NCBI GenBank assembly: GCA_919902665.1
Contig: CAKKRK010000180.1
Span: forward strand, 1 to 55,139
Length of the DNA stretch: 55,139 bases
DNA from: Nitrospiraceae bacterium
GTDB lineage: Bacteria; Nitrospirota; Nitrospiria; Nitrospirales; Nitrospiraceae
Direction of reading: 5' to 3'
Shown: one piece after another, positions 1 through 55,139 of the stretch
Position numbering within the stretch: the stretch's first letter is position 1
How the letters are laid out: every line of letters begins with the position of its first letter
Translations under genes and position numbers: made by a program
Notes under the pieces: generated by a model
Told to the model about the DNA's origin: nothing
Database searches by the model: none
The model's input: only the letters and a program-made list of their open reading frames with translations

Positions 1-1
1 G

Positions 2-1144
2 GAATTCGAAGAAGCGGCCCGGCTGCGGGACCGCCTCTTCAAGATCCAACGCATGTTAGAAAAGCAGCGGATCACGCAGACCTCGGCAACTGATCAGGAC
101 GTAATCGGCTTGGCCAGACAGGGTTCGGCAGTAGACCTGCAAATTCTGTTTGTGCGCGGCGGCTTGCTGATCGGGCGGAAAGATTTCTTCTGGCCTCAGT
201 CGGCTGATGCCCCGGACGAGGAACTGGTCCGCTCCGCGATCGAACAGTTCTATAACAAGGATGGGCAGCCGCCCAGAGAAGTCCTCGTCCCGACTGATCT
301 CGAAGACACCGTACTGATTCAACAATGGCTCTCCGACAAGCGAGGGGAATCTGTTCATGTGCGTTCGCCTGAGCGAGGCGCCAAGCATCAGTTGGTCCTT
401 TTGGCCGAAGAGAATGCGGCTGCGGCTGTCGCCAATCATTTGCGCGATGAGGAGCGTGACCGGCAAGCGGGCGAGGAACTGAAACGGCTACTGAGACTGG
501 AACAGGCTCCGCGTCGAATCGAAGGATTCGACATCTCGAATACGATGGGCAACGACTCCGTCGCCTCAATGGTTGTGTGGGAAGACGGACAGATGAAGAA
601 GGCGGACTATCGACGGTTCAAGATCCAAACGGTCGAAGGTGCCAATGACTTCGCCAGTATGAAAGAGGTGGTGACGCGTCGCTATGGGCGAGAGGAGAGC
701 CTGGCTCAGCCGGATCTGATTCTCATCGACGGCGGGTTAGGCCAACTGGCTGCCGCGCTGGAGGGGCTCAAAGCGGTTGGGCAGCAGAGCTTGCCGATAC
801 TCGGATTGGCCAAGGCCCGCGGTGACAAGGAAGAGCGTGTCTTCTTAGCGGGAAGGAAAAACCCGATTGTCCTCAGGGCCACCTCTCCGGCCACCCATTT
901 GTTACAGCATATTCGTGACGAAGCGCATCGCTTCGCGATTACCTTCCACAGGAAGCTGCGTGGCAAATCACTGGTCAGTTCAAAACTGGATCAGGTCATT
1001 GGGATCGGGGAGATTCGGCGCAATCAGCTTCTAGAGAAATTTGGCAGCCTCGACAAAGTGGTGTCGGCCAGCGACGAAGCCCTACAGGAGGCCGGACTCA
1101 ATGCGGAAACCGTGTTGAATCTCCGTCGAGCACTTGAACAGTAG
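2..1144 (+). CDS. uvrC: UvrABC system protein C (5' partial)
   Basis: UvrC makes the dual incisions in nucleotide excision repair after UvrA/UvrB mark the lesion. The open frame enters from the left edge in frame 2, and the first residues (EFEEAARLRD...) are the UVR motif that contacts UvrB. The first internal ATG at 53 is therefore not the start, and the N-terminal GIY-YIG nuclease domain lies outside the window. The C-terminal half is visible: an RNase H-like nuclease core (GFDISN near 540, LILIDGG near 718, HRFAITFHR near 930) and a terminal helix-hairpin-helix region (IGEIRRNQLLEKFGS). The gene ends 24 bp from the convergent FadL-like gene. Its partner uvrA lies at 22.4-24.9 kb. Truncation is due to the window edge only. 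Confidence 0.95.
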   Translation, partial: EFEEAARLRDRLFKIQRMLEKQRITQTSATDQDVIGLARQGSAVDLQILFVRGGLLIGRKDFFWPQSADAPDEELVRSAIEQFYNKDGQPPREVLVPTDLEDTVLIQQWLSDKRGESVHVRSPERGAKHQLVLLAEENAAAAVANHLRDEERDRQAGEELKRLLRLEQAPRRIEGFDISNTMGNDSVASMVVWEDGQMKKADYRRFKIQTVEGANDFASMKEVVTRRYGREESLAQPDLILIDGGLGQLAAALEGLKAVGQQSLPILGLAKARGDKEERVFLAGRKNPIVLRATSPATHLLQHIRDEAHRFAITFHRKLRGKSLVSSKLDQVIGIGEIRRNQLLEKFGSLDKVVSASDEALQEAGLNAETVLNLRRALEQ

Positions 1145-1168
1145 TAGTCATCGGCCTCCATTCGTCGC

Positions 1169-2563
1169 CTAAAATAGATACCGGAAACTGAACGTCCCCA
1201 GATGTACGAACGCGTGGTAGGTCCCGTCCACTGTCGGATTTTGGTTACCGGCCACCGTGCGTGATTCGTAAAACCACTCCTGATAGGCAAGATCGAGACC
1301 GATTCCTTTCGGCCACAAGGCTGACCCTCCACTGCAAGGAATCATGCCTAGAAAACGTCCAGAGCCCTTACACAGAAATCCCACGCCAAAGGATAAGGTA
1401 TGAGCCGGCAATGAAATGATACCAGGATTAAAGGTCCGATCAGGGACAGGATCTTCCGTATACGTATAACCAGAACGGGCGGCGACCTCCCAATGCGGTA
1501 GCAAGCCTGGACTCAGCCACTTATACTCGGTTCCGAGTGCAATCACCGCCACATTCTTCCACTGTTGCGGTTGGGGGATTGTGGCTCCACTGGACAGTCG
1601 TACATCGAGATTCCTGTTTAAGCTCCACCCCACATACTCGACATCGACTTCGACTTTCCATTCTCGCTCTGGGGATCGAATCGGCCAGACGGCGAGAGCC
1701 CCCATCACCATTTGTGGCAACACCAAGTCCGTGGAGGCGTCGGCCACCTTCGCTCCGTTGACTAACAACGACCCATTTAACGGCAACACCGCTTGACTGC
1801 GATAGACCAACCCGATTGAGACGACCGGTTTACCAGCTTCGTTCCTGAATGGAGTATAGAGCAGACTGGCAGTCACTCCCGCTCCAGTCCCTGTCCCGTT
1901 CAGTTCGATGGACGCCCCCGCTGGAATTCCAAGACCACCTGCACTGATCTGTTTCTGCTCGACATGCCCTTCACCCAAAAAGCTGGCAAAGGTATAAATA
2001 TCAGCGCTCACACCGACGGAGAGCGCATCACTTACTTTATACGCAATCGTCGGTTTGATAGCGATCAGCGGCAACTCCGCTGACGTGATCGCAGTATTGA
2101 ATGGGGCGTCAATCGGGTAGCGAGTTCTTAAGCCAAACGGCGATGTCAGCCCCAATCCAATAGTCACAGCAGAAAAACGAGGTGCACCGAGTGCTCCAAG
2201 GTTGGCGCTGAGGTACGTGTGCCCGGGTGGAGGGAAGCTGACGCTTCCCCCGAAATCGCCTCGAGTATCAACTCCGGAAATGCTCTTCGCCTTAATGGAA
2301 CCACCAAGTAACGCGATCCCGAATACTCCCTGGATACCAGAGACTTGAGTAAGGCCAGCAGGATTATATTGAATAGCTGAGGCATCGTCCGCCTGGGCTG
2401 CGAATGCATTCCCTTGAGCTGCGGCGACAGCCCCCTGTGGTTGAAACCTCAGTGCCTGAGCAATTGCGAGTACAGGAGTTAGAAACACCACCACCACTAC
2501 AACCATTACCCCAGCTGCAACCCTATGATGAGGCAGGCAACCTGATGGAGTACGCTGAAGCAT
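1169..2563 (-). CDS. FadL/TodX-family outer membrane transport protein
   Basis: This is a 464-residue predicted outer-membrane beta-barrel of the OMPP1/FadL/TodX family, which moves hydrophobic molecules across the outer membrane. The N terminus has a basic stretch, a long valine-rich hydrophobic segment and an Ala-rich end (IAQA) that fit a signal peptide. It is followed by the family's typical start after cleavage: GAVAAAQGNAFAA, ADDASAIQYNPAGL. The protein ends in an aromatic residue after alternating strands (SFRYLF), as barrels do. The first ATG was taken; later Met residues could also serve. It is divergent from luxR, so the roughly 170-bp spacer holds both promoters. The substrate cannot be told from sequence; involvement in export or import of acyl signals is only a guess from the luxRI neighbours. 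Confidence 0.85.
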   Translation of the reverse strand: MLQRTPSGCLPHHRVAAGVMVVVVVVFLTPVLAIAQALRFQPQGAVAAAQGNAFAAQADDASAIQYNPAGLTQVSGIQGVFGIALLGGSIKAKSISGVDTRGDFGGSVSFPPPGHTYLSANLGALGAPRFSAVTIGLGLTSPFGLRTRYPIDAPFNTAITSAELPLIAIKPTIAYKVSDALSVGVSADIYTFASFLGEGHVEQKQISAGGLGIPAGASIELNGTGTGAGVTASLLYTPFRNEAGKPVVSIGLVYRSQAVLPLNGSLLVNGAKVADASTDLVLPQMVMGALAVWPIRSPEREWKVEVDVEYVGWSLNRNLDVRLSSGATIPQPQQWKNVAVIALGTEYKWLSPGLLPHWEVAARSGYTYTEDPVPDRTFNPGIISLPAHTLSFGVGFLCKGSGRFLGMIPCSGGSALWPKGIGLDLAYQEWFYESRTVAGNQNPTVDGTYHAFVHLGTFSFRYLF

Positions 2564-2647
2564 AGTTATGATGGCTACTTGTGCCTTTCTCCCTCCGACC
2601 TTTCTAGACGAATACCCTATTTCATTGTCATAGGTATAGATCCGTAT

Positions 2648-2666
2648 GGGCCTAGTTGGTAGGCCC
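2648..2666. promoter_or_regulatory. Small inverted repeat upstream of luxR
   Basis: GGGCCT and AGGCCC form a perfect 6-bp inverted repeat with a 7-base spacer, about 70 bp before the luxR start. It could be an operator or the base of an mRNA hairpin. It does not match the lux-box shape seen at 4397-4420. Weak on its own. Confidence 0.2.
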
Positions 2667-2735
2667 TATTGCAACCTGTTCCGTTTTTCTATACTGTCCC
2701 CCCAATTGGGCACTGTATACATTTGGAGGATCCCT

Positions 2736-3548
2736 ATGGCACAGGTGGCACCGGTTGAAAAAAACAAGCGCCCCTTCCCCCGCCAACTTTTTGAAACCCT
2801 TTCAAAAACTGAATGTACGGCGTTTGTCGAAGCACTCCATTACACGGTTGAAGCGGACTCTACCGCTGATATCAAAGAGGCACTGCTCCAGTTTCAAAAT
2901 TTGTTCCCTTTTACGCGAGTGATTGGAGGCCTTGCTCGCCTCACAGCCAACGGTCGTTTCGACGGGTTTACCAACGTCGTCAATGTTAGCTACCCCGAGG
3001 AATGGCTTCGACTCTACTGGCAAAACGGATATTTTGAGGTTGATCCGGTCTTTCAGACCGCTCTGCAAAAACCCGGCACCCAACATTGGGGGACTACCTA
3101 TCAACAAGCAAGCTCTCCGAAGCAACAGGAATTCATGGCCGCAGCAAAGGACTTTGGACTGGGAGATGGGATTACGACCGGGTCCGCAGATCCAGCTTGC
3201 GGAGTCGCGACCTTCTGCTCCTTTGCTTCCGCCGATCGCGTGGATGCTACGCGATATGTGCCACTCATTGAGTATTTCGGATACTATGTTCATCTGGCGC
3301 TCTTACGCACGGCCCCTGCAAAGGCCCAATCAATGGATCGCTGTGTAAAGCGGTTAACGCTGAGGGAGTTGACGATTCTGAACTGGGTCAAGAATGGCAA
3401 GACGAATTGGGAGATTGCCCAAATTATGGGTGTGACCGAGCGCACAATCCGATTCCATGTCGAAAGTATTTTCTCCAAGCTGGATGTCACATCACGGTCT
3501 CAGGCTGTCGCCACTGCCATTGAACATGGCTTGCCGAATGTGGTCTAG
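2736..3548 (+). CDS. luxR: LuxR-family quorum-sensing transcriptional regulator
   Basis: Autoinducer-responsive regulator of about 270 residues. The N-terminal half is an autoinducer-binding domain with the conserved ligand-pocket pattern: Trp and Tyr in EEWLRLYWQNGYF, the DP pair in EVDPVF, a Trp in QHWG, and the GLGDGIT stretch. The C-terminal 65 residues are a LuxR helix-turn-helix (LTLREL, GKTNWEIAQIMGVTERTIRFHV, SKLDV). The ATG at 2736 was chosen because GGAGGA sits 5 bases upstream; the frame is open back to 2646, but that ATG lacks a good ribosome site. It is convergent with the LuxI-type synthase 50 bp downstream, which makes it the cognate receptor by context. Confidence 0.92.
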   Translation: MAQVAPVEKNKRPFPRQLFETLSKTECTAFVEALHYTVEADSTADIKEALLQFQNLFPFTRVIGGLARLTANGRFDGFTNVVNVSYPEEWLRLYWQNGYFEVDPVFQTALQKPGTQHWGTTYQQASSPKQQEFMAAAKDFGLGDGITTGSADPACGVATFCSFASADRVDATRYVPLIEYFGYYVHLALLRTAPAKAQSMDRCVKRLTLRELTILNWVKNGKTNWEIAQIMGVTERTIRFHVESIFSKLDVTSRSQAVATAIEHGLPNVV

Positions 3549-3569
3549 GCGCTCCGCATGACCTTCATC

Positions 3570-3591
3570 ACGCGGCACCGTGCCACCGCGT
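3570..3591. terminator. Candidate bidirectional hairpin between luxR and luxI
   Basis: ACGCGG at 3570-3575 pairs with CCGCGT at 3586-3591, with further CAC/GTG pairing inside after a small bulge. It sits midway in the 50-bp gap between the convergent luxR and luxI, where a shared terminator is expected. There is no strong T-tract on either strand, so the call is tentative. Confidence 0.35.
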
Positions 3592-3597
3592 CACATG

Positions 3598-4314
3598 TCA
3601 CACCAACGCTGGTACAGCCTGGCTGAAGGTCGAAGTTCGCCCTGTCACCGCGGTGCCTGCTGGGGTCGTTAGCGTAGAGATCCACTCAAGAAACTCCGGC
3701 CGCTTTTGCCCATTCTCTTCGTCAAAACGAACCATGTCGTAGATCGCCGCGACCGCTCCGACTTCGGCAGGTGGCAGCTTCACGACGGGACCAACCGGCT
3801 CACAAGGAAAACCGAGCATGCGAAGGGCTCTCAAGAACCGATGTTCGACTTCGAGGTAATAGTACCGAATCTCGTTTTCCACGGCCCATTGGTAAATCCC
3901 TTTCAACACTCCCAGCATGATTCGGCTTGAAAGCTTCGCATCTCGAATGTCCGGATTGACAGCAAGCCTCGTGATTTCCGCCGTATCCGGCGCTTTCCGT
4001 ATGGCATACCCCTGGTGAAGCAGCGCTCCGAATTCATGCTCCAACATGAATTTCCCCGAGTAAGGAAGGAGGCGCGCCATGCCGAGTAGCATCCCGTCGT
4101 AGCCAAAGACTCCCACCGTAACACCCCAAAGATCATACATGTCCATCTCTTTACCATCCTCTGTCGGTGGCAGCCATTGTAACTTCTCTGCAAAGACGCG
4201 ATGCCGCAACCGATAGGCCTGTTGCAAGTCAGACTCGTCTTTGAGCGTCTTGACGAGAAACTCTCCTTCGTAGAATTCAATCTCTTTATGCGCTCCAGCT
4301 GGTACGACTTGCAC
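3598..4314 (-). CDS. luxI: LuxI-family acyl-homoserine lactone synthase
   Basis: Synthase of 238 residues that would make an acyl-homoserine lactone from S-adenosylmethionine and an acyl donor. It carries the family core: LRHRVFAEKLQW (the R-x3-F...W signature), acidic EMDMYD, the Arg in GMARLLP, and AEITRLAV with the catalytic Glu and Arg. The GTG start at 4314 follows AGAGGAGG at good spacing. Family members are usually about 200-220 residues; the extra length is mainly a C-terminal tail rich in Thr and Gly. A perfect palindrome resembling a lux box lies about 85 bp upstream, implying positive feedback by the convergent LuxR. FeeM-type N-acyl amino acid synthases share the fold, but the conserved LuxI residues favour AHL synthesis. 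The acyl chain cannot be predicted. Confidence 0.9.
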   Translation of the reverse strand: MQVVPAGAHKEIEFYEGEFLVKTLKDESDLQQAYRLRHRVFAEKLQWLPPTEDGKEMDMYDLWGVTVGVFGYDGMLLGMARLLPYSGKFMLEHEFGALLHQGYAIRKAPDTAEITRLAVNPDIRDAKLSSRIMLGVLKGIYQWAVENEIRYYYLEVEHRFLRALRMLGFPCEPVGPVVKLPPAEVGAVAAIYDMVRFDEENGQKRPEFLEWISTLTTPAGTAVTGRTSTFSQAVPALV

Positions 4315-4396
4315 GATGACCTCCTCTTTGGCGGGTAACTGATAGGGCTGATTGTCTGCTTGAGGAGGCGGATGGTTTCATTTCGAGCGACAAACG

Positions 4397-4420
4397 TCAC
4401 CTGGCGTGTCCGCCAGGTGA
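4397..4420. promoter_or_regulatory. Putative lux box (perfect 10-bp inverted repeat)
   Basis: TCACCTGGCG and CGCCAGGTGA are exact reverse complements separated by TGTC. The inner 20 bp has the ACCTG-N10-CAGGT layout of the classical lux box bound by LuxR-type dimers. It lies between the divergent luxI (start 4314) and the kinase gene (start 4513), so one site could control both directions. The seen part is the palindrome; LuxR binding is inferred. Confidence 0.7.
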
Positions 4421-4512
4421 TTTGCTAGTCTCTCTCGCGTACAAGATCCACGTAGAGTCCGCTGTTAAATAGGATTACGAAATGTTTAGATGTAAAAAGG
4501 AGGGATGGTGAC

Positions 4513-5313
4513 GTGACACAAGGCAAGACCAGTTTTCAATTGCTGGACGGTGGACTTCCATCAACATCCACATTGTCAACGGCTCGGTCGGTACGACCAT
4601 CAACGAACTTTCCAGGCCTCTACGAGTTGATGCCTTGCGAAGGTGAGCTAACGACCGCGTTCAAAGCGACGGAAAGCCGGTTGAGTAAACTCCTGGAAGA
4701 CCGGAGCCGTACCGGCCGAGATCTGCATGATTCCGTGCTGCAATCGCTGTATGCCATCGGGTTGAACATAGAAGCAGCTCGGCGAGGCCGAAACGACCAG
4801 ACGGTGGAACGAAAAGAAACTGACGACCAGATAATCCACCAGATCAATCAACTGATTCACGAGGTCCGTGGGATGATTCGCGAGTTAGAGTCGGGAAGTA
4901 TCCAGGAGTTTGACTTGTCGTCGGAGCTCTCCACGTTATGCACGACCTACGAGCAAACGGGGCAGTTATCCGTAAAACTGAATATCCAGCGTGGCACCAT
5001 GGATGTACTGACGCACGAGGAAGAGCGAGAAATCCTGAATATCGTGCGAGAGGCGCTCAGCAACTGCGCGCGCCACGCCGCCGCAACCCGGGCGGTCATC
5101 TCGATCCGCATGCGAGACGCGAGAATTCAGGTGAGCATCCAGGACAATGGCATCGGATTTTCAGCGGCTGGGCAGCCGCGAGGATATGGCCTTGCCAACA
5201 TGGAGGCTCGAGCAAAGCGACTCGGTGGGGCCTTGCGGGTTCAATCCAAGAAAGAAGCAGGGACACACGTCATCGCAGAATTTTCTTTGGAACCTGAGTT
5301 AACATCCATATGA
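4513..5313 (+). CDS. Soluble NarL-type (HisKA_3) sensor histidine kinase
   Basis: Histidine kinase of 266 residues with no membrane segment. After about 60 poorly conserved N-terminal residues comes a HisKA_3 dimerisation domain with the phosphoaccepting His at about residue 72 (GRDLHDSVLQSLY). A HATPase_c domain follows, with the N box (EALSNCARHA), G1 box (DNGIGF) and G2 box (GYGLANM). The GTG start at 4513 is preceded by AAGGAGGG; the nearby ATG at 4505 is out of frame and hits a stop at once. It overlaps the response regulator by 4 bases, so the pair is translationally coupled. The promoter region is shared with luxI and holds the lux-box-like palindrome, suggesting density-dependent expression. 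No sensory domain is recognised. Confidence 0.9.
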   Translation: MTQGKTSFQLLDGGLPSTSTLSTARSVRPSTNFPGLYELMPCEGELTTAFKATESRLSKLLEDRSRTGRDLHDSVLQSLYAIGLNIEAARRGRNDQTVERKETDDQIIHQINQLIHEVRGMIRELESGSIQEFDLSSELSTLCTTYEQTGQLSVKLNIQRGTMDVLTHEEEREILNIVREALSNCARHAAATRAVISIRMRDARIQVSIQDNGIGFSAAGQPRGYGLANMEARAKRLGGALRVQSKKEAGTHVIAEFSLEPELTSI

Positions 5314-5990
5314 AACCATCACCGACCAGCATCATTCTTATTGATGACCATGAGATGGTCCGTCGAGGCTTACGTGCGCTACTTCACCTCGAACCGGATA
5401 TGGCAATCGTCGCAGAGACCGGGACTGTGGCGGACGGCGTAGCGGCCGTGGAGCGTCTCGCCCCAGAGATGGTGTTACTCGACGTAAAACTTCCAGACGC
5501 CTCGCTGACCGAAGCCTGTCGTCGACTGCTGGCCGTTGCACCGAAGCTTCGGATCCTCGTCCTGACCAGTTATGCCGAAGATTCCTCGGTGATGGCTGCC
5601 GTCCAAAACGGAGCCCACGGCTACGTGCTCAAGGATATCCGAATGGACGAGCTGATTCGCGCCATTCGCACCGTCGCCGGCGGCCAAGGGTATCTCGATC
5701 CACGAGTGACCCAACAAGCCCTGCGTTGGATTCGGACCAGTTCACACCTGGGAACGACGTCCCATGGAACCTCTCGACTCTCTCCGCAAGAACGCTTGAT
5801 CCTGCCGCTTCTGGCTGAAGGAAAAACGAACAAGGAGATCGCCGTCCAGCTTCGCTTGAGCGACAAAACGGTGAAAAACTACCTGGCAAATATCTTTGAC
5901 AAGCTTCAAGTCAAGCGTCGGACAGAAGCCGTTGCCTGGTTCATGAAGGAAACCCAGGTACCCGGTGGTGCGAGAAGTCAAGGTTTCTAG
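5310..5990 (+). CDS. NarL/FixJ-family response regulator
   Basis: Response regulator of 226 residues: an N-terminal receiver domain (acidic pair in IDDHEMV, phosphoacceptor Asp at about residue 58 in LLDVKLPD, conserved Lys in VLKDI) and a C-terminal LuxR-type helix-turn-helix (LSPQERLILPLLAEGKTNKEIA, VKNYLANIFDKLQV). It is the evident partner of the HisKA_3 kinase, whose stop codon overlaps its ATG. It would act in the cytoplasm as a DNA-binding activator or repressor. Its targets are unknown; the shared control region with luxI makes quorum-sensing or adhesion genes plausible. Confidence 0.93.
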   Translation: MKPSPTSIILIDDHEMVRRGLRALLHLEPDMAIVAETGTVADGVAAVERLAPEMVLLDVKLPDASLTEACRRLLAVAPKLRILVLTSYAEDSSVMAAVQNGAHGYVLKDIRMDELIRAIRTVAGGQGYLDPRVTQQALRWIRTSSHLGTTSHGTSRLSPQERLILPLLAEGKTNKEIAVQLRLSDKTVKNYLANIFDKLQVKRRTEAVAWFMKETQVPGGARSQGF

Positions 5991-6217
5991 CAGGCTGCGA
6001 ACAAAATTGGTCGATGCCATCATACGGCCAGCAATTTCCGTTTGGTGCTGAGACCCGAATTCCTTCAGAATACTCAAGAAGGCTGTCGTTCTCACCCGCC
6101 CAACCCCGGCGCGCCAAGACGCGCCACTCCGCAGGCAAGGCCGCAGCGAGCGAAGAAGCAAGGCGTAGCCCCTTTACACCCGACTACCCATCGCCTGCGT
6201 GAACAGGCGTTTGTCTA

Positions 6218-6720
6218 GGGAAGGTCTGATTTATTCTTCGCACATGATGTGCTAAAGGAAGCGCAGTCCTGATGAGGAGGCGCACCCATGCAGCAATCGA
6301 CATTTGCCGAGGTCACGTTTGAGCAATATCGCAAGTCCACCCGCCGCGAGCAGTTCCTCGACGAGATGAACCGCGTCGTACCGTGGGCGGAGTTAGTGGC
6401 CGTGATCGAGCCAGTCTATCCCAAGGGCGATGGACCGGGGCGTCCACCGGTTGGGATCGAACGCATGTTGCGGCTTCATTGTCTGCAACAGTGGTTCAAT
6501 CTGTCGGATCCAGCCGTGGAAGAAGCGCTGTACGACTCGCGCGCCATGCGGCAGTTTGTCGGGATTGATCTGGGCCGCGAGCCCGTGCCCGACGAGACGA
6601 CGATCTGCAAGTTTCGGCATCTCTTGGAAGCCCACCAGTTGGGCGAGCAGCTGTTTGCACGGATCGGCACGTATCTGGCGACCCACGGCATCAATACGGG
6701 GCCGGTTCTTGACGGACCAG
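6218..6720 (+). mobile_element. Left-end remnant of an IS5-family insertion sequence
   Basis: GGGAAGGTCTGATTTATTC starts at about 6218, directly after CTAG, and looks like an IS5-type terminal inverted repeat next to its preferred target. The transposase reading frame begins 70 bp later and loses recognisable similarity near 6710. No matching right-hand repeat was found downstream, so only the left part of the element survives. The element marks the border of a decayed stretch reaching to about 7.3 kb. Confidence 0.65.
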
Positions 6721-6854
6721 TATTTCTTGCGATCATAACCAAAGGTATGAACTTCCATCGTATATCACCCTTTCGATCTTGGACTAGGCGGCAACCTGAT
6801 GCCCTGGAGGTATGGCGCCGGCCGCTGCAGAACCACCTGTTGTTCATGCACTGA
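6288..6854 (+). pseudogene. Truncated IS5-family transposase
   Basis: The first 140 or so residues match the N-terminal DUF772 region of IS5-group transposases (PVGIERMLRLHCLQQWFNLSD, EEALYDSRAMRQFVG, PDETTICKFRHLLE). Around residue 140 (after HGINTG) the frame runs into unrelated sequence and stops at 6854. The DDE catalytic core that should follow is missing, so the protein cannot transpose. A typical start is supported by GAGGAGGCGCACCC upstream of the ATG at 6288. The last 45 codons are non-homologous read-through. Confidence 0.8.
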
Positions 6855-7075
6855 GCTGAAGCAATCAGCTATCAAACTCTCCTATACATTCCGGACACTT
6901 CGGCAAACCAATTCGGTATTATTTCGGTCACTTGATCAAGAAACTTGATAAGAACTCGATGGGGCTTAATTGGGAAAGGGATTGTTCGACCGGCCTATTG
7001 GCTAAAACTTAACCGATAGGTGTACGCATGATAAGAACACCGCGCTGTCGTGCTAAAGGTTAGCGGAACACCGCA
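6855..7075. other. Non-coding decayed stretch with small inverted repeats
   Basis: No convincing gene is visible here. There is a short perfect hairpin (ATCAAG, AAA, CTTGAT at 6935-6949) and an imperfect one (CCTATTGG at 6994-7001 against CCGATAGG at 7013-7020). The stretch joins the broken transposase to the herA-like remnant. Base composition is more A/T-rich than the flanking genes. Confidence 0.4.
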
Positions 7076-7207
7076 TCAGATCCAGGCAGCAGTGAGAGTC
7101 CCCTTCTCGTCTCGCCAGTGGGGCGTCCAGGCGAGGGCCACGAGCTTGATGGCAATATTGGCTTTGGTGGGCTTGATGAAAACTGTAAGGGTATCCGCTT
7201 TGACGAG
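7076..7207 (-). pseudogene. C-terminal remnant of a herA-like ATPase gene
   Basis: Read on the minus strand, the last 44 codons give LVKADTLTVFIKPTKANI, then AIKLVALAWTPHWRD and a short tail. This matches the C terminus of the complete HerA-like ATPase at 18380-20899 (SIKPTKANIAVKLVALAWTPHWRD) almost residue for residue. Over about 70 bp the two DNA copies differ at only three bases; two changes are silent and one gives Ile for Val. No ATPase domain lies upstream of it on this strand, so only the tail of a second copy remains. Confidence 0.7.
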
Positions 7208-7281
7208 ACTGTCTCCCCGAGAATCGCCAACCCCACCGACCCATGCATCGGCGGCATGCCGCACGTGCATGCCATGCGGGT

Positions 7282-8469
7282 CTATGCGGCTTTTGGCGGG
7301 GCAGCCGGATGGATCGCACAGTCTCGCGAGGCCATTGGGATCAGCACCGTAAACGGCTGTCGAACTCCGCTGGTTGCACCGAAATTTTGGAGACGCATGA
7401 TCATGGATGGAGTGACTTCCTGGCCCTTTGATGCAAGGAGCACCTCGGTGCTTGACTTGATGTCTTCGCCCAAAATCATTCCTTTATCAAGATTGGCCAC
7501 CGTGGTCGTCCGCATCTCATATTTGATCTCTCGAGCGAATGCCGTTTTCAACGCTTCGACCACCGTCGGATCGTACCAGCCTTTCCGTTGCTTAAGCTGA
7601 TCGAACGCCTCAACCTTCGTCTTGCCCGCCGACTCGAGCGCATCGAAGTCCAGCGCAACCTTCAGAATTCTGGCCTCCATCGGAATCTCATTACCCTGCC
7701 GATGATCGCCCGACACGCCGACCCCGTCATAGTACTTGTCCTGACACTTGATGATTTCCGCCACTCTCATCATCCGTGGGATTTTGGCGACCAGGTCGAA
7801 TGCCACAAAGGGATGTTGATTGAATAGTTGGGATTCTTCAGACGTCAACGCTTCGCCTCGATACACTTTCTTGAGCACCGCTTCCGGCAGAATCACACAG
7901 CCGATCTGGGATAACATAGCGGCGGTTTTGATGGCCCACAGCTCGCTGACATGGAGTTCGGCCGCGATCGCCTCAACATACCGCGTGATACGGGACGACC
8001 GCCCGAATGCCTCAGGGTTGACCAACGACAGCACTTCACACAGTACCCTGATGCTTCCACTGAGGGTATGCTCCAAGAGCTCGTGTTCCGCGGTGATCAA
8101 GCGGTGCTGTGCCAGGCCTGCTTTGAGCGTGTTCGCCAACGCTTCCGGCGTGCAGGGTTTGGTCAAAAATCGGAAGATCTGCCCTTGATTGATGGCGTCG
8201 ATCGACGCCTGAAGATCGGCATTGCCGGTCAGCAGAATCCGGATGGTGTCGGGCGATTGCTCCCGCACCCTGGAGAGAAACTGAATGCCGTTCATGCCCG
8301 GCATTTGCAAGTCGGACACCACCACCGAGAAGGGGCCGCGCGCCTCAAGAATCTTCAGCCCCTCCTGCGGCCCCACGGCCGTTTCTATACTGAACTCCTT
8401 CCGGAGTTGCCGCCGGAATCCGTCAAGAATGCCGGCATCGTCGTCCACACAGAGGATGGCGTCGCTCAT
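7282..8469 (-). CDS. Response regulator with degenerate HD-type output domain
   Basis: A 395-residue protein. The N-terminal receiver domain has the phosphoacceptor Asp at residue 53 (VVSDLQMPGMNG). The output domain is laid out like an RpfG-class HD-GYP domain but has lost the metal-binding residues: where HD-GYP proteins have LHDIGKIGIP it reads LSQIGCVILP, and the HH...GYP part is replaced by KCQDKYYDGVGV. A phosphodiesterase activity is therefore unlikely; it may be a phosphorylation-dependent binding protein. The ATG at 8469 was chosen because GGAGAG precedes it and it overlaps the stop of the HDOD regulator gene (ATGA). The frame is open further upstream, but that stretch overlaps the neighbour. 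Last gene of the six-gene signalling run. Confidence 0.85.
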   Translation of the reverse strand: MSDAILCVDDDAGILDGFRRQLRKEFSIETAVGPQEGLKILEARGPFSVVVSDLQMPGMNGIQFLSRVREQSPDTIRILLTGNADLQASIDAINQGQIFRFLTKPCTPEALANTLKAGLAQHRLITAEHELLEHTLSGSIRVLCEVLSLVNPEAFGRSSRITRYVEAIAAELHVSELWAIKTAAMLSQIGCVILPEAVLKKVYRGEALTSEESQLFNQHPFVAFDLVAKIPRMMRVAEIIKCQDKYYDGVGVSGDHRQGNEIPMEARILKVALDFDALESAGKTKVEAFDQLKQRKGWYDPTVVEALKTAFAREIKYEMRTTTVANLDKGMILGEDIKSSTEVLLASKGQEVTPSMIMRLQNFGATSGVRQPFTVLIPMASRDCAIHPAAPPKAA

Positions 8470-9677
8470 GAAGTGCTCTCCTTTCCTACCGTCATCGCGA
8501 GGGCTTTCCAGTCTGGAAGCCGTTCGGTCAAGTGCAATCTGTCCAGGTAGACGGAATCGATTCGGGCTGAGCTGTGACCGGAACTCTGCGCAACCTGCTC
8601 CTGGTACAGCGCCTTGGCCACGTGCACTGCGGTCAGCGGGCTGAAGCCCTCCCCGCTGACGCAATCTCCCGGCCGATGATGGTACGCCACGGCCTCGACG
8701 ATCGGATCGCTCAGCCCCCAGAGTCCCAGCAGGTAGGCGCCGACTTCGGCATGGGTGGCCCCGAACTCCGCCTGTTCCGCCTCCCAGTCCGGCATGCCTC
8801 CGGTCAACACCTTCGCAAGGACGGCACTGAATCGATCGGCTACGTTCGCCGCCAGCACAAGGGTGCCCACGCTATGCAGCACGCCCGCCGTGTACGCCTG
8901 CTCGACCTCGAGCGGCAGACGCCCTTCCGCCTTGGCAATCGCCCGAGCCAGGGCGCCGGTTCCCATGCTTTCCGCCCACAAACTTTCGATATGGGATACC
9001 ACCGCGCTGTCCTTTGGGAATTGCGAAAAGACATGCACCGACAGCACCAGCGCCTGAATTGTGTCCAACCCCAGGAAACTCACGGCCTGCTCAACCGTCG
9101 AAACGTTCCCGTGGAAGCCAAAAAAGGCCGAGTTAACGAGCTGAAGAATTTTCGCCGTCATGCCCATATCTTTGCCGATGATGGCCCCGATCGCCTTTAA
9201 CGAGGAGGTTTCTGACTCGGCCTCTTTCTTGATCTCTGCAAACAGAGCTGGCAGGCTTGGAATGTCTCGCATCCCCGCCACGAGTCCCCGAAGAGAATCG
9301 TTCGTAAGCAGGTCGCGCAGCGCGCAGGCGCGGTGAATCGTCGTCTTCAGCTGATCCACCTCACAGGGTTTCGCCAGAAACTGATGCGTCGCGCTAATCG
9401 AGTTGTAGATCATGGCCTGGTCGGAATGGCCGGACAGAATAATTCTGACGACATTCGGATAGAGCCGCCGCACCTCGTTCATCAGTTGGGCGCCGTCCAT
9501 GCCTGGCATGCGCATATCCGATACCGCCACATCGAACGAAGCCTGCTCGAGAATCTTCAGCGCCTCCTGGCTGCCGATCGCGAACGTCATGGTCCACTCG
9601 TTCCGCATGGAGCGCAGCGACCGCTTCAGGCCATCCAGGATCTTCGGCTCGTCATCCACAAACAAGATCTGTTTCAT
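8466..9677 (-). CDS. Response regulator with HDOD output domain
   Basis: A 403-residue protein with a receiver domain (phosphoacceptor Asp at residue 54 in AVSDMRMPGMDG, Lys in FLAKPC) followed from about residue 140 by an HDOD domain (IPSLPALFAEI, MTAKILQLVNSAFFG, VEQAVSFLGLDTIQALVLS, YHHRPGD). HDOD proteins are HD-fold relatives without clear catalysis, used as signalling scaffolds. It sits 18 bp downstream of the HD-GYP regulator and overlaps the next regulator by 4 bases. Its partners are probably the two large kinases of the same run. Confidence 0.92.
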   Translation of the reverse strand: MKQILFVDDEPKILDGLKRSLRSMRNEWTMTFAIGSQEALKILEQASFDVAVSDMRMPGMDGAQLMNEVRRLYPNVVRIILSGHSDQAMIYNSISATHQFLAKPCEVDQLKTTIHRACALRDLLTNDSLRGLVAGMRDIPSLPALFAEIKKEAESETSSLKAIGAIIGKDMGMTAKILQLVNSAFFGFHGNVSTVEQAVSFLGLDTIQALVLSVHVFSQFPKDSAVVSHIESLWAESMGTGALARAIAKAEGRLPLEVEQAYTAGVLHSVGTLVLAANVADRFSAVLAKVLTGGMPDWEAEQAEFGATHAEVGAYLLGLWGLSDPIVEAVAYHHRPGDCVSGEGFSPLTAVHVAKALYQEQVAQSSGHSSARIDSVYLDRLHLTERLPDWKALAMTVGKESTS

Positions 9678-9695
9678 GATGATATCTCGCTCGTA

Positions 9696-10817
9696 CTAGG
9701 CGGCATCCGCCAGATCAGTTAGTCGTCCCAGGATCTCGCGAAACGCGGGGAGTGATCGGCGAAACGCCTCATACACAGCCGGATCAAAATGACTGCCGAC
9801 TTTCCTCTGCATGAGGCTCAAAACGACTTCTTCTGGAAATGCAGGCTTGTACGGCCTAGCCGAGCTCAACGCATCGTACACGTCCGCCACGGCGACGATG
9901 CGCGCTTCTACTGGGATGCCCTCTCCGGACAATTGTCGAGGATATCCCGTGCCGTCCCACCACTCGTGATGGGCCAGCGCGATGGAGGAAGCCATTTCGA
10001 GAAAGGGATTGCCTCGGCTCCCGTGCCCATCTGTCGAATCGAGAGGAGATATAGCCTGCATCGGAGAACGCACCCAGGCGTCCTGCCGCAAAATCTCTGC
10101 TCCGATCGCACAATGCCTTCTCATACTGTCCCATTCCGCAGCCGTGAGCTTTCCGGGCCGCAACAGGATGTCATCCGGAATGCCGATCTTCCCGATGTCG
10201 TGCAGAGGGCTGGTCAGAACAATCATCTCGGCAAAGTCTGGCGGCATCCCGAGCGTCTCGGCCAACACCTTGCAGTACGATCCAACCCGTATGATATGGT
10301 TGCCGGTCTGCTCATCGCGAAACTCGGCCACCCGTCCCAGTCGCCAGATCAAGTCGATGCGGGACATATCTAGCGCCCTCGTACGTTCCCGCACTTTGCG
10401 TTCGAGGAGATCGTTCTGCCCACGAATCTGGTCCTGATAGGCCTTCAGTCTGAGCACGCTCCGGATGCGCGCAATCAGATCGGCGTGATCGACGGGTTTG
10501 TTCAGCAGGTCCGTCGCGCCCTGATCCAAGGCGCGCCGTTTCAAATCCCGCTCGGCCGCGCCGGTCATGATGATGACAGGGACATGACACAAGTCCGCCG
10601 ACATCGCAATCCGTTGGAGCAGATCGAACCCGTTTCGATGAGGCATTTGCAGGTCCGAGACGACGGTATCGATGTTCAACTCTTCAAGTTGCTGAAGCGC
10701 CTCATCCACACTCGCTGCGAACGTCATGGTCCATTCCCCGGCATGGGGATGGAGCATCCGGCGGAGGCCGTCGAGAAAACTCGGATCGTCATCGACGAAC
10801 AGCACGTGCGGATTCAT
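9696..10817 (-). CDS. RpfG-type response regulator with HD-GYP phosphodiesterase domain
   Basis: A 373-residue protein: receiver domain (phosphoacceptor Asp at residue 55 in VVSDLQMPHRNG, Lys in LNKPV), a short coiled-coil linker (QNDLLERKVRERTRAL) and a complete HD-GYP domain with LHDIGKIGIP, HHEWWDGTGYP and VADVYDAL. HD-GYP domains hydrolyse cyclic di-GMP, and all signature residues are present. The start at 10817 overlaps the stop of the kinase gene (ATGA), which is why the longer open frame upstream was rejected. By position it is the direct output of the adjacent kinase. A PilZ protein, the usual c-di-GMP receptor, is encoded at 47.4 kb. Confidence 0.93.
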   Translation of the reverse strand: MNPHVLFVDDDPSFLDGLRRMLHPHAGEWTMTFAASVDEALQQLEELNIDTVVSDLQMPHRNGFDLLQRIAMSADLCHVPVIIMTGAAERDLKRRALDQGATDLLNKPVDHADLIARIRSVLRLKAYQDQIRGQNDLLERKVRERTRALDMSRIDLIWRLGRVAEFRDEQTGNHIIRVGSYCKVLAETLGMPPDFAEMIVLTSPLHDIGKIGIPDDILLRPGKLTAAEWDSMRRHCAIGAEILRQDAWVRSPMQAISPLDSTDGHGSRGNPFLEMASSIALAHHEWWDGTGYPRQLSGEGIPVEARIVAVADVYDALSSARPYKPAFPEEVVLSLMQRKVGSHFDPAVYEAFRRSLPAFREILGRLTDLADAA

Positions 10818-13800
10818 GCTGCTTGCTCCCTTTCTTCCATCTCGCGCCTCTCGCCGGATCCCTGCACCGGCAGGCGGATGATGAAGGTGGTCCCTTGGCC
10901 GACCTGGCTCTCGACGGTGATCATACCGTGATGCTTGCCCACCACGACGGAACGGGCAATGGCCAGGCCCTGTCCCGTCCCCTTGCCGACTTCCTTTGTC
11001 GTAAAGAACGGATCGAAGATCTTGTGCCGGATGTGCTCCGGGATGCCCGTCCCATTGTCCGTGATGCGGATCTCGGCCCAGTCGTCGACCCGGCGGGACG
11101 TGATCGAGATGATCCCCTTCTGGCCAGTGCTCTCGACCACATCGCCGATCGCGTGGGCGGCATTCACGATCAGATTGAGAATCACCTGATTGAATGGGCC
11201 CTGGAGGCAGGGCACCAGGGGGAGGTCGGGGGCCAGATCGGTCGTCAAGTCGGCGACGTACTTCCATTCGTTGCGCGAGACCTCCACTGTGCTCCCGATA
11301 GCCTTGTTAAGATCCACGCAGGCCTTCTCCTCGCTCCCCGGATGGGCAAAGTCTTTCATCGCGCGCACGATCTTGGCGATCCGATCGGTGCCCTCGGCGG
11401 ATTGCGCAATGGCTTTGGGGAGTTCCTCCGTCAGATAGTCGAGATCGGCCCGTTGCGATTCCAATTCGCAGGCTTCGATTATGTCCGGCGCGCAGGCTCC
11501 GGTCTTAGCGGACGCTAGAAGCTCCCGATGCCGAGCCAGAACGGTGAGGAGGCCGGTGAGGGAGTCCGACAGGAAGCGGAGGTTGTCGCCCACAAATTGT
11601 GTGGGCGTGTTGATTTCGTGCGCGATGCCCGCCGCCAGGTGCCCGATAGACTCAAGCTTCTGCGCCTGCGCCAGGTCGTACTCCAGACGGAACCGCTCGG
11701 TCACATCCTCGCCCATGAGCACATGGGACATACCGCCACAGCCATCCTGGATCGGCGACAGGATCAGTTTGAGGAATCTCGTTTCCCCTTCTGGAAGATC
11801 CAGCCGTATCTTGTCCAGCTGGATAGACTTCAACGTTTCATTGGCCTTCCCTATGGCCCCAAGAATTTCCCCCCAATTCCACTGGATGGGAAGCTTTTCG
11901 AAGGGCCGGCCAAGCGCTTCGGAAGGAGGAATGCTGAAGATATCCGCTGCACGAGGCGTCCATTCCGTGACTCCCCCCCCCTGACCGACGCGCACAAAGA
12001 AGACTGCCGCCGCAGCAAGGATCTCTGCTTTTTCTCGCGCGGCTTGTGCTGCTTGATCCGTCGCCCGTTGCAGCTGCTCCTCCGCCCGCAGGCGCACGAG
12101 AAACTGGCCGACTTTGATCCCCAGATCACGCATGACCCAGAGCACGATGTCTTTCCTCGGACGGGGATCACGACTGAAGAACTCCAGCAGAGCCAGAACC
12201 TCACCTCCACCCAGAATGGGAATACACAGGCGGCACCGCATACCCGCCGGAGCCGCAGCCGCAGCCGAATCACTCTCGCGGGGGCAATCCTTATCCAGAT
12301 CCGTGTCCCAAGTCGGGAGCCGACTCCCTCCACCGAGGGGCGGCCCTGAGAATGAGATCCCTGAAGAGCCGTTGATCAAACCATCACACGATACGGATTC
12401 GTCAACTAGGACAGCCGGCACTGCCCACATAGCCACGCAGCGCGGCGCATTGGGAGCAGGCTGCAGCATCCAGTATCGACCCAGATGCCATCCCATACCC
12501 TCACCGATAGTCGCTAACAGTTTGGAAATAGTCTCCTCGACAGTGCCTTGCTCCATCAGGATCTGACTGACGGATAGCTGTAGCCTTTGCCGCCTCTCCG
12601 CTTCCCGGCGTAGCGCCAGGCTCTGCCGCAGTCGCTCACGAAAGATATCGCGAAACATTCTGGTGCCGATGAGCAGCATGCTCCCGATCACGATGAACAG
12701 CGCCAGTCCGATGAGGGAGAGCCGCTTGGCTTGGAGTTGGCTGGTCACGGCAAAGACTTCGTCCGCTCGGATATGGACCATCAGGCACCCGCCGCCGATC
12801 TCCGGAACATTCCGATAGGCCATCACCGTGGGTACATTCTCATAGTCTGGCGTGATCGCGAGCGAACTGCGTTCTCCTTGAAGGCAGCGCCTCATAGCGT
12901 CAGCTGTGATTTCATGTGCCGATCCCTCGCCATGACTTGGACGCGAATATCTAAGGTTGGTCAGGGGACGACCGAGACGGTCGGCGAGAAAGCTTTCGCC
13001 GGTGGTTCCGAGCCCAACCCGGCTCGCGAACAGATCCATGGTCGACACCGTGCTGGCATTGGCCAGCAGAACACCAAGCGGCCGGGAGGGCATTGCGGGA
13101 TCTTCGACCGGAACACCAAGGAGCAAGACCAGTTTGCCATCATCCTCTCTTTCAAAGTGAACCAATGGCTCCTTGAGCGCCAACGCCATGTCGGCATCCC
13201 ATCGGCCTAGGGACGTTCCCTCGAAGGACCCCCATGCGGCGTGTCGAGTGCTCCCAGGAGCGACCGCAAGGAGCAAGCCGTGAAACGAGGTACTGGCTTG
13301 CACCTCGGACAGCGTCGCGCGAGGTGATGCCTGCTTCGCGCTTCTCAACCGCCTCGCGACATCCTGGACTGGAGCACCCTGAGCGATCTGCTTTAACGCC
13401 GTCAGTTGCTCACCAATGATGCGGGCGAACGCCTGCTGGCGTTCGTCAGCGAGGACGCCAAGACGGATCGTGTATTCGGCCAGAAGAATCCTCTCGGATT
13501 GCAGGTAACTGAGATAGCCGACAGCACTGACCGCCGCCACCGAGAGAGCCAATATCACGCCCATAAAGCGGAATGGCTTGAGTGCCAGTACAGACCGAAC
13601 CTTTCGACTGGCCGGCGCGGGATCATGGCGGCGCAGGCTGAATACACCCACCGAAAGGACCATCAAGGTCAACGCGGCGGGCGAGGCCATGGTTGCAGAT
13701 GGATCGGCGCCTGAGAACGATCGGCCTTCAGAGGACAACTCGAAGAGTGATGCGACGATTGGCACGACCGAGAACAAAGCGGCGAGAAGACCTATGCCTC

Positions 13801-14317
13801 GGGTGAGCCATGCGCCAAGCGGGCTTTCCCAAACAAGGAGGGCGCCACCCACGTTGAGCAAGGCAAACGCCATCACGGGAGCCATCCGACCAGGCTCCAG
13901 GGCTTGGACGGCTTCTTCATCCAGCAGGCGATCGCGGCCGATGTCCCACTCAAGCGTATACCCCACGAGGATGACGGTGCCCACCACGATCACACCAAGG
14001 GAACAGACTGTCGCGAGGCACCAGTGCTGTCTTCGAGTACGCTCGGCCTGTGCCAGCCAGAGCGAGGCCCCGGCCAGGATGATCGCAACCGACATCATGG
14101 GCGTCATGGCGGGCAAGCCGGACGCAACGTTGTGCATGGAGCCGAGATCGAACGCCCAGCCGAGGAAGGCCAGGCAGCCGACCACGAGCGCGGTGACACT
14201 TGCAGCGCCTGCCAGAACCCGGTGCAATAGCATGGGCCAAGAAGGAGGCGAGGCTGTCATGGGCACTGTCTTCCCTTCGCACAGGACACCGTGACCGTTG
14301 CAGAGATCATGTCCCAT
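10814..14317 (-). CDS. Large membrane sensor histidine kinase (multi-TM, Cache-like, GAF, PAS)
   Basis: Sensor kinase of about 1170 residues. The N terminus holds several hydrophobic segments (for example [16 protein letters not shown] and [13 protein letters not shown]), then an extracytoplasmic region resembling a Cache domain bounded by another membrane helix ([17 protein letters not shown]). Cytoplasmic GAF-like and PAS domains follow. The C-terminal kinase has the H box [14 protein letters not shown] box [11 protein letters not shown]1 DNGTGIP and G2 [10 protein letters not shown]. The start is uncertain: 14317 (with GTGAGG upstream, overlapping the end of a mini-ORF) or 14260; the frame stays open to 14383. 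The last 300 residues are nearly identical to those of the next kinase upstream, marking a tandem duplication. Confidence 0.88.
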
Positions 14318-14402
14318 GGACCTCACTGGTTGCGTGTGATATCCGGCGGAGGCCGTCGAGGAAACTGGCATCATCATCGACAAACAGCACGTGCGGATTC
14401 AT
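14307..14402 (-). pseudogene. Remnant of a receiver-domain gene between the two kinases
   Basis: A 31-codon frame starts in an ATGA overlap with the upstream kinase stop and reads [20 protein letters not shown], then unrelated residues and a stop. Its first 20 codons match the start of the HD-GYP regulator ([20 protein letters not shown]) at 10817, including the DNA around it. The response regulator that once followed the first kinase has been deleted down to this stub. The stub may still serve to couple translation of the second kinase. Confidence 0.7.
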
Positions 14403-17400
14403 GCCGCTTGCTCCATTTCACCCATCTCTCCCGATCTATTCAGCGGCAGGCGGATGATGAAGGTGGTCCCTTGGCCTACCTGGCTCTCGACTGTGATCGT
14501 ACCGCGATGCTTGTCCACCACGACGGAACGCGCAATAGCCAAGCCCTGTCCCGTCCCCTTGCCGACTTCCTTCGTCGTAAAGAACGGATCGAAGACTCTG
14601 CGTCTGATGCTCTCCGGAATGCCGGTCCCGGTGTCCGTAATGCGGATCTCCGCACACTCGCCGACCAGGCAAGACACGATCGAAATGGCGCCTTTTTGTC
14701 CCGTGCCCCTGACCACATCGCCGACCGCATGGGCGGCATTCACGATCATGTTGAGGATCACCTGGTTGAACTGACCCAGGAGGCAGGGGACCAGGGGGAG
14801 GTCGGGCGCTAAATCGGTCGTCAAGTCGGCCACATACTTCCATTCGTTGTGCGCGACTATCACCGTGCTCTCGATGGCCTTATTGAGATTTACGTGGGTC
14901 ATCTCGTCGTTGTCCGGATGGGCGAAGTCTTTCATCGCGCGCACGATCTTGGCGACCCGCGCGATACCTTCGGCAGATTGCGCGATGGCTTTGGGGATTT
15001 CCTCCGTCAAATAATCGAGATCGGCCCGCCGCATTTCCATTTCGCAGGCCTCGATCAGTCCCGGCGGGCAGATCCCGGTCTTGGCAGAAGCCAGCAGCTC
15101 ACGATTTCGGTCGAGCACGGCGAGCAGGTCGGCGAAGGAGTCCGAAAGAAAGCGGACATTGTCGCCGACGTACTGCGTGGGCGTGTTGATCTCATGCGCG
15201 ATGCCGGCTGCCAATTGTCCGATGGATTCCAGCTTTTGCGCCTGCACGAGCTCACGCTCGAGATCCAAGCGCTCCGTAACGTCCTCTCCCATCAGGACGA
15301 CATCGACGCTGGCATCCGTGCAGAGCGGCGAAACGGTCAGTCGGATGAACCGCTGGGTATTCTCAAGTGTGACCAGCCGCACTTTGTCCAGATGAACTGA
15401 GCTGATCGTTTGAGTTACCCGATTGATAGTCTCTTGGACCGTCTCCCAACTCCAGCCAATGGGGAGATCGGAAAAGGTTCTCCCTATCGCTTCCGGAAGA
15501 GAAATGCCGAACAGCTTCTCGGCCTGGCTGGTCCATTCGCAGATGACACCCGAGTCGGTCAGCCTGATAAAAAACGCCTCGACGGTGGCCAGCAACGCGG
15601 CCTTTTCGCCTACCGCCTGCTCCGCGATGGCCTTGGCGGCAGTGATGGCCACCTCTGCCATTTTACGCCTCAGAAACTGAGAGAGTTGCGCCGCCAGGTT
15701 GCCGAACATGTCCAATAACTTCCGCTCCGGTTCTCGGATATCTGAGGCAAAAAACTCCATCACCGCATACACCTTTTTCTCCAAGCGGATCGGGAACGCG
15801 AACCCGGTGTGGACCCCTGCCTCCGCCGCAAAGGGCGCTCTGGGGAAGTTGCTGTCGTGAATGACATCGGAAATCCACTCGACGTTCCCGCTCTCCCAGA
15901 CCCTGCCGGGAAGACCGGCCCCGCAGGGAAAGGCGCTGCGTCTGGTCTGTTCGAGAAACGTTTCGGCCTGTGTCCGAGAGACCTTCCATTCGGCCACGCA
16001 CCGCAACACCTGCGCCTGCTCATCCACCTTCCATAACACGCCCACTTTCCAACCCAAGGTCCGGCATACCGTCTCCTGGATTTTCTGTGAGGCCTCCTCC
16101 AATGAGTCTGAGTCCAGCAGTATCTTAGCGATGGCATGTTCCGTTGATTGACGACGCTCTTGCTCGAGGCGAGCGGTGATGTCGTAAATGAGCGCCAGGA
16201 AGGTCTGATTCTGACCTTGCCCGACAACTTGCAATTGGACCTCCACAGGATAGAGACTTTCATTTTTACGCCGGTGGACGGTTTGAAAGACGAGTTTTTC
16301 CCGCTCACCGGTTAGGAGCGGTTTGACAAGTTCGCGAAAGGACGCCTCAGTCATCTCTGGTTTAATATCGAGGGGGGTCATGGCTTGCATGGCCTCCATG
16401 GTATACCCGATATTGCTCAGCGCACCCAGATTGACGTACGTGAACCGCAACGTGTCGGGACGGAACATGTAAATTTCGTTCAGGCTGGCATTCAGGATTG
16501 TCCACAATCGCACCTCCTCCGCTTCAGCCAGTTTGCGCTCCGTGATGTCGCGAATGAAGACGCTGAAGAGATTTCCCCTGGATGTCTTGACAGAAATGCT
16601 GCTGAGCTCGATTGGAAACGGGCGCCCTTCCCTATGCCGGCCCTCGGTTTCAAACCGTTTGTCCAACAGAAGTCCCTTTCCCGTGCTCGGGAATTTCATG
16701 AGATCTCGCCTGAGAGCCTCGCGGTCTTCAGGAGGAATGATCAGCTCTTCCAAGGGCTTGCCAACCACCTCCTCGGACGGCCACCCAAAGATCGCTTCCG
16801 CTTTGAGGTTCCATCCCACGACAAGCCCTTCGTGGTCCATTAAAATATGCGCGTCCAAGGCATTGTCGAGAATCGACTGGAGGAGGTGCTGCGCCTCCTC
16901 TGAAGCGTGTTTGCCAACCTCGGTTCGGCGCCATTCCGATCGCAATCGACCCATCGTCCAGAGGAGAAATAGCCACAAGGGGAGGAAGATTCCCATTCCC
17001 CACATCGTGACAGTCCGAACAGTCGAATGAATAGGCGCCAGAATGGCTTTGCTGTCCGCTCGAACTAGAACCCCCCACCCTAATTCTTGCAGTTCTTTCC
17101 GATCCGGCATTGGCGCATAGCCGGTCAGGACCTGCACGGGACGGCGCGCATGGTTTTCCATGACGAACCCGGTTTGTCCTGCGGTAACCAGCCGCGCCGA
17201 CTGCACACCCAGAGCGACCAGGTCGAGAGAGCCCTCTTGCTGATGGAGTGATTCAACGATGACCTGTCCATGCCTATTGAGCACCTGATATTCCAGACGC
17301 TGATGGACATCCGTTTTTGTTGTGATCTCTTGGAGTGTGCGGGTCACGATCGCGTCGAGGTCAGAAAGCTTGATATGCGTGACCAACGTTCCGTGAAAGG

Positions 17401-17932
17401 GGGAGAAGCGGCGTGATTGAGGAGGGACAGTGACCGGAACTGAAAACCCCACCGTCTTGTGCTCCTCCAATAAGTCATGAGACCGAGCATCGTGCACTGT
17501 AACGGCGGACTTGCCCTCTATTTGTCCGGCCAAGCCCATGCCGCCGGCGTCTTTTCCGACGGCGCCACTATCGGTTGCGGCTACCACTCGACCAGTCTTG
17601 TCCAACAGACCGATCCACCCATAAACGGGATACGCCTTCTGAACTTTTCCCAAATGTTGGGTCCATTGAGCGCCCTCTTGTTCGCCCCCCGCCTCCGGGA
17701 GGGTATCGGCGAGGATCTGAATATCTCCATATCGCTCAAAGAGCACCAGATCGAGTTTCTCTGCCATCTCCATGGCCGCCCACTGAAGATTCCGGCCGCT
17801 CCGGTTCAGCAGGTGGTCCTCAAGCATCGAGAGGCCGAGCAGGACGATACTGCCCGCCGCCACGGTTATGGCAACGACCAAGAGCGGAAGCCATCCATAT
17901 CGTTCAGGCTGTCGCAGCATGGGTCCCTGCAT
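14399..17932 (-). CDS. Large membrane sensor histidine kinase (Cache, PAS, GAF, PAS)
   Basis: Sensor kinase of 1177 residues. A signal-anchor helix (LLVVAITVAAGSIVLLGL) and a second helix near residue 320 (MGIFLPLWLFLLW) enclose a periplasmic Cache-type sensor domain. The cytoplasmic part has two PAS domains (LQSILDNALDAHILMD, FSVFIRDITERK), a GAF domain (KVGVLWKVDEQAQVLRCVAEW), another PAS domain, then the kinase: H box [14 protein letters not shown] box LNMIVNAAHA, G1 DTGTGIP, G2 [13 protein letters not shown] at 17932 or 17920 can start it; the second has AGGGA upstream. It directly follows the small receiver gene (2-base gap) and is a paralogue of the next kinase. Confidence 0.9.
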   Translation of the reverse strand: MQGPMLRQPERYGWLPLLVVAITVAAGSIVLLGLSMLEDHLLNRSGRNLQWAAMEMAEKLDLVLFERYGDIQILADTLPEAGGEQEGAQWTQHLGKVQKAYPVYGWIGLLDKTGRVVAATDSGAVGKDAGGMGLAGQIEGKSAVTVHDARSHDLLEEHKTVGFSVPVTVPPQSRRFSPFHGTLVTHIKLSDLDAIVTRTLQEITTKTDVHQRLEYQVLNRHGQVIVESLHQQEGSLDLVALGVQSARLVTAGQTGFVMENHARRPVQVLTGYAPMPDRKELQELGWGVLVRADSKAILAPIHSTVRTVTMWGMGIFLPLWLFLLWTMGRLRSEWRRTEVGKHASEEAQHLLQSILDNALDAHILMDHEGLVVGWNLKAEAIFGWPSEEVVGKPLEELIIPPEDREALRRDLMKFPSTGKGLLLDKRFETEGRHREGRPFPIELSSISVKTSRGNLFSVFIRDITERKLAEAEEVRLWTILNASLNEIYMFRPDTLRFTYVNLGALSNIGYTMEAMQAMTPLDIKPEMTEASFRELVKPLLTGEREKLVFQTVHRRKNESLYPVEVQLQVVGQGQNQTFLALIYDITARLEQERRQSTEHAIAKILLDSDSLEEASQKIQETVCRTLGWKVGVLWKVDEQAQVLRCVAEWKVSRTQAETFLEQTRRSAFPCGAGLPGRVWESGNVEWISDVIHDSNFPRAPFAAEAGVHTGFAFPIRLEKKVYAVMEFFASDIREPERKLLDMFGNLAAQLSQFLRRKMAEVAITAAKAIAEQAVGEKAALLATVEAFFIRLTDSGVICEWTSQAEKLFGISLPEAIGRTFSDLPIGWSWETVQETINRVTQTISSVHLDKVRLVTLENTQRFIRLTVSPLCTDASVDVVLMGEDVTERLDLERELVQAQKLESIGQLAAGIAHEINTPTQYVGDNVRFLSDSFADLLAVLDRNRELLASAKTGICPPGLIEACEMEMRRADLDYLTEEIPKAIAQSAEGIARVAKIVRAMKDFAHPDNDEMTHVNLNKAIESTVIVAHNEWKYVADLTTDLAPDLPLVPCLLGQFNQVILNMIVNAAHAVGDVVRGTGQKGAISIVSCLVGECAEIRITDTGTGIPESIRRRVFDPFFTTKEVGKGTGQGLAIARSVVVDKHRGTITVESQVGQGTTFIIRLPLNRSGEMGEMEQAA

Positions 17933-17934
17933 CC

Positions 17935-18300
17935 CTAGTTCACCAGCAGTTGTTCCACCGTGTCGATCAGCTCTTCCCGGGTGAAGGGCTTCGCCAGAAC
18001 CCGCCGCGCCCCCATCAACTTCGCCGCTTTCAATACGTCCATGTGTCCCTTTTTCCCACCACCGGACATCGCGATGATTTTGATTCCCGGATGTGATCGA
18101 CGAAGTTCCCCGATGGTCTCCAGTCCCTCTTTCCCCGGCATGAAGAGATCAACCAGCACAACATCGATCGGATGGCTCTTTACGACCTTGAGCCCTTCCC
18201 CGCCTTCTGCGGCTTCCAGCACCGTATATCCTTCCCGCCGAAGGGTTCGGCGCAGGGAATCCCTCAGAGCCTGGTCATCATCGATAATCAAGATAGTCAT
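17935..18300 (-). CDS. Single-domain (CheY-like) response regulator
   Basis: A 121-residue stand-alone receiver: acidic pocket IIDDDQALRD, phosphoacceptor Asp51 in VLVDLFMPG, Thr/Ser position in IAMSGG, Lys in VLAKPF. With no output domain it would pass phosphate between kinases or bind a protein target. It is the first gene of the minus-strand signalling run, 79 bp after the HerA-like gene and 2 bp before the first large kinase. Such single-domain receivers often work with hybrid or multi-PAS kinases in phosphorelays. Confidence 0.93.
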   Translation of the reverse strand: MTILIIDDDQALRDSLRRTLRREGYTVLEAAEGGEGLKVVKSHPIDVVLVDLFMPGKEGLETIGELRRSHPGIKIIAMSGGGKKGHMDVLKAAKLMGARRVLAKPFTREELIDTVEQLLVN

Positions 18301-18379
18301 GGGCTGACTCCAGTCGGACAGGGCAGCTCAATCGCCACGTTTCTCTTATTCGGCAGGAAGTGAGAAAAGCTGAAGTGCG

Positions 18380-20899
18380 CTAGAATGCTGGTGCCAGAAT
18401 CCCACTGGCATCTCGCCAGTGGGGCGTCCAGGCAAGGGCGACGAGCTTGACGGCAATATTGGCTTTGGTGGGCTTGATGGAGATCGTTTCGAGCTTTTCG
18501 TTCAGCGGATCGGTCGCCGCAGCCAATGCCTCGCTTTCTGACTTAAACTGCGCTTCGAGATCGGCCAGCTGCTGCTGAAGGGCCGCAACATTTTCTTCGG
18601 CCACACCAACATCCTTAGACTCCTTCATCACGCGACCTGCGCTCCGGACTGCCGTCGTGGCACGTCCGATATTCGAGGCGCTGATTGTCTTCCGCCCGAG
18701 AAAGGCCCCGAGGATGGACGCTCCGACCGAAATCGCCGCCTGAACCTGGCTCGAACGGGATTCGGCTTGCTGTTTTTCCTTTGCCAGTTCAGCCCGCCTG
18801 ATGCGGTCTTGAAGCGTGGCAATCTTCGAGGCATATTTTTGACGAAGTGTTTCAGCACCCTTATCGCGCTGCTCCCGCCCGGTCTGCTGCAATCGAACCC
18901 GAAAACCTCGTTCAGACTCCTCCGGTTGAGAGACCACTTTGGTGCTCGGGCTTCTAAACAACTCCACCTTTTGCGTCCGGAAGAGCCACCCCCCGAAATC
19001 CTTGTTCCAATCTGCATAACTCTTGGCCTTGCCTGCGCTCGCAGGCAAGGCAAGAAACTGTGCGCCCTCCTCTGGATTCTGTTCCAGATCGGCAACTGCC
19101 AAGTCCGCCGCTGTGGCCTTGTCCCAATCGACGGCAACAGGTCCATCCGCGATGGGAGCCAATACCGTCACATCCTGCATGCTATCGACGCCGCTCTTCG
19201 AATCGGAGAAGCGAGTTTGCGACGACCCCAGTAACATCGGGACATAGACCAATTCGCTCCCTTCTGGCTTCGAGCCCCGTCGCGGCACAAAATGCTGGGG
19301 AACATCTGGAGGCAGCATGGGACGTGATTTCAGGGTTGAGGACTGTGTACTCAGTGCCGAGCGAGAAGTCTCAGTCCTCAGTCCTCGCTGCTCAGTCCTG
19401 TGGGGTTCCATCAGCGTCTTGATCTGCGTCCTGGTCAGCGGCCCACGGAGGTAGGACAGGCACCAGCGCGTCTCAAACACAACTGGTTCGTCCTCATGCA
19501 CGTTATTCATCAGGAAGATCCGACTGCTGAGGCCAGCCAGCGTTTGCTCCATGCGGCCCCGATCGAACTTCTTCCCGGCGCTACTCGAAGCGCCTTCCAA
19601 TCCCTCCAAGACGCGGGCCTTATCCCGTTCGGTCTGTAGCCGTCCAATAAACCAAGTGCCGGTGTTCGCCAAGCCCTTATAGTCGAGGTCGACAGGATTC
19701 TGCGTCGCGAGCACGACCCCCAAACCGAATGCGCGCGCCTGTTTGAGCAAGGTCATCAACGGCAGCTTCGAGGGAGGATTGGCCACCGGTGGGAAGTAAC
19801 CGAAGATCTCGTCCATATAGAGCAGTGCGCGCAGGCTGGTCGTGCCCGATTGCGCCCTCATCCACCCGACCATTTGACTGAGTAACAGCGTCACGAAGAA
19901 CATGCGCTCAGCATCATTCAAATGCGCGATGGAAAAGATCGCATGGCGCGGTTTGCCAGCCGACGTATACATCAGCGACTGAATGTCAAGGGCTTCCCCC
20001 TCGAGCCAGGCCTGAAACCCCGGCGCAGCGAGGAGATTGTTCAGTTTCATAGCCAGCGCAAACCGATCTTTCGAAGGAAAGAACGAATCGACATCCATCA
20101 CGCCAATCTTTGATACTGGCGGCGATTGAATGGCTTGGATCAATGATGCGAGATCAAGATCCTCTTCTTTCTTCCAGGTCTGATCGAGAATCGTAGAGAG
20201 AAGAATATGCTCACGGCTCTGAATCGGATCGGCCTCGATGCCGAGCAAGCCGAGCAAACTCGTGACGGTCGTGCTGATACGCTCACGCAGCAACTCCGCA
20301 TCTTCCCGCACGTCGGCAGCTGGTGAGGCAAACGATTTGAGAATCGAAACCGGCAACCCGGCATTGCTCCCGGGCGTATAGATCGCCACATCCGCTGCAT
20401 CCCGCAGCCGCTGAATCCTAGCGCCATCCTGTTGCCAACCAGCCAAGCCCTTCGTCCAGAGTTCTGCTTGTGCTTGAGCGTAGTCTGCTGGTGACAAGCC
20501 TTTCTTGAGCGCATCGTCTTCATTGATCCAGGGTTGGAAGTCCTCGCCCTTGAGAGACGGGAACGTGAGCATCAAATTGCCGAGATCGCCTTTGGGGTCG
20601 ATGATAATGGCTGGGATGTTATCGATCGCAGCTTCTTCAAGGAGCGCCAGACAAAGACCCGTCTTGCCGCTGCCGGTCATGCCGACGCAGACCGCGTGCG
20701 TCACCAGATCTTTCGAATCGTACAGGAGCCATCCCGGCTTGGCCTGTTTGGCCGCGAGATCATAGGGCCGCCCCATGTAAAAGACACCGAGCTTTTCGAA
20801 ATCTTCGGCAGTAGAGGGAGCGCCTGTAGCCGATGGCGTAGATTTCTTGGCGACACTCTCGGCTTTTGCACTCGAATCGGTCTTCTTCGCCTTCGGCAT
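18380..20899 (-). CDS. HerA/FtsK-type ATPase (DUF87/DUF853-like)
   Basis: An 839-residue cytoplasmic protein. After a Lys/Ser/Ala-rich N-terminal tail comes an ATPase core with Walker A GMTGSGKTG (about residue 72) and Walker B LLYMDEIFGYFP, plus the sensor-like ATQNPVDLDYKGL. This fits HerA-like helicase/translocase ATPases that thread DNA or remodel complexes. The second half has a low-complexity linker, a coiled-coil region (LQDRIRRAELAKEKQQ, LAALQQQLADLEAQF-like) and a Gly/Ala segment that could contact membranes. RBS GGGAGA precedes the ATG. The C-terminal tail is duplicated at 7076-7207. The linker at about 19330-19400 is built on a repeated CTCAGTCC-type sequence. The exact role is unknown. 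Confidence 0.8.
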   Translation of the reverse strand: MPKAKKTDSSAKAESVAKKSTPSATGAPSTAEDFEKLGVFYMGRPYDLAAKQAKPGWLLYDSKDLVTHAVCVGMTGSGKTGLCLALLEEAAIDNIPAIIIDPKGDLGNLMLTFPSLKGEDFQPWINEDDALKKGLSPADYAQAQAELWTKGLAGWQQDGARIQRLRDAADVAIYTPGSNAGLPVSILKSFASPAADVREDAELLRERISTTVTSLLGLLGIEADPIQSREHILLSTILDQTWKKEEDLDLASLIQAIQSPPVSKIGVMDVDSFFPSKDRFALAMKLNNLLAAPGFQAWLEGEALDIQSLMYTSAGKPRHAIFSIAHLNDAERMFFVTLLLSQMVGWMRAQSGTTSLRALLYMDEIFGYFPPVANPPSKLPLMTLLKQARAFGLGVVLATQNPVDLDYKGLANTGTWFIGRLQTERDKARVLEGLEGASSSAGKKFDRGRMEQTLAGLSSRIFLMNNVHEDEPVVFETRWCLSYLRGPLTRTQIKTLMEPHRTEQRGLRTETSRSALSTQSSTLKSRPMLPPDVPQHFVPRRGSKPEGSELVYVPMLLGSSQTRFSDSKSGVDSMQDVTVLAPIADGPVAVDWDKATAADLAVADLEQNPEEGAQFLALPASAGKAKSYADWNKDFGGWLFRTQKVELFRSPSTKVVSQPEESERGFRVRLQQTGREQRDKGAETLRQKYASKIATLQDRIRRAELAKEKQQAESRSSQVQAAISVGASILGAFLGRKTISASNIGRATTAVRSAGRVMKESKDVGVAEENVAALQQQLADLEAQFKSESEALAAATDPLNEKLETISIKPTKANIAVKLVALAWTPHWRDASGILAPAF

Positions 20900-21036
20900 A
20901 CCAATGTCTCCCTTTGCTCGACGGTTGGGATGAATTGCGCGATATTGTAGTGGTCTACCAGTGGAGCTGCAAGCGGGTGAGGAACGATCTGATCAACCGA
21001 GGAAAGTAGTTGCCATGTCTATCGAGCCGCTGAGTG

Positions 21037-21366
21037 TTACCATTCTTTAAAAATGATGAATACCGCCACCACAATGAACGCGAATCCCACCACATAGTTC
21101 CACTTCAGCGCTTCTTTCAAGTAGACGACCGAGAAAATCGAGAAGACGACCAGCGTGATGACCTCCTGGATCGTCTTCAGCTGCGCCGCGCTGAACTGAC
21201 CATGGCCGATCCGATTGGCCGGCACTTGGAAGCAATATTCGACAAAGGCAATCCCCCAACTCGCCAGAATCACCGTGAACAAGGGATACCCCTTGAACTT
21301 GAGATGGCCGTACCAGGCAAAGGTCATGAAGATGTTGGAGATCGTCAGCAGAAGAACGGTGTGCAT
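21037..21366 (-). CDS. DUF486 (DMT-like) small membrane protein
   Basis: A 109-residue integral membrane protein of the DUF486 family within the drug/metabolite transporter-like proteins. Four hydrophobic segments are visible (TVLLLTISNIFMTFAWYG, LFTVILASWGIAFVEYCFQVPANRIG, ITLVVFSIFSVVYLKE, VVGFAFIVVAVFIIF). The VPANRIG motif and the length are typical of the family. AAAGGAGGCTC precedes the ATG. Substrate and function are not established for the family. Confidence 0.88.
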   Translation of the reverse strand: MHTVLLLTISNIFMTFAWYGHLKFKGYPLFTVILASWGIAFVEYCFQVPANRIGHGQFSAAQLKTIQEVITLVVFSIFSVVYLKEALKWNYVVGFAFIVVAVFIIFKEW

Positions 21367-21472
21367 GAGCCTCCTTTTTAAAAGAGCCTATGGTTGATGG
21401 CAGATCACTAACGACAAGACTGACTTTTGATAAAAGTCTTCGCGTTCCTTTCCTTTCTGATTTGCCATCAGT

Positions 21473-22117
21473 TCACGCCATATGTTTCCTTCGAAACCAC
21501 AGCAAGAACTCTCTAGCTCCTGGACTCAAGCGGTTTCCAAAAACTTCCAGTCTATCCTCGGTTGCAACGGGAATTAGAGAGGTTCGAAGCATTTCCAGAC
21601 CGTATCGAGATAAACTCCATCTTCGGTTAGCACTTGCTACTCGTTCAATCCAGCAACAAAGTTCATCATGCCCACGTAAGCTTATAATGCCAGGGTGAGC
21701 TGGAACACCACCTGTCCATGTGCTATAGGCTTGTGAGTCTTTTACAACTATATCTCTCACAATCCATACCCGTCTGCCTTCGATAAAACCGTAATACTGT
21801 GTGGGCGGAGAGTTCCATTTTGACTCGTCACACATCGCTCTAACTTCGACTTCGCGCAACCAGTATCCTCTCAGACTGTACTCTGTTGAGGGGACATCCA
21901 TCACGGACAGCTTCCGACCTTCGTAGTCAGGCCCTTCCAAAATCCATGCTTCCCTCCTAGAATAAACAATCATTGCCTCAGACAGCAGCTCTCGGGCAGT
22001 CTGTGTCCTCCTGTCAAACCACCAAATCAGACCTGTCACCAGCGCGCCAAGTACGCCACCAGTGATTGCGCCAATAAGGAGAGCCGAAGCATTAGCGACT
22101 ATCGCTTCTAGAGCCAT
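21473..22117 (-). CDS. Membrane-anchored protein of unknown function
   Basis: A 214-residue protein not recognised. One N-terminal membrane helix (ALLIGAITGGVLGALVTGLIWWF) is followed by a soluble domain that would face the cytoplasm by the positive-inside rule (DRRTQTAR after the helix). Notable are two aromatic/basic patches and a HAPG-like loop. GAGGGTGCGGA precedes the ATG. Codon use appears looser than in the neighbours. It stands alone between the DUF486 gene and uvrA and could be a recent acquisition. Confidence 0.65.
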   Translation of the reverse strand: MALEAIVANASALLIGAITGGVLGALVTGLIWWFDRRTQTARELLSEAMIVYSRREAWILEGPDYEGRKLSVMDVPSTEYSLRGYWLREVEVRAMCDESKWNSPPTQYYGFIEGRRVWIVRDIVVKDSQAYSTWTGGVPAHPGIISLRGHDELCCWIERVASANRRWSLSRYGLEMLRTSLIPVATEDRLEVFGNRLSPGAREFLLWFRRKHMA

Positions 22118-22437
22118 TCCGCACCCTCAGTTTTTCTACTTCCCGCTAAGTTAAAACCGCGGAGATCTTTAGACCACGCTTTTCCTGTCTTGACTAAGCA
22201 ACTGATGGCCACAAGCGCCATCAGCCACTACTTCCCCCTTCCTTCTTAGCGGGGGTCGAAGGGATGGAGCTTTCGGGAGTCGCCATAGCGGAAGTGGCCA
22301 GATGTAGCTGAAGAAGCCGCCGCGGGCGACGGCATGCGATGCATCATCGCGCTTCAGAGTCGCACGAGGCTAAGGGTATCGATTCGGCTGCCGTTATGAC
22401 TCATCGCACTATGGGGCGACGCACGAAAGATCCGCCC
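22118..22437. other. Intergenic stretch between unknown gene and uvrA
   Basis: About 320 bp with no convincing gene. It contains one perfect hairpin, CTGATGGC at 22202-22209 with GCCATCAG at 22217-22224 and a 7-base loop, which could be part of a terminator downstream of uvrA but lacks a T-run. Nothing else was recognised. Confidence 0.4.
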
Positions 22438-24945
22438 TTACAACCCCGCCTCCCTTAATACCTGCCCCGTGTACGACCGCTTCGCCTTCGCAATTTCTTT
22501 CGGCGGCCCTTCTGCGACAATCTCGCCGCCGCGATCTCCGCCCTCTGGCCCCAGGTCGATGATCCAATCCGCATTCTTGATGACATCCAGATTGTGTTCG
22601 ATGACCAGCACCGTGTTGCCGGCTTCGACCAGCCGATCCAGTACGTCCAGCAACCGCTGCACATCAGCAAAATGCAGGCCGGTCGTCGGCTCGTCGAGAA
22701 TGTACATTGTCCGGCCGGTCGCGCGTTTGGAGAGCTCGCGTGAGAGCTTCACCCGCTGCGCTTCGCCGCCGGAGAGCGTCGTCGCCGATTGACCAAGCTT
22801 CACGTAGTGCAGACCGACATCATGTAGGGTCTTGAGCTTCGTCTTGATCAACGGAATGTGTTCAAAGAATTCCAATGCATCGTCCACCGTCATGTTCAGA
22901 ACATCGGCGATGCTCTTGCCCTTATGCAAAATCTCCATCGTCTCACGGTTGTAGCGTTGGCCTTTACAGACTTCACAGGTCACATAGACATCGGGCAGAA
23001 AATGCATTTCAATCTTGATGAGCCCGTCTCCCTGACAGGCCTCACACCGTCCACCCTTCACGTTGAAACTGTAGCGTCCTGGCTTATAGCCACGGACACG
23101 TGACTCAGGAAGATTGGAATAGAGATCACGAATGTACCCGAACAGGCCGGTATAGGTGGCAGGATTTGACCGCGGTGTCCGCCCGATGGGCGATTGATCG
23201 ATATCGATCACCTTGTCGAGCCCATCAACACCCCTGAGGTCTTTGCACCCATCGATCTTCGGCTTCTTGTGGTAGAGCAGTTGCGAGAGAGAATGGAAGA
23301 GCACCTCCAGTACCAGCGTACTTTTCCCTGACCCAGAGACCCCCGTCACGCAGGTAAACAGGCCCATCGGGATGCGCGCCGTGACGTTCTTTAGATTATG
23401 CTTTTGTGCCCCCACTACCGACAGTGTCCCTCTCGGCTTTCGATGCCGTTGAGGTACTGAGACGGTCTGAATTCCACGCAAGTATTGGCCGGTCAATGAG
23501 TTGGGGTCGCCCATGATCTGCTGAGGTGTGCCCTGCGCGATGACATGCCCACCCTGCGACCCCGCGCCAGGCCCCATATCCAAGACATGGTCAGCCGCTA
23601 TCATCGTCTCGGCATCATGCTCCACAACGACGACGGTATTCCCGAGGTCTCGCAGCCTGAGCAACGTCTGTAACAATCGACGATTGTCGCGCTGGTGGAG
23701 TCCGATAGACGGTTCGTCCAGGATGTACAACACCCCCACCAAGCCTGACCCGATCTGTGTGGCAAGCCTGATCCGTTGCCCTTCGCCGCCAGACAACGTC
23801 GCTGCCGCGCGATCGAGCGTCAGATAGTCCAACCCCACATTGACGAGAAACCCTAACCGTTCGCGAATCTCTTTGAGGATCCGATGCGCAATCACTAGCT
23901 CACGGTCAGTAAACTTCAACGAGAGAAAAAAATCCGCCGCTGCCCGAACGGAAAGCCTGGTTACCTCGGCAATCGACTGCTTGGCTAATTTGATGGACAG
24001 ACTTTCTGGTCTGAGCCTGGCCCCCTGGCAGATTGTGCAGGGCTCCAGTAGCGTGAAGTCCTCTTCCTCCTGGCCACCTGGTGTCATGGCATAGCCGATA
24101 CCGTCGCAAGCCGGACAGGCACCGTGCGGGCTATTGAACGAAAAGATTCTGGGCTCGACCTCCGGATAACTCACGCCACATTTGATACAAGCCAACCGGT
24201 CGCTGTAGAGCCTGGTCTGGCCATCGTCCGTCAACACGCCGACCAGCCCGCCGGTCAGCTTGACTGATGTTTCGACAGAATCTGCCAGCCGCCGCAGGAG
24301 CGCCTCGCCGGATTTCATCACTAATCGATCGACGATGATCTCAATCGTGTGCTTTTTCTGCTTATCGAGTGTGAGGTCTTCCCCAAGATCGACAATCTTG
24401 CCGTCGACACGCGCGCGGACATAGCCCGCCTTGCGCATCTCCAGCAGTTCCTTTCGGTATTCTCCCTTTCGCCCACGCACGATCGGAGCCAGGATCTGGA
24501 ACTTCATGCCTTCCGGCACCGAGGCAATGGCGTCGACCATTTGCTGCACAGTCTGTGCGGTAATCTCTTCTCCACATTGGAAACAGTAGGGGCGCCCAAC
24601 ACGGGCAAAGAGGAGCCGGAGATAGTCGTAAATCTCTGTAACCGTGCCTACGGTAGATCGGGGATTGTGGCTGGTGCTCTTCTGTTCGATCGAGATCGCG
24701 GGAGACAAACCTTCAATCGAATCAACATCCGGCTTCCCCATCTGTTCCAGGAACTGCCGTGCATAGGCGGAGAGCGACTCGACATACCGCCGCTGCCCTT
24801 CCGCATAGATCGTATCGAACGCGAGCGAGGACTTGCCTGACCCGCTCAAGCCGGTGATCACCACCAGCTTGTCGCGCGGAATTTCTACGTCGATGTTTTT
24901 GAGGTTATGCTCTCGCGCCCCTTTGATGACGATCGAATTTCCCAT
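22438..24945 (-). CDS. uvrA: UvrA excision-repair ATPase lacking the insertion domain
   Basis: UvrA finds DNA lesions and loads UvrB. Both ABC modules are present: Walker [10 protein letters not shown] and GVSGSGKST, signatures [12 protein letters not shown] and [12 protein letters not shown], Walker [11 protein letters not shown] and [10 protein letters not shown], and zinc-finger cysteines (CIKCG, CPACDG, CEACQG, CEVCKG). The UvrB-binding region after the first ATPase half is present. The length is 835 residues against about 940 in typical UvrA: the segment between CPACDG and [10 protein letters not shown] is only about 24 residues, where others carry roughly 110 more. This is the insertion domain implicated in DNA contact. 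The frame is intact, so the short form is natural. An extended -10 element lies right before the ATG. Confidence 0.96.
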
Positions 24946-24954
24946 AGGCGCAGG

Positions 24955-24963
24955 ATTATACCA
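24955..24963 (-). promoter_or_regulatory. Candidate extended -10 promoter element of uvrA
   Basis: On the minus strand TGGTATAAT is an exact extended -10 (TGnTATAAT). It ends 9 bases before the uvrA ATG, so a transcript from it would have almost no 5' leader. No good -35 hexamer sits at 17 bases, which an extended -10 can tolerate. A GTCCG-N9-CGGAC inverted repeat at 24990-25008 just upstream might be an operator, but no known SOS box is recognised. Confidence 0.35.
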
Positions 24964-25160
24964 TTTTGCTCCACTGTCTCATCACGCGAGTCCGCACGAA
25001 ATTCGGACGGGGTAAACATTAGCAACACTATCCATGTATCGCACACGCGCATCACGTCACTTTTCTTCTGCTCGGCTCATGCGTCAAGACGGCGCCGGCT
25101 TGGCAAAGAGGTCCACCCTTCACCTTGACAAAGCTTGAAACCGGGTGCTACCACCGTCAA

Positions 25161-25937
25161 ATGGTGGGAACCGACCGTCAACCATTGACACAAGATTCCA
25201 AAGCCCCGGCAAAGGTGGTGTCTACCTGGTCCGGCCAGGCCCGCGAAGAGGCCGTGCAGCGGATGTTCACCTCCATCGCGGGCGTCTACGACCTCAACAA
25301 CACGCTGTTGAGTTTCGGCCTGCATTACCATTGGAAGAAGATTACCGCGTCCTTTATTACGCCCGTCGGACGGGGGACCGCACTCGACGTCGGGTCCGGC
25401 ACGGCCGACCTCGCCCTTCTACTCGAGTCTCGAATGGGACCCAAGGGACGTGTGATCGCATCAGACCTGAACTATGCGATGCTGGCCGAAGGCCTCAAAA
25501 AGATCGGTAGCAAAGGACTCGCCGACAAGATCACCTGTCTGCAGGCCAGTGCGGAACATCTGGGATTCGGGGACAATACCTTCGACGCAGTCACCACCGG
25601 CTTTTGCATGCGCAACGTCGGGGATTTACCAGGTGCCGTGCGAGAAATTCGCCGTGTCATGAAACCCGGTGGGCGCTTTGTGTGCTTGGAGTTTTCGCGT
25701 CCGGTATTCGGTTGGTTACGAACATTGTACGATTGGTATTCGTTCAAACTACTGCCCTGGGTCGGTACCATCGTCGCCCGTGATCGCACCGGCGTCTACG
25801 AGTACCTTCCCGCGTCCATCCGGACATTTCCCGACCAAGAACGGTTATGCCAAGTTCTACGCGATGCCGGGTTTCGTCAGGTGTCGTACAAGAACCTCAG
25901 CGGCGGCATTGTCGCAATACACGTCGCCACGAAATGA
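25161..25937 (+). CDS. ubiE: UbiE/MenG-type quinone C-methyltransferase
   Basis: S-adenosylmethionine-dependent methyltransferase of 258 residues for the C-methylation step of menaquinone or ubiquinone synthesis. Features: VQRMFTSIAGVYDLNNTLLS (family start), the SAM-binding loop LDVGSGTADLAL, DLNYAMLAEG, TTGFCMRNVGD, and the MKPGGRFVCLEFS segment. The ATG at 25161 is preferred for family length; a TTG at 25125 in the same frame is possible. It is divergent from uvrA and begins the plus-strand group leading into two radical SAM genes. In this lineage menaquinone is the more likely product, which is inference. Confidence 0.9.
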   Translation: MVGTDRQPLTQDSKAPAKVVSTWSGQAREEAVQRMFTSIAGVYDLNNTLLSFGLHYHWKKITASFITPVGRGTALDVGSGTADLALLLESRMGPKGRVIASDLNYAMLAEGLKKIGSKGLADKITCLQASAEHLGFGDNTFDAVTTGFCMRNVGDLPGAVREIRRVMKPGGRFVCLEFSRPVFGWLRTLYDWYSFKLLPWVGTIVARDRTGVYEYLPASIRTFPDQERLCQVLRDAGFRQVSYKNLSGGIVAIHVATK

Positions 25938-26021
25938 GAGTGCTCACGTTAACGAGGTAGCAAGTCATTAGATCCTTGAGATTGAAACTTTCCCACCTTT
26001 CAACGTGATAACGTCTCGGCC

Positions 26022-27644
26022 ATGACTTCGATTCTCTACATCTTCCTCCCCTGCAAGATGGTCTATCCCATTGGGATCACCTACTTGGCGGATTTTATCC
26101 ACCGGCGGAAACCAGATGTACGTCAGCGCATTCTCGATCTCTCGTTGTTCCCAGTCGCGCAGCGCGGCCAAGCCATCCGCGACGCCGCGACGGAGTTCAA
26201 GCCGGACCTGGTCTGCTTCTCATGGCGGGACATTCAAATCTTTTCACCGCATGAGGGCGATTCGTCGTTAGAGCATGCGTTTAATTTCTATTTTGCCAGC
26301 AACCCGTTCAAGCGAATCACCGCCTCCATCGCAGGCGTCAAGCAGCTCTATCGCTATTACAATCACATCTATACGATCCTGTCGTACCCGGCGCTGATCC
26401 GCAAGGAGTTCCCCAAATCCCAGATCATGATCGGCGGCGGAGCCTTTACGGCGTTTGCCGATCAGTTGATCGAAAAACTCCCGGAAGGCACAATCGGCAT
26501 CCTTGGCGAAGGGGAAGACGCCATCCTGAAGGTCATTGAAGGCCGCTCGATTGAAGATGAGCGGTACATTGTCAAAGAAGGTAACCAGATCCGAAAAGGC
26601 CAGCAGGGTTCCCCCGCGCTGTTAGATGCGCTCACGGTCGATCTGCCCTATCTCACCTCGATCTTCCCTCAATATGGGAAATATATTGGTGAATCGATCG
26701 GTGTGCAATCCAAGCGAGGCTGCCCCTATGACTGCGCCTTCTGCCTCTATCCCTACATTGAAGGCAAGCGGGTGCGGTACCGGCCACCGGAGATGGTCGT
26801 CAAAGATATTTCGCAACATTACCATCAGTGGGGTGCCCGTCGTTTCTGGTTCACAGATGCCCAATTCATTACGGGCAAGGAAGCCTATCCGCAATGTACG
26901 GAAATCCTTGAGCGAATTGTGGCGGAAAAACTCGAGATCGAGTGGTCCGGCTACATCAGAACCTCATTGATTACCCCTGAGTTTGCCAAGCTGATGGTCC
27001 GTTCTGGGGTCGGCGACTTGGAGGTGGCCATCACCTCCGGTTCACAGGAGGTCCTGAACAATCTCCACATGGGATTCAAGCTGGAACGTTTGTACGATGG
27101 CTGCCGCTATTTGGCAGAGGCCGGCTTCAAGGGCAAGGTCATCCTCAACTATTCCCTCAATAGCCCTAAGGAGACGGAAGAGAGCCTGCTTCAAAGTGTC
27201 GAGTCCTACAAGATGGTGGCCTCGATTCTTGGCGAAGAGCGTGTGTTTCCGTTGATGTTTTTCTTAGGCATCCAGCCAAATACCGACCTAGAACAACGCC
27301 TACTGGAAGAGGGGTATTTGTCCGCCGGCTATAACCCCTTGATGCTGACGCCGACCAGTATCAGGAAGCTTCTCTATAACCCTGCCCCTCTCAACAAGAT
27401 TATCGCCAAGGCTTGTCTCCGCGCCTGGGAACGGAAGCAAGGTAGCCGCGATCCCCGTCGATGGACCGGATCCCTATCCCAGTCATCGGGAGAACCGGCC
27501 TATGCCGACCAAAACCTTAGCAGAGGGATCGAAGGCAATTCCGGGCGGGATGCCTTGCTTTCGATCGAGGAAATCATCCGCTCCAGCAGACCAACCCCCT
27601 CGGCTTCACAGATGGCTGAACCAAGAGCCACCTCTACCAGGTGA
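26022..27644 (+). CDS. B12-binding radical SAM protein
   Basis: A 540-residue enzyme with an N-terminal cobalamin-binding-like fold (about residues 1-190; GGGAFTAFAD, ILGEGEDAI) and a radical SAM core with the 4Fe-4S ligands in CPYDCAFC at about residue 238, then FTDAQFITG and later barrel strands. This layout is that of BchE- and hopanoid-type enzymes that methylate or cyclise unactivated carbons. The TIM-barrel is complete, and the last 80 or so residues are a Ser/Arg-rich tail unlike the rest. It follows ubiE by 84 bp and precedes the Usp/PCP_red gene. The substrate is unknown; its placement next to PCP_red proteins makes tetrapyrrole or quinone chemistry worth testing. Confidence 0.85.
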   Translation: MTSILYIFLPCKMVYPIGITYLADFIHRRKPDVRQRILDLSLFPVAQRGQAIRDAATEFKPDLVCFSWRDIQIFSPHEGDSSLEHAFNFYFASNPFKRITASIAGVKQLYRYYNHIYTILSYPALIRKEFPKSQIMIGGGAFTAFADQLIEKLPEGTIGILGEGEDAILKVIEGRSIEDERYIVKEGNQIRKGQQGSPALLDALTVDLPYLTSIFPQYGKYIGESIGVQSKRGCPYDCAFCLYPYIEGKRVRYRPPEMVVKDISQHYHQWGARRFWFTDAQFITGKEAYPQCTEILERIVAEKLEIEWSGYIRTSLITPEFAKLMVRSGVGDLEVAITSGSQEVLNNLHMGFKLERLYDGCRYLAEAGFKGKVILNYSLNSPKETEESLLQSVESYKMVASILGEERVFPLMFFLGIQPNTDLEQRLLEEGYLSAGYNPLMLTPTSIRKLLYNPAPLNKIIAKACLRAWERKQGSRDPRRWTGSLSQSSGEPAYADQNLSRGIEGNSGRDALLSIEEIIRSSRPTPSASQMAEPRATSTR

Positions 27645-27845
27645 ACAGGCGCCATACGTCCTTCATCGACCACAAATGCACCTTTTTTACACTCAACGTG
27701 TCCCTCCTGATATCTTGCATTCCCGTTTGAGCCAGTGCTATCATCCCGCATCTTTGGAGGCGTTGTTAGCACGTTAATCATATTTATTTTCATACAATTA
27801 CGACTCCTCTCCTCTGACCAATTCGCGCCTTAAGGAGGCGCCCCA

Positions 27846-29912
27846 ATGTATAAGACAATCTATATTCCGGTCGATAACTCTGACCATTCGAATACCGCAG
27901 TGGATGTCGGCGTTCATTTGGCAAAAACCTTCGGCTCCAAGATCGTAGGGAGCCATGTCTACGCCGCGAAGATGCATGATAAACGCTTCAAGCAGATGGA
28001 AGCGGGCCTCCCGGAGGAATACCATGACGAGAAGGAGCTTGACCGTCAGCGCCAGATCCACGACTCGCTGATTACCCGAGGACTCCAAATCATCACTGAC
28101 TCCTACCTTGACTACGTCGACAAGAAATGTAACGAAGCGAATCTCCCCATTGAACGGCGATCACTCGAAGGACGTAACTGGAAGGTGCTGGCCGAGGACA
28201 TCAACACCAACGGGTATGACCTCGTCATCATGGGCGCTTTGGGGGTCGGAGCGGTCAAAGACAGCGTCATCGGCAGTAACACAGAGCGCGTGGTCCGCCG
28301 CGTCCGTAACTCCGACATGCTGATCATTAAGAACGTTCAGCCACTAACTGGCGGAAAGATCGTCGTGGCTGTCGACGGAAGCCCCTACTCGTTCGGCGGA
28401 CTGATGACCGGCTTAGCGCTCGGCAAGGCCTTCAATATGCCAGTGGAAGCGATTTCGGCCTTCGATCCCTACTTCCACTACGCGGCATTCCACAGTATTT
28501 CTGGTGTTCTGAACGAAGAAGCCGGCAAAGTCTTTCGTTTCAAAGAACAAGAAAAACTGCACGAAGAAATTATCGACAGCGGCTTGGCTAAGATCTACCA
28601 GTCTCATTTGGACATTTCCCGCGAAATCGCCCAGGCCGAGCAGACAGATGTGAAAACGACATTGCTGGACGGCAAAGCATTCGAAAAAATCATTCAGTAC
28701 GTCCGGAAGGATGTCCCGGCCTTGCTCATCGTCGGGCGCATCGGCGTCCATAGCGACGAGGACATGGACGTCGGTAGCAACACCGAGAATCTGTTGAGGA
28801 GCGCCCCCTGTAATGTGCTGATCTCCAACCGCAAATACGTGCCTCCGATCGATACACAAGCCGAGTACACCATTGCCTGGACGGAAGAAGCGCTGCGGCG
28901 GATGGAAAAGATCCCCGTCTTCGCGCGCGGCGTGGCAAAAACGGCTATTCATCGATATGCCATCGAAAAAGGGCATACCATCATCAGTAATACCGTCGTT
29001 GACACCGCGATCGGACACATTCTTCCAAAAGGTGCCATGGACGCTATGCGTGCGCTTGGCGGCAGCTTGGACGCAGCGGGTATCGACCGAGACAAGATGC
29101 AAGCCGATGAGGGCGTGACCAAAGATCTTATGGGTCCGACATTGAGCGGAATCATGACCCAGATCGTTGAGGAGAAACCCAAAGAGATCAGCGCCTCCAC
29201 ACAAGCCTACCTAGACCGCATGGGGCAAACCTATTTCGTCTGTGACGGATGCGGCTACATCGGGAAGGGAGACAGCCCGGTCAAATGTCCGGTGTGCAGT
29301 GCGGATGGGACAAAATTCAAACAGGTCGATAAGAAGATTTTCGAAGTAGCCGCGACAACTGAAGGTGAATTGGAAACGGACGTGGCCTACGACGACGTGC
29401 CAATGCAATGGACCAAGGATGCGAAAGAAGCAATCCGTGCCGTGCCGGCCGGCTTTCAGCGGAGACGTGCGAAGGCCAGGATTGAAAAGAGCGCGCGGAA
29501 ATTAGGCATGACGACCATCACGCTTGAATATGCGGCGCCGACCATTCAAGAGGCCGCATCCGAAGACTATACGCCGATTTTCTCCAACAAAGGCACCGGC
29601 ACCTCGCCGGTCGCGGAAGCCACCGTTGCAGCGTCGAACGGGAATGAGGCGAATGGTCATGTCGAAGCCGCCTCACCCTATACCTGGACAGACGACGCAC
29701 AAGCCAGATTGGATCGAGCTCCGGAAGGCTTCATGCGGGATTGCACCAGATCGCTCATTCTCAAGCATGCCGAGAAAATCGGCGCGACCCTGATCACGAT
29801 TGAGGTCGCCGATGAAGGGATCGAGCAGGCAAAGGGGTATATGGCCGAAGCGATGAAGACTGGTAATCTCAAGGACATGATTGCCGACCTCACCGGAAAA
29901 GGACGCGGATAA
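27846..29912 (+). CDS. Fusion protein: two Usp domains, zinc ribbon and three PCP_red domains
   Basis: A 688-residue soluble protein. Two universal-stress-protein domains come first (about residues 1-163, with MYKTIYIPVDNSDHS and GSNTERVVR; and 168-331, with KIVVAVDGSPYS and GSNTENLLR). Then three copies of the small PCP_red domain known from the C terminus of protochlorophyllide reductase subunit BchB follow, at about 344-392 (AWTEEALRRMEKIPVFARG), 517-560 (QWTKDAKEAIRAVPAGF) and 611-660 (TWTDDAQARLDRAPEGF). A rubredoxin-like four-cysteine ribbon (CDGCGY, CPVC) lies at about 465-487. RBS AAGGAGG precedes the ATG. The next gene ends in a fourth PCP_red copy, tying the two together. Function unknown; a nucleotide-sensing redox adaptor is one idea. 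Confidence 0.88.
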   Translation: MYKTIYIPVDNSDHSNTAVDVGVHLAKTFGSKIVGSHVYAAKMHDKRFKQMEAGLPEEYHDEKELDRQRQIHDSLITRGLQIITDSYLDYVDKKCNEANLPIERRSLEGRNWKVLAEDINTNGYDLVIMGALGVGAVKDSVIGSNTERVVRRVRNSDMLIIKNVQPLTGGKIVVAVDGSPYSFGGLMTGLALGKAFNMPVEAISAFDPYFHYAAFHSISGVLNEEAGKVFRFKEQEKLHEEIIDSGLAKIYQSHLDISREIAQAEQTDVKTTLLDGKAFEKIIQYVRKDVPALLIVGRIGVHSDEDMDVGSNTENLLRSAPCNVLISNRKYVPPIDTQAEYTIAWTEEALRRMEKIPVFARGVAKTAIHRYAIEKGHTIISNTVVDTAIGHILPKGAMDAMRALGGSLDAAGIDRDKMQADEGVTKDLMGPTLSGIMTQIVEEKPKEISASTQAYLDRMGQTYFVCDGCGYIGKGDSPVKCPVCSADGTKFKQVDKKIFEVAATTEGELETDVAYDDVPMQWTKDAKEAIRAVPAGFQRRRAKARIEKSARKLGMTTITLEYAAPTIQEAASEDYTPIFSNKGTGTSPVAEATVAASNGNEANGHVEAASPYTWTDDAQARLDRAPEGFMRDCTRSLILKHAEKIGATLITIEVADEGIEQAKGYMAEAMKTGNLKDMIADLTGKGRG

Positions 29913-29995
29913 GTTTCGCATGCTGAGCTTTTGGTGCTGGCCCCCAGCGCCTTCCTCTGACGAGTCTTCGTTCTCAGCACCCGATACAATACACC

Positions 29996-31393
29996 ATGGG
30001 TAAATCTCTTCCTATCTTCAATGGTCCTTCAGGTGTCTTGGGCTCTTTGCAGCAACAAATTGCCCAGTTCTTCACCCCCACTCCAAAGGGGGAGGGGCCG
30101 TTTGATGGCCGGACAGTTGACGACTTCAAGCCCTACCTCGTTGCGCTAAACCTGACCAAGCGTTGCAACCTCAAATGCGATCACTGTTATCTTGATGCGA
30201 CAACCAAAGCAGCTGGTGGGGACGACGAGCTGAGCACCGAAGAGTGCTACCGGCTCATTGAACAGATCGCAGAAGTGAATAAGGGATGCCTTCTTGTCAT
30301 TACTGGTGGCGAACCACTGGTGCGTCCTGACATTCTCGACATTGCTCGTTACGCCGTTAAACTTGGCTTTATGGTGGTCTTCGGCACAAACGGGATGCTG
30401 ATCGATGACCAGATGGCCAAAACGCTTGTAGAAATCGGCGTGATGGGTGTTGGCATCAGCATTGATTCATTGGACGCAGTGAAACACAATACGTTCCGTG
30501 GCGTTCCAGGAGCGTGGGAAGCTGCGGTAGCCGGCATTGAAGCCAGCAAGCGGAATGGCCTCCAATTTCAAGTGCATTTCAGTGCTCAGCCGATGAACTA
30601 TCGAGAGCTGCCTGAAGTCATTGACTGGGCGCACCGACTTGGCGCCCGTGTCATGAACGTGTTCTTTATGGTGTGTACGGGACGAGGCGAAGAGCTGACG
30701 GATATCACTCCCGCTCAGTATGAAGAGGTCCTTGGCTACCTCGTTGACTGCCAAGATAATTACAAAGGCATGTTGGTCCGTGCCCGTTGCGCTCCGCACT
30801 TCAAACGGCTGGCCTATGAGAAAGACCCGAACTCCCCAATCACCAAGGCAACTGGATATATGGGGGGAGGATGCCTGGCTGGCACCAACTATGCCCGAGT
30901 GACGCCGAACGGTGAGTTAACCCCTTGTCCCTATATGCCGCTGTCGGCAGGGAATATCCGTCAACAGAGCTTCGTTGATCTCTGGGAACGATCGGATATC
31001 TTCAACTCCTTTCGCTATCCCCAACTCAAGGGGAAATGTGGTGATTGCGAATACACTGACATCTGCGGGGGATGCCGCGCCCGCCCCTATGTCGACCACG
31101 GCGACTGGCTGGATGAAGATCAGTGGTGCCTCTACACCCCGAAAGGCGGCGAGAAAATTAAGGTGGCGTTCAATGTCTTGGAAGAAACCGATATCGCGTG
31201 GGACGATGCGTCTGCTCTCCGATTGAGCCGTATCCCCTACTTCCTACGTGCGATGGTGAAGAAAGGCGTGGAAAAGCACGCCCGCGAAAACAATGTACCG
31301 CTTATCACCGTTGAACTCATGGAAGAGCTACGCAAGAAACGATTCGGCAATGACGCACCTGTCTTTAACTTTGACGTAAAGGACAAGGGATAA
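29996..31393 (+). CDS. Radical SAM/SPASM protein (NirJ/AhbC/AhbD-like) with C-terminal PCP_red domain
   Basis: A 465-residue enzyme. The radical SAM motif is CNLKCDHCYLD at about residue 54, followed by the TGGEPLVRPD strand. A SPASM-type C-terminal cluster region (CGDCEYTDICGGCRARPY, then DQWC) carries the cysteines for auxiliary Fe-S clusters, in the arrangement of heme d1 and alternative heme pathway enzymes NirJ, AhbC and AhbD. The last 60 residues (AWDDASALRLSRIPYFLRAM, KHARENNVPLITVE) form a PCP_red domain as in the preceding protein. It is 83 bp downstream of that gene. A role in tetrapyrrole modification is a family-based inference; peptide maturation is the main alternative. Confidence 0.88.
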   Translation: MGKSLPIFNGPSGVLGSLQQQIAQFFTPTPKGEGPFDGRTVDDFKPYLVALNLTKRCNLKCDHCYLDATTKAAGGDDELSTEECYRLIEQIAEVNKGCLLVITGGEPLVRPDILDIARYAVKLGFMVVFGTNGMLIDDQMAKTLVEIGVMGVGISIDSLDAVKHNTFRGVPGAWEAAVAGIEASKRNGLQFQVHFSAQPMNYRELPEVIDWAHRLGARVMNVFFMVCTGRGEELTDITPAQYEEVLGYLVDCQDNYKGMLVRARCAPHFKRLAYEKDPNSPITKATGYMGGGCLAGTNYARVTPNGELTPCPYMPLSAGNIRQQSFVDLWERSDIFNSFRYPQLKGKCGDCEYTDICGGCRARPYVDHGDWLDEDQWCLYTPKGGEKIKVAFNVLEETDIAWDDASALRLSRIPYFLRAMVKKGVEKHARENNVPLITVELMEELRKKRFGNDAPVFNFDVKDKG

Positions 31394-31469
31394 GGCGCCA
31401 GGGGTGAAGACCTAGAGGCCCATCCTCAAATCCCCCACTCCTTACGATTCTCTTCTGCCTGGTTTCCAA

Positions 31470-31979
31470 ATGGACGCGCTCCAAAGTATCACCACCGATC
31501 TGAACACCCTCATTCCGATCATCAATCACTGGTTTCATCTACTTTCAGCGATCATTTGGATCGGCGGCTTGGCATTTCTCGTCATGGCGGTGACACCCGG
31601 ACTAGAGAAAGCCGTTCCAAAGGATCAGATCAAACCCATCACGGATATTTTTTACCGGCACTACAAGAAAGTCGCCGGCATTCTCGTAGTCGTCCTGCTG
31701 TTCACCGGCGGTGTGAATCTCCACTACGTCAATCAGGTCATTACTTCACAAACGGGAAGCGGGATCCAGTACCACTCCAAGTACCTCATCGTCTTCATGA
31801 TTAAGCTTCTTCTTGTGCTGGGGCTTCTCACACTGTTCCTCTACACCGTCATTTTTAAGTCAGACGATGAAGCCGAGGAGGGAGAGTCCTACGAGGTTAT
31901 TCCCTTCCAGCGCGCTGCCCTGTGGATGGGGTTCTTCATTATCCTCTGCGCCGCAGCCATGAAGCACCTGCATCAATAA
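31470..31979 (+). CDS. CopD-like integral membrane protein
   Basis: A 169-residue protein with four membrane helices (LLSAIIWIGGLAFLVMAV, VAGILVVVLLFTGGVNL, IVFMIKLLLVLGLLTLFLYTVIF, AALWMGFFIILCAAAMKHL). Conserved-looking His (NHWFHLL, YHSKYL) and the FTGGVN motif fit the CopD/HemJ-like group, whose members transport copper or oxidise protoporphyrinogen. It ends the plus-strand radical SAM group, 76 bp after the SPASM gene. The two paired His residues could hold heme. No clear ribosome site precedes the ATG. Confidence 0.75.
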   Translation: MDALQSITTDLNTLIPIINHWFHLLSAIIWIGGLAFLVMAVTPGLEKAVPKDQIKPITDIFYRHYKKVAGILVVVLLFTGGVNLHYVNQVITSQTGSGIQYHSKYLIVFMIKLLLVLGLLTLFLYTVIFKSDDEAEEGESYEVIPFQRAALWMGFFIILCAAAMKHLHQ

Positions 31980-32039
31980 TCCTGCACCCTGTCCCTGAAC
32001 ATTCACGAGACAGTTCAGCCGTCTCACATGAGACAGCTG

Positions 32040-32058
32040 CTGTATCAGCTCGATACAG
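32040..32058. promoter_or_regulatory. Perfect inverted repeat before the response regulator gene
   Basis: CTGTATC and GATACAG are exact reverse complements around AGCTC. They lie in the 235-bp gap between the CopD-like gene and the receiver gene, next to three alternating GAGAC/GTCTC blocks at about 32007-32036. This could be an operator or the terminator hairpin of the upstream group. Confidence 0.3.
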
Positions 32059-32214
32059 TCCCGCACATCAGACGATCATGCATTTTCAAAACATACACAT
32101 ATAATCCAATACTTACACTCGCATATCTTGGCCAACCATCCTGGAATGGACGTTGCTTAACCTATTGGCACGAATCATGGAGTCTTGTGGGTTATCTCGT
32201 AACCACTAGACAAA

Positions 32215-32871
32215 ATGGAACACGGTATGGAGCTGACAGTCACTCACATGGTAAGGAAGTCTCCCTCTTCCTCACCATCTGATTCCCCCTTTGGATCCTG
32301 CCCATCCAGAGCAGCACTGCCACCTTCCGCCGTTGCCGCCGGTGCTGTGCCTCCTCAAAGAGGCACAGCCCGGCCTGACGCGCATCCCATTGCCGTGAGA
32401 CCAAGTGAGCCGGTTCAGATAGCCCCTTTCATTTACAATTCTGAGACAGCTCACGCGCAGCTGGCATTAGACCCAGATCACAGACTGAGTCCAGACACGA
32501 ACGTGAGGGTCGAAGTGAGAACAGCCCGTTCAATTTTGGTTGTCGAGGATGACCCTGATATCGCGATGGCCCTACAAGACTTGCTCGAGTTTGAAGGATT
32601 CCATGTTAACTGTGCACAGACCTGTCGCCAGGCCTTTTCATCCATCGAACAAAATGCCTACCATGCCATCCTCCTTGATCTCGGCCTACCTGATGGAGAT
32701 GGTTGCTCGATCTTGGAGAAGCTCCAAGTTTCACATCCCACCCTTCCCGTGATCGTCTTAACGGCTTCAAATAGGAACCTAGGGTCCCTACGCGCCTATG
32801 CCCGTTTGACCAAACCGTGGGAGCGAGACCAGTTGTGTACGATACTTCGCCACGCCATCGGCATGGCATGA
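32215..32871 (+). CDS. Response regulator with disordered N-terminal extension
   Basis: A 218-residue protein. The first 100 or so residues are Pro/Ser/Ala-rich with no domain seen. A receiver domain then follows (ILVVEDDPDIA, phosphoacceptor Asp in AILLDLGLPDGDG, TAS, and KPW for the conserved Lys). No output domain follows. The start is uncertain, since several in-frame Met codons exist before the receiver domain and no clear RBS is seen; the extension may be an over-long call. No kinase lies next to it. Confidence 0.75.
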   Translation: MEHGMELTVTHMVRKSPSSSPSDSPFGSCPSRAALPPSAVAAGAVPPQRGTARPDAHPIAVRPSEPVQIAPFIYNSETAHAQLALDPDHRLSPDTNVRVEVRTARSILVVEDDPDIAMALQDLLEFEGFHVNCAQTCRQAFSSIEQNAYHAILLDLGLPDGDGCSILEKLQVSHPTLPVIVLTASNRNLGSLRAYARLTKPWERDQLCTILRHAIGMA

Positions 32872-32924
32872 TCTTCGACGCACTCTGAATCAGAAAGGGG
32901 GGATCAAACAAGAAGGGATTTACA

Positions 32925-33683
32925 TCACTTAGACCGGCTGAGGCCTAGAGCGCGCTTGAAGACCGCAGTGAAACCGAAATAGCCGAAGGAGTCTTTGAGG
33001 TTGGAATAGAGCCGCTTGATGGTGCCCATCTCAGGATTGGTGACATACTCCATTGTTAAGGCAATCCGTTCCTCACCCTCTCCGAGAGGCGTGACCGCAT
33101 GCCAGAGTTTATCACCGTTGAAAATCACCATATCCCCAGGCTCAGTCACTAGCTCAAGATGGCGGGGTGGCTTGGTTGGATGGTCCTTGAACAGCTCGCA
33201 CACCAGCTTGCACTGGGCTGACCGATCGACAAGCCCCATCAGAATCGTGTACCGAGCGCCCTTGTAGTATGACGTATCGTAATGAAACCCAATGTGGTCG
33301 CCCGGTTCAGTGTAGTAGTAGAGGGCGCAGGAATGGGGATCGTTGTCCGGGCAAAACATCAGCTTCGCCTCAACGAGCCGATTCAGGAATGCCCGGAATG
33401 ACTCGGACCGATAGAGGTCGAGAAAGCGGGGGGCTTTCTCCTGCACAGTATAATAACTAACGCTCCCACCCTTCTTGTGGCCGGGAATGTAGTTTCGATT
33501 GAGTTCTCCCTTCACGCCCTGAGCTTGAGGAACGAGCACTTCCTCTACGAAGGCACGAGGCAAGAACTGTTTAATGACGAGGAACTCGTTCTGATCCCAA
33601 TATTCTTGGTGAAGCCGGTCGAAATCCAAGGCGGTGACCGCTTGGGTGACCCTGTCCGTCACATTGCTCACAAGACTCTGCAC
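32925..33683 (-). CDS. 2-oxoglutarate/Fe(II)-dependent oxygenase
   Basis: A 252-residue enzyme with the double-stranded beta-helix metal site: HYDTSYY gives His-x-Asp, and LWHAVTPLGEGEERIALTMEY gives the distal His and the Arg that binds 2-oxoglutarate. Such enzymes hydroxylate proteins, amino acids or small molecules. It starts with GTG at 33683, with a purine-rich stretch upstream. It is not close to a pathway that would name its substrate. It stands downstream of lolA in the same direction, separated by about 110 bp rich in imperfect ATTGA/TCAAT repeats. Confidence 0.85.
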   Translation of the reverse strand: MQSLVSNVTDRVTQAVTALDFDRLHQEYWDQNEFLVIKQFLPRAFVEEVLVPQAQGVKGELNRNYIPGHKKGGSVSYYTVQEKAPRFLDLYRSESFRAFLNRLVEAKLMFCPDNDPHSCALYYYTEPGDHIGFHYDTSYYKGARYTILMGLVDRSAQCKLVCELFKDHPTKPPRHLELVTEPGDMVIFNGDKLWHAVTPLGEGEERIALTMEYVTNPEMGTIKRLYSNLKDSFGYFGFTAVFKRALGLSRSK

Positions 33684-33794
33684 TTATCTCAATCCCTCTC
33701 GCCAATACGGTTCTCGGTCAATGGTCGGTGTCATTCATCAATGAGAAATGTACCAGATCCTAGCCATGACTATTGATCATTGACCAATGACCGC

Positions 33795-34502
33795 TTACGG
33801 CCCATTCAACACCGGAGCCCGGACGACTTCCGCATCCGCCGGTGTCTTAAAGTCAAACACCTCATTACCTAATCCCAGGTTTGGTTTCAAGTTCGAAAAC
33901 TCGAAGACGGCAACATTGCCGCTGACCTCATGGAGGGACACCGTACGGATAAAATAGGTTTTGGGGAAGACCTCGACGACGATTTTCTGAAGATTCTGAG
34001 TGGATTCCTGCTCCTTGGCTTTGGGAATCAGCGTGATGAGCGGTATCCCACCGACTCCGCGAGTGTTTCCCCTGGTGGGCTCAATCTCAAAGGATTCATC
34101 CAATTTGGCCGCTCCCTGCAATAGTGCCAATGGCGCCTTGGAGGCAGCCATCTGTGTGAGCTTCCCGACCAGGACCTGCTTATGTTCGGGAACGTAGACC
34201 TTCACGTCCTCCTGGTTCACATAGATTTGCTCGGTCGCCGGATCCAAGTAGTCCCACCGTAAGCGGCCTGGCTTTTTGATATAGACCTTGCCGGATGATG
34301 TCACAGGCCGCTCAAACCCTTCAATCTTTGTTTTCTGAGAAAAGTCCGCCTGGAGATCCTTCATCTTCTCGTATCGCGCTTGCAGCTGTTTGACGACTTC
34401 ACGAACCTCTTGCAAGGCTTTTTCATCGACCGGTCCATCTGCCGCCCAGGCCGGCAAGGCCAATAGGACACTCAATGGAACAACAAGCCACCAGCGCATC
34501 AT
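33795..34502 (-). CDS. lolA: Outer-membrane lipoprotein carrier protein LolA
   Basis: LolA carries lipoproteins across the periplasm from LolCDE to the outer membrane. The 235-residue protein has a cleavable signal peptide (LVVPLSVLLALPAWA, cut before ADG) with no lipobox Cys. The mature domain shows the LolA strands: LQADFSQKT, SGKVYIKKPGRLRWDY, KVYVPEHKQV and the C-terminal FEFSNLKPN. The start overlaps the stop of ftsK by 4 bases, so the two are coupled, a common arrangement in bacteria. Together with Pal and two porins it confirms an outer membrane. Confidence 0.95.
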   Translation of the reverse strand: MMRWWLVVPLSVLLALPAWAADGPVDEKALQEVREVVKQLQARYEKMKDLQADFSQKTKIEGFERPVTSSGKVYIKKPGRLRWDYLDPATEQIYVNQEDVKVYVPEHKQVLVGKLTQMAASKAPLALLQGAAKLDESFEIEPTRGNTRGVGGIPLITLIPKAKEQESTQNLQKIVVEVFPKTYFIRTVSLHEVSGNVAVFEFSNLKPNLGLGNEVFDFKTPADAEVVRAPVLNGP

Positions 34503-36928
34503 ACCTCCGCCGCACCAACTGGGCCGCGCCGTCCAAGCACCTCTCGACGCCCATCACGACCCGCCGCCCCCACAATGCCTTCCGATTCCATCTGCTCGAT
34601 CATGCGCGCCGCCCGAGGATAGCCGACCCGCAATCGGCGCTGGATCAGCGACGCTGAGGCCTGCCCCGTCGACAGCACCAATTCTTTCGCCTGCTCGTAC
34701 ACCTCGTCTTTAGCCTCTTCCTCATCCGCCTCTTCCAACTTGAGGGACTGCAGCTCCTGGTTATAGATCGGCAGGGCCTGTTTCTTCACAAACTCCACCA
34801 CCGAGCGGACATCGTCGTCTGACACAAAGGACCCATGCAGACGCGCGAGGCGTCCGGTTCCGGAAGCCAAGTACAGCATATCCCCACGGCCGAGGAGAGC
34901 CTCTGCTCCATTCGCATCAAGAATGGTTCGCGAGTCGGTCTTCGATGAGACTTGGAACGCAATGCGTGCTGGGAAATTCGCTTTAATCAAGCCGGTCAGT
35001 ACATCGACGGATGGACGCTGAGTGGCCAGCACCAGATGAATACCGGATGCCCGGGCCATCTGCGCAAGTCGGGCGATCTTGTCTTCCACATCTTTCGGAG
35101 CAACCATCATGAGATCCGCTAGTTCGTCGATCATGACGACGATAAACGGCAGCGGTTCCGGCGGCGTTGGTTTCGGCTGCATGCAACCCCGTTCCCCCTC
35201 GGCGATCGAGGTTTCACCGGCGGAGAGACGCTCTTCCTCAGAGAGAAATTTCATCGGAAGCTCAGTCTGCTCGACGCTCGGTGCGTTACTTTCAGCAAAC
35301 ACCTCGTGCAAACCGGCGACCTGTCGATTGTACGCATCAATGTTCCGCACACCGGCTTCCGCCAGCAGCTTATACCGCCGCTCCATCTCAGCGACGACCC
35401 ATCCCAGGCCTCTTGCAGCTGACTTGGGGTCCGTAATCACCGGCCGCAAGAGATGTGGAATGCCTTCATACGATTGGAACTCAAGCATCTTCGGATCAAT
35501 GAGCAACAATTTCACTTCGCTCGGCTTGGCGGAAAACAGGATACTGAGTAGCATCGTGTTCAGGCTGACACTCTTCCCAGCCCCCGTCGCCCCGGCCACC
35601 AAAAGATGCGGCATCGTCTTCAAATCTGCCGTGCTGGGCGCACCGAAGATATCCTTACCCAGCGCCAGTGTGAGCCTGGACCTTGCCCGCCGAAAGGCCT
35701 CGCTCATGATGACTTCTTTCAAGGACACCGTTTCTCGAGACCGGTTCGGCACCTCGATGCCGACCACGGATTTCCCCGGTAACGGCGCAACGATGCGTAA
35801 ACTCGTCGCCTTCAGCGCCAGCGCCAGGTCATCGGCCAGATTTACAATGCGGGCGACCTTCGTGCCTGGCCCCGGCTCAAATTCGTACATAGTGATGACG
35901 GGGCCTGGTCTCACTTCCGTCACAATGCCCTCGATGCCGAAACTCAACAATGCGCGTGATAAGATCTCAGACTGTGCTTTGAATTCCTCATCCGACATCC
36001 GATCCATCGGTCCAGAGGGATCACTTAACAGAATCTCCGGGTCAGGCAGCTGATAGTTTTTGGACTCGGCTGTCGGAACAACCACTTCCGACTCAGTCGT
36101 TTGCGCGTCCCATGTTGGGATTGCGACAGGGAATGGCTGGATGATCGGACCTGGAGGAGTCTGGGTTGGGATCAGCTCCAACTCCTCGATCCCGTCAGTG
36201 GCTAACTCCTCTCCTCGAGTAACGGCCGCTGGCTTGGACGACCTGGCTCGTAACCGTCGATTGCCGATCTCTTTCTCGACTTCAATTGATCGCTCCGGCA
36301 TCACCGCGAACACCCCTTCACGGAGAGTGGCCCAATGTTCCGGCATCCGACGCATGGCTTCCGCCAAGGACAGAGGGGTTGTCAGCAAGAGGGAGACCAG
36401 GAATCCTGTGATGACCAGAATATGGGCTCCGGTTCCGGCAAAGACGGCTCGGAGTCCCTCGGCGATGGTCTGACCAACGACACCACCACCCATCCCACGG
36501 GAAATCACTCCGCTGGTCAGGGTTGGAACCCCCGTCGTTTCAAGATGCAGAAAAGCGCTCAAGAAGAAGACCGCAGCTAAGGAGCTAGCGGCTGTCCGCA
36601 GCGTAAAACTCACTGGAACCTGAGAGAAACATCGAACTCCCAACCGCCCCAGCAGCACAGGAAAGAGATAGGCCGCTCCACCGATACCAAAAAAGAACCC
36701 ACCGGCTAACAACGCGCCGAACGAACCAATGAGATTACGAGGCGGATCAGCATCCGGCACACCAGTCGCCAGCATCTTCGCCTCTCCCGGCACAAACGAC
36801 AGGAGGCTCAAGAGCATCAGCAGACTCAGCGCGATCAAGATTACGCCGATCACTTCTCGCTGAATATGAGAAGGGGGAGATGGGGCGCGGCGGGCTTCTC
36901 CCCGCTTCGCCGAGGTGGTGGCACCCAT
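34499..36928 (-). CDS. ftsK: FtsK/SpoIIIE DNA translocase
   Basis: Septal DNA pump of 809 residues that clears chromosomes at division. Four N-terminal membrane helices (GVILIALSLLMLLSLLSF, FGALLAGGFFFGIGGAAYLFPVLL, SLAAVFFLSAFLHL, ILVITGFLVSLLL) and a variable linker lead to the motor: Walker A VAGATGAGKS, Walker B VVMIDELADLMM, LATQRPSVDV. The C-terminal gamma winged helix (STGQASASLIQRRLRVGYPRAARMIE) reads KOPS-type sites. A roughly 45-residue charged insert sits just before Walker B (EVFAESNAPSVE to KPTPPEPLP), longer than in most homologues. Coupled to lolA downstream. Confidence 0.96.
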   Translation of the reverse strand: MGATTSAKRGEARRAPSPPSHIQREVIGVILIALSLLMLLSLLSFVPGEAKMLATGVPDADPPRNLIGSFGALLAGGFFFGIGGAAYLFPVLLGRLGVRCFSQVPVSFTLRTAASSLAAVFFLSAFLHLETTGVPTLTSGVISRGMGGGVVGQTIAEGLRAVFAGTGAHILVITGFLVSLLLTTPLSLAEAMRRMPEHWATLREGVFAVMPERSIEVEKEIGNRRLRARSSKPAAVTRGEELATDGIEELELIPTQTPPGPIIQPFPVAIPTWDAQTTESEVVVPTAESKNYQLPDPEILLSDPSGPMDRMSDEEFKAQSEILSRALLSFGIEGIVTEVRPGPVITMYEFEPGPGTKVARIVNLADDLALALKATSLRIVAPLPGKSVVGIEVPNRSRETVSLKEVIMSEAFRRARSRLTLALGKDIFGAPSTADLKTMPHLLVAGATGAGKSVSLNTMLLSILFSAKPSEVKLLLIDPKMLEFQSYEGIPHLLRPVITDPKSAARGLGWVVAEMERRYKLLAEAGVRNIDAYNRQVAGLHEVFAESNAPSVEQTELPMKFLSEEERLSAGETSIAEGERGCMQPKPTPPEPLPFIVVMIDELADLMMVAPKDVEDKIARLAQMARASGIHLVLATQRPSVDVLTGLIKANFPARIAFQVSSKTDSRTILDANGAEALLGRGDMLYLASGTGRLARLHGSFVSDDDVRSVVEFVKKQALPIYNQELQSLKLEEADEEEAKDEVYEQAKELVLSTGQASASLIQRRLRVGYPRAARMIEQMESEGIVGAAGRDGRREVLGRRGPVGAAEV

Positions 36929-37021
36929 GGAACGAATGCTAACACAGGGGCAGGGTCATTTCAAACGAACGCGCATCTGAGTCACCAGCAGTCCAGCGCC
37001 CCTGTCAGACCAATCGACCCG

Positions 37022-37708
37022 TCATAATGGAATGGATGGCGGAACGGATGGCATCGTGTGCCGAATGATCTTGCCTTCCACCAGATAGACGACCAACTCG
37101 GCGATGTTGGTGGCATGATCAGCCACTCGCTCGAGTGACTTGGCGATAAAGCTCAACCGAATGGCACGTGAAATCGTATGCGGATTTTCCATCATGAAGG
37201 AGAGCAGTTCACGAAACACCTGTTCCATGAGATCATCGACGAAGTCATCATCCCCGATGACTTTCCTAGCCAGAATGGCATCTTCCTTGACGAAAGCATC
37301 GATGCTTTCCTTCACCATGACCCGTGCGAGGCCCCCCATCCGCGGGATATCGATGTAGGGCTTGAGTTGAGGCTCTTCGTTCAGTTCGATCGCACGCTCA
37401 CAAATACTTTCAGACAGGTCGCTGATACGTTCGAGCTCAGTGGACAGTTTCATGGCCGTCGTCACTAACCGCAGATCGCGCGCCGCCGGCTGGTGGAGTG
37501 CCAACAACTCAATGCAGGCTTCGTCGATCTCCACATCCATCGCATTCACTTTATGGTCTCGCTCGATCACGCGGCAGGCCAGGGCCGCATCTCGCGTCAC
37601 CAATGCGGTCAACGCCTTATCGATTTGGTCTTCTGCCAGACCAGCCATTCGTGCCAGCTTCGTCTTGAGTTCGGCAAGTTCTTCGTCGAAATGTCGGTGT
37701 TGAGCCAT
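37022..37708 (-). CDS. phoU: Phosphate transport regulator PhoU
   Basis: A 228-residue all-helical protein with the duplicated PhoU fold (DEELAELKTKLARMAGLAEDQID, ISDLSESICERAIE and the second half with KSLERVADHATNIAE). PhoU links the Pst transporter to the PhoR kinase and represses the Pho regulon when phosphate is ample. It is the last gene of the pst run, 4 bp after pstB. The metal-binding acidic residues (ERxxD-type motifs ERISD and ERVAD) are present in both halves. Confidence 0.97.
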   Translation of the reverse strand: MAQHRHFDEELAELKTKLARMAGLAEDQIDKALTALVTRDAALACRVIERDHKVNAMDVEIDEACIELLALHQPAARDLRLVTTAMKLSTELERISDLSESICERAIELNEEPQLKPYIDIPRMGGLARVMVKESIDAFVKEDAILARKVIGDDDFVDDLMEQVFRELLSFMMENPHTISRAIRLSFIAKSLERVADHATNIAELVVYLVEGKIIRHTMPSVPPSIPL

Positions 37709-37712
37709 AGCG

Positions 37713-38591
37713 TCACCCGAATCGTCCAGTGATGTAGTCTTCTGTCTGCTTCTTCAAAGGGTTTGTGAACAGCTGCTTCGTGAGACCATATTCGACTAAT
37801 TGGCCGAGGTACATGAACGCAGTCCGATCCGACACCCGGGCCGCCTGCTGCATGTTGTGCGTGACAATGACGATCGTCAATTCTTTCTTCAGCGAAAACA
37901 GCAACTCTTCGATGATGCCGGTAGCGATCGGATCTAAGGCGGAGCAGGGTTCATCCATCAAGAGCACATCCGGCTTGACGGCAAGGGCTCGCGCAATACA
38001 GAGGCGCTGCTGCTGACCACCGGACAAGCCAAGTGCACTTTTATGGAGTCGGTCCTTTACTTCCTCCCATAAGCCAGCTCCTCGGAGACTTCGCTCGACA
38101 ATCTCTTCCAACACTATCCGATTCTTCAGGCCTTGCAGCCGTGGACCGTACGCAACATTTTCATGGATCGATTTGGGGAACGGGTTAGATTTTTGAAACA
38201 CCATGCCCACTCGTTTTCGAAGATCCGTGATGTCGATCGATGGATTGAAGATATCCACGCCGTCGATGAGGATGTTTCCTTCATGCCGCGCACCTTCGAT
38301 GAGGTCATTCAAGCGATTCATGCATCGCAGCAAGGTAGATTTCCCGCATCCTGATGGCCCAATGAAGGCAGTCACTTGGTTTTCTGGAATATCTAAATCA
38401 ACCTTGAACAGGGCTTGGACCGGCCCATAGAAAAAGTTGAAGCCCTGCACCCGAAGTTTCGACTTCCCCTGAGCACTGGGCTGAGGCGTCACGTTGGAAT
38501 AATGAGGGTCCATGCTCTCCATCTCCAGTGAGGACACAACGGGTGAGAGGGTAGAAACACCGGACGTCACGTCAAACTGCTGACCCAGCAT
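37713..38591 (-). CDS. pstB: Phosphate ABC transporter ATP-binding protein PstB
   Basis: ATPase of the high-affinity phosphate importer. The 292-residue protein has Walker [10 protein letters not shown], the LSGGQQQR signature, Walker [14 protein letters not shown] and the H-loop in [20 protein letters not shown] directly before the ATG supports the start at 38591, which overlaps pstA by 20 bases and gives about 35 extra N-terminal residues; a later ATG (MESMDPHY) would match the usual length of about 255. Membrane partners are PstA and PstC just upstream. Confidence 0.97.
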
Positions 38592-39987
38592 ATTTCCTCC
38601 TCATTCGATTTCGCAAGAGGATGCCCGTGAGGTTAAGCGTCACAACCACCAGAATCAACACCAATGTGGTCACATAGACCATCGGCTTGGCAGCTTCCAC
38701 ATTGGGCGATTGGAACCCCACGTCATAAATATGAAACCCCAAATGCATGAACTTTCGGTCCAGGTGAATAAATGGCCACGTCCAGTCGATCGGCATGGCC
38801 GGTGCAAGCTTGACGACACCGGTCAACATCAAGGGCGCCACCTCACCCGCGGCACGAGCCATGGCCAGAATCAATCCAGTCAAGATGCCTGGAAGTGCCG
38901 TGGGAAGCACGACTTTCCATATTGTTTCCCATTTGGTCGCGCCCAAGCCAATCGACCCTTCTCGATACTCCCTCGGCACGGCTGCCAGTCCCTCTTCCGT
39001 TGCGACGATCACGACGGGAACCGTCAACAGCGCCAGTGTGAGTGAAGCCCATAGGATCCCACCCGTACCGAACGTGGGAGTGGGCAGCCGATCAGAAAAC
39101 CACAGTGCATCCAGGGTGCCTCCGACGCCATACACGAAAAACCCCAACCCAAACACGCCGAACACGATCGAAGGAACCCCGGCGAGATTATTGACGGCAA
39201 TGCGGACGGTCCGCACGATGACGCCTTGACGGGCATACTCCCTGAGGTACAGCGCGCCGATGACACCAAAGGGGGTCACGACGAAGCTCATGATCATCAC
39301 CATCAGAACCGTGCCGAAAATGGCAGGGAAAATTCCACCCTCCGTGTTGGCTTCTCGTGGCTCGGTGGTCAGCACCACCCAGACATTGCCGGCATAGACC
39401 CACACCTTCTCCAACTTCGAAAGGTCGTTTGGGCGCAAGACTCGCATGACTTGGCCGAGCGCAATGGACTTTTCTCTGCCATTGGCATCGACAACGAGCA
39501 ACATATACGTGCTCTCTGCTTCACTCGATTCCGCCTGTCGAAGCAGGGCCGGTAGGGACTGCCATACGGCCTCCGATCCTTCAGCCACAGTCTGATCTTC
39601 CTTGACCAGCGTCTGGAGCCGTCCATAGAAGTTCCCCCACTCGCGCCGCTCCACCATCACGAGATCGGTCGGCGTGGCTCGTTCGACGATCTGATCGGCG
39701 TTGATCCACCGATAGTCGAGCCCGTACAGATCGCGATTGCCGATCTTCATTCTGATTCGCGGAATCCCTTTCGGACTCACTTCTTCGCCGGCCAACTGAC
39801 CGATCACATGTTTTCCGTCCTTCAGCGTCAATTCAACGAGATCAGCCGGCCAAAAATACCCAAACCCGTTGAGGAGGATGAGCACCAGAAGCCCACCGAT
39901 CATGAGGAGCGAAATGGAAAGCCCGGCCCCGCAGCCCCAAATGAAGAGCTCACCGCTTGCCATGAAATGCTTGACCCACTGTTTCAT
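38572..39987 (-). CDS. pstA: Phosphate ABC transporter permease PstA (extended form)
   Basis: Permease of 471 residues, against about 280-300 in E. coli. One membrane helix near the N terminus ([20 protein letters not shown]) is followed by a roughly 180-residue extracytoplasmic domain. The permease core with the EAA-type loop ([24 protein letters not shown]) and five further helices comes next. Similar long PstA and PstC pairs occur in pseudomonads, so the extension is a known variant. It follows pstC by 95 bp. Confidence 0.95.
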
Positions 39988-40082
39988 CGAATCACTCGTA
40001 CCCCAAACTTCGTCAGACTTGCGTTCAACAACTGAACTCTACCCACGAGCCCGGGACGTCACCTTGTGCGAATCTTGTCGCA

Positions 40083-42404
40083 CTAGAATTGGCTATATTT
40101 CTCCCTGAGTCGCTGTCGAACCAGTTCCGCTACCGTATTGAGCAGAAAAGTCGCGATAAAGAGGAGCAAACCCGCCAAAAAGAGTGTGCGATACAAGGTC
40201 CCGCCATGCGGCGCTTCAGGGATCTCCACGGCGATATTCGCGGACAGGGTTCGAAACCCGTTGAAGAGGCTCCAATCCATAATCGGCGTATTGCCGGTCG
40301 CCATCAACACGATCATGGTCTCTCCAACGGCCCGGCCGAAACCGATCATCAATGCCGAGAAGATGCCTGGGCTGGCCGAGATCAGAACGAGATGGGTGAG
40401 CGTTTGCCATCGCGTGGCGCCGAGGGCCAAGGACCCGGCGATCAGGTTCTTTGGCACATTGGAGAGCGCCTCTTCAGAAATGCTGTAGATGATAGGAATA
40501 ATGGCAAATCCCATGGCCACACCGACAACGATGGCGTTGCGCTGATCATAATTCAAACCAAGATGAGTCTGAAGCCATGGTTTAAAGTGACCATCGAACA
40601 AAAGAGACTCCCACCATGCGTTGGTTGCAAGGCACCCCCAGACCACAGCGATGATGACCGGCATCATGAGCAGCGCCTCTGCACCAGGCCGCACACGATG
40701 TTTGATGGAGGCGGGAAGCAAGAGAAAGAGTCCGCTGGAAAGGGCAATAACCAAGGGCATCACTAAGACCATCCCCGTCATGGCTGGAAAGTTCCGCTCC
40801 AGGACCGGGGCAAACCAGAGGCCTGCCAGAAATCCCAGCACCACGGTGGGCAGCGCAGCCATAATTTCAATGATGGGCTTGATCTTGGCCCGGAGATTCG
40901 GATGCATGAACATGGCGGTATAGATGGCGGCCAATACCGCCAATGGCACCGCTAGGAGTACGGCATAGATGGTGCCCTTAATGGTTCCAAAGATCAGCGG
41001 GGTCAAGCTGAACTTGGCTTCAAAGTCGTCCGACCCACTTGATGATTGCCAGACAAGCTCCGGCCGATCATAGCCCTCGTACATCACGGGAGAGAACAAG
41101 GTGGCCAAGGTGATTTCTGGGTAGGGATTCGAAATGTCGTAATGCACCAGTCGATCATTTTCGGCGAGACCGACCAGGCCATCCGCTTTGGGAGAAAAAT
41201 AGGTACTGCGGAGTGCCCCCTGTTGTGGAGCAAGTGTCAGCAACGTTTGTTCGGACGTCGAATGGTGCAGGCGGATTTCTCCCCTGGCATCGGTCGTGAT
41301 GAATCCCTTATCGCGCTGGGAAATCGTGATGTCGGTGACTGCACTCTGATGAGGGACAAACCGATGGATACGCGTCATATGGGTCGTATTCGTCGCAGCA
41401 TGTTCCCGCACGGGCATCCACACGGCAATCTGTCCGGACGCATCGCCGACCACAAGACTCCGGTCACTCATCAAATAGGCCAGAGCGGTAATCGCCTCGT
41501 TTCCTTCAGAAGCCTGACTTATCTCAACCAGACTGGGCTTTGCCGATTCCCGGAGGTCGAAATGGTAGACCTTGCCCTCTTCCGTACCGACCGCGAGGAG
41601 CTCTGCCCGGCTCGCGAGTGTGATTGCCGTCACCCGACCAGGGATGCTGGGTGTCAGATCGACCTGCGTGATCGACGCCGCAGCAGTTCCATCGGGACGA
41701 GATGCGGTTCGGCTTGTGGTGAGCCAAAGATGCTGGTCTTGAAGCAGCGCGGCAATCCGAACATCGGAATCCGTGCTCTGGTAGGCCATCTTGGTGATTG
41801 GTTGGGGAGTTGGTGCGGCAACCATCGGAGTCCCAACCGTGACGGACTGGGCGATCGAACGTTCGTTCCCTTGGAAGTCCTGAGTGAATTCAATGGCCAC
41901 AGGGATGACGCGGCCGTCTTCCGTGCCCATGGCGAGCTGGTGCCCCTTCCCCAATGCTCGCGCGAGCGCTGTGACCGAACCATCCGGCAACAAGCCTCGC
42001 GAAGGAACCTTTGATACGGCGGACTTCCCCTCTTCTAAGAAGACAAACTCTAATGAGTCACCGCGCAGCGCATAGGCAAGCTCTTGATGCTCGTCGATGC
42101 CGATGAGCGCTGACGTTGAGGGATGCTCAAGCGGGGAGAGTGCAATCGGCTCGGTCAGGGTGGCGTGGGGCGGTTGAAAGAGTGGGATGACTTCTTTCAC
42201 CAGAAAAATGCACATCCCAAGAATGCAGAGGATAATGCTGATCCCACCGGTCTTGATGATGACGTTGGTCAGCCCATCCGTGATTGACCTGATTTGTCGT
42301 CGGCTGAACAGTCCGCCCACCAGGGCCGGGGCTGGAATTGATCCCCGGCCTGGGGAGGGCTCTCCTTGAAGGACCGGCATTGGAGTAAGAGGCGGCACGT
42401 TCAT
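40083..42404 (-). CDS. pstC: Phosphate ABC transporter permease PstC with large periplasmic domain
   Basis: A 773-residue permease, more than twice the usual 320. A first membrane helix (GGISIILCILGMCIFLVKEVIPLF) is followed by about 370 residues of repeated beta-strand units reading like a WD40/beta-propeller (LAVGTEEGKVYHFDLRES, SLVVGDASGQIAVWMPV, FITTDARGEIRLHHSTS). The permease core with LGATRWQTLTHLVLISASPGIFS follows. The propeller would face the periplasm and could dock PstS or sense its load. RBS and spacing fit an operon with pstS (110-bp gap). Confidence 0.95.
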   Translation of the reverse strand: MNVPPLTPMPVLQGEPSPGRGSIPAPALVGGLFSRRQIRSITDGLTNVIIKTGGISIILCILGMCIFLVKEVIPLFQPPHATLTEPIALSPLEHPSTSALIGIDEHQELAYALRGDSLEFVFLEEGKSAVSKVPSRGLLPDGSVTALARALGKGHQLAMGTEDGRVIPVAIEFTQDFQGNERSIAQSVTVGTPMVAAPTPQPITKMAYQSTDSDVRIAALLQDQHLWLTTSRTASRPDGTAAASITQVDLTPSIPGRVTAITLASRAELLAVGTEEGKVYHFDLRESAKPSLVEISQASEGNEAITALAYLMSDRSLVVGDASGQIAVWMPVREHAATNTTHMTRIHRFVPHQSAVTDITISQRDKGFITTDARGEIRLHHSTSEQTLLTLAPQQGALRSTYFSPKADGLVGLAENDRLVHYDISNPYPEITLATLFSPVMYEGYDRPELVWQSSSGSDDFEAKFSLTPLIFGTIKGTIYAVLLAVPLAVLAAIYTAMFMHPNLRAKIKPIIEIMAALPTVVLGFLAGLWFAPVLERNFPAMTGMVLVMPLVIALSSGLFLLLPASIKHRVRPGAEALLMMPVIIAVVWGCLATNAWWESLLFDGHFKPWLQTHLGLNYDQRNAIVVGVAMGFAIIPIIYSISEEALSNVPKNLIAGSLALGATRWQTLTHLVLISASPGIFSALMIGFGRAVGETMIVLMATGNTPIMDWSLFNGFRTLSANIAVEIPEAPHGGTLYRTLFLAGLLLFIATFLLNTVAELVRQRLREKYSQF

Positions 42405-42514
42405 GCTTTGACTTTCGATGTCCGTTCCAACGTTTCAGCTTTACACTTCTCACAAGATCGTGAGTCGTCATATGCCTTTTACGGTCTACCCACTCCGGAC
42501 AGCCGGCCTTAGAC

Positions 42515-43522
42515 TTATTCGATTTTCGCCGACTCCTTTTCAACCACGCTCTGCGGGAGCGGAAAGAAACCATCCTTAATAACGATGGCTTGCCCTTCCT
42601 TGCTATAAATAAACTTGATAAACTCCTTCACAAGCGGATCAAGCGGCTTGTTCGGCGCTTTGTTGACGTATACCAACAGATGCCGCCAGAGGGGATAGGA
42701 CCCTTTCATGGCATTTTCCTGTGTAGGAGCCATAAAAGCTCCTCCCTCTTTCTCTGCCAAGGGAAGGGCTCGTATGCCAGAGGTCAGATAACCTATCCCA
42801 CTGTAGCCGATACCTGAAGAGTCTTCCGTAACTCCTTGCACCACCGATGCGGAACCGGGCTGTTCTTTCACATCGTCTTTATAGTCACCATTCTTCAGCG
42901 CATGCTCCTTGAAAAAGCCGTAGGTGCCGGATGCAGAGTTTCGGCCATACAGGCTGATGGGTGAGTCCGCCAATTCTCCGGTAACGCCGAGCTGACCCCA
43001 GCGCTCAACATTTTGACTGGCGCCCCATCGGCGAGATTTCGAAAAGACGGCATCGACTTGTGCCATCGTCATCCCTGGGATGGGGTTGTCCCTATGCACG
43101 TAGACCGCCAATGCATCAATGGCAACAGGGAAAGCAGTCGGCTTGTACTTATACTTGCGTTCAAACGAATCGACCTCCGTCGATTTCATCGGGCGCGACA
43201 TTGGACCTACCTGCGCAGTCCCTTCAATGAGAGCAGGCGGAGCGGTGCTGGAACCCTTTCCTTCGATTTGAATTTTCACACCGGGGTATTGCTTGCGAAA
43301 TCCTTCCGCCCACAGAGTCATCAGGTTATTTAACGTGTCGGAGCCAATACTATTGAGGTTGCCCGAAACTCCGGTTACTCTGACATATCCTTTCAAATTG
43401 GGGTCGACCTGGATGGCCTCGTCGGCCATCACATTTGTTGCCATGAAGATGCTGGTGAGGCCGAGTACAACTGTTGAGACAAAGCCTACCCGTTGAGAGA
43501 TCCTCTGCTTTTGATTTGTCAT
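42515..43522 (-). CDS. pstS: Phosphate-binding periplasmic protein PstS
   Basis: High-affinity phosphate-binding protein of the Pst importer, 335 residues including a signal peptide (VGFVSTVVLGLTSIFMATNVMA, cut before DEA). Ligand-pocket segments are visible: GSDTLNNLM, GKGSSTAPPALIEGTAQVGPMSRPM, YGRNSASGTYGFF. The ATG at 43522 follows AAGGGA at 6 bases; ATGs at 43537 and 43546 in the same frame lack such a site. A Pho-box-like direct repeat lies about 65 bp upstream. Confidence 0.96.
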   Translation of the reverse strand: MTNQKQRISQRVGFVSTVVLGLTSIFMATNVMADEAIQVDPNLKGYVRVTGVSGNLNSIGSDTLNNLMTLWAEGFRKQYPGVKIQIEGKGSSTAPPALIEGTAQVGPMSRPMKSTEVDSFERKYKYKPTAFPVAIDALAVYVHRDNPIPGMTMAQVDAVFSKSRRWGASQNVERWGQLGVTGELADSPISLYGRNSASGTYGFFKEHALKNGDYKDDVKEQPGSASVVQGVTEDSSGIGYSGIGYLTSGIRALPLAEKEGGAFMAPTQENAMKGSYPLWRHLLVYVNKAPNKPLDPLVKEFIKFIYSKEGQAIVIKDGFFPLPQSVVEKESAKIE

Positions 43523-43585
43523 ATACGGTCCCTTCATGCTAAGCACCTACTGATATCAATTTTTACCATAATGCTGTTCATCAAA

Positions 43586-43603
43586 TGTTACTAGCGTGTT
43601 ACA
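43586..43603 (-). promoter_or_regulatory. Putative Pho box upstream of pstS
   Basis: On the minus strand TGTAACA and AGTAACA are separated by four bases, giving the 11-bp period of a PhoB dimer site (two 7-bp direct repeats with a 4-bp spacer). It lies about 65 bp before the pstS start and inside an A/T-rich stretch. The repeat is seen; PhoB binding is inferred. No phoB/phoR pair is in the window. Confidence 0.5.
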
Positions 43604-43645
43604 AATTGGGTTAATTTGGAGTAATCCCCCTTCTCTATCTGTTCG

Positions 43646-44935
43646 CTAAAAAGACACATCCCACTGGAGCCGGACTCGATCTTCCGGTGTGAACCCAGCC
43701 TGCGTCAAATGGGAGTAGTCCAGCGTGACCTTGTTTCGATGTTTTGCAAAGAAATAGTTGGCTGCCACTGTATGCTCCCTAAGCACGTCACTGCGAAGCG
43801 TGTCGTTCGGATCGACAAATGCGTAGCGGTAGGCGAATTCGAGGTCGTGCGGCATGAAGTCGAGCACGGCATGAGGGAAATACCCGACCTGAGCATAGGC
43901 CCCCAAACTGGTGGTCTTGGTTTGCGTGGTTGTATTCGTCACTTCCTTCACATGAAACTCTTCCTGTATTGAAAGCCCATTCCACTTAAAGGCGAACTCC
44001 TGAACCCCCTGATTGACTTCGAATTGACCATCAACTATTGTACCTCCCCTGGTGCCAGGGAAGATAATTCGATCGGTTCGGTTGTGGGCTCCGGCGAACG
44101 CAAGGCTACCGATTGGCAAGGGCGAGTACTCCACATCAGACTGTGAAAACGGCACATCGCGCCCCAAGAAGTTCCATTGGATTCTCCCCATATAAAGCAT
44201 TTTCTTGTCGTCATTACGGGCATTGTTGATTCCCGTGCCGGTAAATATTCCGATGTTGTACACCAAGTAGGCATAGGTGCCTTCGAAGAGGTACCCTCCC
44301 AACCTTGCTCCGATCTGTCGATCAAGGGTGAACGGAGCATTGACGATCGACCGTTCGACAAACTGTTGGTTCCCTGACGAATCCACCCGCTCTCGGTTAT
44401 AGTCAATCTTCCATTGCCCAACGCGGAGGGTCGCCCATTTAAATTTCGCGATATCCACTCGATAATCGAGCAGCGTATTGCTCACCCAGTCATATTCCAC
44501 ATAGTACTTCAGCCAGGGCGCGAAACCATACCCTCCGACTTTGATGCGAGCCCGTCGCACTCGGAACGAGCTCACATCCTTATCGTCGGCTGCCGCAGGA
44601 TTGGCCGGGGCGAGAGAGTCGCCTTCTTGGGGAAAGGAGTAACGAAACTGGAGCCGATTTTGGATCAGCATCTCGAACTTTCCGTCGCGACTTTGCAGAT
44701 CAAACCCATCTTTATACCGTATAGAAATGGGAAATTCCTGATCTCTTGCTTTTCGTTGTTCCTCGTCCGCTTTTTCCGAATCAGCTTTGGCTTTGATCAA
44801 CTCCTCCTTGGTGATCTGACCCTTTTCATACAGAATGTCTGCCAGGTCGTGCCCAGCTTGGGCACTGGTGACGCCAAAGACTGGCCCGAGACCTACTACG
44901 CACATGATCGTCGCCAACCACTGTCTCTTCATCAA
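43646..44935 (-). CDS. OprO/OprP-type phosphate-selective porin
   Basis: A 429-residue outer-membrane porin. The signal peptide ends at TSAQA. A short helical, charged segment (ILYEKGQITKEELIKAKADSEKA) follows, as in trimeric O/P-type porins, then the barrel with the family pattern: VEYDWVSNTLLDYRVDIAKFKW, LRVGQWKIDYNRERVDSSGNQQFVERS, FTLDRQIGARLGGYL. It ends in Phe (WDVSF). GAGGGAGGG precedes the ATG. Placed directly upstream of pstSCAB-phoU, it is the likely outer-membrane entry for phosphate or polyphosphate. Confidence 0.93.
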   Translation of the reverse strand: MMKRQWLATIMCVVGLGPVFGVTSAQAGHDLADILYEKGQITKEELIKAKADSEKADEEQRKARDQEFPISIRYKDGFDLQSRDGKFEMLIQNRLQFRYSFPQEGDSLAPANPAAADDKDVSSFRVRRARIKVGGYGFAPWLKYYVEYDWVSNTLLDYRVDIAKFKWATLRVGQWKIDYNRERVDSSGNQQFVERSIVNAPFTLDRQIGARLGGYLFEGTYAYLVYNIGIFTGTGINNARNDDKKMLYMGRIQWNFLGRDVPFSQSDVEYSPLPIGSLAFAGAHNRTDRIIFPGTRGGTIVDGQFEVNQGVQEFAFKWNGLSIQEEFHVKEVTNTTTQTKTTSLGAYAQVGYFPHAVLDFMPHDLEFAYRYAFVDPNDTLRSDVLREHTVAANYFFAKHRNKVTLDYSHLTQAGFTPEDRVRLQWDVSF

Positions 44936-45235
44936 ATCCCTCCCTCTAGTTAGTCATGTTTGAAAAACAGGGCAAGATATAGATGACGTGAGTTAAGATG
45001 ATGCTACGGTGTTGTTGCCGAATTGTTAATTCGCGCGGTTCGATGGCCGACATCGGCACTGCTAAACGCTGGAACGCACCTGTTTGGCATTGCAAGTAAT
45101 TCCCCACAGCCGTAACATGAAGACGTCTGTGACGTAATTTCAGATAAAGATCGCAAGGACCTTCGTGAGGCGCATCTTCAGTGTCTGAAAGCTGATGCGT
45201 CTGGGACCCGCTCCTCAAACACGAACTGGAGGATC
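44936..45235. other. Divergent intergenic region between porin and lipoprotein genes
   Basis: Exactly 300 bp between the porin and the divergent lipoprotein gene, so it must hold both promoters. No Pho box as good as the one before pstS was found. A 90-codon minus-strand frame here has no recognisable features and is not called. Confidence 0.4.
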
Positions 45236-45940
45236 ATGAAGAAACTTGGCACAACCATTCTCACCGTAGTTGCGCTATTCGTTGGGTTTACCGCCTGTCA
45301 GCACCAATCTTATTCAAGCCCACCCATTTTTGAAGATCAATCGCAGTATGTCCGACTTGCAGTAGACCAGCGGGTAAGCAGTGGTCATTCTCATCCGGCC
45401 AACATTACTGTTAAGGTGATGTCGTCCATTCTCTCCGGCGTGAGGATTGAAGAGTCAGCGCGTCTCCTACCGTCCTCAGTTTTCTCTGGCAAAGACAAGG
45501 AGCCACACCTGCATCCGGTTTTTGGCCCCGACGACGTAGCCTTTCTTGCACCACTATTAGCCAAAGGCCTGGGGGCTGCAACGCCCGAGCAAATTGTGAC
45601 GTTTTATCGAATCATCCAGCAGCCAGGGACTATCGATCTCGTCACTTCAGGTGGGGTCTACATCCACGGTGACGAACTGCACTTCTTACTCAGCAACTAT
45701 CGTTCTCCAACTCGGTACCCGCCGGATGCTGAAACTATGAGATATGTCGATGGGCGATCGACTCCGTTGCAATCTATTGCACCACAGGAAACTATATTGG
45801 GATTCCACCAGACCTCTGCGCTGATACCACTAGAACAAGGGTCCTTGAAGAATCCGTTCCGTGCAAAGAGACGGGAGATCGTCGTGCTGTTAAGCAAACT
45901 GGCAGAGGAATCCACGAGCACAACTCAGGAATCACACTGA
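45236..45940 (+). CDS. Predicted lipoprotein of unknown function
   Basis: A 234-residue protein with a lipoprotein signal: basic start, hydrophobic core (TILTVVALFVGFTAC) and lipobox Cys at residue 21. The mature part is not recognised. It contains a stretch of His (SSGHSHPAN, PHLHPVFGPDD, YIHGDELHF) that could bind a metal. GGAGGATC before the ATG supports the start. It is followed 4 bp later by another unknown membrane-anchored gene in the same direction, so the two are probably one transcript. Confidence 0.75.
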   Translation: MKKLGTTILTVVALFVGFTACQHQSYSSPPIFEDQSQYVRLAVDQRVSSGHSHPANITVKVMSSILSGVRIEESARLLPSSVFSGKDKEPHLHPVFGPDDVAFLAPLLAKGLGAATPEQIVTFYRIIQQPGTIDLVTSGGVYIHGDELHFLLSNYRSPTRYPPDAETMRYVDGRSTPLQSIAPQETILGFHQTSALIPLEQGSLKNPFRAKRREIVVLLSKLAEESTSTTQESH

Positions 45941-45944
45941 GGAC

Positions 45945-46370
45945 GTGCCCGACATCGCCTCCCACAACCAGGCCGATCCCCCGCTGTGGTCGATGGCTGC
46001 GGCAGTGCTCGTTATTCTCGGCGCCCCGCTGGTTCTCTACTCTTTCGCTCCGACTGGCCCTATTCGAGAAGGGGACACCGTCTTCTCAGAGGGTGAACAG
46101 CAGGTGCTGATTCGTCAGGCAGCTACAGATCAATCGGATAAGAAGGACAGCACCTGTTTACTTGATCCGAACAGTCCGTTGATCGTCATTCACGCTTCAA
46201 CCGACCAGGGAGATGGCTCGATCATTGCCCATGTTCAAGGCAATCCTGCCGACGAATGGCCCTTTTGCCCCGTACATGCCGAGGTGATACTGCAAACCCA
46301 TCAGATATTCCAGGAGCCCGCGGTCTTTGGGACGGTACGAGAGGTCTTGGTTGGATGGTTCGGTCGATAA
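45945..46370 (+). CDS. Small membrane-anchored protein of unknown function
   Basis: A 141-residue protein starting at GTG 45945, with GAGGAC a few bases upstream. One hydrophobic anchor (SMAAAVLVILGAPLVLYSF) near the N terminus is followed by an extracytoplasmic domain with two Cys residues (STCLLD, PFCPVH) that could form a disulfide. No family is recognised. The 4-bp gap from the lipoprotein gene suggests the two proteins act together at the cell envelope. It ends 11 bp before the convergent msrA. Confidence 0.65.
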   Translation: MPDIASHNQADPPLWSMAAAVLVILGAPLVLYSFAPTGPIREGDTVFSEGEQQVLIRQAATDQSDKKDSTCLLDPNSPLIVIHASTDQGDGSIIAHVQGNPADEWPFCPVHAEVILQTHQIFQEPAVFGTVREVLVGWFGR

Positions 46371-46381
46371 GCGAGGTGCCG

Positions 46382-46945
46382 TTACCCTTTTAGGCGCTGA
46401 GCAAATTGCTTTCGGAACTTTGCAACTTTTGGACCCACCACAAACTGACAGTAACCTTGGAGGGGATTTCGAGCAAAGTACTCCTGATGATAGGACTCCG
46501 CCTCATACCATGGACTACCTGCTACGACCTGCGTGACGATGGGAGCATCGTAGAGTTGTTCAGCGGTAAGAGATTTAATGAGATCCTCGGCGGTTTGCTG
46601 CTGTTCCGGGGAGGTGTAAAAAATCGCTGACCGATACTGGGTACCAGCGTCGTTTCCTTGCCGATTGAGGGTCGTGGGGTCGTGAATGACGAAAAATATT
46701 TCGAGCAGTCCTTTATAGGTGATTACGCGGGGATCAAAGGTAACACGCACGGCCTCGGCATGGCCGGTCTGCCCCCCACATACTGCTTCATAACTGGGAT
46801 GGTCTAGGCTACCTCCGATATAACCAGACTCGACCGATTCCACCCCCCTGACCTGGTCAAAAACGGCTTCAAGACACCAAAAACAACCGCCTGCAAGGAT
46901 AGCGATTTCCTTCTGAGGTAAGATCGATTGCGATTCAATGCCCAT
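46382..46945 (-). CDS. msrA: Peptide methionine-S-sulfoxide reductase MsrA
   Basis: Reduces methionine-S-sulfoxide in proteins and repairs oxidative damage. The 187-residue protein has the catalytic GGCFWCLEA motif with Cys at about residue 21 (family hallmark GCFWG/C), GYIGGSLDHPSYEAVCGGQTGHAE, and the YHQEYFARNP segment. The second Cys in GCFWC is typical of the variants that resolve the intermediate nearby. No signal peptide is seen, so it is cytoplasmic. A small acidic gene lies 51 bp upstream on the same strand. Confidence 0.95.
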   Translation of the reverse strand: MGIESQSILPQKEIAILAGGCFWCLEAVFDQVRGVESVESGYIGGSLDHPSYEAVCGGQTGHAEAVRVTFDPRVITYKGLLEIFFVIHDPTTLNRQGNDAGTQYRSAIFYTSPEQQQTAEDLIKSLTAEQLYDAPIVTQVVAGSPWYEAESYHQEYFARNPLQGYCQFVVGPKVAKFRKQFAQRLKG

Positions 46946-46996
46946 GGTGTGATCGGTCGAGTGAATGACAAGATTCCTGTCGCAAGCGAAGACCGA

Positions 46997-47155
46997 CTAC
47001 TCTTCATCTTCCTCAATATCCTCAATCCCTTCATAACTCATTTCAGGGAAAGCCGCCGACGCCTTTTCACAGGCAGTTTCAATCATCTCTTCCGCATCTT
47101 CCGCCGAATCGGCATCGACCAAGAACTTCACCGTGATTGCATACCTCTGTTCCAC
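46997..47155 (-). CDS. Small acidic protein of unknown function
   Basis: A 52-residue frame starts at GTG 47155 with AAGGAG six bases upstream and runs through a coding-like sequence: VEQRYAITVKFLVDADSAED, then AEEMIETACEKAS and an acidic end (EDIEEDEE). It looks like one beta strand, an amphipathic helix and an acidic tail. It is too short for most ORF callers but has a good ribosome site and strong third-position G/C bias. It precedes msrA in the same direction. No family is recognised. Confidence 0.6.
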   Translation of the reverse strand: MEQRYAITVKFLVDADSAEDAEEMIETACEKASAAFPEMSYEGIEDIEEDEE

Positions 47156-47388
47156 CCCCAACTCCTTTCTCTATCCTCATACCATGATTTTTGTATTGCG
47201 ATTTCCGTCTCACTGTACTTTCCGACAGTTATGGTAGCCATGTCAACCGCGTTCAGGGTCAGGATAGCGCCTGCGCAACGCATACGGCCACACTGCAGAG
47301 TGAGAGAACGACGAGATCTCATCGATCAGAGTTTCAGGAAATACTTACGAGAGAGGACCTGTGCAGGCTGGAGCGATTGGAAAAGAAG

Positions 47389-47769
47389 TTACTCGTCCTG
47401 TTCAAGTTCAGAGAGTATCGTCTTGAGCTTCGCCAGCTCTTCTGGACTGACACGAGAAAACGCGATCCCAAAAGTATTGCCATCGACCCAACGCACCGTG
47501 GCTTCCTCGATTCTCAATGGCCAATCAAGGCCAGGAACGTGGAGCCGACATTCGAACTTGCCCCCCTGCATCACTTTGGTATCGCTTTCGATCTTACACC
47601 CACCGACGGAAATATCTAGCGTCCGTCCCTGCCCCTCCTCTCGTTGTCCCGAGAAGGTGCTCCGAAACTGGGTCGTGAATCTCGGCTGGACCCGTCGGTT
47701 TTCTGGCCGGGACTGCGCTGGAGCTTGTTCGGTACTTTCTGACTTAAAGAACGACCTGAGTTTTTTCAC
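47389..47769 (-). CDS. PilZ-domain protein
   Basis: A 126-residue protein with one PilZ domain, the common receptor for cyclic di-GMP. Both binding motifs are present: RRVQPRF (RxxxR) at about residue 25 and DISVGG (D/NxSxxG) at about residue 53, followed by the beta-barrel (FECRLHVPGLDWPLRIEEATVRWVDG). GTG at 47769 is the start, after AGGGA. It lies upstream of no motility gene; its signal may be set by the HD-GYP regulator at 9.7-10.8 kb. Confidence 0.88.
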   Translation of the reverse strand: MKKLRSFFKSESTEQAPAQSRPENRRVQPRFTTQFRSTFSGQREEGQGRTLDISVGGCKIESDTKVMQGGKFECRLHVPGLDWPLRIEEATVRWVDGNTFGIAFSRVSPEELAKLKTILSELEQDE

Positions 47770-47877
47770 TGAAGAAGTCCCTATCGCAATCTCATGAGCT
47801 ATGGCGCTCCAAAAGCTCCTTGCCGCATCTCAGTGGGAACCCAATCGATGATAAAAAAGACACTCATCGGCGAGGCT

Positions 47878-48513
47878 TTACTTTTTAGTGGAAAGAAGCA
47901 TGTGGCCGCGGCGGTTCTGTTGATAGCAGGGCTCATCCCGATCAAAGCAGAAGGGACGCTCCTTTCCATACGAGACAATCGCCACCTGCTTGGGATTCGC
48001 CCCAACTTCCGCCAAATAGCTCCTAGCCGCCTTGGCGCGTTTGTCGCCCAACACCATGTTGTAATCGGTCGTGCCTCGCTCATCACAGTGCCCTTCAATC
48101 TTCAGCGTGGCGCCTGGATGGTCCTTAAGATACGCCGCATCGTGATTGAGCGCTTCCATACCGGACTCCGACAAGGTCCATTGGTCATACCCAAAGAACA
48201 CATCCTGCAACCCCGCCTCCACGGCAGCCTTTTCTTCTTGTGTCAATTCCGCACGCTGATGCGCACTGTGCCCAGACGGGTTCATTGAGGTCGAGTATCC
48301 GCCTTGCCCAAGTCGCTCCTCTGACGGATTACGGGAGAACCCGCTCAATTCTCCGCTGGGGCCTCCTCTAGACATATTGGGGAGCTTCGCAGCCCCGCTC
48401 TCCGTATCACCTGCCCCCTCAGACTTGAGCCATTTGGTGTTACAGCCCTGGTTTGACAACAACATTAATCCCATCGCCACCACCGCTCCGGACTTCGCAA
48501 TTACTCTATTCAT
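47878..48513 (-). CDS. pal: Peptidoglycan-associated lipoprotein Pal
   Basis: Outer-membrane lipoprotein of the Tol-Pal system that tethers the outer membrane to peptidoglycan. The 211-residue protein has a lipoprotein-like signal (VVAMGLMLLSNQGC) with Cys at residue 24 and a C-terminal OmpA-like domain: VFFGYDQWTLSESG, KIEGHCDERGTTDYN, GDKRAKAARSYL, SYGKERP. The ATG at 48513 follows GGAGGGAAGGGG; an upstream ATG at 48540 has no site. The tolQRAB genes are not adjacent. Confidence 0.93.
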   Translation of the reverse strand: MNRVIAKSGAVVAMGLMLLSNQGCNTKWLKSEGAGDTESGAAKLPNMSRGGPSGELSGFSRNPSEERLGQGGYSTSMNPSGHSAHQRAELTQEEKAAVEAGLQDVFFGYDQWTLSESGMEALNHDAAYLKDHPGATLKIEGHCDERGTTDYNMVLGDKRAKAARSYLAEVGANPKQVAIVSYGKERPFCFDRDEPCYQQNRRGHMLLSTKK

Positions 48514-48851
48514 ACCCCTTCCCTCCATATGACATCCCAATCCCGCGGCTCAATCGATTCAGTGGTAATTAATGTTGTAACGATGACCTTGCGGGACGCT
48601 CGCCGGTTGCCTTCTCCACACGAAACAAATATAGCACCGCGGTTGAAAAGGGACGCTTTAGCAGAAGCCTAGCCGATGAATGACAGGATGCCTAATAAAT
48701 TCGAATATTTGGCCGGGCGACGGGGAAAGATTGTCTGACTAGACAGAGAACTAAAATTGGGCCAGCAAGAATACGAGAAACATGAGAGGGAGAGAAGAAA
48801 GAGGCCGATCAAGCACCACTGGTAGCTTAAACGGACGGCCCCCTCTCTTGC
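48514..48851. other. Intergenic stretch upstream of pal
   Basis: About 340 bp with no convincing coding frame, RNA or repeat. It should contain the pal promoter and the end of the small membrane-protein transcript. Nothing specific was recognised. Confidence 0.4.
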
Positions 48852-48992
48852 TCAGCGAGATCCTTTCCGATCAGACCAACGGATCGGTTGCAATACTGCT
48901 CCTAACCCAGCCATCGCACCGATCAACAACAGCATGGCTAGTGCAATCACGAGGAAAAATGCTGCTCTCATGTCGTGCAAAATGGGGATCAT
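48852..48992 (-). CDS. Small single-pass membrane protein
   Basis: A 46-residue frame too short for usual ORF cutoffs. It starts at ATG 48992 with GGGAGG four bases upstream and reads as a short head, one membrane helix (AAFFLVIALAMLLLIGAMAGLG) and a basic tail (SDRKGSR). The ribosome site and the clean helix plus basic cytoplasmic end argue that it is real. Function unknown; it lies just downstream of the zinc-ribbon gene. Confidence 0.6.
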   Translation of the reverse strand: MIPILHDMRAAFFLVIALAMLLLIGAMAGLGAVLQPIRWSDRKGSR

Positions 48993-49016
48993 AGTACCTC
49001 CCTCTGCTTGCTCGAT

Positions 49017-49214
49017 TCATTGACTGCGCCATCCGCATTCACAAACCCAGGGACTCGCCGGGTCCATCTTTTCAAGTGGTCTTCCACAACAGGGGCATTC
49101 TCTGGTCCAAGCACACCGCTTCTTCTGTTCAGAGTATACCGCTCCAAACGTTGCCCGCGTTCTATATCGGCTAAACCACGGCTCGGGATAACCTCTTTTA
49201 CGCATAGACGTCAT
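49017..49214 (-). CDS. Small zinc-ribbon protein
   Basis: A 65-residue basic protein with a C-terminal zinc ribbon, ECPCCGRPLEK then WVCECGW, giving four Cys ligands in a CxxC...CxC-type layout. The N-terminal half is rich in Arg and aromatic residues (RKRGYPEPWFSRYR). ATG at 49214 or 49205 could start it; neither has a strong ribosome site. Function unknown; nucleic-acid or protein binding is plausible. Confidence 0.5.
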   Translation of the reverse strand: MTSMRKRGYPEPWFSRYRTRATFGAVYSEQKKRCAWTRECPCCGRPLEKMDPASPWVCECGWRSQ

Positions 49215-49319
49215 AGTAGATGAACTTCCATCACGGTTCTATCCAGCTTTTGTGGAATGACCGGTGGAACTCGCATAGCCCTAACTCATTGGAAATTCAT
49301 GGAGATATGATCCATTGCC

Positions 49320-49398
49320 TGGCATGTCCCGGCAAGAATTGAGCCTACAACCAACTGATTCGACGGCCTACATAAGCGATTCAGCTACCCAAATTGTA
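49320..49398 (-). pseudogene. Decayed tRNA-like sequence
   Basis: Read on the minus strand it ends in GGTTGTAGGCTCAATTCTTGCCGGG and a CCA-like end. The T-arm still folds (GTAGG with CTTGC, loop CTCAATT, using G-U pairs) and TAGCTGAATCG recalls a D-arm. It lines up over most of its length with the intact tRNA-Arg at 50750-50826, but the acceptor and anticodon stems no longer pair. Probably a broken tRNA copy. It lies in a 387-bp stretch (49215-49601) that otherwise shows nothing. Confidence 0.4.
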
Positions 49399-49601
49399 CC
49401 CACTGGAAAGGCTACACAGACGGATGAATGAAAAGCAAGGCGGGAATGACGCACTTCTACGGCTATCGGGAATGAACGGTGGGAAAACTTTGCAATCCAA
49501 CACGATTCGATCAGGGCGGCACTCTGCTCAGGAGGCATACTCCTCTAAATCCCGAACAATTCGCTTCTTTCCTTCTTCTCACGTCTTGTCCACGCCACGT
49601 C

Positions 49602-50294
49602 CTAGAACAGCGGCTTCTTCCCGCCTGCTTTCGTAATGGCGTGGCGAAGGGCTTTCGAAAGGCTATCTGAGGATGCCATATCACAGACGGGAATATAGAT
49701 TTCCCCCTTCCTTTCTCCGGGTTTGTCTTTAGGGGCGCGATCCTCATAGACAAGCTCCTCGAGACTCGTCACGACTAATTTTCCGGTTTTTAGTTCGTGT
49801 ATGGGTTTGCCTGATATTGCGAGAGACGCCAGCCATTCGGTCATGCAGGCCCCCCGCGCACAACGCAATCGAACTCCATAGAGGTTCGCATTTTCACCCT
49901 CCTGCTCGGAACTCACGCTTGGAGACAATGCGTTCAAGTCAAACTCCTGAATCCTTTCTACGGGTGATTGAAGCCCGAATATGCCGCTCAACTTCCTGTG
50001 TTCATTGAGACGTGTCACAATTTTGAGAGCTGATGGAGGTGTCACTACCACATCGACCTTTGCCATTCTATCCATATGCCAGAGGGATCCGTCCTTAGCG
50101 ATCATACGTTGCAAACCACTGTGCATTGTTCCACATGCTTCCCACGTATCTTTGATAAATGCGACCGTCTCCTCCAACGAGGGTCCATCTGTGCCGGGTG
50201 CATCATTCGATATCGCCCATGCACTCGGCAGACTCGTCATCAGGACGAAGATGATAGAGACACCTAGCCTCCCAACCTGGCACTTCATCATCAT
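49602..50294 (-). CDS. Secreted protein of unknown function
   Basis: A 230-residue protein with a signal peptide (VGRLGVSIIFVLMTSLPSAWA, cut before ISN). The mature part is not recognised. It holds three Cys (WEACGTMH, RLRCARGACM, PVCDMA), suggesting a periplasmic disulfide-bonded fold, and has mixed alpha/beta character. The start at 50294 was chosen for GAGGTGGC upstream; the frame is open to 50375 but lacks a site there. It stands alone between the tRNA-like remnant and tRNA-Arg. Confidence 0.65.
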   Translation of the reverse strand: MMMKCQVGRLGVSIIFVLMTSLPSAWAISNDAPGTDGPSLEETVAFIKDTWEACGTMHSGLQRMIAKDGSLWHMDRMAKVDVVVTPPSALKIVTRLNEHRKLSGIFGLQSPVERIQEFDLNALSPSVSSEQEGENANLYGVRLRCARGACMTEWLASLAISGKPIHELKTGKLVVTSLEELVYEDRAPKDKPGERKGEIYIPVCDMASSDSLSKALRHAITKAGGKKPLF

Positions 50295-50749
50295 GTTGCC
50301 ACCTCGCAAGACTGTGACGCGAAATACGATCTTGAATCTACTCTTGATCTGACCAATATTCAGATGAGTTCCCAACGCCCGTCTGCAGATGCGGCTTACG
50401 CAGGGAATAACTTCCGTCCAGGTCCGATACAGCAGTCGTGCTCACAGAGAATAGGCTCTGCGAGAATCGATGTTCAGCATGACCGAACCTGATCTGCACT
50501 CCATTCAGTGCTTGGATGGTCTTACCCAGACTGGGCAACAAGAAATCGATCTCAACCATCACTTAGCTCGTGCGTTGCTTCAGTAAAGAGTAAACCTGGT
50601 TTTCGGGAAGCAAGAAAAGGGGCACAGCTCGATCATGATATCGGCAGGCTCGACGAATCAGCCTCCTTACTCTGGGTTAGGGGCTTGCCGCCCCCGTGCA
50701 ATCAACGTGGCAGGGCAACTCGGGAAGATCAGGTAACTTGTTGAATTAT
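50295..50749. other. Intergenic stretch next to tRNA-Arg
   Basis: About 455 bp without a supported gene. A 74-codon minus-strand frame at 50338-50562 has no good ribosome site or recognised motif. Nothing else is seen. Confidence 0.4.
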
Positions 50750-50826
<77 letters not shown>

Positions 50827-50890
50827 AGCAGGAGTACATGAATCACGTTAGGGCGAGACTTGTCAAGGTTCAGAGAGCCTACCAAGGCAA

Positions 50891-51391
50891 CTAGAGTCGT
50901 GCCAGAATCTCATCAGCAACTTGCGTGGCGGATTTTCCATCGGTCTCAATGATGTAATCAGTAGCAGCTTGATACTTCGGCGTCCGTTCACGAAGCACAT
51001 CCTGAATCTCCTCGAGAAACGACTTCGTTCCAGTGAGAGATGGTCTTTGTGTATCCGCTCCAATTCGCTTGGCAATGGTCTCAACTGGAGCAGTCAGCCA
51101 GAACAGCTTCCCTGTGCGTTTCAGCCCCTCGACATTTTGCGATCGAAGGATCGCGCCCCCACCAGTATCGATCACGACCCCATCCCGGCCCGCTAGATCC
51201 TGGCAAATCTTTGTTTCGAGATCACGAAAGTACTCCCACCCATGTTGTTCAACGATCTCAGGAATGTTTTGGACAGCCAACTTCACAATCTCCACATCGG
51301 TCGAAACTAGGACACGTCCAAGTCGTTCCGCCACAAGCTTTCCAACCGTGCTCTTTCCTGTACCTCGATAGCCAATGAGCACCACATTCAT
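50891..51391 (-). CDS. aroK: Shikimate kinase
   Basis: Phosphorylates shikimate in the chorismate pathway. The 166-residue protein has Walker A GYRGTGKST, STDVEI with the shikimate-binding Asp, FRDLE, the DTGGGAI loop, and QRPSL in the lid. Its ATG overlaps the stop of aroE (ATGA), so the two shikimate genes are translationally coupled. tRNA-Arg follows 64 bp downstream. Confidence 0.96.
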   Translation of the reverse strand: MNVVLIGYRGTGKSTVGKLVAERLGRVLVSTDVEIVKLAVQNIPEIVEQHGWEYFRDLETKICQDLAGRDGVVIDTGGGAILRSQNVEGLKRTGKLFWLTAPVETIAKRIGADTQRPSLTGTKSFLEEIQDVLRERTPKYQAATDYIIETDGKSATQVADEILARL

Positions 51392-52242
51392 CGAAAATGA
51401 GACTCCAAGACCTGGCGCATCACTTCAACCGGAGCAGACTGATCAGTCCAAAGCTCAAATTGCGCAACTGCCTGATTGAGGAACATGTCCAACCCAGAAA
51501 TTGTCTTGCAGCCCGCAAGTCCTGCATCTTTGAGCAATCGAGTCTCGCGTGGATTGTAGACAATGTCCATCACAGCCAGATCGGGATGGAGGAGCGAGGC
51601 AGGAACGCAGGTGGCCTCGGCTTTCGGAGACATCCCGACCGGAGTGCAATGAATGAGTATGTGCGCAGCAGGAAGAACCCGACGAAGGGTGGACTCATCC
51701 AGATGCGAATCCTCTACCGTCACCGCTGTCGTAGAACGAATATCCTGAGCCAAGCGAGTCCGCTCTGCATCCTCGATCCCCAGCAAGGTCAATTTCTCTG
51801 TGCCAGACTCAGCGACCAGCGCAACAGCGATCGCTCTGGCAGCGCCTCCGGATCCAAGCACAACGATGCGTCGTCCCTTGAGCTCAACTCCGCCCTCCCG
51901 TAAGGCCCGCAGCGCACCGGTCGCGTCCGTGTTGTACCCAGTAAGTTCGCTCTTTTCAGCTACGATGGTGTTGATCGCACCGATCTTTTGGGCCGTCGTC
52001 TCCACATGATCAAGAAATGGTATGGCGGCCACTTTGTGAGGAATCGTGACGCTCGCTCCGCGAAAGTTTCCCAGTGCACGGAGCCCCCTGATGGCCTCAC
52101 CGATCGCTTCCACGTGCCAGGCGAGATAAACAAAATTGAGCCCCAATTTGCGGAACGCCGCATTGTGGATAGCTGGCGACAGTGAATGCCCGACCGGATT
52201 GCCAATCACCCCGCAAAACTGTGTTCGAGCATCAATGTCCAT
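51388..52242 (-). CDS. aroE: Shikimate dehydrogenase
   Basis: NADPH-dependent reduction of 3-dehydroshikimate to shikimate. The 284-residue protein shows the substrate site (VGHSLSPAIHN, SVTIPHK with the catalytic Lys, NTDATG), the nucleotide loop GSGGAARAI and TPVGMSP. ATG at 52242 follows AGGTGAAGAA; an ATG at 52284 in the same frame would add 14 residues with no site. It overlaps aroK and follows the SDR gene by 45 bp. Confidence 0.96.
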   Translation of the reverse strand: MDIDARTQFCGVIGNPVGHSLSPAIHNAAFRKLGLNFVYLAWHVEAIGEAIRGLRALGNFRGASVTIPHKVAAIPFLDHVETTAQKIGAINTIVAEKSELTGYNTDATGALRALREGGVELKGRRIVVLGSGGAARAIAVALVAESGTEKLTLLGIEDAERTRLAQDIRSTTAVTVEDSHLDESTLRRVLPAAHILIHCTPVGMSPKAEATCVPASLLHPDLAVMDIVYNPRETRLLKDAGLAGCKTISGLDMFLNQAVAQFELWTDQSAPVEVMRQVLESHFR

Positions 52243-52287
52243 TTCTTCACCTAGCACGGAAGCTACTATCCCTTGTTGCCGCAACCA

Positions 52288-53049
52288 CTACCCTTTATAA
52301 ACGGTCATCCCCCCATCAATAGGAATGGTCGCCCCAGTCATCCAGGCTGCTTCATCCGAAGCTAGATACAGAACTAGATTCGCCACTTCTTCTGGTGTCC
52401 CAGGACGACGTATCGCATATTGGGCCAAAATGGGCTGGAGCATATCCGGATTAGCCATCAAGGGGGCCGCCATAGGCGTATCAATGAGACCAGGGTTCAC
52501 CACATTACAGCGAATTCCTTCCTTCGCATATTCGACAGCCAGTGCGCGCGTCAAGGCGTCAAGCGCCCCTTTGGATGCCGTATAGGCAGCTAAGCCGGAG
52601 AGACCGACTAAACTGGCAATGGACGAGATATTCACGATCGAGCCACGTCCTTGTTTCAGCATGTGGGGGATGACGGCTCGTGTCATGCGGAAGACCCCGG
52701 TTAAGTTGATATCCAATACGTTTGCCCAAACGGCATCATCAGTTTCGTGGAGCCGCTTCCCAAACTCACCGATCCCCGCGTTGTTGATCAGAATGTCGAT
52801 CCGCCCAAAGCTATCGATCGTTCGACGGACGACATCCAGTACATGGGTTTCGTCCGTCACTGAACCGGCAACTCCGAGTACTTTCCCCTTGTTATGTCGG
52901 ATCACACTGGCCACACGATCCACTTCCTGTTGCCGACGTCCCGTGATGACAACCGAGGCTCCCTCCTCGGCAAAACGTTTTGCGATGGCTTCGCCGATTC
53001 CGGCATTACCTCCCGTCACCACGGCTACCTTGCCTTCCAATCTATTCAT
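52288..53049 (-). CDS. Short-chain dehydrogenase/reductase (FabG-like)
   Basis: A 253-residue classical SDR: nucleotide motif TGGNAGIGEA, NNAG, catalytic Ser in NISSIAS and Tyr-Lys in YTASK, and the PGLIDTPM substrate loop. It resembles FabG-type oxidoreductases and NAD(P)-dependent alcohol dehydrogenases. Start overlaps the stop of trmI by 4 bases, so it is part of one transcript with trmI, aroE and aroK. The substrate is not predictable. Confidence 0.9.
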   Translation of the reverse strand: MNRLEGKVAVVTGGNAGIGEAIAKRFAEEGASVVITGRRQQEVDRVASVIRHNKGKVLGVAGSVTDETHVLDVVRRTIDSFGRIDILINNAGIGEFGKRLHETDDAVWANVLDINLTGVFRMTRAVIPHMLKQGRGSIVNISSIASLVGLSGLAAYTASKGALDALTRALAVEYAKEGIRCNVVNPGLIDTPMAAPLMANPDMLQPILAQYAIRRPGTPEEVANLVLYLASDEAAWMTGATIPIDGGMTVYKG

Positions 53050-53924
53050 GCGTTCAGCTCCTCTTCTGCTTCATCGGACAGACCTTCCCGGTCTCCGTCT
53101 GGAGGAGCCTCTCTCCCAACCATCGAACGGAGTAGCCCTGGCTCCACCTTTCGGGCTACGGTGATGAATCCAGAATGGGCGACCATGCGATGATCAGGCC
53201 GCACGCTCCTGCCCTGCACGGACCAGGTTCGGAGCAGCGTTTCAAACGTTTCGATCATCCCGAATACAGTTGCCCGTTCAAGCGCCTCAACCGTTTGTAC
53301 GACTTGGGGTACGGTGGGGACAAAGCTCAGATAGATCCCACCGGATCGCAGCGCGGTGGCTGCATGGGGGACCACCTGCCAGGGCTCAGGTAAATCGAGC
53401 ACGACACGGTCGAAGGGAATTCCATCGTCAAGCAGATCAATACCTTCATAGGTATTCTTCCGCAATGCCGTCAGGTTGGGGACGGGCCCCATATAGCGAT
53501 CGACGTTCAGCAGTGCAGTGCGGGCAAAATCTTCCCGCATCTCATAGGTCACGACCAACCCTCGCGGCCCTACCGCTCGCAACAGCGCCATGGTCAGCGC
53601 GCCCGAACCGGTTCCGGACTCGAACACCCGCGCACCCGGATAGACATCCGCCCACATGGGAATCAGCGCAAGGTCTTTCGGATAGAGCACTTGAGCGCCC
53701 CGCGGCATTTTCAGCACGTAGTCTCCAAAAGTAGGCCGGACAGCCAACATCTTTTTCCCGCCCGAGAGAACGACAATGGTCCCATCCGGCCGCCCGATAA
53801 TCGCGTCGTGAGCGATCTTCTGACCACTGAATTGATAGGTGTCGCCCGCCTTCAACGTAAGGGCATACTGGCGCCGTTTGTGATCGACAAGATGGATGCG
53901 TTCGCCGCTTGATAATTGAGACAT
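53046..53924 (-). CDS. trmI: tRNA (adenine-58-N1)-methyltransferase TrmI
   Basis: Methylates A58 in the T-loop of tRNA. N-terminal beta domain (IHLVDHKRRQYALTLKAG) and a Rossmann SAM-binding domain with FESGTGSGALTMAL and the VLDLPEPW catalytic motif. About 292 residues from ATG 53924; ATG 53933 and 53972 are alternatives without a clear site, so the start is uncertain. First gene of the trmI-SDR-aroE-aroK run. Confidence 0.92.
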   Translation of the reverse strand: MSQLSSGERIHLVDHKRRQYALTLKAGDTYQFSGQKIAHDAIIGRPDGTIVVLSGGKKMLAVRPTFGDYVLKMPRGAQVLYPKDLALIPMWADVYPGARVFESGTGSGALTMALLRAVGPRGLVVTYEMREDFARTALLNVDRYMGPVPNLTALRKNTYEGIDLLDDGIPFDRVVLDLPEPWQVVPHAATALRSGGIYLSFVPTVPQVVQTVEALERATVFGMIETFETLLRTWSVQGRSVRPDHRMVAHSGFITVARKVEPGLLRSMVGREAPPDGDREGLSDEAEEELNA

Positions 53925-54050
53925 GCCGCGCATTCTAGGGGGTTCGTTCCGAAGTTTGCAACCAACGGCCATTTCGCGACAGCATAAGAAAGTAGAATTT
54001 CTCGATCTACTCGCTGTTCATCCCTTCGGCGCTCTTAGCCCCTTACGTGC

Positions 54051-54689
54051 ATGGAGTTCACAATGCGTGGCATCGTGTTTCCGTACAGAGCTCTACACAG
54101 ACAGATTCTCGCAGCGGCGATGGGAGTTGCCGTCATCTCCCTGTACCTGATGCTCATGGGTAATCCGACCTATGCCGGTGAAATCATCGTTGCCAGTTAT
54201 GAAGGAGTGATCAACCCGGTAGCTGCGGAGTACCTGCACGACGCTCTCGCCTTGGCCCACTCGTCGGGTGCCCAGGCTCTGATCTTCAAACTTGATACGC
54301 CCGGAGGATTGGACACCTCCATGCGCCTGATGATCAAAGAGATAACCAGTTCACCCCTCCCTGTGATCCTGCTCGGCGCTCCTTCTGGAGGCCGGGCTGC
54401 CTCTGCAGAAGTCTTCATTACACTAGCAGCCCATGTGGCCGCCATGGCACCCAGACCCAACATTGGAGCCGCACACCCAGTCGCGATGGGCGGCAGTGAA
54501 ATGGACAACACGATGAAGGAGAAAGTGGAAGCTGAAGCGGCCGACGTCATCAGCCGTAATCCTGCCGCGCTGCAGCTGCGATATCTCCAGACACTTGTCG
54601 AGATCGCGGCTGAGAAGAACTCGACGACGATCTTCCCGATTCCAATCGATACCCTTGCCCCGTTCATAAAGGGATTGCTACCAAAATAG
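54051..54689 (+). CDS. NfeD/slipin fusion (N-terminal ClpP-class domain joined to slipin C terminus)
   Basis: A 212-residue protein. A signal/anchor segment ([18 protein letters not shown]) and a ClpP-class serine protease domain of the NfeD type follow ([61 protein letters not shown]). From about residue 165 the sequence switches to the C terminus of slipin/stomatin proteins ([29 protein letters not shown]). nfeD and slipin genes are normally adjacent in one operon, in this order, so an in-frame deletion joined them. The rest of the protease domain, where the catalytic Lys of the archaeal homologue should lie, and the SPFH domain are missing. It is probably a decaying gene. Confidence 0.8.
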
Positions 54690-54949
54690 TGTGGCATTTC
54701 AGTCTGATCGTTGGTGCCAATTCTACATAGATGCCGCATAAGTGCGACAGTTCGTTATTCGTTCTCTCATTAGCCAACACTAATCTTTCAGATTTTTCGA
54801 GCTGATTAGACCGACCGGCTCTCATCTTCAATCCAGCATCCCTTTTGCTTCATAGAAGGAATACACCGGGAATAATTCGGTGAATCTTCTTGGCTCAATA
54901 GGACTCTAACCATGGTGAGTGATATTCAACCAGAGCAAGGGGTGACACG

Positions 54950-55139
54950 ATGAAAGAAGATCTTCGATCCTCTGAGAAACTGGATATACGGACAAGGTTC
55001 GCCCCCGATGCCGATGACGCCAAGGCGAGCGGCATATTGGGGATGATCGGTCGCGTTGAGACTGAGGAATCCGGAGCGGATGAAAAACCTCAACCGGTCA
55101 TGCGTACAAGCCCGGGGGCAAGCCCATTCCTTTTGGAAT
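54950..55139 (+). CDS. Unknown protein (3' partial)
   Basis: An open frame begins at ATG 54950 with AAGGGG about six bases upstream and runs off the window after 63 codons. It reads as a polar, acidic, probably disordered head (KEDLRSSEKLDIRT, ADDAKASGILGMIG). No family is recognisable in this part. Confidence 0.6.
   Translation, partial: MKEDLRSSEKLDIRTRFAPDADDAKASGILGMIGRVETEESGADEKPQPVMRTSPGASPFLLE

Follow-up and report, generated by a model that had tools for sequence, protein, structure and literature searches.

We analysed a 55,139-nucleotide stretch of DNA from a Nitrospiraceae bacterium (hereafter the window), in which a luxR-luxI pair and a two-component gene pair are arranged around a short palindrome. 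The local order is uvrC (plus strand), fadL (minus), luxR (plus), luxI (minus), palindrome, histidine kinase (plus) and response regulator (plus), and the palindrome lies inside the 198-bp spacer that separates the divergent GTG start codons of luxI (4314) and of the kinase (4513). The features discussed below are as follows.

2736-3548, plus strand: luxR, AHL receptor with Autoind_bind and GerE domains (the longest ORF starts at 2646)
3598-4314, minus strand: luxI, AHL synthase (Autoind_synth)
4320-4326, minus strand: ribosome-binding site GAGGAGG of luxI, from sequence
4370-4380, minus strand: conserved luxI-side element TGAAACCATCC, equally offset from the box
4397-4420, no strand assigned: lux box, with the 20-bp core 4399-4418, ACCTGGCG-TGTC-CGCCAGGT
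4440-4445, plus strand: TACAAG, a -10-like hexamer for the kinase promoter, placed at +41 relative to the box start, with a predicted transcript start near 4452
4498-4504, plus strand: ribosome-binding site AGGAGGG of the kinase gene, from sequence
4513-5313, plus strand: HisKA_3/HATPase_c histidine kinase, GTG start
5310-5990, plus strand: NarL-type response regulator, its start overlapping the kinase stop

No recognised sensor domain was found in the kinase. Beyond the locus, an IS5-type transposase fragment (DUF772; 6288-6854, plus strand) lies just 3' of the response regulator, and a run of ORFs 3' of the quorum locus (7282-11267, minus strand) reads like response regulators with HD/HDOD-type output regions.

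The palindrome is an exact 10-4-10 inverted repeat, TCACCTGGCG-TGTC-CGCCAGGTGA, whose core reads ACCTG-N10-CAGGT without deviation, and it stands upstream of luxI and beside a luxR with both autoinducer-binding and GerE domains. The first-pass annotation had described this repeat, its lux-box geometry and its position between divergent luxI and HisKA_3 kinase genes, and all three descriptions hold. In Vibrio fischeri, the lux box at luxI is a 20-bp ACCTG-N10-CAGGT dyad placed at the class II distance to the -10 and mediating luxI autoinduction. The window's box resembles it in the 20-bp dyad, the class II -10 distance and the place at luxI, with its predicted autoinduction, but differs in the inner bases; moreover, luxR and luxI are convergent here, and luxI shares the box with the two-component operon rather than with luxR.

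Apart from the lux box, the window holds one perfect 10-4-10 palindrome (at 19027), where simulations of the same composition (Markov-1) predict 0.025 per window. The window's two perfect long inverted repeats besides the lux box, at 19026-19051 and 32344-32369, are unrelated to it in sequence. A scan of the whole genome (3.56 Mb, 240 contigs, 99.9% complete) for further copies, which the first-pass annotation had proposed, matched the 16 fixed bases of the core once; as for a wider direct regulon, every other site in this genome has at least 2 mismatches, the runner-up carrying 2 in the 16 fixed bases, and gaps in the MAG may conceal additional sites. Sites with 3 mismatches, considered as an extra regulon, look like background (26 against 17 for a reversed control) and were rejected.

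Relatives of LuxI are found in 62 of the 79 genomes of the genus Nitrospira, and the box lies upstream of luxI in 60 of these 62, down to a LuxI identity of 43%. Conservation was scored with the pattern CCTGGC-N6-GCCAGG, which nearly always extends to the full ACCTGGCG-N4-CGCCAGGT. In one of the two exceptions luxI lies at a contig end (G044), while the other has luxI and luxR but neither a box nor an adjacent close relative of the kinase (G014). The central 4 bp of the box vary freely across the Nitrospira loci and the arms are constant, an invariance that for the 12 inner bases fixed by the collecting pattern is partly by construction, with the count of 60 in 62 unaffected. The site travels with luxI: a 14-base pattern is present in none of the 17 luxI-less Nitrospira genomes, though many of these retain the kinase and regulator. 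The 16-base pattern is carried by 82 of the 175 genomes from the wider family, spread over 5 of its 22 genera, and in the four genera other than Nitrospira most examined boxes are flanked by luxI and by a HisKA_3 kinase or response regulator. A lack of conservation in close relatives, which the first-pass annotation had named as refuting its reading, is contradicted by these counts, since the box is kept throughout the genus and reaches four further genera of the family. Judged from these sequences, the palindrome is very probably a quorum-sensing operator site, and it has changed very little within the Nitrospira family.

Outside the locus, 14-base matches in the genus are confined to two genomes (G003 and G069), about as frequent as in a reversed-pattern control (1, in G077) and by chance (about 1 per 79 genomes), and we therefore do not claim them as targets. 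Box-like palindromes away from luxI (L129:3853, L131:3794, L132:3799, L134:3754 and L138:3803) may be chance occurrences or extra targets; that of L132 lies between the gene for a TIG-domain protein and S49/M48 peptidase genes, and that of L134 at a class II aldolase-like gene. A locus titled uncultured Nitrosospira (L035, CAADGK010000016.1) is Nitrospira-like, with 80% LuxI identity and the same gene order, and is probably mislabelled.

Classical lux boxes sit at luxI, and the box might serve luxI only, with the kinase placed downstream by an accident of gene order and transcribed from a promoter of its own. The spacing of the box argues against this. Across 46 loci the kinase-proximal box keeps a distance of 84-130 bp from the kinase start, also in long spacers, while luxI and the kinase are anywhere from 164 to 1011 bp apart (for the relatives, kinase start codons were placed by extrapolation from the protein encoded in the window). 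Three single-box loci (L055, L073 and L077) place the box near the kinase (89-99 bp) and far from luxI (252-256 bp). In 16 loci a long spacer contains two or three boxes, and the 13 of these whose kinase start can be measured all have one box 84-103 bp from the kinase and another 93-132 bp from luxI. On the kinase/regulator tree, box number changed at least 7 times, with 4 of the changes on well-supported branches; the loci are related and their counts are not independent events, so this tree-based minimum of 4 to 7 changes is the safer figure. Loss of luxI speaks against a luxI-only box as well, since four luxI-less genomes (G023, G039, G051 and G068) retain a box with one mismatch at roughly 100 bp from the kinase. 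In a further genome, from another genus (G140, locus L147), an exact box stands about 110 bp from the kinase at a locus where luxI is absent and uvrC is now close by; no LuxR match was found in this assembly, which is 83% complete.

The promoter elements beside the box point the same way. When loci are aligned on the box, the best TATAAT-like hexamer on the kinase side falls at +41 (z 3.9; TA in 68% of thinned loci), an offset that equals the class II lux promoter distance, with the box centre near -42.5. The corresponding spacing is weak on the luxI side, leaving the clearest -10 on the side that a luxI-only box would not serve. A luxI-side consensus, TGRAACCATCC, is conserved at a constant distance from the box throughout most of the genus, and could possibly be a weak extended -10 or the site of another regulator. 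No sigma-70 promoter passed a simple consensus scan. The box is symmetric, so its sequence by itself is no proof that it acts in both directions in this genome.

Use of both directions has been demonstrated at a sister site. In a 2021 study of a sludge Nitrospira, 61 predicted lux-box regions were cloned, and a strong response to the LuxR of that organism (NspR1) and C8-HSL came from two, which represent both directions of one shared box, ACCTGGCGGTTCCGCCAGGT (Nspbox1/2; PMC8553950). The nspI promoter was activated 14-fold and that of the divergent gene, which carried a GGDEF/EAL annotation, 196.6-fold, and the gel shift needed RNA polymerase and an intact box; the screen drew no response from 59 of its 61 predicted boxes, with one more responding only when a sigma factor was added (PMC8553950). 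The NspR1/NspI box shares with the window the 8-bp arms ACCTGGCG/CGCCAGGT and the location in a divergent luxI promoter; it differs in its central 4 bp (GTTC against TGTC) and in its divergent gene, which in the window encodes a HisKA_3 kinase. No GGDEF/EAL neighbour was found at the boxes examined here. Since the sister box activates both ways with LuxR and C8-HSL (PMC8553950), the operator is already known; the window's box is a further member, and its kinase as divergent partner is the usual arrangement in our survey. The proposal of the first-pass annotation that the quorum signal could drive signal synthesis together with the two-component system is supported by the spacing, the duplicate boxes, the kinase-side -10 and the boxes kept after luxI loss, and it also agrees with these reporter and gel-shift data. 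That the published assay gave its higher activation in the divergent direction again disfavours a box serving luxI only, and we consider that reading improbable.

In Chromobacterium, the CviR box, given as CTGNCCNNNNGGNCAG in PMC12114271, fits the window's frame as CTGGCG-N4-CGCCAG but for one base per half site, base six being G there and C in the window's box. CviR is the nearest solved relative of the window's LuxR, but the Chromobacterium regulon has many direct targets, whereas the window's genome has one site. The spread of luxI in Nitrospirales has been reported, in passages that do not discuss the operator (PMC12342949), and our literature search for a lux box with a kinase in this setting found nothing. 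What appears new beyond the literature is the predicted divergent output, a kinase without a recognised sensor domain together with a NarL regulator, which is found throughout the genus and in some other members of the family. New as well are the near-uniqueness of the box in each genome and, described below, the exchange of luxRI alleles behind it and the LuxR-like proteins that lack the AHL domain in lineages without luxI.

The palindrome could also be the operator of another regulator acting on both genes, such as the adjacent NarL-type response regulator, which is likewise conserved at the locus; GerE-type regulators can bind inverted repeats. We hold this to be very unlikely: the 14-base pattern is missing from all 17 luxI-less genomes, many of them with kinase and regulator, LuxR binding to the sister box in vitro depends on that box being intact (PMC8553950), and the sequence has the frame of a lux box. 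A transcription terminator or structured RNA hairpin would fit the stable fold of the palindrome, which has -24 to -25 kcal/mol and a z of about -5 whichever strand is folded, but is extremely unlikely and was rejected, since the palindrome lies upstream of both genes, no T run follows the stem and no terminator was found, and a search for compensatory stem changes gave none, with changes at the arm positions left free by the pattern (TC, GG and GA) breaking pairs. Invariant arms, a variable spacer and uncompensated arm changes argue for a protein-binding DNA site, not an RNA stem.

Compared with the window, three loci (L048, L057 and L075) have 96-98% identity in UvrC, 96% in the regulator and 87-90% in the kinase, but only about 40% in the AHL domain of LuxR and 44-58% in LuxI; the HTH is more conserved (68-84%). 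Window positions 2646-5990 and these loci represent strongly diverged luxR-luxI alleles within nearly identical flanks, and several allelic classes occur in one kinase clade. The LuxI tree conflicts with the kinase/regulator tree (AU p = 1e-5 and 6e-5), and the box arms are unchanged throughout the exchange of luxRI alleles. The luxR-luxI cassette is, by these sequence comparisons, exchanged behind a constant box. We hypothesize that the two-box loci are recombination scars of luxRI exchange. A comparison of box flanks fits this idea at L048 and L064, where the flank of the kinase-side box matches resident-clade loci (L055/L032), and at L036, where the luxI-side box bears a kinase-type flank like that of L051/L053; for other two-box loci the comparison is uninformative.

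In luxI-less Nitrospira, a LuxR-like protein of 180-184 amino acids (L140:4133-4687, L141:2779-3333, L143:2673-3227 and L145:2670-3212) adjoins the one-mismatch lux box and the kinase/regulator pair. A GerE domain was found in this short protein and an autoinducer domain was not. The first 40 residues (of the 184-amino-acid form) weakly resemble LuxR N-termini, a likeness that suggests internal loss of the AHL-binding core. Its place beside the one-mismatch box looks like AHL-independent rewiring, as far as sequence can indicate.

Taken together, these data make it highly probable that the palindrome serves the linked LuxR-type receptor as its operator, activating luxI and the kinase/regulator operon. 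At high AHL, LuxR dimers would occupy the 20-bp site and bring in RNA polymerase for transcription both ways, as established for the sister site (PMC8553950), so that the luxI side would provide positive feedback and the kinase/response-regulator side the output. The kinase pair would relay the signal to other genes, a role that we infer because the box is essentially the sole such site in the genome; with a practically single-copy box, the two-component pair is likely the relay. More tentatively, quorum sensing in Nitrospira may be a one-operator circuit, in which LuxR controls little beyond luxI and the sensorless kinase/NarL pair as sole broadcaster, luxR and luxI are swapped between strains as allelic types that set who hears whom, with the box and the kinase output held constant, and some luxI-less lineages keep the circuit with a LuxR-like protein lacking the AHL-binding core.

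Nitrospira are the main nitrite oxidisers and include the comammox bacteria. In this genus, the conserved and near-unique box points to one quorum output, the kinase/NarL pair, and a fixed box with exchangeable luxRI alleles would, if true, offer a natural system for the diversification of signals and receptors.

Follow-up and report, generated by a model that had tools for sequence, protein, structure and literature searches.

PCP_red (PF08369) is a small domain known chiefly for its part in chlorophyll synthesis, and it occurs in solved structures that include 2kru, 3aek, 2xdq, 2ynm, 8vqi and others. The BchB/ChlB subunit of DPOR carries it at its C-terminus, and this domain is the only part that the subunit has in common with the genes described here. 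The nearest described radical SAM/SPASM enzymes are AhbD (TIGR04545) and the heme d1 enzymes NirJ and NirJ2 (TIGR04051, TIGR04055). For AhbD, the full SPASM cysteine spacing is given in PMC10452713 as CX20-33CX17CX36-37CX2CX5CX2CX17-35C, EPR work has led to the inference that a ligand close to the metal of the porphyrin donates electrons (PMC11306076), and a review has noted that this enzyme can serve as the terminal step of the coproporphyrin pathway (PMC7242693). A bd-like oxidase of Nitrospira was proposed from genome and transcript data (PMC6606698), and PMC12342949 treats a CydAA' oxidase of the OR-N type in Nitrospirales as one whose oxygen affinity is not known.

The window, a stretch of 55,139 nucleotides, makes up contig C180 in the 3.56 Mb genome (G000) of a Nitrospira, a member of a group of nitrite-oxidising bacteria. 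Three genes on one strand, with gaps of 83 and 76 bases, form the module in this window (Table 1). All four PCP_red copies, three in the Usp protein and one in the radical SAM enzyme (rSAM), score above the curated PF08369 cut-off of 32.5 bits, which was the threshold check set in advance by an earlier note made from the sequence of the window. The Usp family (PF00582) is matched over two stretches with 114.7 bits, the curated cut-off being 24 bits, so that the two Usp and three PCP_red domains which the note placed in the first protein stand. The rubredoxin-like ribbon that it also placed there is a marginal assignment from sequence, lying just below the RUBY_RBDX cut-off and scoring 31.4 bits against the nigerythrin model. 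The rSAM has Radical_SAM (PF04055, 81.9 bits) and SPASM (PF13186, 40.5 bits) domains, both above cut-off.

Table 1. Features of the module in the window and further PCP_red proteins of the same genome.
Feature	Location	Strand	Length	Basis
Usp-Usp-PCP_red-ribbon-PCP_red-PCP_red protein	27846-29912	+	688 aa	ORF and domain profiles
PCP_red 1 of Usp protein	28878-29009	+		PF08369, 53.1 bits
Rubredoxin-like four-Cys ribbon of Usp protein, residues 464-492 (marginal)	29235-29321	+		RUBY_RBDX PF21349, 25.2 bits (cut-off 26.5)
PCP_red 2 of Usp protein	29409-29528	+		PF08369, 41.6 bits
PCP_red 3 of Usp protein	29685-29813	+		PF08369, 35.7 bits
Radical SAM/SPASM enzyme with C-terminal PCP_red	29996-31393	+	465 aa	
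PCP_red of rSAM enzyme	31199-31333	+		PF08369, 52.7 bits
Small membrane protein, distantly CopD/DUF4149-like	31470-31979	+	169 aa	
Protein with four PCP_red copies	contig C191		338 aa	
Protein with two PCP_red copies, adjoining a ParA/Mrp-like ATPase	contig C191		247 aa	
Two-copy PCP_red protein	contig C195			

The membrane protein had been described as CopD/HemJ-like. The likeness to CopD is a distant one (PF05425, 24.3 bits against a cut-off of 32.1), with 24.3 bits for DUF4149 (cut-off 24.6) and 41.2 against 195 for NF033808. A likeness to HemJ is not supported, as PF03653 is absent from the profile matches of this protein at E≤1. Its conserved residues are the histidines H20, H23, H85, H166 and H168 and the lysines K104 and K112.

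The first half of the Usp protein has the fold of the tandem universal stress proteins TTHA0350 (3ab8, with ATP) and Rv2623 (3cis), and the spacing of the glycine motif is common to all three. In both Usp domains this spacing is G-2X-G-9X-G-S (G130/G133/G143/S144 and G297/G300/G310/S311), which we take to be the Usp ATP motif. Unlike TTHA0350 and Rv2623, the window protein is fused to PCP_red domains and the ribbon, and conserved histidines, the near-invariant H44, H72, H211 and H239, are present in its helical inserts. The BchB model reaches 69.4 bits against 509 on this protein, through the PCP_red part only.

The Usp and rSAM genes are a conserved pair. Among the best 80 of 131 relatives, which have titles of the Nitrospira/Nitrospirae type save one titled Nitrosospira, the Usp gene adjoins rSAM in 70/70 testable Nitrospira loci and the CopD-like gene does so in 73/74. 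The window rSAM is identical over 465 residues to that of a Nitrospira MAG and is 86–98% identical to many others, including those of N. moscoviensis (90%) and N. defluvii (86%). Of 36 genomes from the wider Nitrospirota, which entered the set with longer flanking sequence or as loci of the search, 35 are testable, G007 being cut by a contig end, and the rSAM has a Usp neighbour in 32 of these, as read directly from the loci for G077 and G111; G155, G156 and G161 have an rSAM without it. The check for co-occurrence in other genomes, also set in advance, is thereby passed, and this conserved pair supports the claims that the shared PCP_red domain ties the two proteins into one module and that such a module exists in non-phototrophs. 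The distant Usp partners (L122, L123, L149-L153; 32–35% identity) have no PCP_red, and in these loci it is present in the rSAM only. The CopD-like neighbour is found in families f1 and f2 only, plus G117 and G129 at about 30% identity.

Upstream of the module there is mpqE in 62/64 and an slr0320-like radical SAM gene in 63/65 testable Nitrospira loci, again among the best 80 of 131 relatives. In the neighbouring family f2, five loci (L124-L128) gave no match to either, and a part in methyl-plastoquinone synthesis was rejected on this ground. In a plasmid search with the rSAM, the matches listed (25 of 506 records) all end by residue 390.

A profile search of the whole G000 genome found 12 PCP_red matches, 11 of them above the cut-off, in five proteins. 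Three of these proteins are beyond the window and were missed by the earlier note. In a class-level relative, G129, the Usp, rSAM and CopD-like genes are in one locus (L136) with a four-copy PCP_red protein, a zinc-ribbon PCP_red protein, a CADD-like protein, a DUF420-like gene and an Mrp-type ATPase (PF10609, 241.9 bits). In G008, G049 and G054 the rSAM itself extends into three extra PCP_red copies (706–730 aa), which by eye resemble repeats 2–4 of the four-copy protein. This linkage, together with the fusions between rSAM and PCP_red, argues that the PCP_red proteins work together. The zinc-ribbon PCP_red protein adjoins an Mrp-type ATPase in 6 of the 10 loci read, most of the ATPases being named by eye; the loci without one are in G062, G083, G098 and G150. 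In two genomes of family f18 (G028 and G037), PCP_red (54 bits) is fused to a Chlor_dismutase domain (69 and 66 bits), which is of the chlorite-dismutase/coproheme-decarboxylase type.

The rSAM has as its nearest NCBIfam models NirJ2 (TIGR04055, 324.4 bits) and AhbD (TIGR04545, 317.4 bits); both scores are far below the equivalog cut-offs of 500 bits each. Against TIGR04545, three AhbD-type proteins of the Nitrospirota score 429–522 bits and seven PCP_red homologues 295–343. The radical SAM motif CX3CX2C is at C57/C61/C64 and the eight SPASM cysteines are C265, C293, C311, C348, C351, C357, C360 and C378, with the spacing X27, X17, X36, X2, X5, X2, X17, which agrees with the full AhbD motif as PMC10452713 words it. 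Across 28 aligned rSAM homologues these cluster cysteines are invariant, as are W402, R409, P414, F416, E426 and T438 within PCP_red. The stretch C265-A-P-H268-x-x-R271 is kept in 25/25 PCP_red rSAMs and in at least 90% of 12 AhbDs, whereas it is lacking in the one NirJ compared, that of Roseibium. The window rSAM differs from AhbD in having HCY, not HCR, after the cluster motif, and in its PCP_red tail. We infer only that H268 is a candidate for an electron-donating ligand near a porphyrin metal, by analogy with AhbD.

In a tree of these enzymes, 12 AhbD-type rows form a single clade (100/100), while the 25 PCP_red rSAM rows fall into two groups, of 17 and 8, with weak support between them. 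A single origin of the PCP_red rSAMs appears in 16% of bootstrap trees, so they were not recovered as one clade. The predicted structure of the rSAM (pLDDT 77.6, pTM 0.78) has SuiB (Z 25.9), PqqE (24.4) and SkfB (24.4) as its top matches among solved structures, with anSME also matched; no solved AhbD or NirJ is among the matches listed. SuiB, PqqE and SkfB are peptide-modifying SPASM enzymes, and the fold therefore leaves the substrate unsettled.

The module is inherited together with a bd-like oxidase, which is a new result that the earlier note had missed. With the bd-like protein of G176 as query, the oxidase gene was found in 84 of 198 Nitrospirota genomes, comprising 65/65 of the class and 19/133 others; rSAM-PCP_red is present in 63/65 and 19/133. 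Both are present in 80 genomes, the oxidase only in 4, the rSAM only in 2, and neither in 112. The 198 genomes are not independent, 65 being of one class, and most of this co-inheritance is shared ancestry. Among the 133 genomes outside the class, 17 have both, 2 the oxidase only, 2 the rSAM only and 112 neither, an overlap for which Fisher p is 2e-17 if ancestry is ignored. When the oxidase label was shuffled within families, an overlap of at least 17 was seen in 5/20000 runs (mean 11.8). With genomes at least 90% complete, the counts outside the class are 13/2/0/81, and at least 13 was seen in 13/20000 runs. In these shuffles five genomes were each treated as a family of their own, with completeness set to 0; three of them belong to f18, a family without a case.

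Presence of rSAM-PCP_red was assigned by score and coverage, with G137, G157, G173 and G181 settled by a second look; G021 (a fragment) and G195 (matched only as far as residue 383) entered the counts as present, and G030, G035 and G045 as absent. The two genes appear and vanish together inside families f25, f26, f27 and f30, and mostly do so in f17. Of the four genomes with the oxidase only, two retain PCP_red domains (11 in G018, 8 in G185), and the completeness of the remaining two is 79% (G030) and 70% (G069). G002 and G008 have rSAM-PCP_red without an oxidase match. As controls, NarG/NxrA-like genes are present in 57/198 genomes, with counts outside the class of 7/12/4/110, and the overlap of 7 was reached in 2200/20000 within-family shuffles (950/20000 in complete genomes). 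The link of rSAM-PCP_red to the bd-like oxidase, tighter than that to NarG/NxrA-like genes, is well supported by correlation. CydB of the canonical cytochrome bd has a negative association with rSAM-PCP_red (3/16/55/59, p=0.011), which indicates that the oxidase query does not simply stand in for cytochrome bd in general.

In G174 and G176 the oxidase gene and the rSAM are separated by 79 and 74 bases, and the bd-like CydA of G176 scores 50.8 bits against PF01654 (cut-off 26.2). Oxidase and PCP_red genes are on one contig in 12 of the 28 genomes compared, within 15 kb of each other in nine of these and 36–88 kb apart in the others. In Nitrospira itself the window genes do not adjoin an oxidase gene. 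Such a neighbour, about 1 kb away, is found only for another PCP_red protein, that on contig C195 of G000, which has DUF420 on its other side. That the oxidase genes are of the OR-N type would follow from the Nitrospirales literature (PMC12342949).

Taken with the domains, the gene linkage and the fusions, the co-inheritance with the oxidase is best explained, tentatively and somewhat short of an even chance, by a cytoplasmic maturation module for the bd-like (OR-N/CydAA'-type) oxidase of Nitrospira and its relatives, in which the NirJ/AhbD-like rSAM would modify a tetrapyrrole for that oxidase. Beyond the observed inheritance together of proteins with a common PCP_red domain, we infer a docking role, a use of ATP, a substrate and delivery to the oxidase. 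The PCP_red copies would dock partners and may hold a tetrapyrrole, to judge from the company of the domain in BchB and its fusion to a Cld domain, and would unite the rSAM, the ATP-binding Usp/ribbon protein, the four-PCP_red protein, the zinc-ribbon PCP_red protein and the membrane protein. The zinc-ribbon protein may act with the Mrp-type Fe-S carrier ATPase. The glycine motif and the match to ATP-bound TTHA0350 suggest that the Usp domains could gate the complex by ATP, and H44, H72, H211 and H239 of their inserts could bind a metal or heme. The rSAM would then modify a tetrapyrrole that the oxidase requires (coproheme, heme b or a relative), with electrons perhaps arriving through the ribbon and the SPASM clusters, and the small His-rich membrane protein or a DUF420-type factor might pass the product to the oxidase. 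A more specific version, that rSAM-PCP_red makes an undescribed modified heme for OR-N oxidases and that PCP_red is a general tetrapyrrole holder in chlorophyll synthesis, Cld-type enzymes and respiration alike, is speculative and rather unlikely.

No description of such a PCP_red module was found in a literature search from whose scope most subscription journals were excluded. If the maturation reading is true, a dedicated module would explain the needs of such oxidases and would serve as a marker for functional bd-like oxidases and a pointer to their cofactor, and PCP_red would gain a role beyond chlorophyll synthesis.

The evidence for a tetrapyrrole, which the earlier note had proposed to be modified or trafficked here, is circumstantial, and includes the AhbD-like active-site residues of the rSAM and the PCP_red-Cld fusion. 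In 3/3 f17 genomes with the rSAM (G008, G049 and G054), its immediate neighbour is a protoporphyrinogen oxidase gene (HemY, TIGR00562, 290–305 bits against a cut-off of 97.85); these genomes carry a further HemY elsewhere, that of G008 adjoining HemN and HemH. In G150 a HemL gene adjoins the Usp gene. These HemY contexts and the Cld fusion, along with the porphyrin-acting NirJ2 and AhbD as best profiles, speak against the unlikely alternative that the rSAM modifies a protein or peptide, such as an oxidase subunit or a cytochrome, with PCP_red and Usp as scaffolds or regulators. The closest solved folds (SuiB, PqqE, SkfB, anSME) would favour this, and tracking of the oxidase would fit its post-translational modification, but an unsystematic look at the 83- and 76-base gaps revealed no gene for a precursor peptide. 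A role of the module in assembling Fe-S or Mo cofactors of NXR/nitrate-reductase-like enzymes, and not in serving the oxidase, would be consistent with the NarG/NxrA-like, NxrB-like and TorD-like genes adjoining the distant copies in G111, G174 and G176, with the Mrp-type ATPases beside the zinc-ribbon PCP_red proteins, and with a MoaA-like ORF near the G150 module. It is nevertheless quite improbable, as a NarG/NxrA-like gene is present in 0/9 class genomes outside Nitrospirales while the module is present in 9/9, and as the association seen outside the class does not survive shuffling within families. The least probable explanation is that Usp-PCP_red is a stress- or redox-sensing regulator linked to the oxidase only through a common aerobic life. 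In N. marina several Usp proteins increased at low oxygen (PMC8115632), the window Usp not being known to be among them; against this, canonical CydB, also an aerobic trait, has no positive association, and the conservation of a SPASM enzyme implies a catalysed reaction.

It is also quite improbable that the rSAM carries out the final reaction on the way to heme b, as a substitute for AhbD on coproheme. Its AhbD-like residues would fit, and in the profile search of G000 there was no HemN above cut-off (best 150.1 against 324.95) and no HemF, which makes a coproheme route likely. However, G000 has HemY (315.4 bits) and HemH (266.1 bits) side by side and three Cld-family matches (196.7, 190.9 and 129.1 bits). 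The Cld family includes ChdC, and if one of these proteins is ChdC the predicted coproporphyrin route is complete. Since the heme b pathway of Nitrospira thus looks complete without the module, the latter is probably no missing heme synthase. Moreover, G062, G111 and G176 have a separate AhbD-type gene together with rSAM-PCP_red, so that the PCP_red-type enzyme probably has another function, and HemN is above cut-off in G008. The AhbD-type gene is found with a HemE-like gene and HemH or HemY in the six clusters read from anaerobic Nitrospirota (L163-L167, L170), where HemE and some HemH were named by eye.

Directly upstream of the module lie mpqE (NF052510, 402.9 bits against a cut-off of 335) and a gene for an slr0320-like B12-type radical SAM protein (444.1 bits against a cut-off of 775); the latter may be part of methyl-plastoquinone synthesis. 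Among the best 80 of 131 relatives, mpqE is conserved in this position at 62 of the 64 testable Nitrospira loci and the radical SAM gene at 63 of 65. Neither has a match in five loci of the neighbouring family, f2.

Features around the module and at related loci (L, locus; G, genome)
Feature	Position	Strand	Note
mpqE and slr0320-like gene	window 25125-27644		directly upstream of module
2OG-Fe(II) oxygenase-like	window 32925-33683	-	HalD 33.4 bits, cut-off 26
PCP_red N-terminally fused to chlorite-dismutase-type domain	L186:5036-6061		G028; single ORF
Same fusion	L200:5083-6117		G037; single ORF
CADD/heme-oxygenase-fold-like	L136:8566-9252		PCP_red gene each side; TIGR04305 88 bits, cut-off 200
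Likewise CADD/heme-oxygenase-fold-like	L204:9731-10501		PCP_red gene each side; recognised by eye
Shared f25 protein, ~244-255 aa	L150:8551-9285		immediately 3' of radical SAM gene
Same	L123:8451-9218		as above
Same	L151:10388-11149		as above
Same	L153:10560-11291		as above

The protein following the radical SAM gene is common to four genomes of family f25, and its L150 copy gave no match in Pfam or NCBIfam.

In anaerobic Nitrospirota (L163-L167, L170), an AhbD-type gene shares its cluster with genes for HemE-like proteins and for HemH or HemY. Ferrochelatase (PF00762) had no match in the three f2 genomes tested (G077, G135, G189), where HemY and Cld matches were found; this family may use another chelatase.

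Both Usp domains of the Usp-PCP_red protein (27846-29912) carry helical inserts in which the histidines at residues 44, 72, 211 and 239 are near-invariant, accompanied by M51, E52, E62, Q235 and E236. These histidines are a possible metal or heme site, and the set is also present in distant Usp partners without PCP_red.
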